A stretch of 41,950 nt of DNA from a virus: the IMG/VR virus record IMGVR_UViG_3300028735_000396, positions 1-41,950 of that record; one strand, written 5' to 3'. Each line of letters starts with the position of its first letter. The stretch's first letter is position 1. The notes below the pieces were generated by a model. That model did not search any database. It was not told where the DNA came from and saw only the letters and a program-made list of their open reading frames with translations. This document shows positions 1 through 41,950 of this stretch, piece by piece. Both the position numbers and the translations under genes were made by a program.

Positions 1-833
1 TGGCGCTCAAGATCGTCACGGCCGACGAGCGTCTGGCCGAAGCCAACAACAAGACCACCCTCGCGATCTTCGGACCGAGCGGTGTCGGCAAGACCTCGCT
101 GCTCAAGACGCTGCCCGCGCGCGAGACGCTCTGCATCGATCTCGAAGCGGGCATGAAGTCGGTTCAGGACTGGCCCGGCGACAGTATCCCCGTGCGCACC
201 TTCGCCGACGCGATCGACATCGGCTGCCTCGTGGGCGGCGTCGATCCCGCGGTGCCGCCGGACGGGTTCTTCTCGGAGGCCCACTACCAGCACCTGGCTG
301 CGACCAATCCGGATCTGGTCCGCCTGATCGCCTCCAAGCGGATCATCTTCGTCGACAGCATCACCGACCTGACGCGCCAGGCGATGGCATGGGCGCGGGT
401 GCGGCCGGAGGCCTTCTCGGAGAAGACCGGGAAGCCCGACACGCGCGGCGCCTACGGGCTGCTCGCGCGCGAGGTCATCGGGCTCCTGAAGCATCTGCAG
501 CACGCGCAGGCGAAGACCGTGATCTTCGTCGGCATCCTGGAGAAGGTCACCGACGAGTTCAGCCGCGCCGTCTGGCAGCCGCAGATGGAGGGCGGCAAGG
601 CCGGCCGCGAACTGCCGGGCATCGTCGATCAGGTCATCTCCATGAGCTTCTTCAGCGCCGACGGCGAGGGCTGGCGGCACGAGCCGGAGCGCGGCGAGAC
701 GCGGCGCCTCGTCTGCCGCGCCGGCAATCCGTTCGGCCTTCCCGCCAAGGACCGCTCCGGCCGCCTCGATGTGACCGAGCCGCCGGACCTCGGCGCCCTC
801 CTCTCCAAGATCAACGCGACCACGAAAGGATGA
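1..833 (+). CDS. Sak4-like phage AAA/RecA-type ATPase (5' end cut by one base)
   Basis: Read in frame from base 3, the protein begins just before the window; the first bases 'TG' are probably the end of an ATG, giving about 277 residues. A Walker A motif GPSGVGKTS lies near residues 25-33 and a hydrophobic strand ending in Asp (IIFVDS) near residue 119 looks like Walker B. Small RecA-fold ATPases of this type (Sak4 group) assist single-strand annealing in phage recombination and usually sit beside a ssDNA-binding protein, as the next gene appears to be. The internal ATG at 153 lies beyond Walker A and cannot be the true start. The family call is from motif and context, not a search. Confidence 0.8.
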   Translation, partial: ALKIVTADERLAEANNKTTLAIFGPSGVGKTSLLKTLPARETLCIDLEAGMKSVQDWPGDSIPVRTFADAIDIGCLVGGVDPAVPPDGFFSEAHYQHLAATNPDLVRLIASKRIIFVDSITDLTRQAMAWARVRPEAFSEKTGKPDTRGAYGLLAREVIGLLKHLQHAQAKTVIFVGILEKVTDEFSRAVWQPQMEGGKAGRELPGIVDQVISMSFFSADGEGWRHEPERGETRRLVCRAGNPFGLPAKDRSGRLDVTEPPDLGALLSKINATTKG

Positions 834-838
834 ATCCC

Positions 839-1558
839 ATGACCTTCGACATGAACGACGCCGAGCCGCAGAAGACCGGCGAGCCCATCCCGGACGGCAC
901 CTTCGCCAAGGTGGCGATGGCGATCCGCAAGGGCGGCACGGATGGCCAGGCCGAGATCGATCGCGGCCTGCTCAAGGCATCGAACTCGCCCGGCAGCGAC
1001 GTGCTCATGCTCGACTGCGAGTTCACCGTGACCGATGGCCCGCATGCCCGGCGCAAGTTCTGGCAAATGTTCACCGTCCAGGGCGGCAAGGTGGACGAGC
1101 ATGGCGTCTCGATCGGCTGGAAGATCTCCAAGAGCACCTTCCGCGCCATGATCGACTCGGCGCTCGGCCTCGATCCCGCCGACATGAGCGAGGCGGCGAA
1201 GGCAAAGCGCATCCTGCGCGGTCTCGCCGACCTCAACGGCATCACCTTCGTTGCCAAGATCAAGATCGAGCCCTCCGAGGATCCCCGCTACGGCGACAGC
1301 AACAAGCTCGACCGCGTGATCCTGCCGAGCGAACCGGAATGGCGGAAGGTGATGGACGGCGAGGTCCTGCCTGCGGGCCCGAGCACCCGCGCCCGCCCGA
1401 AGTCACCTGCGCCGGCGGCGCAGCCGGCGTGGAACCAGGCGGCTCCTGCGCAGCCGCCGGCACAGGCCACCGCCGCCCCTGCCTGGGCCAACGCAGGTGC
1501 GTCCACGCAGCCGCAGCCCGCCGGCAAACCCACCGGGCCCGCCTGGCTCAACAGCTGA
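839..1558 (+). CDS. Putative phage ssDNA-binding protein (DUF669-like)
   Basis: A 239-residue protein. The start at 839 is chosen because AAAGGA at 825-830 lies 8 bases upstream; an ATG at 830 overlapping the previous stop is the alternative. Residues 1-165 form a compact domain (KFWQMFTV, SIGWKISKSTFRAMIDSALG) followed by a Pro/Ala/Gln-rich linker and a short end AWLNS. A folded domain, a disordered tail and a short terminal peptide are the usual architecture of single-strand-binding proteins. Position directly after a Sak4-like ATPase supports a role in binding ssDNA for annealing. The DUF669-like label is inference. Confidence 0.65.
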   Translation: MTFDMNDAEPQKTGEPIPDGTFAKVAMAIRKGGTDGQAEIDRGLLKASNSPGSDVLMLDCEFTVTDGPHARRKFWQMFTVQGGKVDEHGVSIGWKISKSTFRAMIDSALGLDPADMSEAAKAKRILRGLADLNGITFVAKIKIEPSEDPRYGDSNKLDRVILPSEPEWRKVMDGEVLPAGPSTRARPKSPAPAAQPAWNQAAPAQPPAQATAAPAWANAGASTQPQPAGKPTGPAWLNS

Positions 1559-1563
1559 CCGCC

Positions 1564-1791
1564 ATGACCGATGACGAGTGGCAGGCGCACGTGACGCGCG
1601 AAGCGGCAAAGGAGGTCGGCAAATGGCTCGAAGGGCGCGGAAGGCTCAAGCAGCCCATCGCCGCCCTCACCATGGCCGACCTCGAGGCCATGGCCTCGAA
1701 TGCGATCTCCCGCTTCATCGTCCTGGCCTCGCAGCGGATCAAGGAGCAGCCCGCCGGCAGCGAGGATCTGACCCGGCTCTTGCTCGGGTAG
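1564..1791 (+). CDS. Small phage protein of unknown function
   Basis: A 75-residue, mostly helical and charged protein starting five bases after the preceding stop. It opens MTDDEWQAHV and contains LKQPIAALTMADLEAMASNA, giving an amphipathic pattern with no obvious catalytic motif. Its place between recombination genes and a zinc-finger-like protein matches small conserved genes in alphaproteobacterial phages. It ends with TAG at 1789-1791, inside the start of the next conserved reading frame, so the two are probably translationally coupled. Function unknown. Confidence 0.7.
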   Translation: MTDDEWQAHVTREAAKEVGKWLEGRGRLKQPIAALTMADLEAMASNAISRFIVLASQRIKEQPAGSEDLTRLLLG

Positions 1792-2156
1792 CGCCCTGCG
1801 CCCTGTGCGGGCGTCAGGCGCGCGGCTTCGGCTACGTCCACCGGCTGCAGTGGGACCGATTTCCGCACCACCGCTTCTGCTCGATGCGCTGCCTCGACGC
1901 CGGTTCGGCCCTCGCGAACAGGAACAACGGAATGATCGACAAGTCCGACATGGAGATCCGCGCGATCAAGGATGCCCGCCACTTCCTGGCCGAGGCGCTG
2001 ACCGAGCTCGGCCTGATGACGCCATTTCATGACCGCAGCGCGGCCGAGATCGACCGCATCATCGAGGCCTACATCGACGGGTTCCAGGAGTCGATGCGCC
2101 GCCAGTCCGAGGATGGGACGCGCAGCGACGACCTCGACGACCCTTTGCCCTTTTGA
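1788..2156 (+). CDS. Zinc-finger-like phage protein, resembles DUF6511; start unresolved
   Basis: The conserved frame begins around PCALCGRQARGFGY and has a CxxC pair (from 1797) followed by FCSMRC, a likely zinc-binding knuckle, then a helical region to DDLDDPLPF. It resembles the DUF6511 proteins of alphaproteobacterial phages. There is no ATG, GTG or TTG at the expected position: the codon at 1788 is GTA, overlapping the upstream TAG as GTAG, where relatives would plausibly have GTG overlapping TGA. An in-frame ATG at 1623 has a strong AAAGGAGG seven bases upstream but would add 55 low-complexity Arg/Ala residues overlapping the previous gene. ATG 1932 would lose the cysteines. Coordinates mark the conserved part. 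Confidence 0.6.
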   Translation, partial: VAPCALCGRQARGFGYVHRLQWDRFPHHRFCSMRCLDAGSALANRNNGMIDKSDMEIRAIKDARHFLAEALTELGLMTPFHDRSAAEIDRIIEAYIDGFQESMRRQSEDGTRSDDLDDPLPF

Positions 2157-2171
2157 CGACGAAGCATTGTC

Positions 2172-2597
2172 ATGACCAACGGAGAGATCTGGCGAGATAT
2201 TCAGAGCCTGCCGGGCGTACTGGCCAGCAGCGAGGGGCGCATCATGCTCGTCCCTTATCGCGGCCTCATGCCCAAGGGCGGTGAACGTCCTTACGGTGGC
2301 ACGCCAACCTTTGGCGTTTGGAACAAGACCGACGGCCGCTTCATCGTCACCATCGGTAATCGCACCTATAAAGTCGCCCGTCTCGTCGCCGAAGCGTTCC
2401 ACGGGCCGCCGCCATTCGATGGCGCGGTCGTCATGCACCTCGATGAGAACGCCGCCAACAACCGGGCCAGCAATCTCCGCTGGGGCAGCCAGAAAGAGAA
2501 CCTGAACACCCCTGGCTTCCTTGAATACTGTCGAGCACGCACGGGCGACAACAGCCCGGTCGCAAAAGCGCGCCGGAACACGGGGCGCGCGCGATGA
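2172..2597 (+). CDS. HNH homing-type endonuclease
   Basis: A 141-residue protein with a NUMOD4/HNH_3-like layout: an N-terminal WRDIQSLPGVLASSEGRI segment, then KVARLVAEAFHG and the nuclease core MHLDENAANNRASNLRWG with His89, Asn96/97 and Asn101. Such free-standing HNH enzymes cut specific DNA and spread by homing. It sits between small phage genes and the PD-(D/E)XK nuclease; its last four bases overlap that gene (ATGA). No strong Shine-Dalgarno precedes ATG 2172. A moron or homing intruder is likely, though a packaging-type HNH role cannot be excluded from sequence alone. Confidence 0.85.
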   Translation: MTNGEIWRDIQSLPGVLASSEGRIMLVPYRGLMPKGGERPYGGTPTFGVWNKTDGRFIVTIGNRTYKVARLVAEAFHGPPPFDGAVVMHLDENAANNRASNLRWGSQKENLNTPGFLEYCRARTGDNSPVAKARRNTGRAR

Positions 2598-3361
2598 TCC
2601 TGGACCTGAATCACGGCTCGGGCGCCGTCTATGGCGGCACCATCACCGACAGGACAGCGGCCCGCATCAATGCGCTCATCGACGGCGCCCTCGTCGAGCG
2701 CCATCGCCGGCAGCCACCGCGCGACTATCTCGGCGGAAGCCGCATCGGCGAGCCCTGTGCGCGCCGCCTCGTCTATGAGATCAGCCATGCGCCGCCGGAC
2801 GAGGGCCGCGAGTTCGACGGCGGCATGCTGCGCATCTTCGAGGCCGGTCACTGCTTCGAGGCGCTGTCGATCGGCTGGCTGCGCGCCGCCGGCTACGATC
2901 TTTGGACAGAGCGCCGTGATGGCGGCCAGTTCGGCTTCCGGGCCGCCGGCGGAAGGCTGCGCGGCCATATCGACGGCGTCATCGTTGGCGGGCCCGACAT
3001 CGGCATCGCCTGGCCGGCTCTCTGGGAGCACAAGGCGCTCAACGCCAAATCCTGGAACGACCTGGTCAAGCGGGGCCTCAAGGTCTCGAAGCCGATCTAC
3101 TTCGCCCAGGTCCAGCTCTACATGGCCTACATGGAGCTCCCGGTCGCGCTCTTCACCGCGATCAACAAGGACACCCAGGCGCTCTATCACGAAGCCGTCG
3201 CGTTCGATCCAGCGCAGGCCCAGGCGCTTTCCGACAAGGCGGTCGAGATCATCCGCGCGGCAGAAGCCGGGGAGCTGCCGCCGCGCATCGCCTCAGCATC
3301 CGACTTCCACCTCTGCCGCCTATGTCCTTATCAGCGGCGCTGCTGGGAGGGCGCGCCATGA
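2594..3361 (+). CDS. PD-(D/E)XK nuclease with four-cysteine (Cas4/AddB-like) cluster
   Basis: A 255-residue nuclease of the RecB/Cas4 type. The active site is visible as GHIDGVI (Asp127), WEHKAL (Glu145, Lys147) and the downstream QVQLYM helix. One cysteine lies early (Cys55 in GEPCARRL) and three at the C terminus (CRLCPYQRRC; Cys241, 244, 250), the arrangement that binds a 4Fe-4S cluster in Cas4, AddB and related exonucleases. It probably resects DNA ends for the annealing proteins upstream. The stop overlaps the helicase start (ATGA at 3358), so the two are coupled. The iron-sulfur cluster is inferred from cysteine spacing. Confidence 0.87.
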   Translation: MILDLNHGSGAVYGGTITDRTAARINALIDGALVERHRRQPPRDYLGGSRIGEPCARRLVYEISHAPPDEGREFDGGMLRIFEAGHCFEALSIGWLRAAGYDLWTERRDGGQFGFRAAGGRLRGHIDGVIVGGPDIGIAWPALWEHKALNAKSWNDLVKRGLKVSKPIYFAQVQLYMAYMELPVALFTAINKDTQALYHEAVAFDPAQAQALSDKAVEIIRAAEAGELPPRIASASDFHLCRLCPYQRRCWEGAP

Positions 3362-4632
3362 CCTTCACGCCCTCCGCGCTCCAGGCGAAGGCCATCGAGG
3401 CGATCAAAGACTGGTTCACGAACCGCACGGCGGAGAACCAGGTGTTCCGGGTCTTCGGCTATGCAGGGACCGGAAAGACGACGATCACCAAGCACGCGAT
3501 CGCCGAGCTGGGATTGGACGAGGGCGTCCTCTACGCCGCCTTCACCGGCAAGGCGGCGTTGGTCATGACCCGCAAGGGCACGCCGGCCTCGACCATCCAT
3601 TCGCTGATCTACCGCGTCTCCGAGGCGACCCCGGCCGAGATCGAGCGGATCAAGCAGGAGATCGCCGATCTCAAGGCGAAGCTGCCGGCCATGGGCACCG
3701 CTGAGCGCCTGTTTGCGGACTCGCACCTGCGCTCGCTCGAGCTCCGCCTTGCCGACATCCACAAGCCGCGCTTCGTGCTCAACGAGCAGTCGGCCCTGCG
3801 CGACGCCAAGCTCCTGGTGCTCGATGAAGTATCGATGGTGGGGGACGACATGGCGCGCGATCTCCTTGCCTTCGGCAAGCCTGTCCTCGTACTCGGCGAT
3901 CCCGGCCAGCTCCCGCCGGTCAAGGGCGAAGGCGCCTTCACCAAGGATGCGCCTGACGTCCTGCTCACCGAGGTGCACCGGCAGGCAGGCGATAGCGCCA
4001 TTATCCGCTTGGCCACGCTCGCGCGCGAAGGCAAGCCGATCCCCTACGGCGAGCACGATGCCTTCGTGTGGAAGATGCCCAGGCACGACATCGCGCCCGA
4101 GCAGATGCTGCGCGGCGGCCAAGTCATCTGTGGCAGGAACGCGACCCGCATCCAGCTCAACCTTGCCATGAAGCGCGCGGCCGGCTTCGAGGGCGTCTAT
4201 CCCATTGGGCGCGGCGAGAAGATCATCTGCCTCAAGAACCGCAACGATCTCGGCCTCGTCAACGGCATGTTCCTCGACCTCACCGAGATCGAGGACGAGG
4301 ACGAACTCTCCTTCACCGCGGTCATCGATACCGAGGATAGGGAGAAGATCGGCGGCGCCAACGGCACGCGCGAGCGCTTCCGCATCTACAAGGGGCATTT
4401 CGACGAGCACGTCGCGCCCGACCGTGAGCGCGAGCGGCGCGATCACTGGAAGAAGAAGACGTTGATCGAGGCGGTGTGGGGCTGGGCCATCACCTGCCAC
4501 AAGTCCCAGGGCTCGCAATGGGAGAATGTGATCGTCTTCGACGACGGTCTCGCGCGCACCGCCGAGGACCGCGCCCGATGGCTCTACACCGCCATCACCC
4601 GCGCCGAGCGCGGCCTCGTGATCCTCGATTGA
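3358..4632 (+). CDS. RecD/Dda-type SF1 DNA helicase
   Basis: A 424-residue ATPase with the superfamily 1 motif series: Walker A GYAGTGKTT near residue 34, Walker B LLVLDEVSMVG near residue 153, motif III LVLGDPGQLPPV, motif V TCHKSQGSQWENV and motif VI YTAITRAERGL at the C terminus. This spacing is that of RecD2/Dda-like 5'-to-3' helicases. It should unwind DNA during replication or recombination. The start is ATG 3358 overlapping the nuclease stop; the upstream ATG at 3322 lies well inside the nuclease gene. A helicase next to a Cas4-like nuclease suggests joint end processing (inference). Confidence 0.92.
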   Translation: MTFTPSALQAKAIEAIKDWFTNRTAENQVFRVFGYAGTGKTTITKHAIAELGLDEGVLYAAFTGKAALVMTRKGTPASTIHSLIYRVSEATPAEIERIKQEIADLKAKLPAMGTAERLFADSHLRSLELRLADIHKPRFVLNEQSALRDAKLLVLDEVSMVGDDMARDLLAFGKPVLVLGDPGQLPPVKGEGAFTKDAPDVLLTEVHRQAGDSAIIRLATLAREGKPIPYGEHDAFVWKMPRHDIAPEQMLRGGQVICGRNATRIQLNLAMKRAAGFEGVYPIGRGEKIICLKNRNDLGLVNGMFLDLTEIEDEDELSFTAVIDTEDREKIGGANGTRERFRIYKGHFDEHVAPDRERERRDHWKKKTLIEAVWGWAITCHKSQGSQWENVIVFDDGLARTAEDRARWLYTAITRAERGLVILD

Positions 4633-4641
4633 GGCGCGCGC

Positions 4642-7530
4642 ATGATCGATCTCAACGACGCGAGCGCTCCTCCGCCCCGCTTCGATCTCGATGCGATCGC
4701 CGCGCGCCTGCGGGACAGCGCGGCGATCTGGGTTCCGCAGCACTTCCCGAACGGGAGACGTGAAGGCGATGAATGGCGGCTCGCCAACATCCGCGGCGAC
4801 GCCCCGCGCAAGAACGGCTCCTGCGTCATCGCGCTTAAGGGCGAGCGCGCCGGGGACTGGATCGACTTCGACGGCGGCGATGGCGGCGGGCCGCTCGGCA
4901 CGCTTGCCGAGGCGACCGGCTATGTCGGGCACCAGCTGTTCGCCTATGCGGCCGAGCTGGCGGGAGAAGTCCCATCTGCGGCACGCCCGAGAAAGAAGGC
5001 TCCGCGCCAATCATCCGACGACGTGGCACGCGAGATCGCCTTCATCCTGTCGGGCGCACGGCCGATCGCCGGCACGCATGCGGCAGCATATCTCGCCGCC
5101 CGCGGGCTCGCGCTGCCGGCGTCGCCCGATCTTCTCTTTCATGACGATCTGACCCATTGGGAGGCGAAGCGCGGCTATCCCGGCATGGTCGCCGTCGTGC
5201 GCGACGCGGGCGGTGCGCAGGTCGCGCTTCACCGCACCTATCTCGATCCCGAGAAGCCCGCCAAGGCCGATGTTTCGCCTGCGCGCAAGACGCTCGGGCC
5301 GGTGGGCGGCGGCGCGGTGCGGCTGGCCGAGCCGCACGACGACCTCATCGCCCTGACGGAGGGCATCGAGACGGCACTCGCGGTGATGTCCGCATGCCCG
5401 GATCTGCCGGCCTGGGCGACGCTGTCCGCCTCCGGCATGGAGGGCCTTGTCCTGCCGCCCGGCATCGCGTGTGTCGTGCTGCTCGCCGACCATGACGAGG
5501 CTGGGCGCCGTGCCGCCGAGACAGCCGCCGCGAAGCTTGCGATGGAGGGTCGTCAGGTCTCCATCGCGCTGCCGCCGCGCGACGGCGACGACTTCAACGA
5601 CCTGCTCCTGCGCGACGGTCCGGAGGCGGTGAGGGCTGCCATCGATGCCGCCGTGGCATGGAGCGTAGACGGTGCCCAGCCGGCCGGCGACATGGGCACC
5701 CAACAGCTCGAAGTGGATCCCGTCATCGGCGCCACCGCGCCCGAACCCGACGAGGTGGCGCGCACCGCCGCGACCTATCCGCTGCCCTTCATCGAGGGCG
5801 TCGAGCTGCGCTACTTCCGCACCCGCAAGGGAGATGTCCTCGTCCACCGCAATGCCGGCAAGGACAAGGACGGGCATACCATCTGGCGCGTGGTCGCGAG
5901 CCCCTTCGGCATCCCCGCCCGGCTGCGCTATCTCGACCAGGAGGGCACCTACGGCCTGCGCCTGCTTGTCCGCGACATGCAGGGCGAGCCGCGCGCCGTC
6001 GACTTTCCGCGCGCTGGCCTTGCCCGCCAGGGTGCGCAGGAGATCCGCTCCGCTCTCTTCGCCGCGGGCCTGCGGAGCTATGGCGATGGCGACCAGGTCG
6101 CGCTGGCGGTCCTCAAAGCCGCCGATCCGCGGGATGAGATCCTCGTCGTCAGCCGGCCCGGCTGGCACCGGCTCGATGGCTGCGACCATCCTGTCTTCGT
6201 GACGCCGGCGGGCCGGGCGATCGGCGATGCGCCCGCCTCCACGCTGGAGCTGGTCGCCAACGCCCGCTACGACACCGTGCGTGGCAGCCTCGATGGCTGG
6301 AAGGCCGCGGCGGCTGCCGCGGCGTCCGTGAAGGGCTGTCCGCACTTCCTCCTCGGCGTGCTCGCCGGATTCTGTGGTGTCGTGCAGTCGCTCGCCGGTC
6401 TCGACAGCTGCGGCATCAATCTCTCCGGCCTCTCGTCGAGCGGCAAGACCACTGCCCAGCGCCTCGCCGTCTCGGCCTGGACCTCGACTGCCATCGGCGC
6501 CGGGCTCCTGCAGTCGATGCGCTCGACCGAGAACGCCATCGAGGTCTTCGCCCAGGCGGCGAGCGGCACAGTCCTCGCCCTCGACGAGCTCGCCCACGCC
6601 GACGGCCGGGCCATCGCCAAGCTCATCTACGCCATCGCCGGCGGCCAGGGAAAGGCGCGCATGACCGCGGGCGCCATGCTCAAGCAGCGCTATGCCTGGT
6701 CGACCTACGCGCTGCTCTCCAGCGAGTGCTCGCTGGAGGAGAAGGTGCGCGCCGACGGTGCGTCCTGGATCGCCGGCATGGCGGTACGCATCCTCGATGT
6801 CGACGTGACGGAGGTGGACCGCTCGGTGCCGGCGGCCAGGCTCAAGGCGATCGCCGACGCCGAGAGCCATTGCGGCCATGCCGGCCCTGCCTTCGTCGAG
6901 CGGCTGGTCGCGGCCAGGCTGCACCATGCGCCCGACGCGCTGCGCGACCGCATTCTCGAACAGGCGCGCGAGCTTGCAGGCGACCGTGCCGATTCCGCGC
7001 GGCTCAGAGCGGCGACCTGCCTTGCTCTCCCGCTCGTCGCTGGCAGGCTCGCCCAGGACTTCGATCTGCTGCCTTGGTCGCTCGACATCGAAGCGCCGGT
7101 CCGCTGGGCCTGGGAGCGCTTCGAGAAGTCCTCCGATGCCGAGGCGCTCACCCCCGACGAGCAGGGCATCGCGAGCCTGCGCGCCTGGATCGCGGAACGC
7201 TGGGACGTCACCATCAAATCCGTCGACATCGGCGTCGAGAGCTTCGACCGCAAGCTCAACAACCGGGAGGCCGTCGCCTGGTACGACGACGCGGCCATCT
7301 ATGTGCCCGCCCAGCGCCTGCGCGAAGCTGCGGGCGAAACGCTGAAGACCCAGCAGATCGTCAAGGCGCTCGCAGACCGGGACCTCCTCGCCATGCGCCA
7401 GGATCAGCGGCGCGCCACCGTGCGGTGGGTTCCGAAGATCGGCCGCATCGATGCCTATGCGCTCAAGCGCTCCGAGTTCGGCCGCCGCTCGGCCTGGACC
7501 GACCACGGAATGCAGGAGGACGAGGCATGA
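4642..7530 (+). CDS. Primase-helicase fusion: Toprim domain plus DUF927-like ATPase
   Basis: A 962-residue replication protein. The N-terminal third has a Toprim core: TEGIETALAV with the conserved Glu near residue 239 and LLADHDEAG with the DxD near residues 282-284, followed by DGDDFNDLLL. The second half has a Walker A motif LSSSGKTTAQRL near residue 598 and ALDELAHADG as Walker B, in a DUF927-like helicase context. No canonical CHC2 zinc finger is visible before the Toprim domain. It probably synthesises primers and unwinds DNA at the phage origin. It starts nine bases after the helicase stop, and the repeat field at 7559-7924 lies immediately downstream. Confidence 0.9.
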   Translation: MIDLNDASAPPPRFDLDAIAARLRDSAAIWVPQHFPNGRREGDEWRLANIRGDAPRKNGSCVIALKGERAGDWIDFDGGDGGGPLGTLAEATGYVGHQLFAYAAELAGEVPSAARPRKKAPRQSSDDVAREIAFILSGARPIAGTHAAAYLAARGLALPASPDLLFHDDLTHWEAKRGYPGMVAVVRDAGGAQVALHRTYLDPEKPAKADVSPARKTLGPVGGGAVRLAEPHDDLIALTEGIETALAVMSACPDLPAWATLSASGMEGLVLPPGIACVVLLADHDEAGRRAAETAAAKLAMEGRQVSIALPPRDGDDFNDLLLRDGPEAVRAAIDAAVAWSVDGAQPAGDMGTQQLEVDPVIGATAPEPDEVARTAATYPLPFIEGVELRYFRTRKGDVLVHRNAGKDKDGHTIWRVVASPFGIPARLRYLDQEGTYGLRLLVRDMQGEPRAVDFPRAGLARQGAQEIRSALFAAGLRSYGDGDQVALAVLKAADPRDEILVVSRPGWHRLDGCDHPVFVTPAGRAIGDAPASTLELVANARYDTVRGSLDGWKAAAAAAASVKGCPHFLLGVLAGFCGVVQSLAGLDSCGINLSGLSSSGKTTAQRLAVSAWTSTAIGAGLLQSMRSTENAIEVFAQAASGTVLALDELAHADGRAIAKLIYAIAGGQGKARMTAGAMLKQRYAWSTYALLSSECSLEEKVRADGASWIAGMAVRILDVDVTEVDRSVPAARLKAIADAESHCGHAGPAFVERLVAARLHHAPDALRDRILEQARELAGDRADSARLRAATCLALPLVAGRLAQDFDLLPWSLDIEAPVRWAWERFEKSSDAEALTPDEQGIASLRAWIAERWDVTIKSVDIGVESFDRKLNNREAVAWYDDAAIYVPAQRLREAAGETLKTQQIVKALADRDLLAMRQDQRRATVRWVPKIGRIDAYALKRSEFGRRSAWTDHGMQEDEA

Positions 7531-8012
7531 CGGCGCGCGCCCATCCGTGCACGCGCGTTGTGGCAAGTGTGGCACCTGTGGCCACGCATGGGCGTGTGGC
7601 CATTGTGGCACCTGTGGCCACTCCAGCCGCGCCGGGCGCCCGAGCAGGCATTCCAGTGGCCACACTTGCCACACGGCAAATCGCTGTGGCCACTGCTAAC
7701 GCATTGATGAACAAGGGTAGTTGCCACACTTTCCACCGTGGCCACAGCCGAGGGACAAATATAGGGAGTCCTTGTCCCTTCCGTTCGTGGGGAGAGACGC
7801 GGAGGGGTCGCGCGTCAATTTTATCTTTGAGAAGTGGAAAGTGTGGCAACTGTGGCCACTCGCCTTTCTCTTCAAGGGTTTATCAGTGGCCACATGAAAT
7901 TCCGATGTGGCAACTGTGGCCACTGGCGAAGATCGCCCGCCCGACGCTGACCCTTGTGGCGACGAGCGCCCCGCCACGGCAACGCGTCCGCGATCCTCCT
8001 GCCGATCGGTGA
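7527..8012 (+). CDS. Doubtful ORF spanning the TGTGGC repeat field
   Basis: An open frame of 161 codons starts at ATG 7527, overlapping the primase stop (ATGA). The translation is rich in Val-Ala-Thr/Pro triplets (VASVAPVATHGRVAIVAPVA) because the 9-base repeat equals three codons. I recall Val-Ala-Thr-rich small proteins annotated after primase-like genes in other proteobacterial elements, but the repeats later lose 9-base phase, occur on both strands and read as Cys-Gly-rich peptide in another frame. The ORF may therefore be incidental to a DNA-level function. Reported because the stretch is otherwise geneless. Confidence 0.25.
   Translation: MTARAHPCTRVVASVAPVATHGRVAIVAPVATPAAPGARAGIPVATLATRQIAVATANALMNKGSCHTFHRGHSRGTNIGSPCPFRSWGETRRGRASILSLRSGKCGNCGHSPFSSRVYQWPHEIPMWQLWPLAKIARPTLTLVATSAPPRQRVRDPPADR
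7559..7924. repeat. TGTGGC / GTGGCCAC repeat field after the primase-helicase gene
   Basis: Eight perfect copies of the 8-base palindrome GTGGCCAC start at 7578, 7614, 7656, 7686, 7738, 7852, 7886 and 7916. Related half-sites TGTGGCAA, TGTGGCAC or the reverse TTGCCACA occur at 7559, 7568, 7604, 7666, 7721, 7842 and 7906. From 7559 to 7621 the units fall in an exact 9-base rhythm. The 19-mer TGTGGCAACTGTGGCCACT occurs twice (7842-7860 and 7906-7924). AT-richer patches lie between (around 7815-7830). Candidate replication origin iterons or multi-site operator. Confidence 0.8.
7751..7779. other. Hairpin inside the repeat field
   Basis: Arms AGGGACAA (7751-7758) and TTGTCCCT (7772-7779) are perfectly complementary around a 13-base loop. 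No T-tract follows, so it is not an obvious intrinsic terminator; it may be a structural element of the surrounding repeat region. Confidence 0.45.
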
Positions 8013-8102
8013 TCCCGAGCCAAGCGGACGACGACGGCCAGCTCCGCCAAGAACCAGACCGTCGCCGTCCTGACCATAACGATCCCGATCACGGAGACCA
8101 TC

Positions 8103-8639
8103 ATGGCTTCGACGACTCTGACCGCGGCGTGTGCGGATGCAAGCCTGCCGGCGGTCGGCATGGCGCCGCCGCTCAGCGCCATCCTCTCTCTCGACCTCGG
8201 CACCACCATGGGGTGGGCCGTGCGCATGGCCGACGGAGCCATTCATAGTGGCGCCGTCTCCTTCCGCCCTAGCCGCTATGACGGCAGTGGCATGCGCTAC
8301 CTGCGCTTCCGCAACTGGCTCGACGGACTTGCCGCCGATGCCGGTGATCCCGGCGCGGTCTACTTCGAGGAGGTCCGGCGGCATGTCGGCACCGATGCGG
8401 CGCATCTCTACGGCGGTTTTCTAGCGACACTGACCGCCTGGTGCGAGGAGCGCGGTGTCGCTTACGAGGGCGTTCCGGTCGGCACCATCAAGCGCCACGT
8501 CACCGGCAGGGGCAACGCCGACAAGGCGGCGGTGATGGCAGCCGTCCGTGCTCGGGGCTTTGCGCCCGCGGACGACAACGAGGCCGACGCCATCGCCATC
8601 CTGCTCTGGGCGATCGAGACGCAGGGAGGCGTGCGATGA
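8103..8639 (+). CDS. RuvC-like Holliday junction resolvase
   Basis: A 178-residue RNase H-fold nuclease. SLDLGTTMGWA places the first catalytic Asp at residue 31, YFEEV the Glu at 89/90, and ADDNEADAIAIL the C-terminal acidic cluster (Asp157, 158, 162), the RuvC pattern. KRHVTGRGNADK is also typical of phage RuvC-like proteins. The start is ATG 8103, six bases after GGAG at 8093-8096; ATG 8160 is possible. The leader GGAGACCATCATGGCT recurs identically before the gene at 11050. The enzyme should resolve branched intermediates before packaging. The next gene overlaps by four bases. Confidence 0.88.
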   Translation: MASTTLTAACADASLPAVGMAPPLSAILSLDLGTTMGWAVRMADGAIHSGAVSFRPSRYDGSGMRYLRFRNWLDGLAADAGDPGAVYFEEVRRHVGTDAAHLYGGFLATLTAWCEERGVAYEGVPVGTIKRHVTGRGNADKAAVMAAVRARGFAPADDNEADAIAILLWAIETQGGVR

Positions 8640-8893
8640 CCGCCGAGATGCTGCTGAAGTACTCCGCCGCGGTGGTCGCCAATCGGCGCAAGACCTATGG
8701 CGACCCTCGCGCGAGCCTCGAGGCGATCGCGAAGCGCTGGTCACTCACGCTTGGCCACAACGTGACGCCGGCGCAGGTGGCCCTCTGCCTCATCGACCTC
8801 AAGCTCGCGCGCCTCGCGCACGATCCGGCTCACCTCGACAGCATGGTCGATGTCGCCGGCTATGCCGCGTGCCTCAGGGAGGTGGCGCGGTGA
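8636..8893 (+). CDS. Small phage protein, DUF6378-like
   Basis: An 85-residue protein beginning MTAEMLLKYSAAVVANRRKTYGDP and continuing with helices (VALCLIDLKLARLAHDP, SMVDVAGYAACLREV). The YGDP motif and helical pattern match the DUF6378 group of phage proteins as I remember it; no biochemical function is known to me. It overlaps the RuvC-like gene by four bases at its start and the next gene by four bases at its end (GTGA), so all three are probably made from one message. Confidence 0.75.
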   Translation: MTAEMLLKYSAAVVANRRKTYGDPRASLEAIAKRWSLTLGHNVTPAQVALCLIDLKLARLAHDPAHLDSMVDVAGYAACLREVAR

Positions 8894-9087
8894 GGTGGTT
8901 TCCGAAAGGTTATGGCGGAGAGCGGCCTTCGCCCGAGGACGTCAAACGTGAAGGCTGGCGCGAGCAAGGCATCCTGGTGGTAAGCGAAAACGACCCGCGT
9001 CTCGCCTGGCCCGAGCGCGAGCTGGTGCGCCAGCTTGGGCAGAAGCTCTACGGCAAGCGGGACACGAGGGAGGCGCGCTATGGCTGA
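8890..9087 (+). CDS. Small phage protein of unknown function
   Basis: A 65-residue protein with a GTG start overlapping the previous TGA (GTGA). It begins MRWFPKGYGGERPSPEDVKREGW and includes the patch DDPRLAWPERELVRQLG with DDP altered to NDP. The sequence is compact and charged, without membrane segments or known motifs. I recall similar short proteins in this position in alphaproteobacterial phages. The end overlaps the next start by eight bases, which argues for translational coupling. Confidence 0.7.
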   Translation: MRWFPKGYGGERPSPEDVKREGWREQGILVVSENDPRLAWPERELVRQLGQKLYGKRDTREARYG

Positions 9088-9523
9088 GACGCGCTGGACA
9101 TCCTCAATGGTCGAGGAGCGCCTAGTCGAGGCCGCCGATGTTCTGAAGCGGCTACCCGAGGTGCGGGTGCAGGGCTACTACTCGCTCTGGCCGGCGATGG
9201 TCCACGAGTTTGCCGACCTGGTCGGCCAGGAGCCGCCGCGCCTGCGGCGCCCCTATCCCGCGCCCGATGCCATCACCCGCATGGAGGAGACGCTCGGCTG
9301 GACTATTGGGCTCGACCCGGTCGACGCGAAGATCGTCTGGCTTCGCGCCTCGGGCGAGCGGTGGAAGGCGATCTGCTGGATGGTCGGACTCGCCCGCGCC
9401 GCGGCCCACGAGCACTGGCTCTACGCGCTCTGCGTCATCGCCTGGCGGCTCAACGGACGGCGGCTCTCGCGCAACGCCTCGAAGCGGCGCGTGATCGCGG
9501 AGACGCGAGCGGCGGGCGGCTGA
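9080..9523 (+). CDS. DUF6362-like phage protein
   Basis: A 147-residue protein beginning MAETRWTSSMVEERLVEAADV and containing GYYSLWPAMVHEFADLVG, PDAITRMEETLGWTIGLD and WLRASGERWKAICWMVGLAR. The last segment looks like a helix-turn-helix comparable to sigma-factor region 4 or a terminase-type DNA-binding motif, so a DNA-binding role is plausible but unproven. It resembles DUF6362 proteins. It closes the rightward replication cluster; the adjacent gene pair runs leftward. Confidence 0.72.
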   Translation: MAETRWTSSMVEERLVEAADVLKRLPEVRVQGYYSLWPAMVHEFADLVGQEPPRLRRPYPAPDAITRMEETLGWTIGLDPVDAKIVWLRASGERWKAICWMVGLARAAAHEHWLYALCVIAWRLNGRRLSRNASKRRVIAETRAAGG

Positions 9524-9829
9524 GCAGCGAAGCGAAAGGTGTCTGGCAGACAGTTTTCGCGCGGACAGAAATCGGCGAATTCGCTAGTCTCGACGCTAGC
9601 CTCGGGAGAGGCGCGCGCGGACGGAAGCGCCCACGTTCCGAATTTCGCTCGCCATCGGTCGCTGCCGTCCCCAAGACATGCCATGGCACCATGAGGGCTG
9701 GCGGGCCATGTAATAAAACGGCTGTACTTGGACGGAAGTGCAGCCGTTTCATCACATTCTACAAGGAAGCCGACCGGGTCCGCAGGAGAGTCCGCGATGT
9801 CCATGGCGCGGACCTTCCGATAGTCTCTG
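9524..9829. other. Intergenic region between replication cluster and vapBC
   Basis: About 300 bases with no convincing gene. The stretch is less codon-biased than its neighbours. It holds the strong hairpin at 9716-9749, and a short frame at about 9679-9753 that reads like a decayed cysteine knuckle (C-x-G-x-M-R-A-G-G-P-C). No promoter can be assigned with confidence. Confidence 0.5.
9716..9749 (-). terminator. Intrinsic terminator of the leftward vapBC operon
   Basis: The arms AAACGGCTGTACTT (9716-9729) and AAGTGCAGCCGTTT (9736-9749) form a 14-pair stem with one G-T wobble and a GGACGG loop. Read leftward, the stem is followed by TTATTA, giving a TTTTATTA tract from the end of the stem, as expected for a Rho-independent terminator after the toxin gene. 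It could also stop rightward transcription. Confidence 0.75.
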
Positions 9830-10258
9830 TCAATGCGAACTCTTGGTTGGCTCGAACGGATTGAGCACATGTGCGCCGAGATCGGCGACGTCCGCGACAT
9901 TGCGCGTGACGAGTGTCAGGCTGTGAACCTTGGCCGTCGCCGCGAGCAGCGCATCGATCGTGGATACGGGGCGTTTGGCACCCATGCGTCCCCATTCGTC
10001 GGCAATCATCTGATCGACAGGCAGGACACGATCCGCGAAGGATTCCCTGACGGTGGACAGCCAAGTCTCAAGGGCACGGGCCCGGGCGGGGTCGTTCGGC
10101 CGTGCCCGCTCGACGCCCTTGCGGATTTCACCCAGTACCAACACGCTCAGATAGATGTCTGCGTCGTCGATCGAGGCATACCAGGCGGCGACTCGATGAT
10201 CACATCGATCGCCCTTGCGAACCTCGGAGATGATGTTGGTGTCAATCAGGTAGTTCAC
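9830..10258 (-). CDS. vapC: VapC-type PIN-domain toxin ribonuclease
   Basis: A 142-residue PIN-domain protein. MNYLIDTNIISEV carries the first catalytic Asp6, LVLGEIRKG has Glu44, and STIDALLAATA has Asp102, followed by LVTRNVADV with the last polar residues (Asn120, Asp123). This is the VapC/FitB layout: a magnesium-dependent RNase that blocks translation by cutting RNA when not held by its antitoxin. The gene runs opposite to the phage modules and overlaps its antitoxin gene by four bases. It looks like a moron for element maintenance or exclusion; no active-site loss is visible. Confidence 0.92.
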   Translation of the reverse strand: MNYLIDTNIISEVRKGDRCDHRVAAWYASIDDADIYLSVLVLGEIRKGVERARPNDPARARALETWLSTVRESFADRVLPVDQMIADEWGRMGAKRPVSTIDALLAATAKVHSLTLVTRNVADVADLGAHVLNPFEPTKSSH

Positions 10259-10539
10259 AGTTCGACATTCCGTCCGAGATCACGCTCGCGGCTGAGATCA
10301 ATGCCCTCAAGCGGGGCAGATGCGAGCAGCGCCTTCAGCCCCTTGGCCGGACCTGGCCCGAAGCGCTCGCGCAACAGCGCGCGGGTCTCGGCTTCGCGGT
10401 CCGGGTCGGCAAGCGCAGCGACGACGCCACGGACGAGCGACGCGTCGTCCTTGCGAACCTGAACCTCGAGGCGGACAACGCCCTGCCGTTTCATGCGGCG
10501 GCGGTAGGTGGTCACGGCCTTTCTTTGCGTGTTCGGCAC
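10255..10539 (-). CDS. vapB: VapB-like antitoxin
   Basis: A 94-residue protein starting at GTG (base 10539 on the reverse strand), chosen because GGAGGG lies seven bases upstream. It begins MPNTQRKAVTTYRRRMKRQG and has a basic N-terminal part consistent with DNA binding, then VRLEVQVRKDDASLVRGVVAAL, and an acidic C-terminal tail that would wrap the toxin. An open frame extends 19 codons further upstream across the palindrome at 10558-10569, but it lacks a ribosome-binding site. Assignment rests on adjacency to the PIN toxin, size and charge pattern. Confidence 0.82.
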   Translation of the reverse strand: MPNTQRKAVTTYRRRMKRQGVVRLEVQVRKDDASLVRGVVAALADPDREAETRALLRERFGPGPAKGLKALLASAPLEGIDLSRERDLGRNVEL

Positions 10540-10557
10540 GGCGATACCCTCCGATTT

Positions 10558-10583
10558 ATTTCCGGAAATCATACCGGAAATCA
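10558..10583. promoter_or_regulatory. Operator-like palindrome upstream of vapBC
   Basis: ATTTCCGGAAAT (10558-10569) is a perfect 12-base palindrome, and CCGGAAATCA occurs twice, at 10562-10571 and 10574-10583, twelve bases apart. The site lies 19-44 bases upstream of the antitoxin start in an AT-richer patch, the usual place for antitoxin-complex autoregulation. Confidence 0.6.
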
Positions 10584-10695
10584 ATGAAGCGAGCAATATC
10601 GAGCTAAGTGTTTGATATCACGGGTCCTCCATGGGCCTGAGCGTATGCTGGCGGCAATGGCCCGGAAGTTCGCTACCGCCAGCGGCAAAATCTGA

Positions 10696-10824
10696 GTTAC
10701 CAGTTACCAGCGAGCCGGCGGCTCGTCGCACGAATCAAGCCCGTGTTCGCGCGGGCTTGGCGCGCCGCCCGAATGGGAACCGCGCCCGGTAACCGTCCGC
10801 GGCGGTTACCACTCTCCGGTTACC
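10696..10824. repeat. Cluster of five GTTACC sites in a geneless stretch
   Basis: GTTACC occurs at 10696-10701, 10703-10708, 10805-10810 and 10819-10824, and reversed (GGTAACC) at 10788-10794. The reversed copy and that at 10804-10810 form the inverted pair GGTAACCG...CGGTTACC. The region 10597-11049 holds no recognisable gene; such spaced, partly inverted copies suggest binding sites for a regulator controlling the divergent units on either side. Confidence 0.5.
10736..10759. terminator. Hairpin in the vapB-to-11050 intergenic region
   Basis: CAAGCCCG (10736-10743) pairs with CGGGCTTG (10752-10759) over an eight-base loop. No T-tract follows on either strand, so it is a weak terminator candidate or part of the regulatory region containing the GTTACC sites. 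Confidence 0.35.
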
Positions 10825-11049
10825 GCCCCGTCCATCCGGGTTCCGACCGCCATGTCGGCACGGCTGCCCGACGCGGTCGGGTGATGACCGGGCTCGTCCT
10901 GCGGCCCCTTTGCCTTTGTTCCTCGGCGGCCACCGGGGATAAGACGCGACCATGGGTGATCCGAGCTTCATCGGGTCCGGTGGTCGCATTGGTGTGACCC
11001 CCTGATTCGCGTCCGGGGCGTGGCCGCGCCGGACCCGATGGAGACCATC

Positions 11050-11718
11050 ATGGCTGCAAGCAAGGAAGCAACCCAGATCGAACTGCCGCCCATCAACCTT
11101 GAGATCATCGAGGTGACCCTGGTGGGCGACACGCCGCTGATCTCGCATGCCTGGTCGGAGAAGGCCAAGCGCGAGATGCTAGGCAAGCAGATGAAGCTGG
11201 CCAAACCGGCGAAGGAGGCGAAGGACCCGCACGAGGACTTTCAGCAAAGCCTGTACCGCATCGAAGGCGGCGGCTACGGCTTCCCCTCGGTCGCCTTCAA
11301 GGCGGCGGCGGTTACGGCGTGCACCTCGGTTGCCGGCATCACCAAGGTGGCGGCGCGCCAAGCGTTCCATGTGATGGGCGCGCAATCGACAGTGCGCGGC
11401 GCCTTCAACGGCGCGCTGATGCGCATGGACCTGGTGCGCATTCTGGGATCGGAGCCGGAGATGCGCGAGGACATGGTGCGGATCGCCATGGGCACCGCCG
11501 ATATCCGCTACCGCGGCCAGTTCTGGCCGTGGCATGCGACGGTGCGGGTGCGCTTCAACGCCAATGTGCTGAGCGCGGCGCAGATCGTGAACCTGTTCAA
11601 CACGGCGGGCTTCGGTGTGGGCATCGGCGAGTGGCGTCCGGAGAAGGACGGTCAGTTCGGGATGTTTCATGTCGCGACGGCGGAGGAGCTGCGGCGCCTG
11701 ATTGCGGAGGCTGCTTGA
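11050..11718 (+). CDS. Conserved phage protein of unknown function
   Basis: A 222-residue protein. Start ATG 11050 follows GGAG by six bases; its 16-base leader is identical to that of the RuvC-like gene. A beta-rich N terminus (LEIIEVTLVGDTPLISHAW) is followed by a basic helix KAKREMLGKQMK, then FPSVAFKAAAVTACTSVAG and a C-terminal FGVGIGEWRPEKDGQFGMF. That glycine-rich end faintly recalls the G-loop of RAMP/Cas7-type RNA-binding folds, which I offer only as a hypothesis. The next gene overlaps by one base, so the two are probably a functional pair. No enzyme motif is evident. Confidence 0.75.
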   Translation: MAASKEATQIELPPINLEIIEVTLVGDTPLISHAWSEKAKREMLGKQMKLAKPAKEAKDPHEDFQQSLYRIEGGGYGFPSVAFKAAAVTACTSVAGITKVAARQAFHVMGAQSTVRGAFNGALMRMDLVRILGSEPEMREDMVRIAMGTADIRYRGQFWPWHATVRVRFNANVLSAAQIVNLFNTAGFGVGIGEWRPEKDGQFGMFHVATAEELRRLIAEAA

Positions 11719-12224
11719 TGGACCGCCTCGAATATGCCTGGCGTGACGGTGCGCGACTGCAGAAGGGCGCACGGGTGCCGGCGCAATTGGTGGGCGCGCG
11801 GCTGGAACAATTGCACATTGCAGGGGGCGGTGAACTGACGCCGGAGGTTGTCCTGGCGGATGCTCGTCATTCGGCTTCGCCGCTGCACCCGCTGTTCGAA
11901 TGGGACGATACGGAGGCCGCCCATCAATATCGCCTGGTGCAGGCGCGCGCTCTGATCCGCTCGGTGGTCGTGCGCTACCGTGCCGGTCCCGGCGATGAGG
12001 CGAGACGTGTGGTCGCCTTCGTGAATGTGAAAGACAGCGACCGTCAGTACTACACCGCGACGGCCGTCGCGTTATCGGATCCCGAGCGGCGGGCCATCGT
12101 GCTGCGTCAGGCCTGGGAGGACTTCCAGGCCCTGCGCAAGCGCTATGCAGACCTGACCGAGTTTGCCCAACTGTTCGCGACGCTCGATGAGATCGAGCGG
12201 GCATTGCCGCCGCTGGCCGCGTGA
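11718..12224 (+). CDS. Conserved phage protein of unknown function, paired with preceding gene
   Basis: A 168-residue protein whose ATG overlaps the preceding TGA by one base (TGATG). The first half includes HPLFEWDDTEAAHQYRLVQA and a beta-strand run IRSVVVRYR...RRVVAFVNVKD; the C-terminal half is helical (RQAWEDFQALRKRYADL). The DDTEAAHQYR region suggests a helix joining two parts, but I recognise no family with a known function. Coupling to the upstream gene and position between the toxin-antitoxin and methyltransferase modules suggest an accessory or DNA-transaction role. Confidence 0.72.
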   Translation: MDRLEYAWRDGARLQKGARVPAQLVGARLEQLHIAGGGELTPEVVLADARHSASPLHPLFEWDDTEAAHQYRLVQARALIRSVVVRYRAGPGDEARRVVAFVNVKDSDRQYYTATAVALSDPERRAIVLRQAWEDFQALRKRYADLTEFAQLFATLDEIERALPPLAA

Positions 12225-12484
12225 CCCCTCATTGGCGTGGTTAGGTTAGGTCTGGCGCGGTCGGTGAGGCGCAGCAAGGCCTGGTCGGGCATGGCTGGCG
12301 GTGTTTGGCATGATCGGGCTGGTCCAGGCGTGGTGAGGCTTGGCACGGCAGGCGCCGCATGGCTGGGTTTGGTCCGGAAGGGCCGGGCAAGCCTGGGCGG
12401 GCCAGGTCGTGGCCGGCATGGCGTGTCGAGGTTGGCGGGGCTACGCACGGCAAGGCGTCTTCCGGCTGACTGATCCAAGAAACG
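12225..12484 (+). repeat. G-rich spacer with degenerate TGGC/AGGC units, copy 1
   Basis: 260 bases without a credible gene, strongly G-biased on the plus strand and built from recurring short units such as GGCATGGC, TTGGCA, AGGCTTGG and GGCAAGGC. Its 3' part (12409-12440, GGCCGGCATGGCGTGTCGAG...) closely matches the spacer before the second methyltransferase gene (13929-13961). The duplicated block therefore probably included this spacer. Function unknown. Confidence 0.65.
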
Positions 12485-13900
12485 ATGCGCGATCTTCGCT
12501 TTCAGGCATCGGCCATCGAGCAGTGGCCGATCGAGAAGCTTGTGGCCTATGCGGCGAACGCCCGGACCCACGACGAGAACCAGATAAGCCTCCTGGCGGG
12601 AAGCCTGGTGGAATATGGCTGGCTGGTGCCCTGCCTGGTCGACGACGAGGGCACGCTGATCGCGGGGCATGGCCGCGTGCTGGCGGCGCAGCGTCTGGGC
12701 CTCGAGACCGTCCCGGTGATCCGGATCTCGCATCTGACGCCGGCCCAGGCGCGGGCCTACCGGATTGCCGACAATCAGATCGCTCTCAACGCCGGCTGGA
12801 ACGAGGAGCTTCTCGCCGCCGAGCTGCACGCACTGAACGGCGACGGCTTCGATCTCGACGACCTCGGCTTCGACGAAGCCGAGCTCGACCGGCTGATGGC
12901 GCCGCTCGACGACACGGATGCGATGTCGTCGGACGGCGACACCGAAGAGAGCGGCGACGATGCAGACGAGACGCCCGAGCCGCCACGCAATCCGGTCACC
13001 CGGCCGGGCGATCTCTGGCGGCTCGGCGATCATCGGCTGCTCTGCGGCGACAGCACGGACGCAGAGTCTGTTGCCCGGATCATGGATGGCGAGCGCGCGT
13101 CGCTGCTGTTCACGAGCCCGCCCTATGGCAACCAGCGGAACTACACGACCGGCGGCATCGGCGACTGGGACGCCCTGATGCGCGGCGTCTTCGGCCACCT
13201 CGCCGAGGTGATGGCCGCGGACGGCCAGGTGCTCGTCAATCTCGGCCTCGTCCACCGCGACAACGAGTGGCAGCCCTATTGGGACGTGTGGCTCGACTGG
13301 ATGCGAGATCACGGCTGGCGCCGCTTCGGCCTTTACGTCTGGGACCAGGGGCCGGGGCTTCCCGGCGACTGGAACGGCCGGCTCGCGCCCGCCTTCGAGC
13401 TTCTCTTCCACTTCAATCGGCAAGCCCGGAAGCCGAACAAGATCGTGCCCTGCAAGTGGGCCGGCCACATCAACGACGCCCATGGCGGCATGCGGGGCAA
13501 GGACGGCACCGTGGGCGCGTGGACCCATGCTGGCCAGGGCGTCCAGGAGACCCGCATTCCCGACAACGTGCTGCGCATCATGCGTCACAAGGCGCGTGGG
13601 CTAGAGACCGAGCACCCGGCGGTGTTCCCGGTGGCGCTGCCCGAGTTCGTGATGCGCGCCTATAGCGACGAGGACAATGTCGTCTACGAGCCCTTCGCGG
13701 GTTCGGGCACCAGCATCATCGCCGGCGAGCGGACCGGCCGGCAGGTGCGAGCGATCGAGCTTGCACCGGAATACATCGACGTCGCGCTTCTGCGGTGGCG
13801 GCACCTCTTCCCCGATCAGCCAGTGATCCTCGATGGCGGGACCGAAGACTTCGAAGCGGTCGCACGGCAGCGCGACGTTGAGATTGCGCCGAGTGCTTGA
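12485..13900 (+). CDS. ParB-like domain fused to DNA methyltransferase (TSPPY type)
   Basis: A 471-residue fusion. Residues 1-115 are a ParB/Srx-like domain (NARTHDENQI, LIAGHGRVLAAQRLG, YRIADNQIAL). An acidic linker leads to the methyltransferase: RPGDLWRLGDHRLLCGDS, catalytic TSPPYG near residue 209 and the SAM-binding motif EPFAGSGTS near residue 402, a beta-class order. TSPPY is typical of N4-cytosine enzymes, whereas the paralogue downstream has DPPY. It probably modifies phage DNA against host restriction. Start ATG 12485 follows a G-rich spacer with only weak AAGAAA upstream. Confidence 0.9.
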   Translation: MRDLRFQASAIEQWPIEKLVAYAANARTHDENQISLLAGSLVEYGWLVPCLVDDEGTLIAGHGRVLAAQRLGLETVPVIRISHLTPAQARAYRIADNQIALNAGWNEELLAAELHALNGDGFDLDDLGFDEAELDRLMAPLDDTDAMSSDGDTEESGDDADETPEPPRNPVTRPGDLWRLGDHRLLCGDSTDAESVARIMDGERASLLFTSPPYGNQRNYTTGGIGDWDALMRGVFGHLAEVMAADGQVLVNLGLVHRDNEWQPYWDVWLDWMRDHGWRRFGLYVWDQGPGLPGDWNGRLAPAFELLFHFNRQARKPNKIVPCKWAGHINDAHGGMRGKDGTVGAWTHAGQGVQETRIPDNVLRIMRHKARGLETEHPAVFPVALPEFVMRAYSDEDNVVYEPFAGSGTSIIAGERTGRQVRAIELAPEYIDVALLRWRHLFPDQPVILDGGTEDFEAVARQRDVEIAPSA

Positions 13901-14011
13901 AGGACAGGCAGTCCGGAGCGGCGTCGGCGCGGCCGGCATGACGCGTCGAGGCTTGGCGGGGTTTGGCAAGGCATCGCCCGGCCGTCCTGGTCGTCCGCCC
14001 GTGAGCCCATC
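13901..14011 (+). repeat. G-rich spacer copy 2, between the two methyltransferase genes
   Basis: This 111-base gap contains GGCCGGCATGACGCGTCGAG and then GGCTTGGCGGGG, TTGGCAAGGC, matching 12409-12440 with few differences. The paralogous genes on its flanks point to duplication of a spacer-plus-gene unit. Confidence 0.65.
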
Positions 14012-15274
14012 ATGAAAGACCTTCGCTTCCAGTCCTCGGCGATCGAGCTTTGGCCAATCGACCGGCTCATCCCCTATGCGGGCAACGCGCGTGTGCACGG
14101 CGAGGATCAGGTGGCAAGGCTTGCCGAAAGCCTCGTGCGCTTCGGCTGGACCGCACCCTGCCTCGTCGATGAACGCGGTGTGCTGGTCGCCGGTCACGGC
14201 CGGCTGCTTGCGGCCCGGAAGATCGGGCTCAGGGAAGTGCCGGTCATCCGCCTCGACCACTTGAGCGACGCGGAGGCGCGTGCCTACCGCATCGCCGACA
14301 ACAAGCTGACCGAGCTTGCCGGCTGGGACGACGAGATGCTCGCCGCGGAGGTGGCGCGCCTGAAGGAGGATGGGGTCGATCTCGACCTCCTCGGCTTCGG
14401 CGAGGACGAGCTCGACCAGCTGCTCGAAGGCTTGGACGACACCGATGGTGTGACGGACGGCGAGGACGACGTTCCGGAGCCGCCTGTGGAACCCGTCACC
14501 CGCCCGGGCGACCTCTGGCTGCTTGGCGCGCATCGCCTGCTCTGCGGCGACGCCACCAGTACGAGCGACGTCGAGAGGCTGCTCGCCGGAGGGGTCCCGC
14601 ATCTGATGGTGACGGACCCGCCCTATGGGGTTGAGTACGATCCTTCCTGGCGCAATGAGGCCGGCGTGTCGGCGACCGCGCGCACCGGCCGGGTTTCGAA
14701 CGATGACCGGGCCGACTGGCGCGAGGCCTGGGCGCTGTTCCCGGGCGACGTGGCCTACGTTTGGCACGCGGGCGTCCATGTGCGCACCGTCGCTGAAAGC
14801 CTGGAGTCCTGCGGGCTGATAATCAGCTCGCAGATCATCTGGGCGAAGCCGCGCTTCGTGCTCGGCCGCGGCGACTACCATTGGCAGCACGAGCCGTGCT
14901 TCTACGTGGTCCGCAAGGGCGCGAACGGGCACTGGCAGGGCGCGCGGGATCAGTCGACGCTATGGACGATCGGCAGCGGCGGCGATGAGGATGAAGCGAC
15001 CACGCACGGGACGCAGAAGCCGGTCGAGTGCATGCGCCGGCCGATCGTCAACAACAGCAAGCGAGGCGATCTGGTCTACGAGCCTTTTGCCGGCAGCGGC
15101 TCCACGATCATTGCGGCAGAGAGCACCGGGCGTGCCTGCCTCGCGCTGGAGATCGACCCGCGCTACTGCGACGTCATTGTCGAGAGATGGCAGGCGTTCA
15201 CGGGATCGTCCGCGATCCTCGATGGCGAGGGGCGGACCTTTGGGGACCTGAAGGACGAGCGGGCGGCGGCGTGA
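14012..15274 (+). CDS. ParB-like domain fused to DNA methyltransferase (DPPY type)
   Basis: A 420-residue paralogue of the preceding gene with the same start (MKDLRFQSSAIELWPIDRL) and ParB-like residues (NARVHGEDQVARLAESLVRF, VLVAGHGRLLAARKIG, YRIADNKLTEL). The catalytic motif is TDPPYG near residue 201 and the SAM motif EPFAGSGST near residue 357. DPPY is typical of N6-adenine enzymes, so the pair may modify different bases. It could protect phage DNA or, with the ParB domain, be directed to particular sites. The stop overlaps the next gene (GTGA). Confidence 0.9.
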   Translation: MKDLRFQSSAIELWPIDRLIPYAGNARVHGEDQVARLAESLVRFGWTAPCLVDERGVLVAGHGRLLAARKIGLREVPVIRLDHLSDAEARAYRIADNKLTELAGWDDEMLAAEVARLKEDGVDLDLLGFGEDELDQLLEGLDDTDGVTDGEDDVPEPPVEPVTRPGDLWLLGAHRLLCGDATSTSDVERLLAGGVPHLMVTDPPYGVEYDPSWRNEAGVSATARTGRVSNDDRADWREAWALFPGDVAYVWHAGVHVRTVAESLESCGLIISSQIIWAKPRFVLGRGDYHWQHEPCFYVVRKGANGHWQGARDQSTLWTIGSGGDEDEATTHGTQKPVECMRRPIVNNSKRGDLVYEPFAGSGSTIIAAESTGRACLALEIDPRYCDVIVERWQAFTGSSAILDGEGRTFGDLKDERAAA

Positions 15275-15513
15275 AGCAATCGCGCACCATGTCGCTAGTC
15301 GAGGCGATCGCTAACGTGGGCGTCGGTTTCGGCGTGGCGGTGCTGGCCCAGATCGCGGTGTTCCCCCTGTTCGGGCTCGATGTGTCCTTCTCGGACAACT
15401 TGACCATAGGCGCGATCTTCACGGGCGTGTCGATCGGGCGCTCCTACGCGCTGCGCCGGCTGTTCGAGGCGATCCGCGTTCGGAGCAGTGAGACGACCAC
15501 CGCCGGGCGATGA
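15271..15513 (+). CDS. Small membrane protein, DUF7220-like
   Basis: An 80-residue protein with a GTG start overlapping the methyltransferase stop. It has two hydrophobic stretches, VGVGFGVAVLAQIAVFPLFG and LTIGAIFTGVSIG, and a basic C terminus (SYALRRLFEAIRVRSSE), giving a likely two-helix membrane protein. I recall the pattern MKQSRxMSLVEA...FPLFG...RSYxLRRxFE from the DUF7220 family of phages. Function unknown; possibilities include a membrane-associated accessory or exclusion factor. Confidence 0.75.
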   Translation: MKQSRTMSLVEAIANVGVGFGVAVLAQIAVFPLFGLDVSFSDNLTIGAIFTGVSIGRSYALRRLFEAIRVRSSETTTAGR

Positions 15514-15544
15514 GCCCAGCGGTGGGTAGCGGCGGAGGGGCTCA
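15511..15544. terminator. Hairpin between convergent gene clusters
   Basis: TGAGCCC (15511-15517) pairs with GGGCTCA (15538-15544) in the short gap where rightward and leftward genes meet. There is no T-tract, so it is a weak candidate for a bidirectional terminator. Confidence 0.35.
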
Positions 15545-15775
15545 GCTCAGCGGTTGGCCGCGGTAGCGGTGGATGAGCCGCTGGACGGTATCGTCGTCGC
15601 TCTCGCCGAGAAGGCGATGCGCCTCGAGCCGCTCGTAGGTGTCGTCCTCGACAGGCACGAGCCACATGCCGTCCGGCTGCCGCGTCGCCGTCGAGCGGAA
15701 GGGTAGCAAGGCAAGCTCGGCGATGGCGCGATAGGTAACGTCGCTGACGCGAATGGTGCGCATGGTGGAGCTCAC
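15542..15775 (-). CDS. Small protein with two ribbon-helix-helix-like halves
   Basis: A 77-residue protein. MRTIRVSDVTYRAIAELA looks like the strand and first helix of a ribbon-helix-helix DNA-binding protein; the C-terminal half EDDTYERLEAHRLLGESDDD resembles VapB-type antitoxin sequences (TYERL...GES.DD). The start is GTG at base 15775, overlapping the upstream stop by four bases, or ATG at 15763 (MRTIRVSD). No toxin gene is adjacent, so a phage regulator is more likely than an antitoxin. Last gene of the leftward cluster. Confidence 0.65.
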   Translation of the reverse strand: MSSTMRTIRVSDVTYRAIAELALLPFRSTATRQPDGMWLVPVEDDTYERLEAHRLLGESDDDTVQRLIHRYRGQPLS

Positions 15776-16098
15776 CCTTCGCTCAGCAGTCGCGCCCGGA
15801 GGGCGACCGCGACCGGCCGGCTCTCGGCCACGGTGCGGCCGGCACGCAGCGCGCCGGCTTTGCCGATGTAGTAGAAGCCGGCTTTGCCGGCCTCGCGGGT
15901 GACCACCGTGTACTTGGTGGTGCGGGCGTCCTCGACGATGCGCTCGCCGCGGGCGGTGAGCGCCGCGACGAGACGGTCATGGATGGTCCTGGCTTGCGTC
16001 GTCACCGCGCTCGCCTTTTCGAGGTCGCACTGGGCCTCTTCGAGGCTGCGCAGCGGCCGCAGGAGATAGGGGCTGACGCTCGAATGATCGTTGCTCAT
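15772..16098 (-). CDS. Phage protein of unknown function
   Basis: A 108-residue protein starting at ATG (base 16098 on the reverse strand), eight bases after GGAGGA. A helical N-terminal half (SLEEAQCDLEKASAVTTQ, IHDRLVAALTARGERIV) is followed by a beta-rich half (TKYTVVTREAGKAGFYYIG), then GALRAGRTVAESRPVA. No catalytic or membrane motif is seen. It lies between a DUF3489-type gene and the small ribbon-helix-helix-like gene in one leftward unit. A longer frame runs upstream, but it is the antisense or wrong-frame shadow of the DUF3489 gene. Confidence 0.68.
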   Translation of the reverse strand: MSNDHSSVSPYLLRPLRSLEEAQCDLEKASAVTTQARTIHDRLVAALTARGERIVEDARTTKYTVVTREAGKAGFYYIGKAGALRAGRTVAESRPVAVALRARLLSEG

Positions 16099-16127
16099 GG
16101 AATCGGTCCTCCGCTTCCTGCGGCGTG

Positions 16128-16703
16128 TCACGCCTGGATCCGGTAGACGCGGCCGCGTCCGTCGACCTTTTCGGAGGTCACGTCGAGTCCGAGCTTCTTC
16201 TTGAGCGCGCCGGCGATGGCGCCGCGCACGGTGTGAGCCTGCCAGCCGAAGGCGGCGACGATCTCCTCGATGCTGGCGCCCTCCGGGCGCTTCAGCATGC
16301 CGATCAGCTGCGCCTGCTTGCTGCCCTCGCGGGTCTTGCGCGCCGGCGCGGCCGTGGGCGGCACGGGCGCGGGCTCCGCAGGCTCTGTGGCCTCGGTGCC
16401 GGCATTCTCCTCCGTGCCCGCCGTGTGGCCCGCCAGCGCGTCGTCGTGCTCGATGCCGAGGGCTTCGAAGGCGGCGCGGGTCGCGCGCAGGGTCAGGGGC
16501 GCACCCTCGTCGTCGTAGCGCCAGATGGTGTCGTCGGCCCGCCCTGGAATCTCTTTGAGGAGCCCCTTGGTGAGGAGGCTCTTCAGCACATTGCCGATGG
16601 CATTGCCCCTGAGCTTGAGAGTGACGGGAAAGACGCACGCGTCCTCCCGCTGGCAGGCGGTCGAAAGGACGACGAGCTGGGAATCGGAAAGCTTCGGTGT
16701 CAT
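16128..16703 (-). CDS. DUF3489 domain protein, winged-helix-like
   Basis: A 191-residue protein with two helical domains joined by a Pro/Ala/Glu-rich linker (residues about 92-122). The N-terminal part (SDSQLVVLSTACQRED...LKSLLTKGLLKEI) looks like a winged helix; the C-terminal part (KQAQLIGMLKRPEGASIEEI, TVRGAIAGALKKKLG, VYRIQA) is the DUF3489 signature, also winged-helix-like. A DNA-binding or regulatory role is likely. It is second in the leftward cluster of four; the 29-base gap downstream carries the ribosome-binding site of the next gene. Confidence 0.85.
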   Translation of the reverse strand: MTPKLSDSQLVVLSTACQREDACVFPVTLKLRGNAIGNVLKSLLTKGLLKEIPGRADDTIWRYDDEGAPLTLRATRAAFEALGIEHDDALAGHTAGTEENAGTEATEPAEPAPVPPTAAPARKTREGSKQAQLIGMLKRPEGASIEEIVAAFGWQAHTVRGAIAGALKKKLGLDVTSEKVDGRGRVYRIQA

Positions 16704-16761
16704 GGGGCAGTCCTTCTGCTGAAGGGGGCCGGGACCATCCTGGCCCTCCTACTGCCCCGAA

Positions 16762-16785
16762 CCCCGCCGGCTCCGCCGGTCGGGG
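16762..16785 (-). terminator. GC-rich hairpin after the first leftward gene
   Basis: CCCCGCCGGC (from 16762) folds against GCCGGTCGGGG (to 16785) with a tiny loop and one bulged T, directly downstream of the stop of the gene at 16807-17169. There is no clear U-tract, so attenuation or RNA protection is as likely as termination. Confidence 0.4.
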
Positions 16786-16806
16786 CGCCTTAGGGACGGC
16801 GATCGG

Positions 16807-17169
16807 CTACTCAGCGGCTTCGGCCATGATCTCGAAGTGCGCGACGAAGCCGGTCAGATAAGGAAGCCCGCGCGGGATCCCGGTCTCGCGCGATGTCCGG
16901 CGGTCGATCCGCCATGCCATCCAGCGGGCGACCGCAGCCTCGATCGCGGTGTCGAGTGCCTGCCCGGCGGACAGGCCATTCGCGACGTCGTCGGCGAAGT
17001 GGCGTCCGTGGCGGCTGTCGAGGAAATCGCGGACCGCCCAATCGGGGCAGCCTGTGGCGGCGCCTACCGCCTTCATCGCGAGCGGCCAGGCCTCCCCCGA
17101 CCGGGCGTGATGGCGGATGGTCCCGAAGAAGCCCCAATCGGGGTTGGCGGTCGGAAGGATGGTGGTCAT
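16807..17169 (-). CDS. Conserved phage protein of unknown function
   Basis: A 120-residue protein. ATG at base 17169 (reverse strand) is preferred because GGAG lies six bases upstream; ATG at 17181 is the alternative. It includes PDWGFFGTIRHHARSGEAW, CPDWAVRDFLDSRHGRHFAD and GLSAGQALDTAIEAAVARWM. The central block is conserved in my memory of alphaproteobacterial phage proteins, without known function. The His/Asp-rich middle could be a binding site but no known metal motif is recognised. First gene of the leftward cluster, divergent from the packaging genes. Confidence 0.72.
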   Translation of the reverse strand: MTTILPTANPDWGFFGTIRHHARSGEAWPLAMKAVGAATGCPDWAVRDFLDSRHGRHFADDVANGLSAGQALDTAIEAAVARWMAWRIDRRTSRETGIPRGLPYLTGFVAHFEIMAEAAE

Positions 17170-17287
17170 TGCGGTCTCCATCGCGTGATCGTGCCGCCAT
17201 AGAGGCGCTGCTTCGGCCCGGAGCCAAGCGGATAAGTGCATAATTTGATTGCTTTTTCCGGGCTAGAGCGATCATCGGACCAGGGTG
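17170..17287. promoter_or_regulatory. Divergent intergenic region before the packaging operon
   Basis: Genes diverge from this 118-base gap. The patch 17236-17257 (GCATAATTTGATTGCTTTTT) is markedly AT-rich against a GC-rich background, the best place for promoters of the late rightward operon and of the leftward cluster. No consensus -35/-10 pair can be fixed. Confidence 0.45.
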
Positions 17288-17833
17288 ATGGGGATCTCGA
17301 TCCGCGCCTATGCGAGGGCCCGCGGCGTCAGTCACGTGGCGGTGCTCAAGGCCGCCAAGGCCGGCCGCATTCCGGTGGAGCCGGACGGCACCATCGATCC
17401 CGCCAAGGCCGATGCGGCCTGGGCGCGATCGACCGAGCCCGGGCGGTCGCGCGCCAAGCCCGAGAAATTGAAGCCGGTCGCCGAAGCGGCGGTCGGTTCG
17501 GTGCGCGAGACGCTCAAGGAGCAGGGCCTGCCCGCGAGCGGCAGCGTCACCTTCGTGCAGGCGCGCACGGCGCACGAGATCGCCAAGGCGCATCTCGCGC
17601 GGCTCAGGCTGCAGGAACGCAAGGGCGAGCTCGTCGACCGGGCCCGGGCGACAGCGCTCGTGTTCCGGCTCGCCCGCGAGGAGCGGGACGCTTGGGCGAA
17701 CTGGCCGGCGCGCGTCGCTGCCCTGATGGCCGCCGAGCTCGGTGTCGAAGCCCACGCAACACAAAAGACTCTTGAAGCCTATGTCCGCGCGCATCTGGCC
17801 GAGCTCGCCGAGGTCCGGCCCGAGTTTCGCTGA
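17288..17833 (+). CDS. Terminase small subunit-like protein
   Basis: A 181-residue protein. The N terminus SIRAYARARGVSHVAVLKAA is a helix-turn-helix of the kind in lambda Nu1, with IPVEPDGTIDPAKADAAW as the wing-like continuation; the remainder is helical and charged (RTAHEIAKAHLARLRLQERKG), suited to oligomerisation and TerL contact. Terminase small subunits recognise the phage packaging site. Position directly before the large subunit supports the call. ATG 17288 is used; GTG 17285 is equally possible. Confidence 0.82.
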   Translation: MGISIRAYARARGVSHVAVLKAAKAGRIPVEPDGTIDPAKADAAWARSTEPGRSRAKPEKLKPVAEAAVGSVRETLKEQGLPASGSVTFVQARTAHEIAKAHLARLRLQERKGELVDRARATALVFRLAREERDAWANWPARVAALMAAELGVEAHATQKTLEAYVRAHLAELAEVRPEFR

Positions 17834-17865
17834 TGTGTCGAAGCGACCGACATATGGCCGCGACA

Positions 17866-17892
17866 TGTCGATCGAATTCCGGATTCTCGACA
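17866..17892 (+). promoter_or_regulatory. Hairpin between terS and terL
   Basis: TGTCGA (17866-17871) pairs with TCGACA (17887-17892), extended inside by GAAT/ATTC after a two-base bulge, with loop TCCGG. It ends eight bases before the terL GTG start, which has no clear Shine-Dalgarno sequence, so it may affect initiation of terL. Confidence 0.4.
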
Positions 17893-17900
17893 GATAGCCC

Positions 17901-20900
17901 GTGGATGATTTCTTCGCCTTCGACGGCGCGGATGACCTCGTCCGCTGCTGGAGGGAAGGGCTTGCGCCCGACCCTGTGCTCACGGTCTCGGAATGGGCCG
18001 ACCGCCACCGTATCTTGAGCCCGCGCGCCTCGGCGGAACCCGGGCGCTATCGGACCGACCGCACGCCCTATATGCGCGCGATCGTGGACGCGCTGTCGCC
18101 GTCGCACCCCGCCCGGCGCGTCGTCTTCATGAAGGCGGCGCAGGTCGGCGCGCCGCTCGCTACATCGACACCGGTCCCGACCGCCGAAGGCTGGAAGACG
18201 ATGGGCGAACTCGTGGCGGGCGACGTGCTGTTCGACGAGCAGGGCCGGGTCTGTCGCGTCACCGGCGTCTCGCCGGTCATGATCGGCCGGCTCTGCTACG
18301 CCATTACCTTCGACGATGACGAAGACGTCGTTTGTGACGGAAGCCATCGCTGGCCGGTCTGGGATTTCACCGATGCCGAGCAGCCGCGCTCGAAAGTTTT
18401 GCGCACCGACGAGATGCTGGGACGAGTCCGAATCGGCTCCGGCAAACGCTATCGTTACGCGATCGACTGCTGCGAGCCGCTCGATTTGCCCGAGCAGGAT
18501 CTGATCGTTCATCCTTATGTGTTGGGGCTCTGGCTCGGCGACGGCTCCGCCGTCATGAACCATGTGAGCGTCCACGAGGATGACGCGGAAATCGCCGAGC
18601 ACCTCCACGCCTGCGGCGTCGAGGCCGAGTTCCGGCTGCCGCGCTGGCGCAAGGGGAGATGCGCCAACGTGGTGATCGATCCGACCTTTCGGACGGTCAA
18701 CGACGCCGGGCGGCCGGCGAGCGTTCAGCACCGCTCTCGCTTCACGACGCGACTGCGCCAACTCGATGTGCTGGAGAACAAGCACATCCCGGTGCCGTAC
18801 TTGCGCGCGAGCCGCGAGCAGCGCTTGGAGCTCGTCCGCGGCCTCATGGATTCCGACGGGACGATCTCGCCGAACGGAAAGCGCTGCGAGTTCTCGAACA
18901 CCGACGGTCGGCTCATCGAGGGCTTGATCGAGCTGCTGCGTGGGCTTGGATACAAGCCGACGGTCTATCGGACGAACTCCCGCCGCCGCGGCATCGGAGG
19001 GCAAGATCGCGCGTATCTGGGCTATTGGCGCGTTTCCTGGACTGCCTACGCCGAAGAGCCCATGTTCAGGCTGTCGCGCAAGGTCGCGCGCATGCGCTCG
19101 ATCGAGAAGGGGTGCCCGTGGCGGTCCCGGCGCCGACGGATCGTCGATATCCGGCCGGTGCCAAGCGTGCCGGTGCGATGCATCTCGGTCGATTCACCCA
19201 GTCACCTCTATCTTTGCGGGAAGGGGTGGATTCCGACCCACAACACCGAGGCCGGCAACAACTGGATCGGCTACGTCATCCACCATGCGCCGGGGCCGAT
19301 GCTCGCCGTCCAGCCGACGGTCGAGCTCGCCAAGCGTTTCTCGCGCCAGCGCATCGATCCGCTGATCGCCGAGAGTCCGAGCTTGCGCGAGCGGGTGAAG
19401 CCGGCGCGCGCACGCGACGCCGGCAACACGGTGCTGTCGAAGGAGTTCCCGGCCGGGCTTCTGGTCATCACCGGCGCCAACTCGGCGGTCGGTCTGCGCT
19501 CGATGCCGGCGCGCTACCTCTTCCTCGACGAGGTCGACGCCTATCCGCCCTCGGCCGACGAGGAAGGCGATCCGGTCGCGCTCGCCGAGGCGCGCACACG
19601 CACCTTCTCCTGGCGAAGCAAGGTGTTCATGACCTCGACGCCGACGATCCATGGGATCTCGCGCATCGAGCGTGAGTACGAGGCGTCCGACCAGCGCCGC
19701 TTCTTCGTGCCGTGCCCGCACTGCAGCCACCGCCAGTGGCTCAGGTTCGAGCGGCTCAAATGGGACAAGGGCAGGCCGGAGACGGCGCACTACCTGTGCG
19801 AGGCCTGCGACGGCGCGATTCAAGAGCACCACAAGACGGCAATGCTGATCGCCGGCGAGTGGCGGCCGACGGCCGAGCCTTCCGATGCGGCGACGATCGG
19901 CTTCCACCTCTCGGCGCTCTACTCGCCGGTCGGCTGGCTGTCGTGGGAGACGATCGCGCGCCTGTGGGAGGCCGCCACCACCGACGAGGCCAGGCGCAGC
20001 TTCAAGAACGGCGTGCTCGGCGAGACTTGGATCGAGACCGGCGAGGCGCCCGACTGGCAGCGTCTCTACGAGCGGCGTGAGGACTTCGCCATCGGCACGG
20101 TGCCGGCGGGCGGGCTGTTCCTGACGGCGGGAGCCGACGTACAGAAGGACCGGATCGAGGTCTCGGTCTGGGCCTGGGGGCGCGGCCTCACCAGCTGGCT
20201 CGTCGACCACATCGTGATCGACGGCGGCCCGGAACACGCTTCAGCCTGGGCGGAGCTCTCCGCACTCCTCGACCGCACTTGGCTACACGCAAACGGGCAG
20301 CGGCTCGGCCTCGCGAAGCTCGGGATCGACACCGGCTACGAGACGCCGGCAGTCTACGCCTGGGCGCGCCAAGCCGGCTTCGCGCAGGTGGCGCCCGTGA
20401 AGGGCGTCGAGGGCTTCAACCGCGCCGCACCCGTGGTCGGGCCGAGCTATGTCGACGTGACGACGAGCGGCCGCAAGCTGCGCCGTGGGGCGCGGCTCTG
20501 GACCGTGGCCGTCGCCACCTTCAAGAGCGAGACCTACCGCTTCCTGCGGCTCGGCCGGCCGACGGAGGACGAGCTTGCCAAGGGGGCGCAGCATCCGACC
20601 GGCTACGTCCATCTGCCGAAGGGGACGGAGGCCGAATGGGTCAAGCAGCTGGTTGCCGAGCAGCTGGTGACCGTCAAGACCAAGCGCGGCTTCCAGCGCC
20701 TCGAATGGCAGAAGCTGCGCGAGCGCAACGAGGTCCTGGACTGCCGCGTCTACGCCCGCGCCGCCGCCTGGATCGCAGGGATCGACCGCTGGAGCGAAGC
20801 GACCTGGCGCGACCTGGAAGCGCAGATCGCAGTGAAGGATGGCGAGAGCGAAACGATGCCGGAGGGAGATGATCCGACTGCGGAGCCGGACTCCTCCGAG

Positions 20901-20978
20901 ACACCCTCGGCCGGCCTCCTGCGGCGTGAGCGCCGGCCGCGCGGCCGGCGTGTGTTCACGCCGAGCTACTTGTCCTGA
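17901..20978 (+). CDS. Terminase large subunit (GpA family) interrupted by an intein
   Basis: A 1025-codon frame that leaves a 661-residue GpA-type terminase when residues 85-448 are removed. The N extein ends FMKAAQVGA and the C extein resumes TEAGNNWIGYVI, which together rebuild the usual GpA motif. Further on, YLFLDEVDAYP is Walker B, CPHC...CEAC a zinc knuckle, and GADVQKDRIEVSVW and LGIDTGYET carry nuclease acidic residues. The protein cuts and pumps DNA into the prohead. GTG 17901 is the only in-frame start: TAG lies at 17895. The last codons and stop fall in a dispersed repeat. Confidence 0.95.
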   Translation: MDDFFAFDGADDLVRCWREGLAPDPVLTVSEWADRHRILSPRASAEPGRYRTDRTPYMRAIVDALSPSHPARRVVFMKAAQVGAPLATSTPVPTAEGWKTMGELVAGDVLFDEQGRVCRVTGVSPVMIGRLCYAITFDDDEDVVCDGSHRWPVWDFTDAEQPRSKVLRTDEMLGRVRIGSGKRYRYAIDCCEPLDLPEQDLIVHPYVLGLWLGDGSAVMNHVSVHEDDAEIAEHLHACGVEAEFRLPRWRKGRCANVVIDPTFRTVNDAGRPASVQHRSRFTTRLRQLDVLENKHIPVPYLRASREQRLELVRGLMDSDGTISPNGKRCEFSNTDGRLIEGLIELLRGLGYKPTVYRTNSRRRGIGGQDRAYLGYWRVSWTAYAEEPMFRLSRKVARMRSIEKGCPWRSRRRRIVDIRPVPSVPVRCISVDSPSHLYLCGKGWIPTHNTEAGNNWIGYVIHHAPGPMLAVQPTVELAKRFSRQRIDPLIAESPSLRERVKPARARDAGNTVLSKEFPAGLLVITGANSAVGLRSMPARYLFLDEVDAYPPSADEEGDPVALAEARTRTFSWRSKVFMTSTPTIHGISRIEREYEASDQRRFFVPCPHCSHRQWLRFERLKWDKGRPETAHYLCEACDGAIQEHHKTAMLIAGEWRPTAEPSDAATIGFHLSALYSPVGWLSWETIARLWEAATTDEARRSFKNGVLGETWIETGEAPDWQRLYERREDFAIGTVPAGGLFLTAGADVQKDRIEVSVWAWGRGLTSWLVDHIVIDGGPEHASAWAELSALLDRTWLHANGQRLGLAKLGIDTGYETPAVYAWARQAGFAQVAPVKGVEGFNRAAPVVGPSYVDVTTSGRKLRRGARLWTVAVATFKSETYRFLRLGRPTEDELAKGAQHPTGYVHLPKGTEAEWVKQLVAEQLVTVKTKRGFQRLEWQKLRERNEVLDCRVYARAAAWIAGIDRWSEATWRDLEAQIAVKDGESETMPEGDDPTAEPDSSETPSAGLLRRERRPRGRRVFTPSYLS
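18153..19244 (+). mobile_element. Intein with LAGLIDADG homing endonuclease, class 3-like
   Basis: A 364-residue in-frame intein (terminase residues 85-448). It begins PLATSTPVPTAEGW, with Pro where class 1 inteins have Cys or Ser. Block B is CDGSHRWPVW (His149, Trp151), block F is VRCISVD (Cys427), and the end is GWIPTHN followed by Thr449. Trp in block B, Cys in block F and Thr at +1 are the WCT signature of class 3 inteins. YVLGLWLGDGS (206-216) and LVRGLMDSDGTI (311-322) are the two LAGLIDADG motifs, with NKHIP between, so the homing enzyme looks intact. Confidence 0.92.
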
Positions 20979-20994
20979 GCCTGTCGAAGGATGA
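20970..20994 (-). repeat. Dispersed alphaproteobacterial repeat at the terL 3' end
   Basis: On the reverse strand this reads TCCTTCGACAGGCTCAGGA, which I recognise as a short repeat very common in alphaproteobacterial genomes (its translation gives LRQAQD). It supplies the last terminase codons and the stop. Confidence 0.65.
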
Positions 20995-21004
20995 ACCCGA
21001 CCCC

Positions 21005-21217
21005 ATGACGCTCGAAGAGATGATCGTGCGGCGCGATGCGCTGCTCGCGGCCCGTTTCCGCGGCGTGCGCACCGTCGAGATCGAAGGCCGCCGCATCACC
21101 TATGCGACCGATGCCGAGATGGCCGCCGCGCTTGCCGACCTCGAGCGGCGCATCGCTGAGACCAAGGCGGGGGCCCGACGCCGGATCGTGCGCACGGCCG
21201 CGAGCAAGGGACTCTGA
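21005..21217 (+). CDS. gpW-like head-tail joining protein
   Basis: A 70-residue protein, MTLEEMIVRRDALLAARFRG, with a strand pair (VRTVEIEGRRITYAT) and a C-terminal helix (AEMAAALADLERRIAETKAG) ending in basic residues. The helix, beta-hairpin, helix plan and the position between TerL and portal match lambda gpW, which plugs the portal after packaging and allows tail attachment. The start at ATG 21005 is 26 bases after the terminase stop. Confidence 0.85.
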   Translation: MTLEEMIVRRDALLAARFRGVRTVEIEGRRITYATDAEMAAALADLERRIAETKAGARRRIVRTAASKGL

Positions 21218-21220
21218 CCG

Positions 21221-22723
21221 ATGCTTGGCGTGATCTCCCGCCTTGTCCGCCGAAACCTTGGCGTAGGCAGATGGCGCCGGCAGGTCGGCGCCTTCATCGG
21301 TGGCTTCGAAGCCGGCGAGGCGAGCCGGCGGCTCCGGCACTTCCAGCCGAGCCGGGCGCATCTCAACACGCTGATCGCCGCCGCCGGCGCGGACATCACC
21401 GCGCGCGCCCGTTGGCTCGTGCGCAACAACGGCTATGCCGCGAACGCGATCGAAAGCTGGGCCGGCAATGTGGTGGGCGACGGCATCAAGCCGTCGTCCC
21501 TGATCGCCGATGCCGATCTCAAGGCGCGCGTGCAGCGGCTCTGGCTCGACTGGACCGACGACAGCGATGCGGAGGGGTTCACCGATTTCTATGGCCAGCA
21601 GCGTCGCGCCGCGCGCGAGGTGTTCATCGCCGGTGAGGTGTTCCTCCGCTTCCGCCCACGCCGTCCCGAGGACGGGCTCGTGGTGCCGCTGCAGCTGCAG
21701 ATGATCCCGTCGGAGATGCTGCCGCTCAGCCGCAACGAGCAGCTTCCCGGCGGCAATATCGTCCGTCAGGGCATCGAGTTCGATCGCATCGGAAGGCGCG
21801 TCGCCTACCACTTTCTGCGCCGCCATCCAGGCGACGTGACCGATCCGGGCCTCTCCGGCGAGACGGTGCGGGTGCCAGCCTCTGAGGTGATCCACGTGAT
21901 CGATCCGGTGGATGCGGGGCAGCTGCGGGGCGTCTCGCGCTTCGCGCCGGGGATCGTCAAGCTTTTCCTCCTCGACCAGTACGACGACGCCGAGCTCGAC
22001 CGGAAGAAGGTCGCGGCGATGCACGCGCTCTTCATCACCACGCCGGCGCCGGCCGAGCCCTTCGACGTCGCCGAGAGCGACGAGGGGACTGAGCGCACCA
22101 TGGACCTGCAGCCCGGCCAGATCGTGATGCTGGAGCCGGGCGAGGAGGTGCAGACCTCGGCGCCAGCAGATGTCGGCCAGACATATGAGCCGTTCCAGTA
22201 CCGGACGCTCTTGCAGGTCTCGGCCGCGCTCGGGCTGCCATACGCGTATCTCTCGAACGACATGCTGAAGGCGAACTACTCGAACTCGCGGCTGGCACTC
22301 CTGGAGTTCCGCCGCCGTGTCGAGGCTTATCAGCACGCCGTCATGGTCTGGCAGATCTGCCGGCGTGTCTGGGCGCGCTGGATGGATACGGCCGTCACGG
22401 CCGGCGCGATCGACCTTCCCGATTACGAGGCGCGCCGCCGCGATTACATCGCCTGCTCGTGGCTGCCGCCGAAGTGGGACTGGGTCGATCCGCTGAAGGA
22501 CGCCCGCGCTGAGATCGAGCAGATCGAGGCGGGGCTCAAGAGCCGCACCCAGGCGCTCGCCGAGCGCGGCTATGACGCCGACCAGGTCGACGCTGAGATC
22601 GCTGCCGACCGCGCGCGGGAGCGGCAGCTCGGGCTTGCCTTTGGCAAGGCGTCCATTCCAACCGACCCGTCCGGGACGGATGAATCCGTCCCCGCGACGG
22701 AAGCGCAATCTCTCGACACCTGA
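21221..22723 (+). CDS. Phage portal protein, lambda family
   Basis: A 500-residue lambda-type portal. Typical features are RARWLVRNNGYAANAIESWAG, VVGDGIKPS, LMQ-like QLQMIPSEMLP, VIHVIDPVDAGQLRGVS and YAYLSNDMLKANYSNSRLAL. The portal forms the dodecameric ring at one capsid vertex through which DNA passes and to which the connector binds. The first 20 residues (after MLGVIS) overlap a repeat-like palindromic segment at 21239-21276, which may have extended the N terminus. The start is ATG 21221, three bases after the gpW stop. Confidence 0.95.
   Translation: MLGVISRLVRRNLGVGRWRRQVGAFIGGFEAGEASRRLRHFQPSRAHLNTLIAAAGADITARARWLVRNNGYAANAIESWAGNVVGDGIKPSSLIADADLKARVQRLWLDWTDDSDAEGFTDFYGQQRRAAREVFIAGEVFLRFRPRRPEDGLVVPLQLQMIPSEMLPLSRNEQLPGGNIVRQGIEFDRIGRRVAYHFLRRHPGDVTDPGLSGETVRVPASEVIHVIDPVDAGQLRGVSRFAPGIVKLFLLDQYDDAELDRKKVAAMHALFITTPAPAEPFDVAESDEGTERTMDLQPGQIVMLEPGEEVQTSAPADVGQTYEPFQYRTLLQVSAALGLPYAYLSNDMLKANYSNSRLALLEFRRRVEAYQHAVMVWQICRRVWARWMDTAVTAGAIDLPDYEARRRDYIACSWLPPKWDWVDPLKDARAEIEQIEAGLKSRTQALAERGYDADQVDAEIAADRARERQLGLAFGKASIPTDPSGTDESVPATEAQSLDT
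21239..21276 (-). repeat. Palindrome-bearing repeat at the portal gene 5' end
   Basis: The reverse strand reads TGCCTACGCCAAGGTTTCGG and then CGGACAAGGCGG, with CCGCC and GGCG arms. It resembles the alphaproteobacterial repeat whose translation gives AYAKASADK. It lies inside portal codons 7-19. Confidence 0.45.
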
Positions 22724-22733
22724 GGAGGTCGTG

Positions 22734-23072
22734 ATGACCGAACGGACGTTCACGATCGATGCGGTCTGCGCGGCCACGGGCGTCAGCCCGGCGTGCGTCC
22801 ACAAATGGACCAATCTGCAATATGTCAATCCGATCCATCCGACGCGGCGCGGCGTTCACCGTCCCTTCACGCTCCGGGACGCCATCCATCTGGCTGCGAT
22901 CAAACAGTTGCAGGTACTGGGGCTTCCCGCGTCGCGTGCGGCTACGATCATCGGTCACTCGCCCTTGGAGACGGCGGGGCAGGATGTTCTGACCGCCCGC
23001 ATCGGCGACGCAGAAATTCGCCTCGACATGACCGCGATCGCCGCGCGCGTCCGTACGAGGCTCCTCGCCTAA
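22734..23072 (+). CDS. MerR-like DNA-binding protein
   Basis: A 112-residue protein with a MerR-type winged helix: FTIDAVCAATGVSPACVHKW, then RRGVHRPFTLRDAIHLAAIKQLQVLG, where the wing and second helices would be. The C-terminal part (RAATIIGHSPLE...LDMTAIAARV) lacks the effector cysteines of metal sensors. Start ATG 22734 follows GAGGAGG. A regulator between portal and protease is unusual for a lambda-like head operon; it may be a late-gene regulator or moron. It has a somewhat more ordinary codon pattern than its neighbours. Confidence 0.82.
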   Translation: MTERTFTIDAVCAATGVSPACVHKWTNLQYVNPIHPTRRGVHRPFTLRDAIHLAAIKQLQVLGLPASRAATIIGHSPLETAGQDVLTARIGDAEIRLDMTAIAARVRTRLLA

Positions 23073-23082
23073 GGACGTGCCA

Positions 23083-24441
23083 ATGATGCATCGGTCCCAT
23101 CTCGCTCGGCTCTTAGGCCAGCCGCTGGCGATCGCGCCGCGCGCTCTCGATGGACTGCTCGCCGCCGATCTGACCGTCCATGCGCGATCTGCAATCACGC
23201 CGATCCTCCCCAACGGCGGTTGGGCGACATCGCGCAGCTTCATGGTGACGGACAGCGGCATCGCAGTGGTGCCGGTGCTTGGCCCGCTGGTGAGCCGGGG
23301 CGACTGGCTGACGGAGCTCTTCGGACTCAGGAGCTATGGCGATGTGTCGAAAGCGGTCGAGGCCGCCTTCGCCGACCCCGCCACCCGCGCCGTGCTGCTT
23401 GAGCTGGACTCGCCCGGCGGCGAGGTGGGCGGGCTGTTCGATCTGGTGGATCAAATTGCGGCTGTTCGCGCCGCCGCTGACAAGCCGCTCTGGGCGGTGG
23501 CGAGCGAGAGCGCGCTGTCGGCCGCCTTCGCCATCGCGAGCGCCGCCGACCGCCTCTACGTCACCCGCACCGCGGAGGTCGGCTCGGTCGGCGTCGTCGC
23601 GATCCATGTCGACGAGAGCGCCGCCGACGCCATGTCCGGCCTCAAGTGGACGTTCGTCCACGCCGGCAGAAAGAAGGTCGACGGCAATCCCCACGAGCCG
23701 CTGTCGCCTGAGGCCTTCGCCGACATCCAGGCCGACGTCGACGCGCTCCACGACGACCTCGTCGCGCTCATCGCGCGCAATCGCGGCATGAGCCCGGACG
23801 CGGTCCGCGCAACAGAGGCCGCCATCTATCGCGGCCAGCGCGGGATCGACGTCGGCTTCGCCGACCGCCTGGGCAGCGTCGACCAGGCCCTCGCCGACCT
23901 CGCCGCGACGCTGGATCGGCCTGCCCGAAGCCGGGGTCTCGCCTCGGCGATGGCAGGCGCCCAGCGGCGGCCCCCTGCCGTTCAACCTTCAAGGAGAAAG
24001 CCTGACATGACGACCGATACCGACAACGGTGCGGCCACCGAGGACGCCGCCAACATTGAACCGGGCACGCTCGCCCCCAATGCTGCCGAAGCCCAGGAGG
24101 ACGAGAGCCAGACGTCCGCTGCACCAGCGGCTGCCGTCTCCGCACCGGCTTCCCCTGAGCCGTCGGCTGGCAATGCAGCCGAGCGGCTCCGGGCCGAGTA
24201 TGCCGAGATCGCCGCCATCGCGGCGCAGGCGGGCCGGCTTGGCATCGCCGTCGATGCGGCGGATGCCATGGACAAGGGGATCCGGCCGGAGGCACTGCGC
24301 CGCTCCGTGCTCGACGCACTTGAGGCACGTGCCGAGGCGAGCGCCGTGGTTGCCGCGGCGCCGCAGGCGCTTGGCCCTGGCGACAGTCCCATCGTCCGCC
24401 GCGCCCGTGAGCGCGCCGCATCCGCCAACCGCAACGCATGA
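23083..24441 (+). CDS. S49 prohead protease with fused scaffold region
   Basis: A 452-residue protein. The S49/SppA-like protease spans about residues 55-290: LELDSPGGEVGG, the probable nucleophile Ser146 in ALSAAFAIAS, AEVGSVGVVAIH, and the general-base lysine region GRKKVDGNP near 196-202. Residues 309-452 form an Ala/Glu-rich, then helical segment (AERLRAEYAEIAAIAAQAG) of scaffold type. The lambda gpC-Nu3 design is the same: protease with a nested scaffold. Start ATG 23083 lies seven bases after AAGGA; GTG 23077 is less likely. It processes the prohead and is then lost. Confidence 0.92.
   Translation: MMHRSHLARLLGQPLAIAPRALDGLLAADLTVHARSAITPILPNGGWATSRSFMVTDSGIAVVPVLGPLVSRGDWLTELFGLRSYGDVSKAVEAAFADPATRAVLLELDSPGGEVGGLFDLVDQIAAVRAAADKPLWAVASESALSAAFAIASAADRLYVTRTAEVGSVGVVAIHVDESAADAMSGLKWTFVHAGRKKVDGNPHEPLSPEAFADIQADVDALHDDLVALIARNRGMSPDAVRATEAAIYRGQRGIDVGFADRLGSVDQALADLAATLDRPARSRGLASAMAGAQRRPPAVQPSRRKPDMTTDTDNGAATEDAANIEPGTLAPNAAEAQEDESQTSAAPAAAVSAPASPEPSAGNAAERLRAEYAEIAAIAAQAGRLGIAVDAADAMDKGIRPEALRRSVLDALEARAEASAVVAAAPQALGPGDSPIVRRARERAASANRNA
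24007..24441 (+). CDS. Predicted scaffold protein from an internal in-frame start (Nu3-like)
   Basis: Within the protease gene AAGGAG (23991-23996) is followed ten bases later by ATG 24007, in the same frame. The product would be 144 residues: MTTDTDNGAATEDAANIEPG, an acidic/Ala-rich flexible part, then helices to the common C terminus. In lambda, Nu3 scaffold is made in exactly this way from inside gene C. The ribosome-binding site falls at the junction of protease and scaffold regions, supporting use of the site. Not experimentally shown here. Confidence 0.68.
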   Translation: MTTDTDNGAATEDAANIEPGTLAPNAAEAQEDESQTSAAPAAAVSAPASPEPSAGNAAERLRAEYAEIAAIAAQAGRLGIAVDAADAMDKGIRPEALRRSVLDALEARAEASAVVAAAPQALGPGDSPIVRRARERAASANRNA

Positions 24442-24452
24442 GGAGGTGACCC

Positions 24453-24842
24453 ATGCCTGTGCTGACCATGCCGCCCACGCTGGGCGATCTTCTCAAGTAC
24501 GAGCTCAATGCGAGCTACTGCCGCGAGACCATCACGCTCAAGGCCGGAACGAGCTATGCGCTCGGCTCCGTGCTCGGTCGGGTCGCCGCCTCGGGCAAGT
24601 ACCGCTTGTCGCCCGACGCCGAGGTCGTCGGCGACGAGGGTGCGGAGGTCGCAAGCGCCGTTCTGATCGAAGCGATCGACGCGACGGTCGGCGACAGGAC
24701 AGGCCTCGTCGTCGCCCGCGGGCCCGCGATCGTGTCCAAGGCGGCGCTCGTCTTCGACGTGTCAATCGATGACGCGGCCAAGACGGCCGTCAAGCACGCT
24801 GAGCTCAGCTCTGCGGGCATCGTGCCGCGCGACACCGCCTGA
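24453..24842 (+). CDS. Head decoration protein, lambda gpD-like
   Basis: A 129-residue protein with gpD-type features: LKYELNASYCRETITLKAG, SYALGSVLGRV, ASGKYRLSPDAE, AVLIEAIDAT and a terminal VKHAELSSAGIVPRDTA. Decoration proteins trimerise on the expanded capsid and stabilise it against DNA pressure. The start is preceded by GAGGAGG. Order protease-scaffold, decoration, major capsid is that of lambda. The gap to the capsid gene holds a repeat-like palindrome and a terminator-like hairpin, probably tuning the ratio of the two products. Confidence 0.92.
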   Translation: MPVLTMPPTLGDLLKYELNASYCRETITLKAGTSYALGSVLGRVAASGKYRLSPDAEVVGDEGAEVASAVLIEAIDATVGDRTGLVVARGPAIVSKAALVFDVSIDDAAKTAVKHAELSSAGIVPRDTA

Positions 24843-24852
24843 CCTTCCTTCG

Positions 24853-24881
24853 CCCGCCAAAGAGGGCTTCGCCAAGGCGGG
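24853..24881. repeat. Palindromic repeat between decoration and capsid genes
   Basis: CCCGCC (24853-24858) pairs with GGCGGG (24876-24881), and the interior AAAGAGGGCTTCGCCAAGG resembles the dispersed palindromes at 21239-21276. Probably a REP-like unit. Confidence 0.45.
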
Positions 24882-24911
24882 TCCACGCTCGTCAGGTCCA
24901 ATCCGTTACCG

Positions 24912-24940
24912 GCTCCGAAGCGTCCGCCTCGGGGCTTTTT
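24912..24940 (+). terminator. Terminator-like hairpin before the major capsid gene
   Basis: GCTCCGA (24912-24918) pairs with TCGGGGC (24929-24935, one G-T wobble) and is followed by TTTTT (24936-24940). This is the standard intrinsic-terminator form; its place inside the head operon suggests partial termination or mRNA processing rather than an operon end. Confidence 0.6.
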
Positions 24941-24973
24941 CATGCCCGTTCCAGCCCAAGGAGGCCCGACCCC

Positions 24974-25996
24974 ATGGTCGCCATGATCAACCCGTTCGAC
25001 GCGGGCGGCTACTCGCTCGCCGAAATGACCCAGGCCATCAACATCCTGCCCAACGTCTATACCCGCCTCGGGCAGATGGGCCTGTTCCGCTTCGAGGGCG
25101 TGACTCAGCGCTCCGTCGTCATCGAGCAGGCCGAGGGCGTGCTGAACCTCCTGCCGACCGTGCCGCTGGGTGGCCCGGCCACCGTCGCCAACCGCGACAC
25201 GCGCTCGATGCGCTCACTAACCGTGCCCTGGATCCCGCACGACGATGTGATCACGCCGCAGGACATCCAGGGCGTGCGCGGCTTCGGCGTCGCCGACGCG
25301 GCCGATCCGCTCGCCACCGTCATGGAGCGCAAGCTCACCCGCATGCGGGTGAAGCACGCGCAGACGCGCGAGTACATGGAGGTCAATGCGCTGCGCGGCA
25401 TCGTCAAGGACGGCGCCGGCGCCACGCTCTACAACTACTTCACCGAGTTCGGGCTCGCGCAACTCGAAACCGACTTCGTGCTCGGCACCGCCGGGACCCA
25501 GGTCCAGGGCAAGGTGCGCGACGTGCTCAGGAAGGTCGAGACCGAGCTCAAGGGCGAGACCATGACCGGCGTGCTAGCGCTTGTCTCTCCTGAGTTCTTC
25601 GACAAGCTGATCGGCCACGCCAAGGTCGAGGAGGCCTACAAGTACTATTCCTCGACCGGCGCCCAGCCGCTGCGCGAGGACACGCGCCGGCGCTTCCCTT
25701 TCGCCGGGATCGTGTTCGAGGAATACAACGCCACCGTCACGCTCTCGACCGGCGCCACCGAGACGCTGATCCCGGCGGGCGAGGGCATCGCCTTCCCGCT
25801 CGGCACGCTCGACACCTTCGTCACCTACGGCGCGCCGGCCAACCTCATCGAGACGGTCAACACGGTCGGCCTGCCGATCTACGCGCGGCAGATCGCACGG
25901 CCCGACGGCAGCGCCATCGAGGTCAAGACCGAAGCGTCAATCCTGCCGGTCAACAAGCGTCCGCGGCTCGCGGTGCGCATCTTCTCCAGCAACTGA
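24974..25996 (+). CDS. Major capsid protein, lambda gpE-like
   Basis: A 340-residue gpE-family capsid protein: LAEMTQAINILPNVYTRLGQ, VIEQAEGVLNLLP, DTRSMRSLTVPWIPHDDVIT, FFDKLIGHAKVEEAYKYY, and the late domain RRFPFAGIVFEEYNATVTL. It forms the HK97-fold shell. The start ATG 24974 follows AAGGAGG by nine bases, a strong site as expected for the most abundant structural protein. No cleavable delta domain is apparent, which agrees with a separate scaffold nested in the protease gene. Confidence 0.95.
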   Translation: MVAMINPFDAGGYSLAEMTQAINILPNVYTRLGQMGLFRFEGVTQRSVVIEQAEGVLNLLPTVPLGGPATVANRDTRSMRSLTVPWIPHDDVITPQDIQGVRGFGVADAADPLATVMERKLTRMRVKHAQTREYMEVNALRGIVKDGAGATLYNYFTEFGLAQLETDFVLGTAGTQVQGKVRDVLRKVETELKGETMTGVLALVSPEFFDKLIGHAKVEEAYKYYSSTGAQPLREDTRRRFPFAGIVFEEYNATVTLSTGATETLIPAGEGIAFPLGTLDTFVTYGAPANLIETVNTVGLPIYARQIARPDGSAIEVKTEASILPVNKRPRLAVRIFSSN

Positions 25997-26014
25997 TCTC
26001 TCGGCAGGCTCGGA

Positions 26015-26353
26015 ATGACCGTTTTTGCTGCCGTAATCGACGATCTCTTCGCCGACCCCAACCTCGCGCGGGACGCCCTGTGGCGCGCGGGCGGCACGGG
26101 GGCGCCCCTGCCGGTGCGGATCATCCTGCGCCAGCCGGACCACATCGGGAGCTTCGGCGAGACGCGCCTGCTCGCAGCGACCACTGTGATCGAGGCGCGC
26201 ATGGCGGAAGTACCTACGCTTGCGGAAGGCGACGCCTTCGAGATCCCCGGATCAGGTCCGGGGCAGGCTGGCGAGACCTTCGTGGTCCAAGGCGAGCCCG
26301 TGCGTGACGGCGGGCGTCTCGTCTGGACGGCGGAGCTGCGCAAAATGTCATGA
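26015..26353 (+). CDS. Head-tail connector, gpFII-like
   Basis: A 112-residue protein beginning MTVFAAVIDDLFADPNLARD with beta-rich continuation (VRIILRQPDHIGSFGETRLL, ATTVIEARMAEVPTLAEGD, GETFVVQGEPVRDGG). Size, strands and location after the capsid gene match lambda FII-type proteins that join the filled head to the tail. Residues about 76-84 (EIPGSGPGQAG) come from an in-frame palindromic repeat at 26245-26263, an unusual event in a small structural gene. The next gene overlaps it (ATGA). Confidence 0.78.
   Translation: MTVFAAVIDDLFADPNLARDALWRAGGTGAPLPVRIILRQPDHIGSFGETRLLAATTVIEARMAEVPTLAEGDAFEIPGSGPGQAGETFVVQGEPVRDGGRLVWTAELRKMS
26245..26263. repeat. In-frame palindrome inside the connector gene
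   Basis: CCCCGGATCAGGTCCGGGG has seven-base perfect arms. The reverse-strand translation contains PDLIRG, the phrase I associate with a repeat family dispersed in alphaproteobacterial genomes. Here it lies in frame in a structural gene. Confidence 0.6.
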
Positions 26354-27009
26354 GGCTCGCCGCTGCACTGACCGGCGACCTCAACCGGATGATGGCCGAG
26401 GAGGTCAGGGCCGCCGAACGCGCCGTCACGGCCGGTGTTCGCGACGCCGCCGACGGGCTCAAGGCGGAGCTGCGCGGGCAGATCACGGGTGCGGACCTGG
26501 GCGAGCGTCTCGCCCGGACCTGGCGCGGGGAGGTCTACCCCAAGGGGCAGCAGAGCATCGCCGCCGCCGGGTTCGTCTGGTCGAAGGCGCCCAGCATCGT
26601 CCGCGTCTACGAGGACGGAGCCGTCATCCGCTCGACGCGTGGGCTCTTTCTCGCGATCCCCACCGACGCCGCCGGTGGCTCAGGCGACGGCGGGGCCAAG
26701 ATCACGCCGGGCGGCTGGGAGCGGCGGACGGGGCAGCGCCTTCGCTTCGTCTATCGCCGCGGCGCGCCCTCGCTGCTGGTCGCCGACAACCTGCGTGCGC
26801 GGCGGGGCAAGCGGGGCGGCTTCGCGTGGGCGAGCGCAGCCGCGCTGCGGACAGGACGCGGCCTCATCACGGTACCGATCTTCATCCTCTTGCCTCAGGT
26901 CACCGTCAAGAAACGCCTCGACGTCGCGGGCGCGGCGGCCCGCTGGCAGGCGCGGCTGCCCGAGCTGGTGCTGCGCCACTGGCGCGGGGCCTCGCGGGAG
27001 GACGGTTGA
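26350..27009 (+). CDS. Minor tail protein candidate, DUF6441-like (gpZ position)
   Basis: A 219-residue protein. Helical N terminus (LNRMMAEEVRAAERAVTAGV) is followed by GERLARTWRGEVYPKG, AAAGFVWSKAPSIVRVYEDG, STRGLFLAIPT, TPGGWERRTGQRLRFVYRRG and KRGGFAWASAAALRTGRG. This is the DUF6441 pattern. Position between connector and tail-terminator candidates corresponds to lambda gene Z, so a tail-completion role is probable. It overlaps both neighbours (ATGA at 26350, TGATG at 27009). Confidence 0.75.
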   Translation: MRLAAALTGDLNRMMAEEVRAAERAVTAGVRDAADGLKAELRGQITGADLGERLARTWRGEVYPKGQQSIAAAGFVWSKAPSIVRVYEDGAVIRSTRGLFLAIPTDAAGGSGDGGAKITPGGWERRTGQRLRFVYRRGAPSLLVADNLRARRGKRGGFAWASAAALRTGRGLITVPIFILLPQVTVKKRLDVAGAAARWQARLPELVLRHWRGASREDG

Positions 27010-27440
27010 TGTCGAAGCGCGAATCTGTCCTTGCGGCGCTTGACCAAACGCTGCGCGCGGGCCTCTCGGCGGCAGTCCGCCGCAACGAGGTCCTGCCCGA
27101 GAGGGTGCCGGCGGAGGGGCTCGTCATCCTGCGCGACGGCGATCCCGGCGAGCCGGACGTGACGCTCAATCCGCGAACCGAGTTCTACAGCCACCGCGTC
27201 GAGATCGAGGCCTATGTGCCGCGCGACGCTATTGGCGGCGGCGAGGCGGCGCTCGATGCGCTGCTCGGGGATATCGGCGCCGCGCTCAAGGCCGATCCCA
27301 GCTTAGGCGGCCTCGCCGAGAACCTGACGCCGTCCGCGCCCGAGACCGGCGCTCTCGCCATCGAGCGCGGCGCCCCGATCCTCAATGCCCGGCTCGTCGT
27401 TACGGTCGAGTACCTGGTGAGCGATCCGCTCGCCGGCTGA
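27009..27440 (+). CDS. Tail terminator-like protein (gpU position)
   Basis: A 143-residue protein, MSKRESVLAALDQTLRAGLS, followed by alternating strands (EGLVILRDGDPGEPDVTLNP, EFYSHRVEIEAYVP) and LLGDIGAALKADPSLGGLAE with a final strand NARLVVTVEYLV. This alpha/beta arrangement and its place before the tail tube fit gpU-type tail terminators. Homologues are, I recall, sometimes misannotated as acyl-CoA transferase; no such active site is visible. Confidence 0.72.
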   Translation: MSKRESVLAALDQTLRAGLSAAVRRNEVLPERVPAEGLVILRDGDPGEPDVTLNPRTEFYSHRVEIEAYVPRDAIGGGEAALDALLGDIGAALKADPSLGGLAENLTPSAPETGALAIERGAPILNARLVVTVEYLVSDPLAG

Positions 27441-27463
27441 CCCCACAAGCCAAGGAGTTCTCC

Positions 27464-28735
27464 ATGCCCAAGGTGCGCGCCTACGGCGCGGACGCCACGC
27501 TGAAGGTAGCCCGCGAGGCGGCTTACGGCGTGGCGCCGCTCGCCGGCTATCGGAGCCTTGATTTCAAGTCGACCGATCTCTCCTCGGCCCAGCCCCTCGG
27601 CGACGATCCGCTGCTCGGGCGCGGGCGCAACGCCCAGGACCCCTATCGCGGCCTCATCACCGACGAGGGTCAGATCGATATCCCGCTCGATCTCCGGGGG
27701 ACGGGCTTCTGGCTCACCGGTCTCTTCGGCAATCCCGTCACGACCGCGGTCAAGGCGACCGGCTCGATCGCCTTCGTCACGAACCCGTCGGCGGGCGACA
27801 CGATCACGCTCAACGGCACCATCTGGACCTTCGTCTCCGGCCCGCCCTCGGGCGACGAGACCCAGATCCAGGCGACCGTCACGCAGACCGTCGATCAGCT
27901 GGTCGCCGACCTCAACGCCTCGGTCGATGCGGAGGTGTCGAAGTGCACCTATTCGCGGCCGACCGGCACCCAGACACTGGCGATCGAGTTCGACACGGCG
28001 GGCCCCTCTGGCAACGGCTTCACCATCGCCGCCTCGGCAGCGAGCATCTCGGGGCCGACCCTGACAGGGGGCGGCCATGCCCATGTCTGGGAGAGCGGCG
28101 CCGACGACATCCCGAGCTACACGGTCGAGATCGGCCACCCGAAGCTGGTGACCCCGGTCTTCTTCCGCCACCTCGGCACGGTGATGGAGAGCCTCAACTT
28201 CGAGATGGGCCAGGAAGGCCCGGCGAACGCCCGCCTCCAGCTCGTAGCCCAGGGCGAAGAAAAGTTCGCCGCCACGATCGACGCGAACCCGGATGCCTAC
28301 GCCCTCCGGCGCTTCAGCCAGGGGCGCGGCTTCATCCGCCGCGGCGGCTCGGCGCTCGCCGGCGTCACCGGCGGCAGCCTTACCTTTTCCAACAACCTGG
28401 AGCGGGTGCGGGTGATCCGCGAGGACGGTAAGATCGAGGCGGCCGATCCGACCTTCGCCTCGGCGCAAGGGTCCATGTCAGTGCGCTTCGACGGCGCGAC
28501 GCTCGTCGCCGAGGCCGCCGACGGCGATCCGGTCGCCCTCGAATACGGCTTCACCTTCCCCGAAGGCTATGCGCTCCGCTTCGAGCTGCCGCGGGTCTTC
28601 CTGCCCAAGCCCAAATACGCCGTCTCCGGCCCGGGCGGGGTCGAGGCGAGCTTCGACTGGCGCGCCGCCTTCGACGACACGGAAGGCACCATGCTGCGCG
28701 TGCATCTCCTCAACGACATCACCAGCTACAGCTGA
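27464..28735 (+). CDS. Tail tube protein with inserted beta domain
   Basis: A 423-residue protein after AAGGAG. N- and C-terminal parts (YGADATLKVAREAAYGVAP, GLITDEGQIDIPLDLRGTGF; VEIGHPKLVTPVFFRHLGTV, FEMGQEGPANARLQLVAQGE) are typical of phage tail tubes in this lineage. Residues about 100-200 are an inserted segment (SIAFVTNPSAGDTITLNGT, WTFVSG, VDQLVADLNAS) with a beta pattern seen also in other tail proteins, perhaps exposed on the tube. It forms the hexameric rings of the tail. Confidence 0.88.
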   Translation: MPKVRAYGADATLKVAREAAYGVAPLAGYRSLDFKSTDLSSAQPLGDDPLLGRGRNAQDPYRGLITDEGQIDIPLDLRGTGFWLTGLFGNPVTTAVKATGSIAFVTNPSAGDTITLNGTIWTFVSGPPSGDETQIQATVTQTVDQLVADLNASVDAEVSKCTYSRPTGTQTLAIEFDTAGPSGNGFTIAASAASISGPTLTGGGHAHVWESGADDIPSYTVEIGHPKLVTPVFFRHLGTVMESLNFEMGQEGPANARLQLVAQGEEKFAATIDANPDAYALRRFSQGRGFIRRGGSALAGVTGGSLTFSNNLERVRVIREDGKIEAADPTFASAQGSMSVRFDGATLVAEAADGDPVALEYGFTFPEGYALRFELPRVFLPKPKYAVSGPGGVEASFDWRAAFDDTEGTMLRVHLLNDITSYS

Positions 28736-28743
28736 GGCTCCCC

Positions 28744-29100
28744 ATGATCCGTCTCGATTTGAAGCGCGAGCCCACCTGGCTCGATCTCGGCCATGGCGTG
28801 CGCGTCCATGTCCGGCCCTGTACCACGGCGCTCGTCATGGCCGCACGCGCGGCGGTGGCGCGCGGCATCGAGCCGGTCACGGACGACAGCGCGGTCGGTG
28901 AGCGGACCGCGGCGCTCGTCAAGGCGCTCGCGAAGTCAGCGATCGACGGCTGGGAAGGGGTGGGGGATCAAAAGGGTGAGCCGGCCAGGCTCACGCCCGA
29001 AGGCGTCGAGGCGCTGATGGACCTCTGGCCGATCGCCGAGGCCTTCGAGCGCCAGTATCTCGGACCGGCGCTGCTGCTGGACGCCGAAAAAAACGCCTGA
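28744..29100 (+). CDS. Tail assembly chaperone, short form (gpG-like)
   Basis: A 118-residue protein (MIRLDLKREPTWLDLGHGV...VEALMDLWPIAEAFERQYLG) between tail tube and tape measure, the site of lambda gpG. It should coat tape measure protein during tail assembly. The last codons GAA AAA AAC GCC TGA contain the slippery heptamer A AAA AAC, so a share of ribosomes should continue in the -1 frame (see 28744-29453). The short form remains the main product in this system. Confidence 0.85.
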   Translation: MIRLDLKREPTWLDLGHGVRVHVRPCTTALVMAARAAVARGIEPVTDDSAVGERTAALVKALAKSAIDGWEGVGDQKGEPARLTPEGVEALMDLWPIAEAFERQYLGPALLLDAEKNA

Positions 29101-29453
29101 CGGCCCGCAGCCTATGGCACTTCGGCGGCGGGCCAGCCTATTGCGAGGGGTGCCGGCGCGACAGGCGTCCCTGTGCGCGGGGCGAGCCCGGCGTCGACGG
29201 CGCGCTCTGCCCCTACGTTGCCAACGAGCCGCTGACCGATGCCGGCTGGCAGGCCTGGGACGTGCTCATCCGCTGCACCGGCCAACTACGCCTCGCGCCT
29301 GGCGCCGTGGTCGGCATCGATCTCGCGGCCGCGCTGCGGCTCGGCGAGGCGCTCGGCTATGACGCCCATGCGCTGGCCGAGCTCCTGCCGGCCGGTGAGG
29401 CCGGGCTGGTCAAGGCTCTGAACGAACGGATTCGCTCGGACGATCTTCCATGA
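28744..29453 (+). CDS. Predicted -1 frameshift product: tail assembly chaperone long form (gpGT-like)
   Basis: A -1 slip at A AAA AAC (29088-29094) gives a 236-residue fusion. After the slip the frame reads RLTARSLWHFGGGPAYCEGC, then RRPCARGEPG, ALCPYV (four cysteines, possibly zinc-binding), TDAGWQAWDVLIRCTGQ and a helical end. The -1 frame has no ATG or GTG upstream of GTG 29262, which is beyond the cysteines, so frameshifting is the best explanation for its coding pattern. It ends four bases into the tape measure start. Lambda G/GT is the known parallel. Confidence 0.82.
29088..29094 (+). promoter_or_regulatory. A AAA AAC slippery sequence for programmed -1 frameshifting
   Basis: The heptamer is aligned in the zero frame exactly as X XXY YYZ, two codons before a stop, between tail tube and tape measure. 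This is one of the most efficient bacterial slip sites. Confidence 0.85.
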
Positions 29454-31903
29454 CCACCCGCAATCTCGCCGTGCGCCTCGCCGTCATCGACGGCGGCAAG
29501 GTGAAGGCGGAGCTGCGCGACGTGGGCGAGAGCGGCCAGCGCTCGCTCAAGCGGATCGAGGATGCAGCGCGGCCCGCATCGCGCGCGCTGCAGGCGCTCG
29601 ACGGCGCCGCCGGGCAGGTCCGCGGCTCGCTAGAAGGGCTGACCAGCCGCCTCGGCCCTCTGGGCGGGGCGCTCTCGCGGCTCGGCCCGGCTGGCCTTGC
29701 GGCCGGCGCGGGCGTCGCGGGCCTCGGACTCATCCTCACGCGCGGCGTGCAGGAGGCGGCCGAGGCCGACCGCTCCTACCGCCGCCTCGAGGCTGTGCTG
29801 CGGGCGACGGGCCACGCCTCGGGCCTGACGGCGCGCGAGATCGCCGGCTTCGCCGAGGAGATGGAGCGCTCGACACTCGCCTCGGCCGAGTCCGTCCAGG
29901 ACGCCGCGGCGGTGCTCGCGACTTTCCGCTCGGTCTCGGGCGAGACCTTCACCCGCGCCATCCGGCTGGCGCAGGACCTGTCCACGGTCTTCGGGCAGGA
30001 CTTGGCAGCCACGGCGACCCAGGTCGGCAAGGCGCTCGAAGAGCCGGTCCAGGGCATCTCGGCGCTGCGGCGCGTCGGCGTCTCCTTCACCGCCTCGCAG
30101 CGCGAGCTCATCGAATCGCTGGTCGAGACCGGCCAGACGGCGGAAGCGCAGAAGGTCATCCTCGATGCCCTCGAACAGCAGGTGGGCGGCGCCAGCCTCG
30201 CCGAAGCGGGCGGCCTCACCGGCGCCGCCAACCGGCTCTCCGACGCCTGGGGCAATCTCCTCAAGGCCATCGGCCGTACGCCTGCCGTCTCGGGGCTCGC
30301 CGAGGGCGCGCTCAATGTCCTTTCCCGTGCCGTCGAGGGCATCACCTCGCTGTTCGAGGAAGACCCGATCTCGGTCCGCATTGTCGAGACCAACAGGAGG
30401 CTCATCGAGGCGCAGAACGAGCTCGCCCGGATCGAGGCAGGCGGTCCCGGCACGCCGCTCATCGGCCAGCGCTTCTTCATCGAGGAGCAGCGGCGAAGGG
30501 TCGAGTCGCTGCAGCGCGATCTCGACGCCCTCATCGGACAGGCGCGCCGCGAGGCCTATGCCTTTGCCGAGGAGCAGCGCCGCGCGGAAGCCGGGCGCCG
30601 TGCCGCGGAAACGGAGCGCCTGACCGAGCTCCTGAGCACGCAGCGCCGCGAGATCGATCGCGCGATTGACCAGATCGCGACCGACCCGGCCGAGCGCATC
30701 GCGCGGGTCAACCGGGAGCTCGCCGAGACGCGCCGGCGGCTGGACGCGCTCCGGGCGCCGGACGGCAGCAACGCCTCCGATGTGGACGCGGCCATCGCCC
30801 GGGCCGAGGAGCTGGCGCGGCGCCGGATCGAGGCGATCGAGCGGCCGGCGCGGGAGGCGGCCGCACGGGTCGCCGCCGCCAATGCCCGCGTGATCGAGGA
30901 TCTCGGCCGGCAGCTCGCGGGCCTCGCGGACGAGCGCCAGGCCTTCATCGACCAGGCGCTCTCGCGCCTCTCGGAGGGGGCCACGGCGGCGCAGCGCGCC
31001 GAGGTCGAGCGGCTCGCAGGCGCTCTCTACGACGAGAAGCAGGCCCGCGAAGAGCTCGCCAAGGCGATGCAGGAGGAGGAGCGGCTGCGCGAAGAGGGGC
31101 GGCGCCTCGTCGAGCAGTTGCGCACCCCGACCGAGGAGTATGGCGCGGCCGTCGACCGTCTGAGTGCGCTCCTGCGTGCCGGCGCGATCGATCAGGAGAC
31201 GTTTAGCCGCGCGCTCGTCAAGGCGGACGAGGAACTGGCGGCGGCGCAGGACCGGCTGCTCCGCCAGAGCCGGGAGTGGCAGGACGGCGTCACCCGTGCG
31301 CTCCGGGACTACGTGGACGCGGCGACCGATTCCGCCAAGGCGGCCGAGCAGGCGACCGCGCTCGCCTTCAAGACCATGGAGGACGCGCTCGTCTCCTTCG
31401 TGACCACCGGCAAGTTCGAGTTCTCGTCCTTCGCCGAGAGCATCATGGCGGACATCACCCGCATCGCGGTGCGCCAGACGATCCTGGCGCCGCTTGCCGA
31501 CTGGCTCGCCGGTGAAAGCGGAGGCGGCGGCGACCTCTTCGGCGGTCTCAGGCAGGTCTTCGCAGGAATCTTCCACGGGGGCGGAGTGGTCGGGCGCGAC
31601 GCCGCACCTGCCCGCGGCGTCGACGCAGCGCTGTTCCTGACGGCGCCGCGCTACCACACGGGCGGCTTCGCGGGCCTCGCGCCGGACGAGATGCCGGCGA
31701 TCCTTCGCCGCGGCGAGGCCGTGCTCACGGCCGAGCAGATGGCGGCCCTCGGCGCCGGCGCTCGCCGCCGGGACGAGCGGCGGCCTCCGGTCACCGTGGT
31801 GATGAACATCTCGACGCCCGACGTGGGCGGCTTCCGCTACGCCCAGGGGCAGATCGCGGCCAACGCCGCGCGTGCCATCGACCGGGCGCGACGCAACCTC
31901 TGA
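29450..31903 (+). CDS. Tail tape measure protein
   Basis: An 817-residue, largely helical protein. The early part has the tape measure family segments (GLILTRGVQEAAEADRSYRR, LTAREIAGFAEEMERSTLAS, FGQDLAATATQVGKAL). Long coiled-coil stretches rich in Glu/Arg/Ala fill the middle. The C terminus contains FEFSSFAESIMADITRIAVR and a glycine-rich GGFAGLAPDEMPAILRRGEA, usual in lambda gpH-like proteins. It sets tail length and helps DNA delivery. Its ATG overlaps the frameshift product stop by four bases. A long leftward frame inside it is a shadow. Confidence 0.95.
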   Translation: MTTRNLAVRLAVIDGGKVKAELRDVGESGQRSLKRIEDAARPASRALQALDGAAGQVRGSLEGLTSRLGPLGGALSRLGPAGLAAGAGVAGLGLILTRGVQEAAEADRSYRRLEAVLRATGHASGLTAREIAGFAEEMERSTLASAESVQDAAAVLATFRSVSGETFTRAIRLAQDLSTVFGQDLAATATQVGKALEEPVQGISALRRVGVSFTASQRELIESLVETGQTAEAQKVILDALEQQVGGASLAEAGGLTGAANRLSDAWGNLLKAIGRTPAVSGLAEGALNVLSRAVEGITSLFEEDPISVRIVETNRRLIEAQNELARIEAGGPGTPLIGQRFFIEEQRRRVESLQRDLDALIGQARREAYAFAEEQRRAEAGRRAAETERLTELLSTQRREIDRAIDQIATDPAERIARVNRELAETRRRLDALRAPDGSNASDVDAAIARAEELARRRIEAIERPAREAAARVAAANARVIEDLGRQLAGLADERQAFIDQALSRLSEGATAAQRAEVERLAGALYDEKQAREELAKAMQEEERLREEGRRLVEQLRTPTEEYGAAVDRLSALLRAGAIDQETFSRALVKADEELAAAQDRLLRQSREWQDGVTRALRDYVDAATDSAKAAEQATALAFKTMEDALVSFVTTGKFEFSSFAESIMADITRIAVRQTILAPLADWLAGESGGGGDLFGGLRQVFAGIFHGGGVVGRDAAPARGVDAALFLTAPRYHTGGFAGLAPDEMPAILRRGEAVLTAEQMAALGAGARRRDERRPPVTVVMNISTPDVGGFRYAQGQIAANAARAIDRARRNL

Positions 31904-31915
31904 CGCTCATCGACC

Positions 31916-32518
31916 ATGACCGGCTTCCATGAGGTGCAGTTCCCGCCCGACATCTCCTATGGCGCCTCGGGCGGTCCAGGCTACTCGACCACGGTGGTCA
32001 CGACGGTCTCGGGCCATGAACGACGCAACGCCAACTGGGCTGAGGGGCGCGGGCGCTGGAACGTCGCGCATGGCCTCAAGAAACGCGAGCAGGTGGCGGC
32101 CCTGATCGCCTTCTTCCGCGCGCGCAAGGGCCGCGCCTACGGCTTCCGCTTCAAGGACTGGACGGATTTTCAAGCCTTCGCGCAGGTCATCGGGGTCGGC
32201 GATGGCACGACCAGGACCTTCCAGCTGATCAAGCATTATCCCAGCGGCGGCGAGATCGAGACGCGCGTCATCACCAAGCCCGTCGCCGGCACGGTGAAGG
32301 TCTACCGCGACGGCGTCGAGGCGGCCTCGGGATGGACCGTGAACACGGCGACCGGCCTCGTCACCTTCACTTCCGCGCCCGCCCCAGGCGTGCAGGTGAC
32401 GGCGGACTTCGAGTTCGACGTGCCGGCGCGATTCGACAGCGACCAGATGGATATCACCATCGAGACCTACCAGCTCGGCACCTGGGGTCAGATCCCGGTT
32501 GTGGAGATCCGCCTGTGA
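31916..32518 (+). CDS. DUF2460 distal tail protein, GTA-like
   Basis: A 200-residue protein with the DUF2460 signature: FHEVQFPPDISYGASGGPGY, HERRNANWAEGRGRWNVAHG, FFRARKGRAYGFRFKDWTDF and the C-terminal MDITIETYQLGTWGQIPVVE. Related proteins are distal tail subunits in Rhodobacter gene transfer agents (ORFG12 position). It should join tail tube and tip. The next gene starts in its stop codon (GTGA). Confidence 0.93.
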   Translation: MTGFHEVQFPPDISYGASGGPGYSTTVVTTVSGHERRNANWAEGRGRWNVAHGLKKREQVAALIAFFRARKGRAYGFRFKDWTDFQAFAQVIGVGDGTTRTFQLIKHYPSGGEIETRVITKPVAGTVKVYRDGVEAASGWTVNTATGLVTFTSAPAPGVQVTADFEFDVPARFDSDQMDITIETYQLGTWGQIPVVEIRL

Positions 32519-34095
32519 AGTCGGTTTCCACGGCGCTGGCCCAGCATCTCTCGGGCCCGGTCACGAGGCTCGCCACCTGCTGGCGCATCACGCGGACGGA
32601 CGGGCGCGAGTTCTTCTTCACCGACCACGACCGCGACCTCGTCTTCGATGGTGAGGTCTACAAGGCGAGCTCGGGCTACTCGCGCACGGCGATCGCCAAC
32701 GACGCGAGCCTTGGCGTCGACAACCTTGAGGTCGAAGGCGTCTTCGACAATGTCGCAATCACCGAGGAGGAGCTGCGTGCGGGGCTGTTCGACCAGGCCG
32801 AGGTGCGCATCTTCCTCGTTAACTGGGCCGACCCGTCGATGGGCAGCTTGCGCATGCGCCGCGGCTGGTTCGGCGAGGTGGTGCTGACCGAGCAGGGCGT
32901 CTTCCGCACCGAGCTCAGGGGCGTGACGCAGGCGCTCTCCCAGCGCATCGGCGAGCTCTACAGCCCCGAATGCCGCGCCGATCTCGGCGACAACCGCTGC
33001 AAGGTGCCGATCCATCCGCCGGAGATCCAGCGCTCGGCCGCCTATGCGATGGGCGACATCGCCCGTGTCCGGACGTCCTCGGCGCTGGCGACGATCGGCA
33101 TCCCCTTCGTGAATCCGGGCTTCGATACGGGTGATCTCTCCGGCTGGACCCTGGTGTGGGGCTCGGCGGCGGCTAAGACTTCGAACGGCGCGCTCGGGCC
33201 GAAGACGGGAACGCACTTCCTCGAAGGCGGCAGTGTCGCCAGCTTCGAGGTCCGCCAGACCGTCGATCTCGCAGGCGTGCTCGACCCCGCCACGACCGAT
33301 GGCGACAGCTATCGCCTCACCGTTGGCGCCTGGCGGGCCAATGGCGGCGGCGATACTGCTGACCAGGGCCGGGTGCGCGTCGAGCTGCTGGACGATGCGG
33401 GCGCGGTGCTCTCGACGCCGCTCGACACCGGTAAGGAGGCGATGGCGGGCGTCTGGACACTCCGGCAAGTCGCCGACGCCCCGGTGCCGGCCGGCGCGCG
33501 GCAGCTGCGGGTGGTCTTCAGCGGGACGCGCGTGAGCGGCACGGCCTGCAACGCCGCGCTCGACGGGGTCTCCGGCTACTTCACCGACACCACCACCGGC
33601 GTTGGCAGCGCCGCCGTCTACGAGAACCGGATCTATCGCTGCGTCGCGGCGGGCACCACCGCTGCGGTCCAGCCCGCCTATGACACCGGCGTCGGCCAGC
33701 AGACGGCGGACGGCAGCGCCGTGTTCGAGGCCATGGAGGCCTGGAGCCGCACGGGGATCGTCACGGATGTGGTCGATCGCGCCGTCTTCTCCGCCTCCAT
33801 CGACGAGCCGCGCGCGGCCGACGGCTGGTTCGCAGGCGGCGTGCTCACCTGGGAGAGCGGCCCGAACGCCGGCCGCTCGATCGAGGTCAAGGCCTGGACG
33901 CAAGCCACCGGCCGCGTCGAGCTGTTCCTGCCCATGGGCTACGCGCTCCGGGTCGGCGACGTCTTCCGCATCCACCCCGGCTGCGACAAGCGCCTCGACA
34001 CTTGCATCGATCGCTTCGCCAATGTCCTCAACTTCCGCGGCGAGCCCTACGTGCCAGGGCAGGACGCCATGATGAGCTATCCCGATGCCCGCTGA
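32515..34095 (+). CDS. DUF2163 tail-tip protein with jelly-roll-like insertion
   Basis: A 526-residue protein starting at GTG in the GTGA overlap. Residues 1-175 and 385-526 form the DUF2163/GTA ORFG13 protein (LATCWRITRTDGREFFFTDH, LYSPECRADLGDNRCKVPI; AADGWFAGGVLTWESGPNAG, HPGCDKRLDTCIDRFANVLN). Between them, residues about 195-350 (FVNPGFDTGDLSGWTLVWG, RQTVDLAGVLDPATTDGDSY, LRVVFSGTRVSG) look like a carbohydrate-binding beta sandwich. The insertion would project from the tail tip and may contact the host surface (inference). Confidence 0.9.
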   Translation: MKSVSTALAQHLSGPVTRLATCWRITRTDGREFFFTDHDRDLVFDGEVYKASSGYSRTAIANDASLGVDNLEVEGVFDNVAITEEELRAGLFDQAEVRIFLVNWADPSMGSLRMRRGWFGEVVLTEQGVFRTELRGVTQALSQRIGELYSPECRADLGDNRCKVPIHPPEIQRSAAYAMGDIARVRTSSALATIGIPFVNPGFDTGDLSGWTLVWGSAAAKTSNGALGPKTGTHFLEGGSVASFEVRQTVDLAGVLDPATTDGDSYRLTVGAWRANGGGDTADQGRVRVELLDDAGAVLSTPLDTGKEAMAGVWTLRQVADAPVPAGARQLRVVFSGTRVSGTACNAALDGVSGYFTDTTTGVGSAAVYENRIYRCVAAGTTAAVQPAYDTGVGQQTADGSAVFEAMEAWSRTGIVTDVVDRAVFSASIDEPRAADGWFAGGVLTWESGPNAGRSIEVKAWTQATGRVELFLPMGYALRVGDVFRIHPGCDKRLDTCIDRFANVLNFRGEPYVPGQDAMMSYPDAR

Positions 34096-34519
34096 GACCA
34101 TCACGCCCGAGCGCATCGTCGCCGAGGCACGGACTTGGCTCGGCGTGCCCTGGCGGCACCAGGGGCGGAGCCGCGCCGGAATCGACTGCGTCGGCCTCGT
34201 GGTGCAGGTCGCGCGCGCCCTCGATCTCTCGGACTACGATCACACGGCCTATGGCCGGCGCGCCCAGGGCCAGAGTTTCGTCGAGCACTTCCGCGCCAAC
34301 ATGGACGGCGTCGCCATCCCGGAGGCACGACCGGGCGACGTGCTCGTCTTCGCCGACCAGGCCTATCCCTGCCACTGCGGCTTCCTCACCGAGCGGCTGG
34401 AGCATCCGCATCTCATCCATGCCCATGCGCTCCGGCGCAAGGTGATCGAGGAGCCCTACGCCGACGAGTGGCTCGCCAAGGTCAAGTTCGCCTTCCGCTT
34501 CCGCAAGCCCGTCGTCTGA
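34085..34519 (+). CDS. NlpC/P60-type tail cell-wall hydrolase
   Basis: A 144-residue papain-like peptidase: WLGVPWRHQGRSRAGIDCVG places catalytic Cys35, PCHCGFLTE the His97, and HAHAL the third polar residue near 112-114. It is the GTA ORFG14-type enzyme, which opens peptidoglycan during DNA entry or tail assembly. The start lies within the end of the DUF2163 gene; the downstream host-specificity gene starts three bases after its stop. The catalytic residues appear intact. Confidence 0.93.
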   Translation: MPAETITPERIVAEARTWLGVPWRHQGRSRAGIDCVGLVVQVARALDLSDYDHTAYGRRAQGQSFVEHFRANMDGVAIPEARPGDVLVFADQAYPCHCGFLTERLEHPHLIHAHALRRKVIEEPYADEWLAKVKFAFRFRKPVV

Positions 34520-34522
34520 TCC

Positions 34523-37500
34523 ATGGCCATCCTGGTTGCAGTGGGCGGGGCCGCGCTCGGCTCCGCCATCGGTGTCGGCTGGCAGGCCGACTGGCTCGTC
34601 GGCTCCGTCGTCGGCAACCTCCTGTTCCCGCGCAAGGGCCCGGACATCCGCACCGAGGGCCCGCGCCTCGGCGACCTCACCGTCACCTCGTCCGCCTACG
34701 GCGCGTCGATCGCGATTGGCTACGGCACGCTCCGCATGGCCGGCAACATGATCTGGTCGTCGGGCATAGCTGAGCAGCAGAACGTGACCCGTACCCGCGC
34801 GGGCGGCAAGGGCGGCGGCGGGGCGACCCAGACCTCGGTCACGTATTCCTACTTCGCGTCCTTCGCCCTCAGCTTCGGCGAGGGGCCGGCCGAGGACGTG
34901 CTCAGAATCTGGGCCGACGGCAAGCTCATCTACGACAAGACCGGGGCGAGCCCGGACGTCGCCAAGCCGAACCTGCGGTTCCGCTTCTATCCCGGCAGCG
35001 AGACCCAGCTGCCCGATCCCCTGATCGAGGCCCATGTCGGCGCCGGGCGCGCGCCGGCCCATCGCGGCCTCTGCCTGATCGTCTTCGAGGACCTGGCGCT
35101 CGCCGACTATGGCAACCGCATCCCCAACATCACCGCCGAGATCACCTTCCGCCGCGCCGCGCAGCAGCCCTACCAGCTCCTCGACTTCATCACCACGGGC
35201 GAGGGCGGCTACTTCGGCTCCTACCAGATCAGCGATCTCGCGATCGACTGGCGGCGCGGCTACGGCTACTTCGTCTCGTCGAGCAGCAACGCCGATGCCG
35301 CCGGCATCCGCCGCTTCAGTCTGCGCACCATGGCGGAGGACCGCCAGGCGCGGATGTCGGACGTGACCCAGGTCGCGCCCAACAACTTCCCGAGCACACT
35401 GTTCTGCGGCGAGGACGCCCATCTCTACGTCGTGACCGGATCGAGCAACTCACGCCCGATCCTGCGCATCGAGCCAAATGCGCTGAAGGAGGTCGGGCGC
35501 TTCGGCTCGACGAGCAACGGGCTCTCGAATTCGACGCTGCGCTTCGTCGCGACCACGTGGATGGGCATGGTCTCGGCCTACGGCCCTTCGGGGCGGGCAG
35601 ACTTCATCCTGACCGGCTCGATCTTCGACGACGTCGGCCTGATCCGCGCCGAGGGCATGAGCTACGTCTGGGGCGCGGGCCAGACGGTGACCGAGCCGCG
35701 CGTGCGCGGCGCCATCGGCGGGGCGGTCGGCGAAGGCTTCGGCGAGGGCTGGCTCCTCGGCAGCGGGACGGGGACCAACCATGCGAGCCTCGGGCTCTAC
35801 CGCATCCGGGTCTCGGCGCTGGCCCAGTACGATGCGCTGACCGGCCAGTCGCTGGGCGTCACCTTCGAGAAGGTGGCGAGCTTCAGCCCGGCCGAGATCG
35901 AAGTGGGAGCCACCGGCTTCTATGACACGGCCGGCGGCCTCACCTACGACGCCACCGACGACAGTGTGATCTTCGAGGTCCGCATGTCTAATGGCGGATC
36001 GGCGGGGACGATCTATACGCTCAAGTGGCGGGCCGATACCGGCATCGTCTGGAAGACCGCGGTCCCGAGCCAGATCAACTACGAAGGTCCGTACTTCGGC
36101 CAGAGCCGGCTTGAACGGCAGCGCTGGACCGTGATGCGCGGCACGCGCGTGGTCCAGCTCGACACCGCGACCGGCGCCATCGTGCTCAACGAGCTCTGGC
36201 CGGGTGCCGTCGACGAATGGGGCGCCCAGGTCTACGACGCGGTGACCGACACCCACCTCGTGCGCGGCAGCAGCGGGTGGGCGCGGCTTTTCCTCAATCG
36301 CGGCGGCGGCGAGGGTGAGGCGCTCTCGGCCATCGTCGCCGACCTCTGCGGCCGGGCGGGGCTCGGCCTCGCCGACATCGACGTCGCGGATCTGCAGGAG
36401 ACGGTCCCCGGCTATGTGATCGGGCGGCAGACGACCGTGCGCGGCGCCATCGAGCCGCTGGCCCAGGCCTACTTCTTCGACGCCGCCGAGAGTGATGACC
36501 TGCTGCGCTTTCGGACGCGCGGGCGGGCGCCGGCCGCCAGGATCGGCGCCGACCTCCTGCTGCCGCTCGACGAGCGCACGGGCGAGACGTGGCGCGAGCG
36601 CCGCATCCAGGAGGTGGAGCTGCCCGAGCGCGTCAGCGTCGTCTACATGGACCGCGATGCCGACTACCAGCAAGGGGCGCAGAGCGAGAAGCGCGCCTCG
36701 CTGCCGCTCGCCACCATGCACTCGCGCGACCAGGCGAGCCTCGAGCTGGCGCTCGCCATTGACGCCACCACGGCGAAGCGCATCGCCGCCAAGACGCTCT
36801 ACAGCGCCTGGATCGAGCGCAGTCAATACGAGGGTGCGCTGCCGCCCGACTTCCTGGCCTTGGATCCAACGGACGTCGTCGACCTGGTCTTCCCGAGCGG
36901 ATCGGCGTTCCGCACCCGGATCACCCGCCTCGATGTCGGCGCCGACTTCTCGCTGGCGCTGAAGGGCGTGTCGGAGACGACCGCCACCTACGTCTCCAAC
37001 GCCGAGGCCGATGGCGGGTCAGGCCGGCCGCCGCAAGCGGTCGGAGGCGATGCCGCGACGCGCCTCATCTTGCCCGACCTGCCGCTGCTGCGCGACGTCG
37101 ACGACGCCGGCGGCGCCGGCTCGCGCCTCTTCTACCTCATGGCAGGGTTCGGCAACCCGGGCTGGCCGGGCGCCGCCCTCTATCGCAGCCCGGACGGCTC
37201 GGCCTGGGCGCAGGTCGGACGAGCCTTGAGCGAGGCCGCTTGGGGCGCCACCGCCAACGTGCTCGGTTCCCCGCGCTCGCCCTTCGGCACGGACGAGGAG
37301 AACAGCCTCACCGTCTTCATGACGACCGGCGGCGATCGCCTGGAGAGCGTGACCCAGGAGGCATTGGTCAACGGCGCCAACGCCGCCCTCGTGCTCAAGG
37401 CGAGTGGCGAGCCGGAGATCATCCAATTCCGCGAGGTCACACTGAACCCGGACGGCTCCTACACGCTTCAGGGGCTCCTGCGCGGCCGGCGCGGCACCGA

Positions 37501-38026
37501 CGTCTTCGTCGAGGGCCATGCGGCGGGCGAGCTCTTCGTGCTGCTCGATCCCGACGACGTCGAGACCCTCGTCGTGTCGCTCGGCGATCTCGGACTCGCG
37601 CGCTCCTGGCGGGCGGTCGGGTTCGGGACCCTGTTCGAGGACGCCGAGACCATCGTCCAGAGCCACACCGGGCGGGACCTCAAGCCTTATGCGCCGTGGA
37701 ACGTGCGCGCCGTGAAGAGTGGCAGCCCGGAGAACATCACGCTTACTTGGGTCCGCCGCACCCGCATCGGCGGCCAGCTCAAGGACGGCACCGGCACGGT
37801 GCCGCTCGGGGAAGCCAGCGAAGCTTACGAGCTCGACATCCTCGATGGCCCCGGCGGCGCGGTGAAGCGGACGCTCACCTCGACCAGCCCGAGCGTAACT
37901 TACGCCAACGCCGACATCCTCGCCGACTTCGGGGCCGTGCCGGCGAGCCTGTCTGTTGCCGTCTACCAGTTGAGCGCGGTCGCCGGGCGCGGCTTCCCGC
38001 GCGCCGTCACTCTGGAGGTCGTCTGA
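34523..38026 (+). CDS. Large tail-tip/host specificity protein, GTA ORFG15-like
   Basis: A 1167-residue protein. The N terminus has a hydrophobic stretch (VAVGGAALGSAIGVGWQADW) and the ORFG15/phage tail hub pattern (PRLGDLTVTSSAYGASIAIG, GTLRMAGNMIWSSGI, FALSFGEGPAEDVLRIWADG). Residues about 230-580 are rich in repeated Ser/Thr/Gly strands (possible beta-propeller) where related GTA proteins carry a different domain. The C-terminal half (LPERVSVVYMDRDADYQQGA, GGDRLESVTQEALVNGANAA, LLRGRRGTDVFVEGHAAGEL) is the hub-like part. It forms the tail hub and probably bears the receptor-specificity module. Confidence 0.9.
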   Translation: MAILVAVGGAALGSAIGVGWQADWLVGSVVGNLLFPRKGPDIRTEGPRLGDLTVTSSAYGASIAIGYGTLRMAGNMIWSSGIAEQQNVTRTRAGGKGGGGATQTSVTYSYFASFALSFGEGPAEDVLRIWADGKLIYDKTGASPDVAKPNLRFRFYPGSETQLPDPLIEAHVGAGRAPAHRGLCLIVFEDLALADYGNRIPNITAEITFRRAAQQPYQLLDFITTGEGGYFGSYQISDLAIDWRRGYGYFVSSSSNADAAGIRRFSLRTMAEDRQARMSDVTQVAPNNFPSTLFCGEDAHLYVVTGSSNSRPILRIEPNALKEVGRFGSTSNGLSNSTLRFVATTWMGMVSAYGPSGRADFILTGSIFDDVGLIRAEGMSYVWGAGQTVTEPRVRGAIGGAVGEGFGEGWLLGSGTGTNHASLGLYRIRVSALAQYDALTGQSLGVTFEKVASFSPAEIEVGATGFYDTAGGLTYDATDDSVIFEVRMSNGGSAGTIYTLKWRADTGIVWKTAVPSQINYEGPYFGQSRLERQRWTVMRGTRVVQLDTATGAIVLNELWPGAVDEWGAQVYDAVTDTHLVRGSSGWARLFLNRGGGEGEALSAIVADLCGRAGLGLADIDVADLQETVPGYVIGRQTTVRGAIEPLAQAYFFDAAESDDLLRFRTRGRAPAARIGADLLLPLDERTGETWRERRIQEVELPERVSVVYMDRDADYQQGAQSEKRASLPLATMHSRDQASLELALAIDATTAKRIAAKTLYSAWIERSQYEGALPPDFLALDPTDVVDLVFPSGSAFRTRITRLDVGADFSLALKGVSETTATYVSNAEADGGSGRPPQAVGGDAATRLILPDLPLLRDVDDAGGAGSRLFYLMAGFGNPGWPGAALYRSPDGSAWAQVGRALSEAAWGATANVLGSPRSPFGTDEENSLTVFMTTGGDRLESVTQEALVNGANAALVLKASGEPEIIQFREVTLNPDGSYTLQGLLRGRRGTDVFVEGHAAGELFVLLDPDDVETLVVSLGDLGLARSWRAVGFGTLFEDAETIVQSHTGRDLKPYAPWNVRAVKSGSPENITLTWVRRTRIGGQLKDGTGTVPLGEASEAYELDILDGPGGAVKRTLTSTSPSVTYANADILADFGAVPASLSVAVYQLSAVAGRGFPRAVTLEVV

Positions 38027-39312
38027 TGCCGAGCCCCAACCTCTCGATCACCCACGTTGCGGCCGCCCAGAACCAGAAAGAGGTTACGATCAACGACGCG
38101 GTCGATGCCCTCGACAATGCCATGAACCGGGCGCTGTCGCTGGCGATGGCCGATAGCAACGTGACGCTCACTGCGGATAAGGCGAACCGCAACGGCCTCG
38201 TCGTTCTGACCGGGGCGCTCACCGCCCCTCGCACCCTGACCCTGCCGGCTAACCACCGGCGGCTCGCGCTCCGTAACGCGACGACCGGCGGGTTCGCCGT
38301 CACGGCCAAGTACCCGGGCGGCGGCGCCACGGTCGCCGTCCTGCCCGAGACGACCGCGCTCCTGCAGGGCGACGGCACCGACCTCTACGGCGTCGCCGGA
38401 GGGGGCGGGGTGGAGGCCCTGGACGACCTCGTGGACGTCAGCGTCGCCGGCGCCGCGAACGGCGATCTCCTGCGCTTCGACGGCGCGCTCTGGATGCCCG
38501 CCGGCGCCGGCATCCTCCAGCGCGTCATGCTGCCGTTCCGCGGCGCGCTGCTGCGCCGGACCGCCAACTACACCGTCTCGACCACCGGCGCCTATGTCGC
38601 GATCCCATGGCAGAGCGCGGTCTACGATACGGACGCATTCTGGAATGCGGGTCAAGCTACCCGGCTCACGGTGCCGGCCGGGGTGACCAAGGTCCGCCTC
38701 GCCGGCAACATCGAATGGCAGACCTCGCCCACGAGCCAGCTGGTCGAGGTACGCAAGAACGGCGTCTCGGTCGTGGGCGGCGGCTCGTTCATCGTGCGCG
38801 GCGACAGCGGCTACACCAACCAGATGCGCAATGTCGTGAGCGCCGTGATCCCGGTGGTGGCCGGCGACTGGTTCGATCTCGCGGTCTACATCGGCACGGC
38901 TGGTGAGCTCAGGAGCCTGGAGCGAACCTGGTTCGCGGTCGAGGCGGTCGAGACCGAGGACGCGGCCGATCCGCCCGCTGACCATTCCGCGTTCAAGCCG
39001 GGGCAGCCCGGCGCGAGCGAAGTGCTCCTGCGCGTGCCGGTCGCCCGGCGCACGCGGTTTGCGGCGGGCCTCGCCGGGAGCCACGGCAGCGCGGGGACGA
39101 CCGCGACGAACCAGACCGACTTCGACGTGCAGCGCAACGGGACGAGCTTCGCGACGATGCGGTTCGCGGCGAGCACCGCGGCCGCGACCTTCATTGCCGC
39201 GAGCGAGACGATCCTCGACCCCGGCGACGTGCTGAGCGTCGTGGCGCCGGCGAGCCCGGACGCCACCCTTGCCGACGTTGGCTTCACGCTGGCCGGAGCA
39301 CTGGCGCCGTAG
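38026..39312 (+). CDS. Tail fibre / receptor-binding candidate with DUF2793-like N terminus
   Basis: A 428-residue protein overlapping the previous stop by one base. Its first part (LSITHVAAAQNQKEVTINDA) resembles DUF2793, often found in phage tail fibres, then GALTAPRTLTLPANHRRLAL and a Gly-rich loop. Residues about 165-300 and 315-428 are two beta-sandwich-like halves with similar pattern (TRLTVPAGVTKVRLAGNIEW...; RLPVARRTRFAAGLAGSHG...), suggesting an internal duplication. It is the best candidate for a surface-binding appendage. Confidence 0.78.
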   Translation: MPSPNLSITHVAAAQNQKEVTINDAVDALDNAMNRALSLAMADSNVTLTADKANRNGLVVLTGALTAPRTLTLPANHRRLALRNATTGGFAVTAKYPGGGATVAVLPETTALLQGDGTDLYGVAGGGGVEALDDLVDVSVAGAANGDLLRFDGALWMPAGAGILQRVMLPFRGALLRRTANYTVSTTGAYVAIPWQSAVYDTDAFWNAGQATRLTVPAGVTKVRLAGNIEWQTSPTSQLVEVRKNGVSVVGGGSFIVRGDSGYTNQMRNVVSAVIPVVAGDWFDLAVYIGTAGELRSLERTWFAVEAVETEDAADPPADHSAFKPGQPGASEVLLRVPVARRTRFAAGLAGSHGSAGTTATNQTDFDVQRNGTSFATMRFAASTAAATFIAASETILDPGDVLSVVAPASPDATLADVGFTLAGALAP

Positions 39313-39341
39313 GCCCTGCCGTTCGCTGACGAACCATCCCG

Positions 39342-39359
39342 ACCCGCCGCGAGGCGGGT
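39342..39359 (+). terminator. Terminator-like hairpin after the tail genes
   Basis: ACCCGCC, GCGA loop, GGCGGGT, then TTTCG. A compact perfect seven-pair stem after the last tail gene; T-tract short. Together with the similar hairpin at 39701-39716 it brackets the small DUF6127-like gene. Confidence 0.6.
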
Positions 39360-39381
39360 TTCGCATGTCTGGAGAAACCTC

Positions 39382-39663
39382 ATGAACCACGGACCGGAGG
39401 ACGGGAGGCTGGTCAGCCTCTCGCGCGCGGAGATCGAGGATCTGCTCGCTGCCGCGGCTGCTCGCGGCGCGAGGCAGGCCCTCAAGGACATCGGCCTCGA
39501 TAACGGCGAGGCGCGCGAGGACATCCGCGAGCTGCGCTCGCTCTTGGGCGTGCTGCGACTCGCCCGGCGCACCGCCTGGCAGACCACCGTGCGTGTCCTC
39601 ACCACCGTGTTCCTCGCCGCGCTTCTCGCCTGGGCGGGGGTCAAGCTCAAGCTGCTTGGCTGA
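39382..39663 (+). CDS. Small membrane protein, DUF6127-like
   Basis: A 93-residue protein after GGAG. The N-terminal half is charged and helical (LSRAEIEDLLAAAAARGARQ), then a coiled-coil like EAREDIRELRSLLGVLRLAR, and a C-terminal hydrophobic segment TVFLAALLAWAGVKLKLLG. This is the DUF6127 type. Location just before the endolysin-like gene makes a holin or antiholin role plausible, but one C-terminal membrane segment is unusual for a classical holin. Confidence 0.75.
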   Translation: MNHGPEDGRLVSLSRAEIEDLLAAAAARGARQALKDIGLDNGEAREDIRELRSLLGVLRLARRTAWQTTVRVLTTVFLAALLAWAGVKLKLLG

Positions 39664-39700
39664 CGTCCTGATCTCCATCCCGATCCGAACCGTCCAACCG

Positions 39701-39721
39701 GCCGCCGCGAGGCGGCTTTTT
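39701..39721 (+). terminator. Intrinsic terminator before the endolysin gene
   Basis: GCCGCC, GCGA loop, GGCGGC and TTTTT. Well-formed; it lies only 19 bases before the endolysin-like start, so it probably attenuates rather than fully stops lysis-gene transcription. Confidence 0.72.
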
Positions 39722-39739
39722 GATTCGAGGGAGCCTCCC

Positions 39740-40417
39740 ATGACGACGCCCACGCGCGCCCTGCCGCGCGGCATCCGCAACCACAACCCGCTCAACATCC
39801 GCTTGGACCCGGCCAACCGCTGGCAGGGGCGCATCGCGCCCGAGCGCAACACCGACGGCGCCTTCGAGCAGTTCGAAAGCCCCGTCTGGGGCCTGCGCGC
39901 CGGCGCCGTGCTGATCATCGCCCACTACGACCGCCGCGGCACGGACACCATCCGCAAGCTGGTGCGCATCTGGGCGCCGCCCAACGAGAATGACACCGAG
40001 GCCTATGCCGCCTTCGTGGCGCGTGAGAGCGGCTTCGGCGCGGATGAGACGCTCGACTTCCACCGCGCCGAGCATCTGCGGCCGGTGCTCATCGCCATGA
40101 TCCGCATGGAGAACGGGCAGCAGCCCTACACGGATGCGCAGATCGACACGGCGCTGGTCCGTGCCGGCGTGCTGTCGCCCGAGCGGCCGCTCGGCCAGTC
40201 GCGCACCGTGCGGGGCGGACAGGCGGCCGCGACCGGCACCATTGGGGCGGCGGCGCTCGAAGCGGTGCAGGAAACGCTTGGACCGGCGCAGGACGCGCTC
40301 GTCGGGATCGCGCCTTATCTCGATGCTACCAAGTGGGCGCTGCTCCTCGTCACGCTCATCGGCATCGGCGTGATGCTCTGGGCGCGGATCGACGATCGCC
40401 GCAAGGGGCTCCGGTGA
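39740..40417 (+). CDS. Endolysin-like protein with C-terminal membrane segment
   Basis: A 225-residue protein starting at ATG 39740. IRNHNPLNIRLDPANRWQG, QFESPVWGLRAGAVLIIAHY, TIRKLVRIWAPPNENDTEAY and MIRMENGQQPYTD form the fold seen in phage P5-like/transglycosylase-like proteins. The C terminus is a membrane segment WALLLVTLIGIGVMLWARID. A hydrolase tethered by a C-terminal helix could be released or tethered at lysis, or be a virion-associated muralytic enzyme. Catalytic Glu is not unambiguous. It is followed immediately by the spanin genes. Confidence 0.78.
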   Translation: MTTPTRALPRGIRNHNPLNIRLDPANRWQGRIAPERNTDGAFEQFESPVWGLRAGAVLIIAHYDRRGTDTIRKLVRIWAPPNENDTEAYAAFVARESGFGADETLDFHRAEHLRPVLIAMIRMENGQQPYTDAQIDTALVRAGVLSPERPLGQSRTVRGGQAAATGTIGAAALEAVQETLGPAQDALVGIAPYLDATKWALLLVTLIGIGVMLWARIDDRRKGLR

Positions 40418-40656
40418 TGTGGGCCCTGATCCAGCCCTGGCTCCTCCGCAACGCCCTTGGCCTCCTTGGCTGGCTCGCCGCGGCGACCGCCGTCGTGGCC
40501 GTGCTCCTGGGCGCCCGTCAGGCAGGACGCAATGCCGAGCGTGTCGATCGCATGAAGAAGACCATCGAGGTGCAACGTGACCAGCTGGAAGCCGCTACTC
40601 GCCGTCCTCGCGACCGCGACGAGCTTGCTCGTCGCCTGCGCGACGGCACCTTCTGA
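40417..40656 (+). CDS. Rz-like inner-membrane spanin
   Basis: A 79-residue protein overlapping the endolysin stop by one base. N-terminal membrane helix (LGLLGWLAAATAVVAVLLGA) followed by a charged coiled-coil tail (RMKKTIEVQRDQLEAATRRP, ELARRLRDG): the form of the i-spanin Rz. Its 3' part contains the Rz1 gene in another frame. Spanins disrupt the outer membrane in the last step of lysis. Confidence 0.82.
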   Translation: MWALIQPWLLRNALGLLGWLAAATAVVAVLLGARQAGRNAERVDRMKKTIEVQRDQLEAATRRPRDRDELARRLRDGTF

Positions 40657-40813
40657 CGGCGCGCCCTGTCCGCCGGTCGTCGCCTACAGCCAGGAGTTCC
40701 TCGCCCGTGTGGCTAACGAGCTCGAGCGCCTGCCGCCCGGCTCGGCCATCGAGCAGATGCTCGCCGACTACCAGGTCATGCGGGACCAGGCGCGGGCGTG
40801 TCGAGGTAGATAA
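40577..40813 (+). CDS. Rz1-like outer-membrane spanin lipoprotein
   Basis: A 78-residue protein from GTG 40577 in the +1 frame inside Rz. MTSWKPLLAVLATATSLLVA leads into C21, the lipobox LVAC, so the mature lipoprotein begins at Cys21. The remainder carries a Pro/Ala part and a charged helix. The overlap of 80 bases with Rz and the lipobox are characteristic of the Rz/Rz1 pair. Confidence 0.85.
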   Translation: MTSWKPLLAVLATATSLLVACATAPSDGAPCPPVVAYSQEFLARVANELERLPPGSAIEQMLADYQVMRDQARACRGR

Positions 40814-40840
40814 TCGTCCCTGCCGCGAGGTGGTCCAGAA

Positions 40841-41092
40841 CTACCCTGGAACTCGATAGGTCGGGTGCCGGCGGCGCCAGTCGCGATAGGCTTCGAGATC
40901 GTGGTCGGCATCATGGGGCCGCAGGCGATTGCCCTGTTCGTCGATGAGCCCTGCTTCAATCTCGGCCGCGACGCAGCGCCAGTAGCGATCGACCGCCGTC
41001 GGAAGCGTGCTGGTGCCTGTCCCAGCCGCTCGCAGTTGGCGCTCGCACAGATCGCGCGCGACGGCTTCGATATTGCTCCAGGCTTCGTGCAT
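40841..41092 (-). CDS. Small hypothetical protein
   Basis: An 83-residue leftward frame, MHEAWSNIEAVARDLCERQL, then TAVDRYWRCVAAEIEAGLID and DLEAYRDWRRRHPTYRVPG. The composition is that of a real protein (Trp and Asp/Arg well distributed). No ribosome-binding site is clear and no known motif is recognised. It lies 45 bases downstream of the TIGR02391-type gene on the same strand, possibly in one unit with it. Confidence 0.5.
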   Translation of the reverse strand: MHEAWSNIEAVARDLCERQLRAAGTGTSTLPTAVDRYWRCVAAEIEAGLIDEQGNRLRPHDADHDLEAYRDWRRRHPTYRVPG

Positions 41093-41137
41093 AGATTCAC
41101 GATAGCAGCGAACGTGCCGCAGCGCGACTGGCTGGCA

Positions 41138-41950
41138 TCACACCCTCGGTGGCATGCGGGATGAATCCAGACGGCGATGAATGAGGGATGCCAACGACAA
41201 GAGGTCCTCGGCGTCGGCCTTGTTCATGGCCCAATGGATGCGAGGGGCATGCGCCGTCGGATTCCGGAACATTCCGAAGACGCCCTTGACTAGGTTGGCG
41301 AAACCGCGCTGCTCGCCTCGCTCGCTCTCGGAGCTGAGATCGTTGATCGCAAGCATCGGAAGATCGCCGCCGAGCGCACGATCGACGAGAACGGCTCCGT
41401 CGTCAGTGAGACCAGTGCGGGCGCGCAGCTTGTCGGCGATGCTCTTGGTGGCCTCCAGGACGGGATGAAAATAATCGTCCGCCACCAGCTCAGCTCGACA
41501 GAAGCGCAGCACGTCCGGGTGGACGCCGCGCGCTGTCAGGTCATCCTTCAGTTCCTGAGCCCGGCGCTCAGCCTCTGAGAGCGTTCGCGCCCGCTCGGCC
41601 GAACTCAGCGTTCCGGTTGCGTCCACGGCGAGACCAGCGAACGAGAGCGCGCGATTGAGATTGGTGCGCATCGGTTCGAAACGCTCGGGGCAGCGGGCGT
41701 AGCGCTCCGGCTTCATGGCGTGGCGGATGAAGGCGAGAATGGCCCGACGATCCTGACGGCTGTTCTGGCTTTCTGCGAAGGCGTTGTAGAGGCGATGCCG
41801 TTTGGTCATGCTCGGAGTAGGATCGGACAAGCGGCAGGTCGCCAGAAGATGGCCGATTTCGGATCCCGTCAGCCCCTCGCTGGTGTCCGCAAGCGCCGCG
41901 GCGATTGCTTCAAGCTGGCTCTGAGTGAAGAGCGGCTGTGTGTCGTTCAT
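41138..41950 (-). CDS. TIGR02391-type (Ymh) protein with HEPN-like motif
   Basis: A 270-residue leftward protein whose ATG is the last three bases of the window. The C-terminal part (FANLVKGVFGMFRNPTAHAP, MNKADAEDLLSLASLIHRRL) is the TIGR02391 signature. It contains Arg229-Asn-Pro-Thr-Ala-His234, matching the R-x4-6-H motif of HEPN RNases, with a polar residue after Arg. The N-terminal part (SEIGHLLATCRLSDPTPSMT) is conserved in related proteins. HEPN proteins are frequent in abortive infection and toxin systems; such a role at the phage edge is inference. Confidence 0.85.
   Translation of the reverse strand: MNDTQPLFTQSQLEAIAAALADTSEGLTGSEIGHLLATCRLSDPTPSMTKRHRLYNAFAESQNSRQDRRAILAFIRHAMKPERYARCPERFEPMRTNLNRALSFAGLAVDATGTLSSAERARTLSEAERRAQELKDDLTARGVHPDVLRFCRAELVADDYFHPVLEATKSIADKLRARTGLTDDGAVLVDRALGGDLPMLAINDLSSESERGEQRGFANLVKGVFGMFRNPTAHAPRIHWAMNKADAEDLLSLASLIHRRLDSSRMPPRV

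Follow-up and report, generated by a model that had tools for sequence, protein, structure and literature searches.

Here we describe a field of short repeats in 41,950 bp of viral DNA (positions 1 to 41,950 of IMG/VR virus record IMGVR_UViG_3300028735_000396; hereafter the window), which is very probably a phage replication origin. Its 9-bp iterons would be recognised by a C-terminal winged-helix domain in the primase-helicase, whose gene lies immediately upstream. The array has a 9-bp period, lies behind the primase-helicase gene and evolves as a nucleotide sequence rather than as a protein. Covariation, fold and layout point to the primase-helicase as the candidate binder, and we infer that the iterons are bound and that the field has origin activity. 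The best reading is a SaPI-type Rep/iteron origin in tailed phages of Alphaproteobacteria.

Architecture of the repeat field

A preliminary description had drawn attention to eight identical palindromes and to half-sites denser than chance, in both orientations and partly in an exact 9-base rhythm, together with a perfect 19-base repeat and AT-richer patches. These observations hold. All eight copies of GTGGCCAC in the window fall at 7578-7923 (0.80 expected), a number reached in 0 of 100 shuffles. Between 7531 and 8010, GTGGC is found at 26 half-sites, 15 forward and 11 reverse (palindromes scored on both strands), compared with 2.7 in shuffles (largest 11) and with five in the richest 480-bp interval of the rest of the window. 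Seven same-strand neighbour pairs in this interval are spaced by exactly 9 bp (shuffles 0.005, largest 1). The perfect 19-bp direct repeat TGTGGCAACTGTGGCCACT occupies 7842-7860 and 7906-7924, and a perfect 18-bp inverted repeat lies at 7719-7736 and 7834-7851. Within the field, GC content drops locally to 0.50-0.57, against 0.69 for the window. No Rfam match to the field exceeded the gathering score for a structured RNA.

The emphasis on palindromes did not survive comparison. The true repeat unit in this phage is a 9-bp iteron, TGTGGC[CA]AC, mostly arranged in twos and threes; GTGGCCAC looks palindromic because the C at position 6 makes this unit identical to its reverse complement. Relatives retain the array without the palindromes, and we rejected the palindrome as the functional or conserved unit. 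The iteron groups are placed in opposite orientations around a core, in the order 3+3 forward, 2 inverted, 1, TCAA-N4-TTA, 3 inverted, core, 3 forward, TCAA-N4-TTA, 1 and 2 forward. The features are as follows (window coordinates, strand).

4642-7530, plus: primase-helicase, 962 aa, proposed initiator (Pfam; PHROG DNA primase)
7063-7527, plus: its last 155 aa, proposed iteron-binding domain (AF2 model, fold match, covariation)
7402-7404 and 7426-7428, plus: predicted wing residues D921 and W929, respectively
7559-7585, plus: three tandem 9-bp iterons, TGTGGCAAG TGTGGCACC TGTGGCCAC
7595-7621, plus: three tandem 9-bp iterons, TGTGGCCAT TGTGGCACC TGTGGCCAC
7655-7673, minus: two inverted iterons
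7685-7693, plus: single palindromic iteron
7697-7707, minus: IHF-core-like TCAA-N4-TTA, 12/13 match to WATCAANNNNTTR, kept in ten origins
7719-7747, minus: three inverted iterons, the middle one degenerate (GGTGGAAAG)
7748-7832, no strand: core between the inverted arms, 55% GC, candidate unwinding/loading region
7806-7815, plus: GGTCGCGCGT, invariant across ten aligned origins
7833-7859, plus: three forward iterons, AGTGGAAAG TGTGGCAAC TGTGGCCAC
7872-7882, plus: second, inverted TCAA-N4-TTA element, TCAAGGGTTTA
7885-7894, minus: single iteron
7906-7923, plus: two tandem iterons, TGTGGCAAC TGTGGCCAC
8103-8639, plus: RuvC-like resolvase, conserved downstream neighbour (PHROG)

Both inverted TCAA-N4-TTA elements, like the invariant GGTCGCGCGT, recur in ten aligned origins that are otherwise ~64% identical. 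The core is moderately AT-rich (55% GC against 69% in the window), and strongly AT-rich only in the Magnetospirillum relatives. GGTCGCGCGT itself is GC-rich and alternating, and has no second copy anywhere in the window.

The primase-helicase combines a DUF7146 and Toprim_3 primase, a DUF927 helicase (Pfam E=6.6e-37) and a C-terminal winged-helix domain (aa ~808-945). Profile comparison matched the helicase best to SCCmec Cch (5dgk; 1.2e-12), and also to SaPIbov1 Rep (8tch; 2.6e-5). For the AF2 model of the C-terminal domain (pLDDT 74.8), the top PDB fold match was SaPIbov1 Rep 8tch (probability 1.00, E 5.3e-4), with a moderate TM-score of 0.51. Upstream lie genes for a Sak4-like annealing protein, a Cas4-type exonuclease and a Dda-like helicase, and the early genes around the primase-helicase, including that of the RuvC-like resolvase, are common to relatives. 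An HNH endonuclease gene between conserved early genes (2172-2597) is present in one compared relative only and is likely a mobile insertion. Two adjacent N6/N4 DNA methyltransferases (12485-13900 and 14012-15274) are conserved near the replication module in relatives; the first carries a weak ParB_N domain, below the Pfam cutoff. The terminase large subunit (17901-20975; GpA ATPase and nuclease) is interrupted at aa 306-361 by a LAGLIDADG domain, probably an intein.

Conservation of the array and covariation with the primase-helicase

The field sits after the primase-helicase gene in almost every relative, the outcome of the motif check that the preliminary description had proposed. The unit sequence changes as a whole between lineages and the 9-bp period is usually kept. 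Units include GTGGCCACt or GTGGCCCAC in Magnetospirillum, GGTGGCCCC in L146, L149 and L151, CTGGCTAC in L150, TTTCCCCAA in L158, TTTTCCCGG in L159 and TTTGGTCAG in L216, a locus found through its C-terminal domain. In most window-clade relatives, the strongest repeat lag downstream of the gene is 9. In L007, an insertion separates the array from the gene by 2.4 kb, and L004 and L063 show a leading lag of 10 or 20 rather than 9. The fields of L004, L006 and L063 consist of GTGGCCCAC units with leading lags of 10 or 20 bp, and this lineage has F at wing position 929.

A helicase search of plasmids and phages returned only distant DUF927 proteins, useful as outgroups; further viral scans mostly returned loci already in the set. 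Lag 9 leads after several distant DUF927 genes as well (phiAH14b, pMNOD05, Skermanella pSR-7, a Legionella plasmid and a Kosakonia plasmid), and in plasmid pMNOD05 the DUF927 protein is the only recognisable replication protein annotated. Others (L219/L227, L221, L225, L226 and L229) are followed by no clear 9-bp array. GC skew, whose analysis the preliminary description had also proposed, switches sign at the window's field (from -0.041 to +0.052) and rises, often slightly, in 15 of 16 related loci, which weakly favours an origin.

At base 7 of the iteron (xGTGGCyN), A predominates in one set of loci, and C or some other base that is not A in the rest. This class (A or not A) matches primase-helicase residue 921 (D or N) and residue 929 (W/Y or F/H), each in 22 of 22 loci. 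Across ten conserved early proteins, 3 of ~3,500 columns separate the two classes, and all three belong to the primase (921, 929 and the hypervariable residue 109); the nine other proteins contain none. In the AF2 model of the C-terminal winged helix, both 921 and 929 map to the predicted wing. The window-clade tree requires four class changes, and three independent pairs on supported branches are concordant (3/3; p=0.25), which alone is not significant; the significance of the covariation is supplied by a sister clade. L211 (1072-1983), a truncated primase-helicase remnant in a genome contig, has D-type wing residues and no iteron array, and was dropped as an additional test case.

The sister clade comprises loci that match only the Toprim half of the protein and encode a different helicase, PHROG 10537. 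A lag-9 array is present in 89 of its 110 loci (other lags: 5), and 64 of these 89 arrays lie wholly inside the longest open reading frame, at its 3' end. The units (for example, ACGTTCCCC, AGGTTCACA and AGGTCCCCC) occur in both orientations and encode different peptides (such as GER and RSP), so that selection acts on the DNA. In L009-L132 (~7.4-7.9 kb), the array is translated within the primase-helicase and is usually followed by a conserved C-terminal tail of the DWLK[EG] type, which may bind a replication partner. Among 68 distinct sister primase-helicases, A-type and C-type arrays are told apart without exception by 3 of 968 columns: residues 876, 878 and 879 of L021, with 877 nearly separating. 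Residue 878 is H in 43/43 C-type and R or Q in 25/25 A-type proteins. Columns 899-980 correlate as well, but trivially, being encoded by the array itself. The separating residues cluster where the chain turns from the penultimate to the final predicted strand, at the predicted wing tip; the C-terminal model of the sister protein, of middling confidence, gave no significant PDB match in the fold search. The tree needs 12 changes, and the independent supported switches are concordant in 10 of 10 cases (p=0.002). This covariation strongly supports recognition of the iterons by the predicted C-terminal wing, and indicates that the C-terminal domain would set iteron specificity.

Magnetospirillum SS-4 holds an N/C-type prophage (L004) and a D/A-type prophage (L007), and a second genome also holds both types (L207/L061 and L214/L062, each pair being one sequence present in two records). 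Two genomes make a small sample, but opposite iteron classes in co-resident prophages fit selection for origins that do not cross-react. More broadly, we consider it reasonably likely that alphaproteobacterial phage primase-helicases of two helicase clades share one origin design, with iterons of 9-bp period that adjoin the 3' end of the gene itself or lie within it, and with a few C-terminal wing residues setting an iteron base in a readable code, by which prophages sharing a host appear to keep their origins orthogonal.

Alternative functions of the field

An ATGA overlapping the primase stop at 7527 opens a 161-aa frame across the array (7527-8012), and the preliminary description had named a repeat protein as a competing explanation, to be judged by whether constraint falls on amino acids or on nucleotides. 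Such a protein would contain Val-Ala-x repeats; a good Shine-Dalgarno sequence precedes its frame, which in many relatives stays open for 123-208 codons. Substitutions in the field are nevertheless spread evenly over the three codon positions in three groups of relatives (271/220/226, 559/549/576 and 72/76/70), against 73/90/388, 250/159/776 and 12/16/110 in the adjoining primase, and the constraint is therefore on nucleotides. The units are, moreover, present in both orientations, and L154 has frame-shifting differences of 1, 16 and 22 bp. A repeat protein as the main function is refuted by the even substitutions, making this explanation extremely unlikely. Possibly the frame is a relic of an in-gene array as in the sister clade. 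Purposeless expansion of the repeats by chance or mutation would suit the high GC content, the short units and the variable unit number among close relatives (45-bp and 30-bp differences). Its probability is practically negligible, given that place, period, inverted architecture and invariant core are conserved over divergent phages and that the protein covariation is concordant.

The preliminary description had left the choice between an iteron origin and a multi-site operator; position, unit evolution and wing covariation best support the origin. As an operator, the repeats would be bound by a small phage repressor controlling the early operon. The field is indeed intergenic and inside that operon, and tandem 8-9 bp palindromes also suit regulators of the MetJ/Arc type. 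No conserved regulator of the ribbon-helix-helix type was found to covary with the sites, however, as none of the nine other conserved early proteins has a column separating the iteron classes. DUF6362, the main small candidate, is not found in L150, yet L150 keeps its array, leaving neither this nor another small conserved protein supported as the binder. The covarying residues fall in the primase-helicase in two clades, and the sister-clade array is mostly inside coding sequence; we regard an operator as quite unlikely. Some plasmid centromeres are likewise marked by tandem short repeats in both orientations, and the field could in principle be a partition site or organise the DNA in another way. 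No partition ATPase was recognised among the annotated genes, the weak ParB_N match (12485-13897) is fused to a methyltransferase, and the array tracks the primase-helicase; a site of this kind is very unlikely.

Proposed mechanism and comparison with known systems

For the replication origin, we propose the following mechanism. The C-terminal winged-helix domain of the primase-helicase would bind the 9-bp iterons (xGTGGC[CA]AC), of which oppositely oriented groups of two or three flank the core with its invariant GGTCGCGCGT. The two inverted TCAA-N4-TTA elements are probably the target of IHF or a comparable DNA-bending protein, which would fold the arms together; with so short a consensus, the assignment to IHF is a guess. 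The helicase domain (DUF927) would next encircle the duplex, perhaps as a pair of hexamers arranged head to head: a 9-bp step would turn successive sites by ~50 degrees, near the 60 degrees of a hexamer. The helicase would open the core, whose role in unwinding or loading is likewise a guess, and the Toprim domain would prime. The 9-bp period common to phages and plasmids suggests a shared geometry for self-loading hexameric initiators.

This reading supplies a testable origin and initiator for a large group of phages of Alphaproteobacteria in which the helicase carries no annotation beyond DUF927 or is labelled unknown. Initiator-origin recognition is usually studied replicon by replicon; the independent changes of specificity, 3 in the window clade and 10 in its sister, make it readable from sequence as a code, which natural domains allow to be checked. 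In a literature search that covered mainly non-subscription journals, we saw no previous account linking iterons to DUF927 phage proteins, and the SCCmec paper was the only match pairing iterons with DUF927.

Among known systems, the iterons of lambda ori lie inside the O gene, as the sister-clade arrays lie inside theirs; O recruits the helicase and has longer iterons, whereas the phage initiator here is the helicase itself. The alpha protein of phage P4 acts on short ori/crr iterons in both orientations, and resembles the present protein as a single primase, helicase and origin binder. Its primase and helicase are of types other than those of the DUF7146-Toprim-DUF927 protein. The fusion of primase, helicase and origin binder in alpha is documented (PMC7145576). 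No P4 alpha structure was among the fold matches listed for the C-terminal model.

SCCmec encodes the self-loading helicases Cch and Cch2, of which Cch (5dgk) is the best sequence match to the phage helicase. The C-terminal domain of Cch2 binds AAGTG iterons downstream of the Cch2 gene, three of them within a 23-bp repeat region (PMC7581432); by our own deduction from that length, 9-bp spacing would fit. Cch2 differs in belonging to another helicase family, in having a separate primase and in residing on a chromosomal cassette rather than a phage.

In SaPIbov1-type origins, sets of iterons flank a strongly AT-rich region. Rep and the phage protein share the DUF927 helicase family, and the predicted C-terminal fold matches 8tch moderately. 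Both have short iterons directly 3' of the initiator gene, and the C-terminal domain of SaPI Rep recognises iterons directly downstream of rep (PMC7581432). The SaPI-like element PT1028 has lag-9 repeats 3' of its gene too, at a marginal level. The phage initiator is, by contrast, fused to a Toprim primase, and is found in tailed-phage genomes of Alphaproteobacteria rather than in a Gram-positive satellite, with GC-rich 9-bp units in twos and threes, an invariant GC core and two IHF-like elements. The phage thus resembles the SaPI Rep design in sequence, fold and layout, and differs from it in the fused primase, the host group, the unit and the core.
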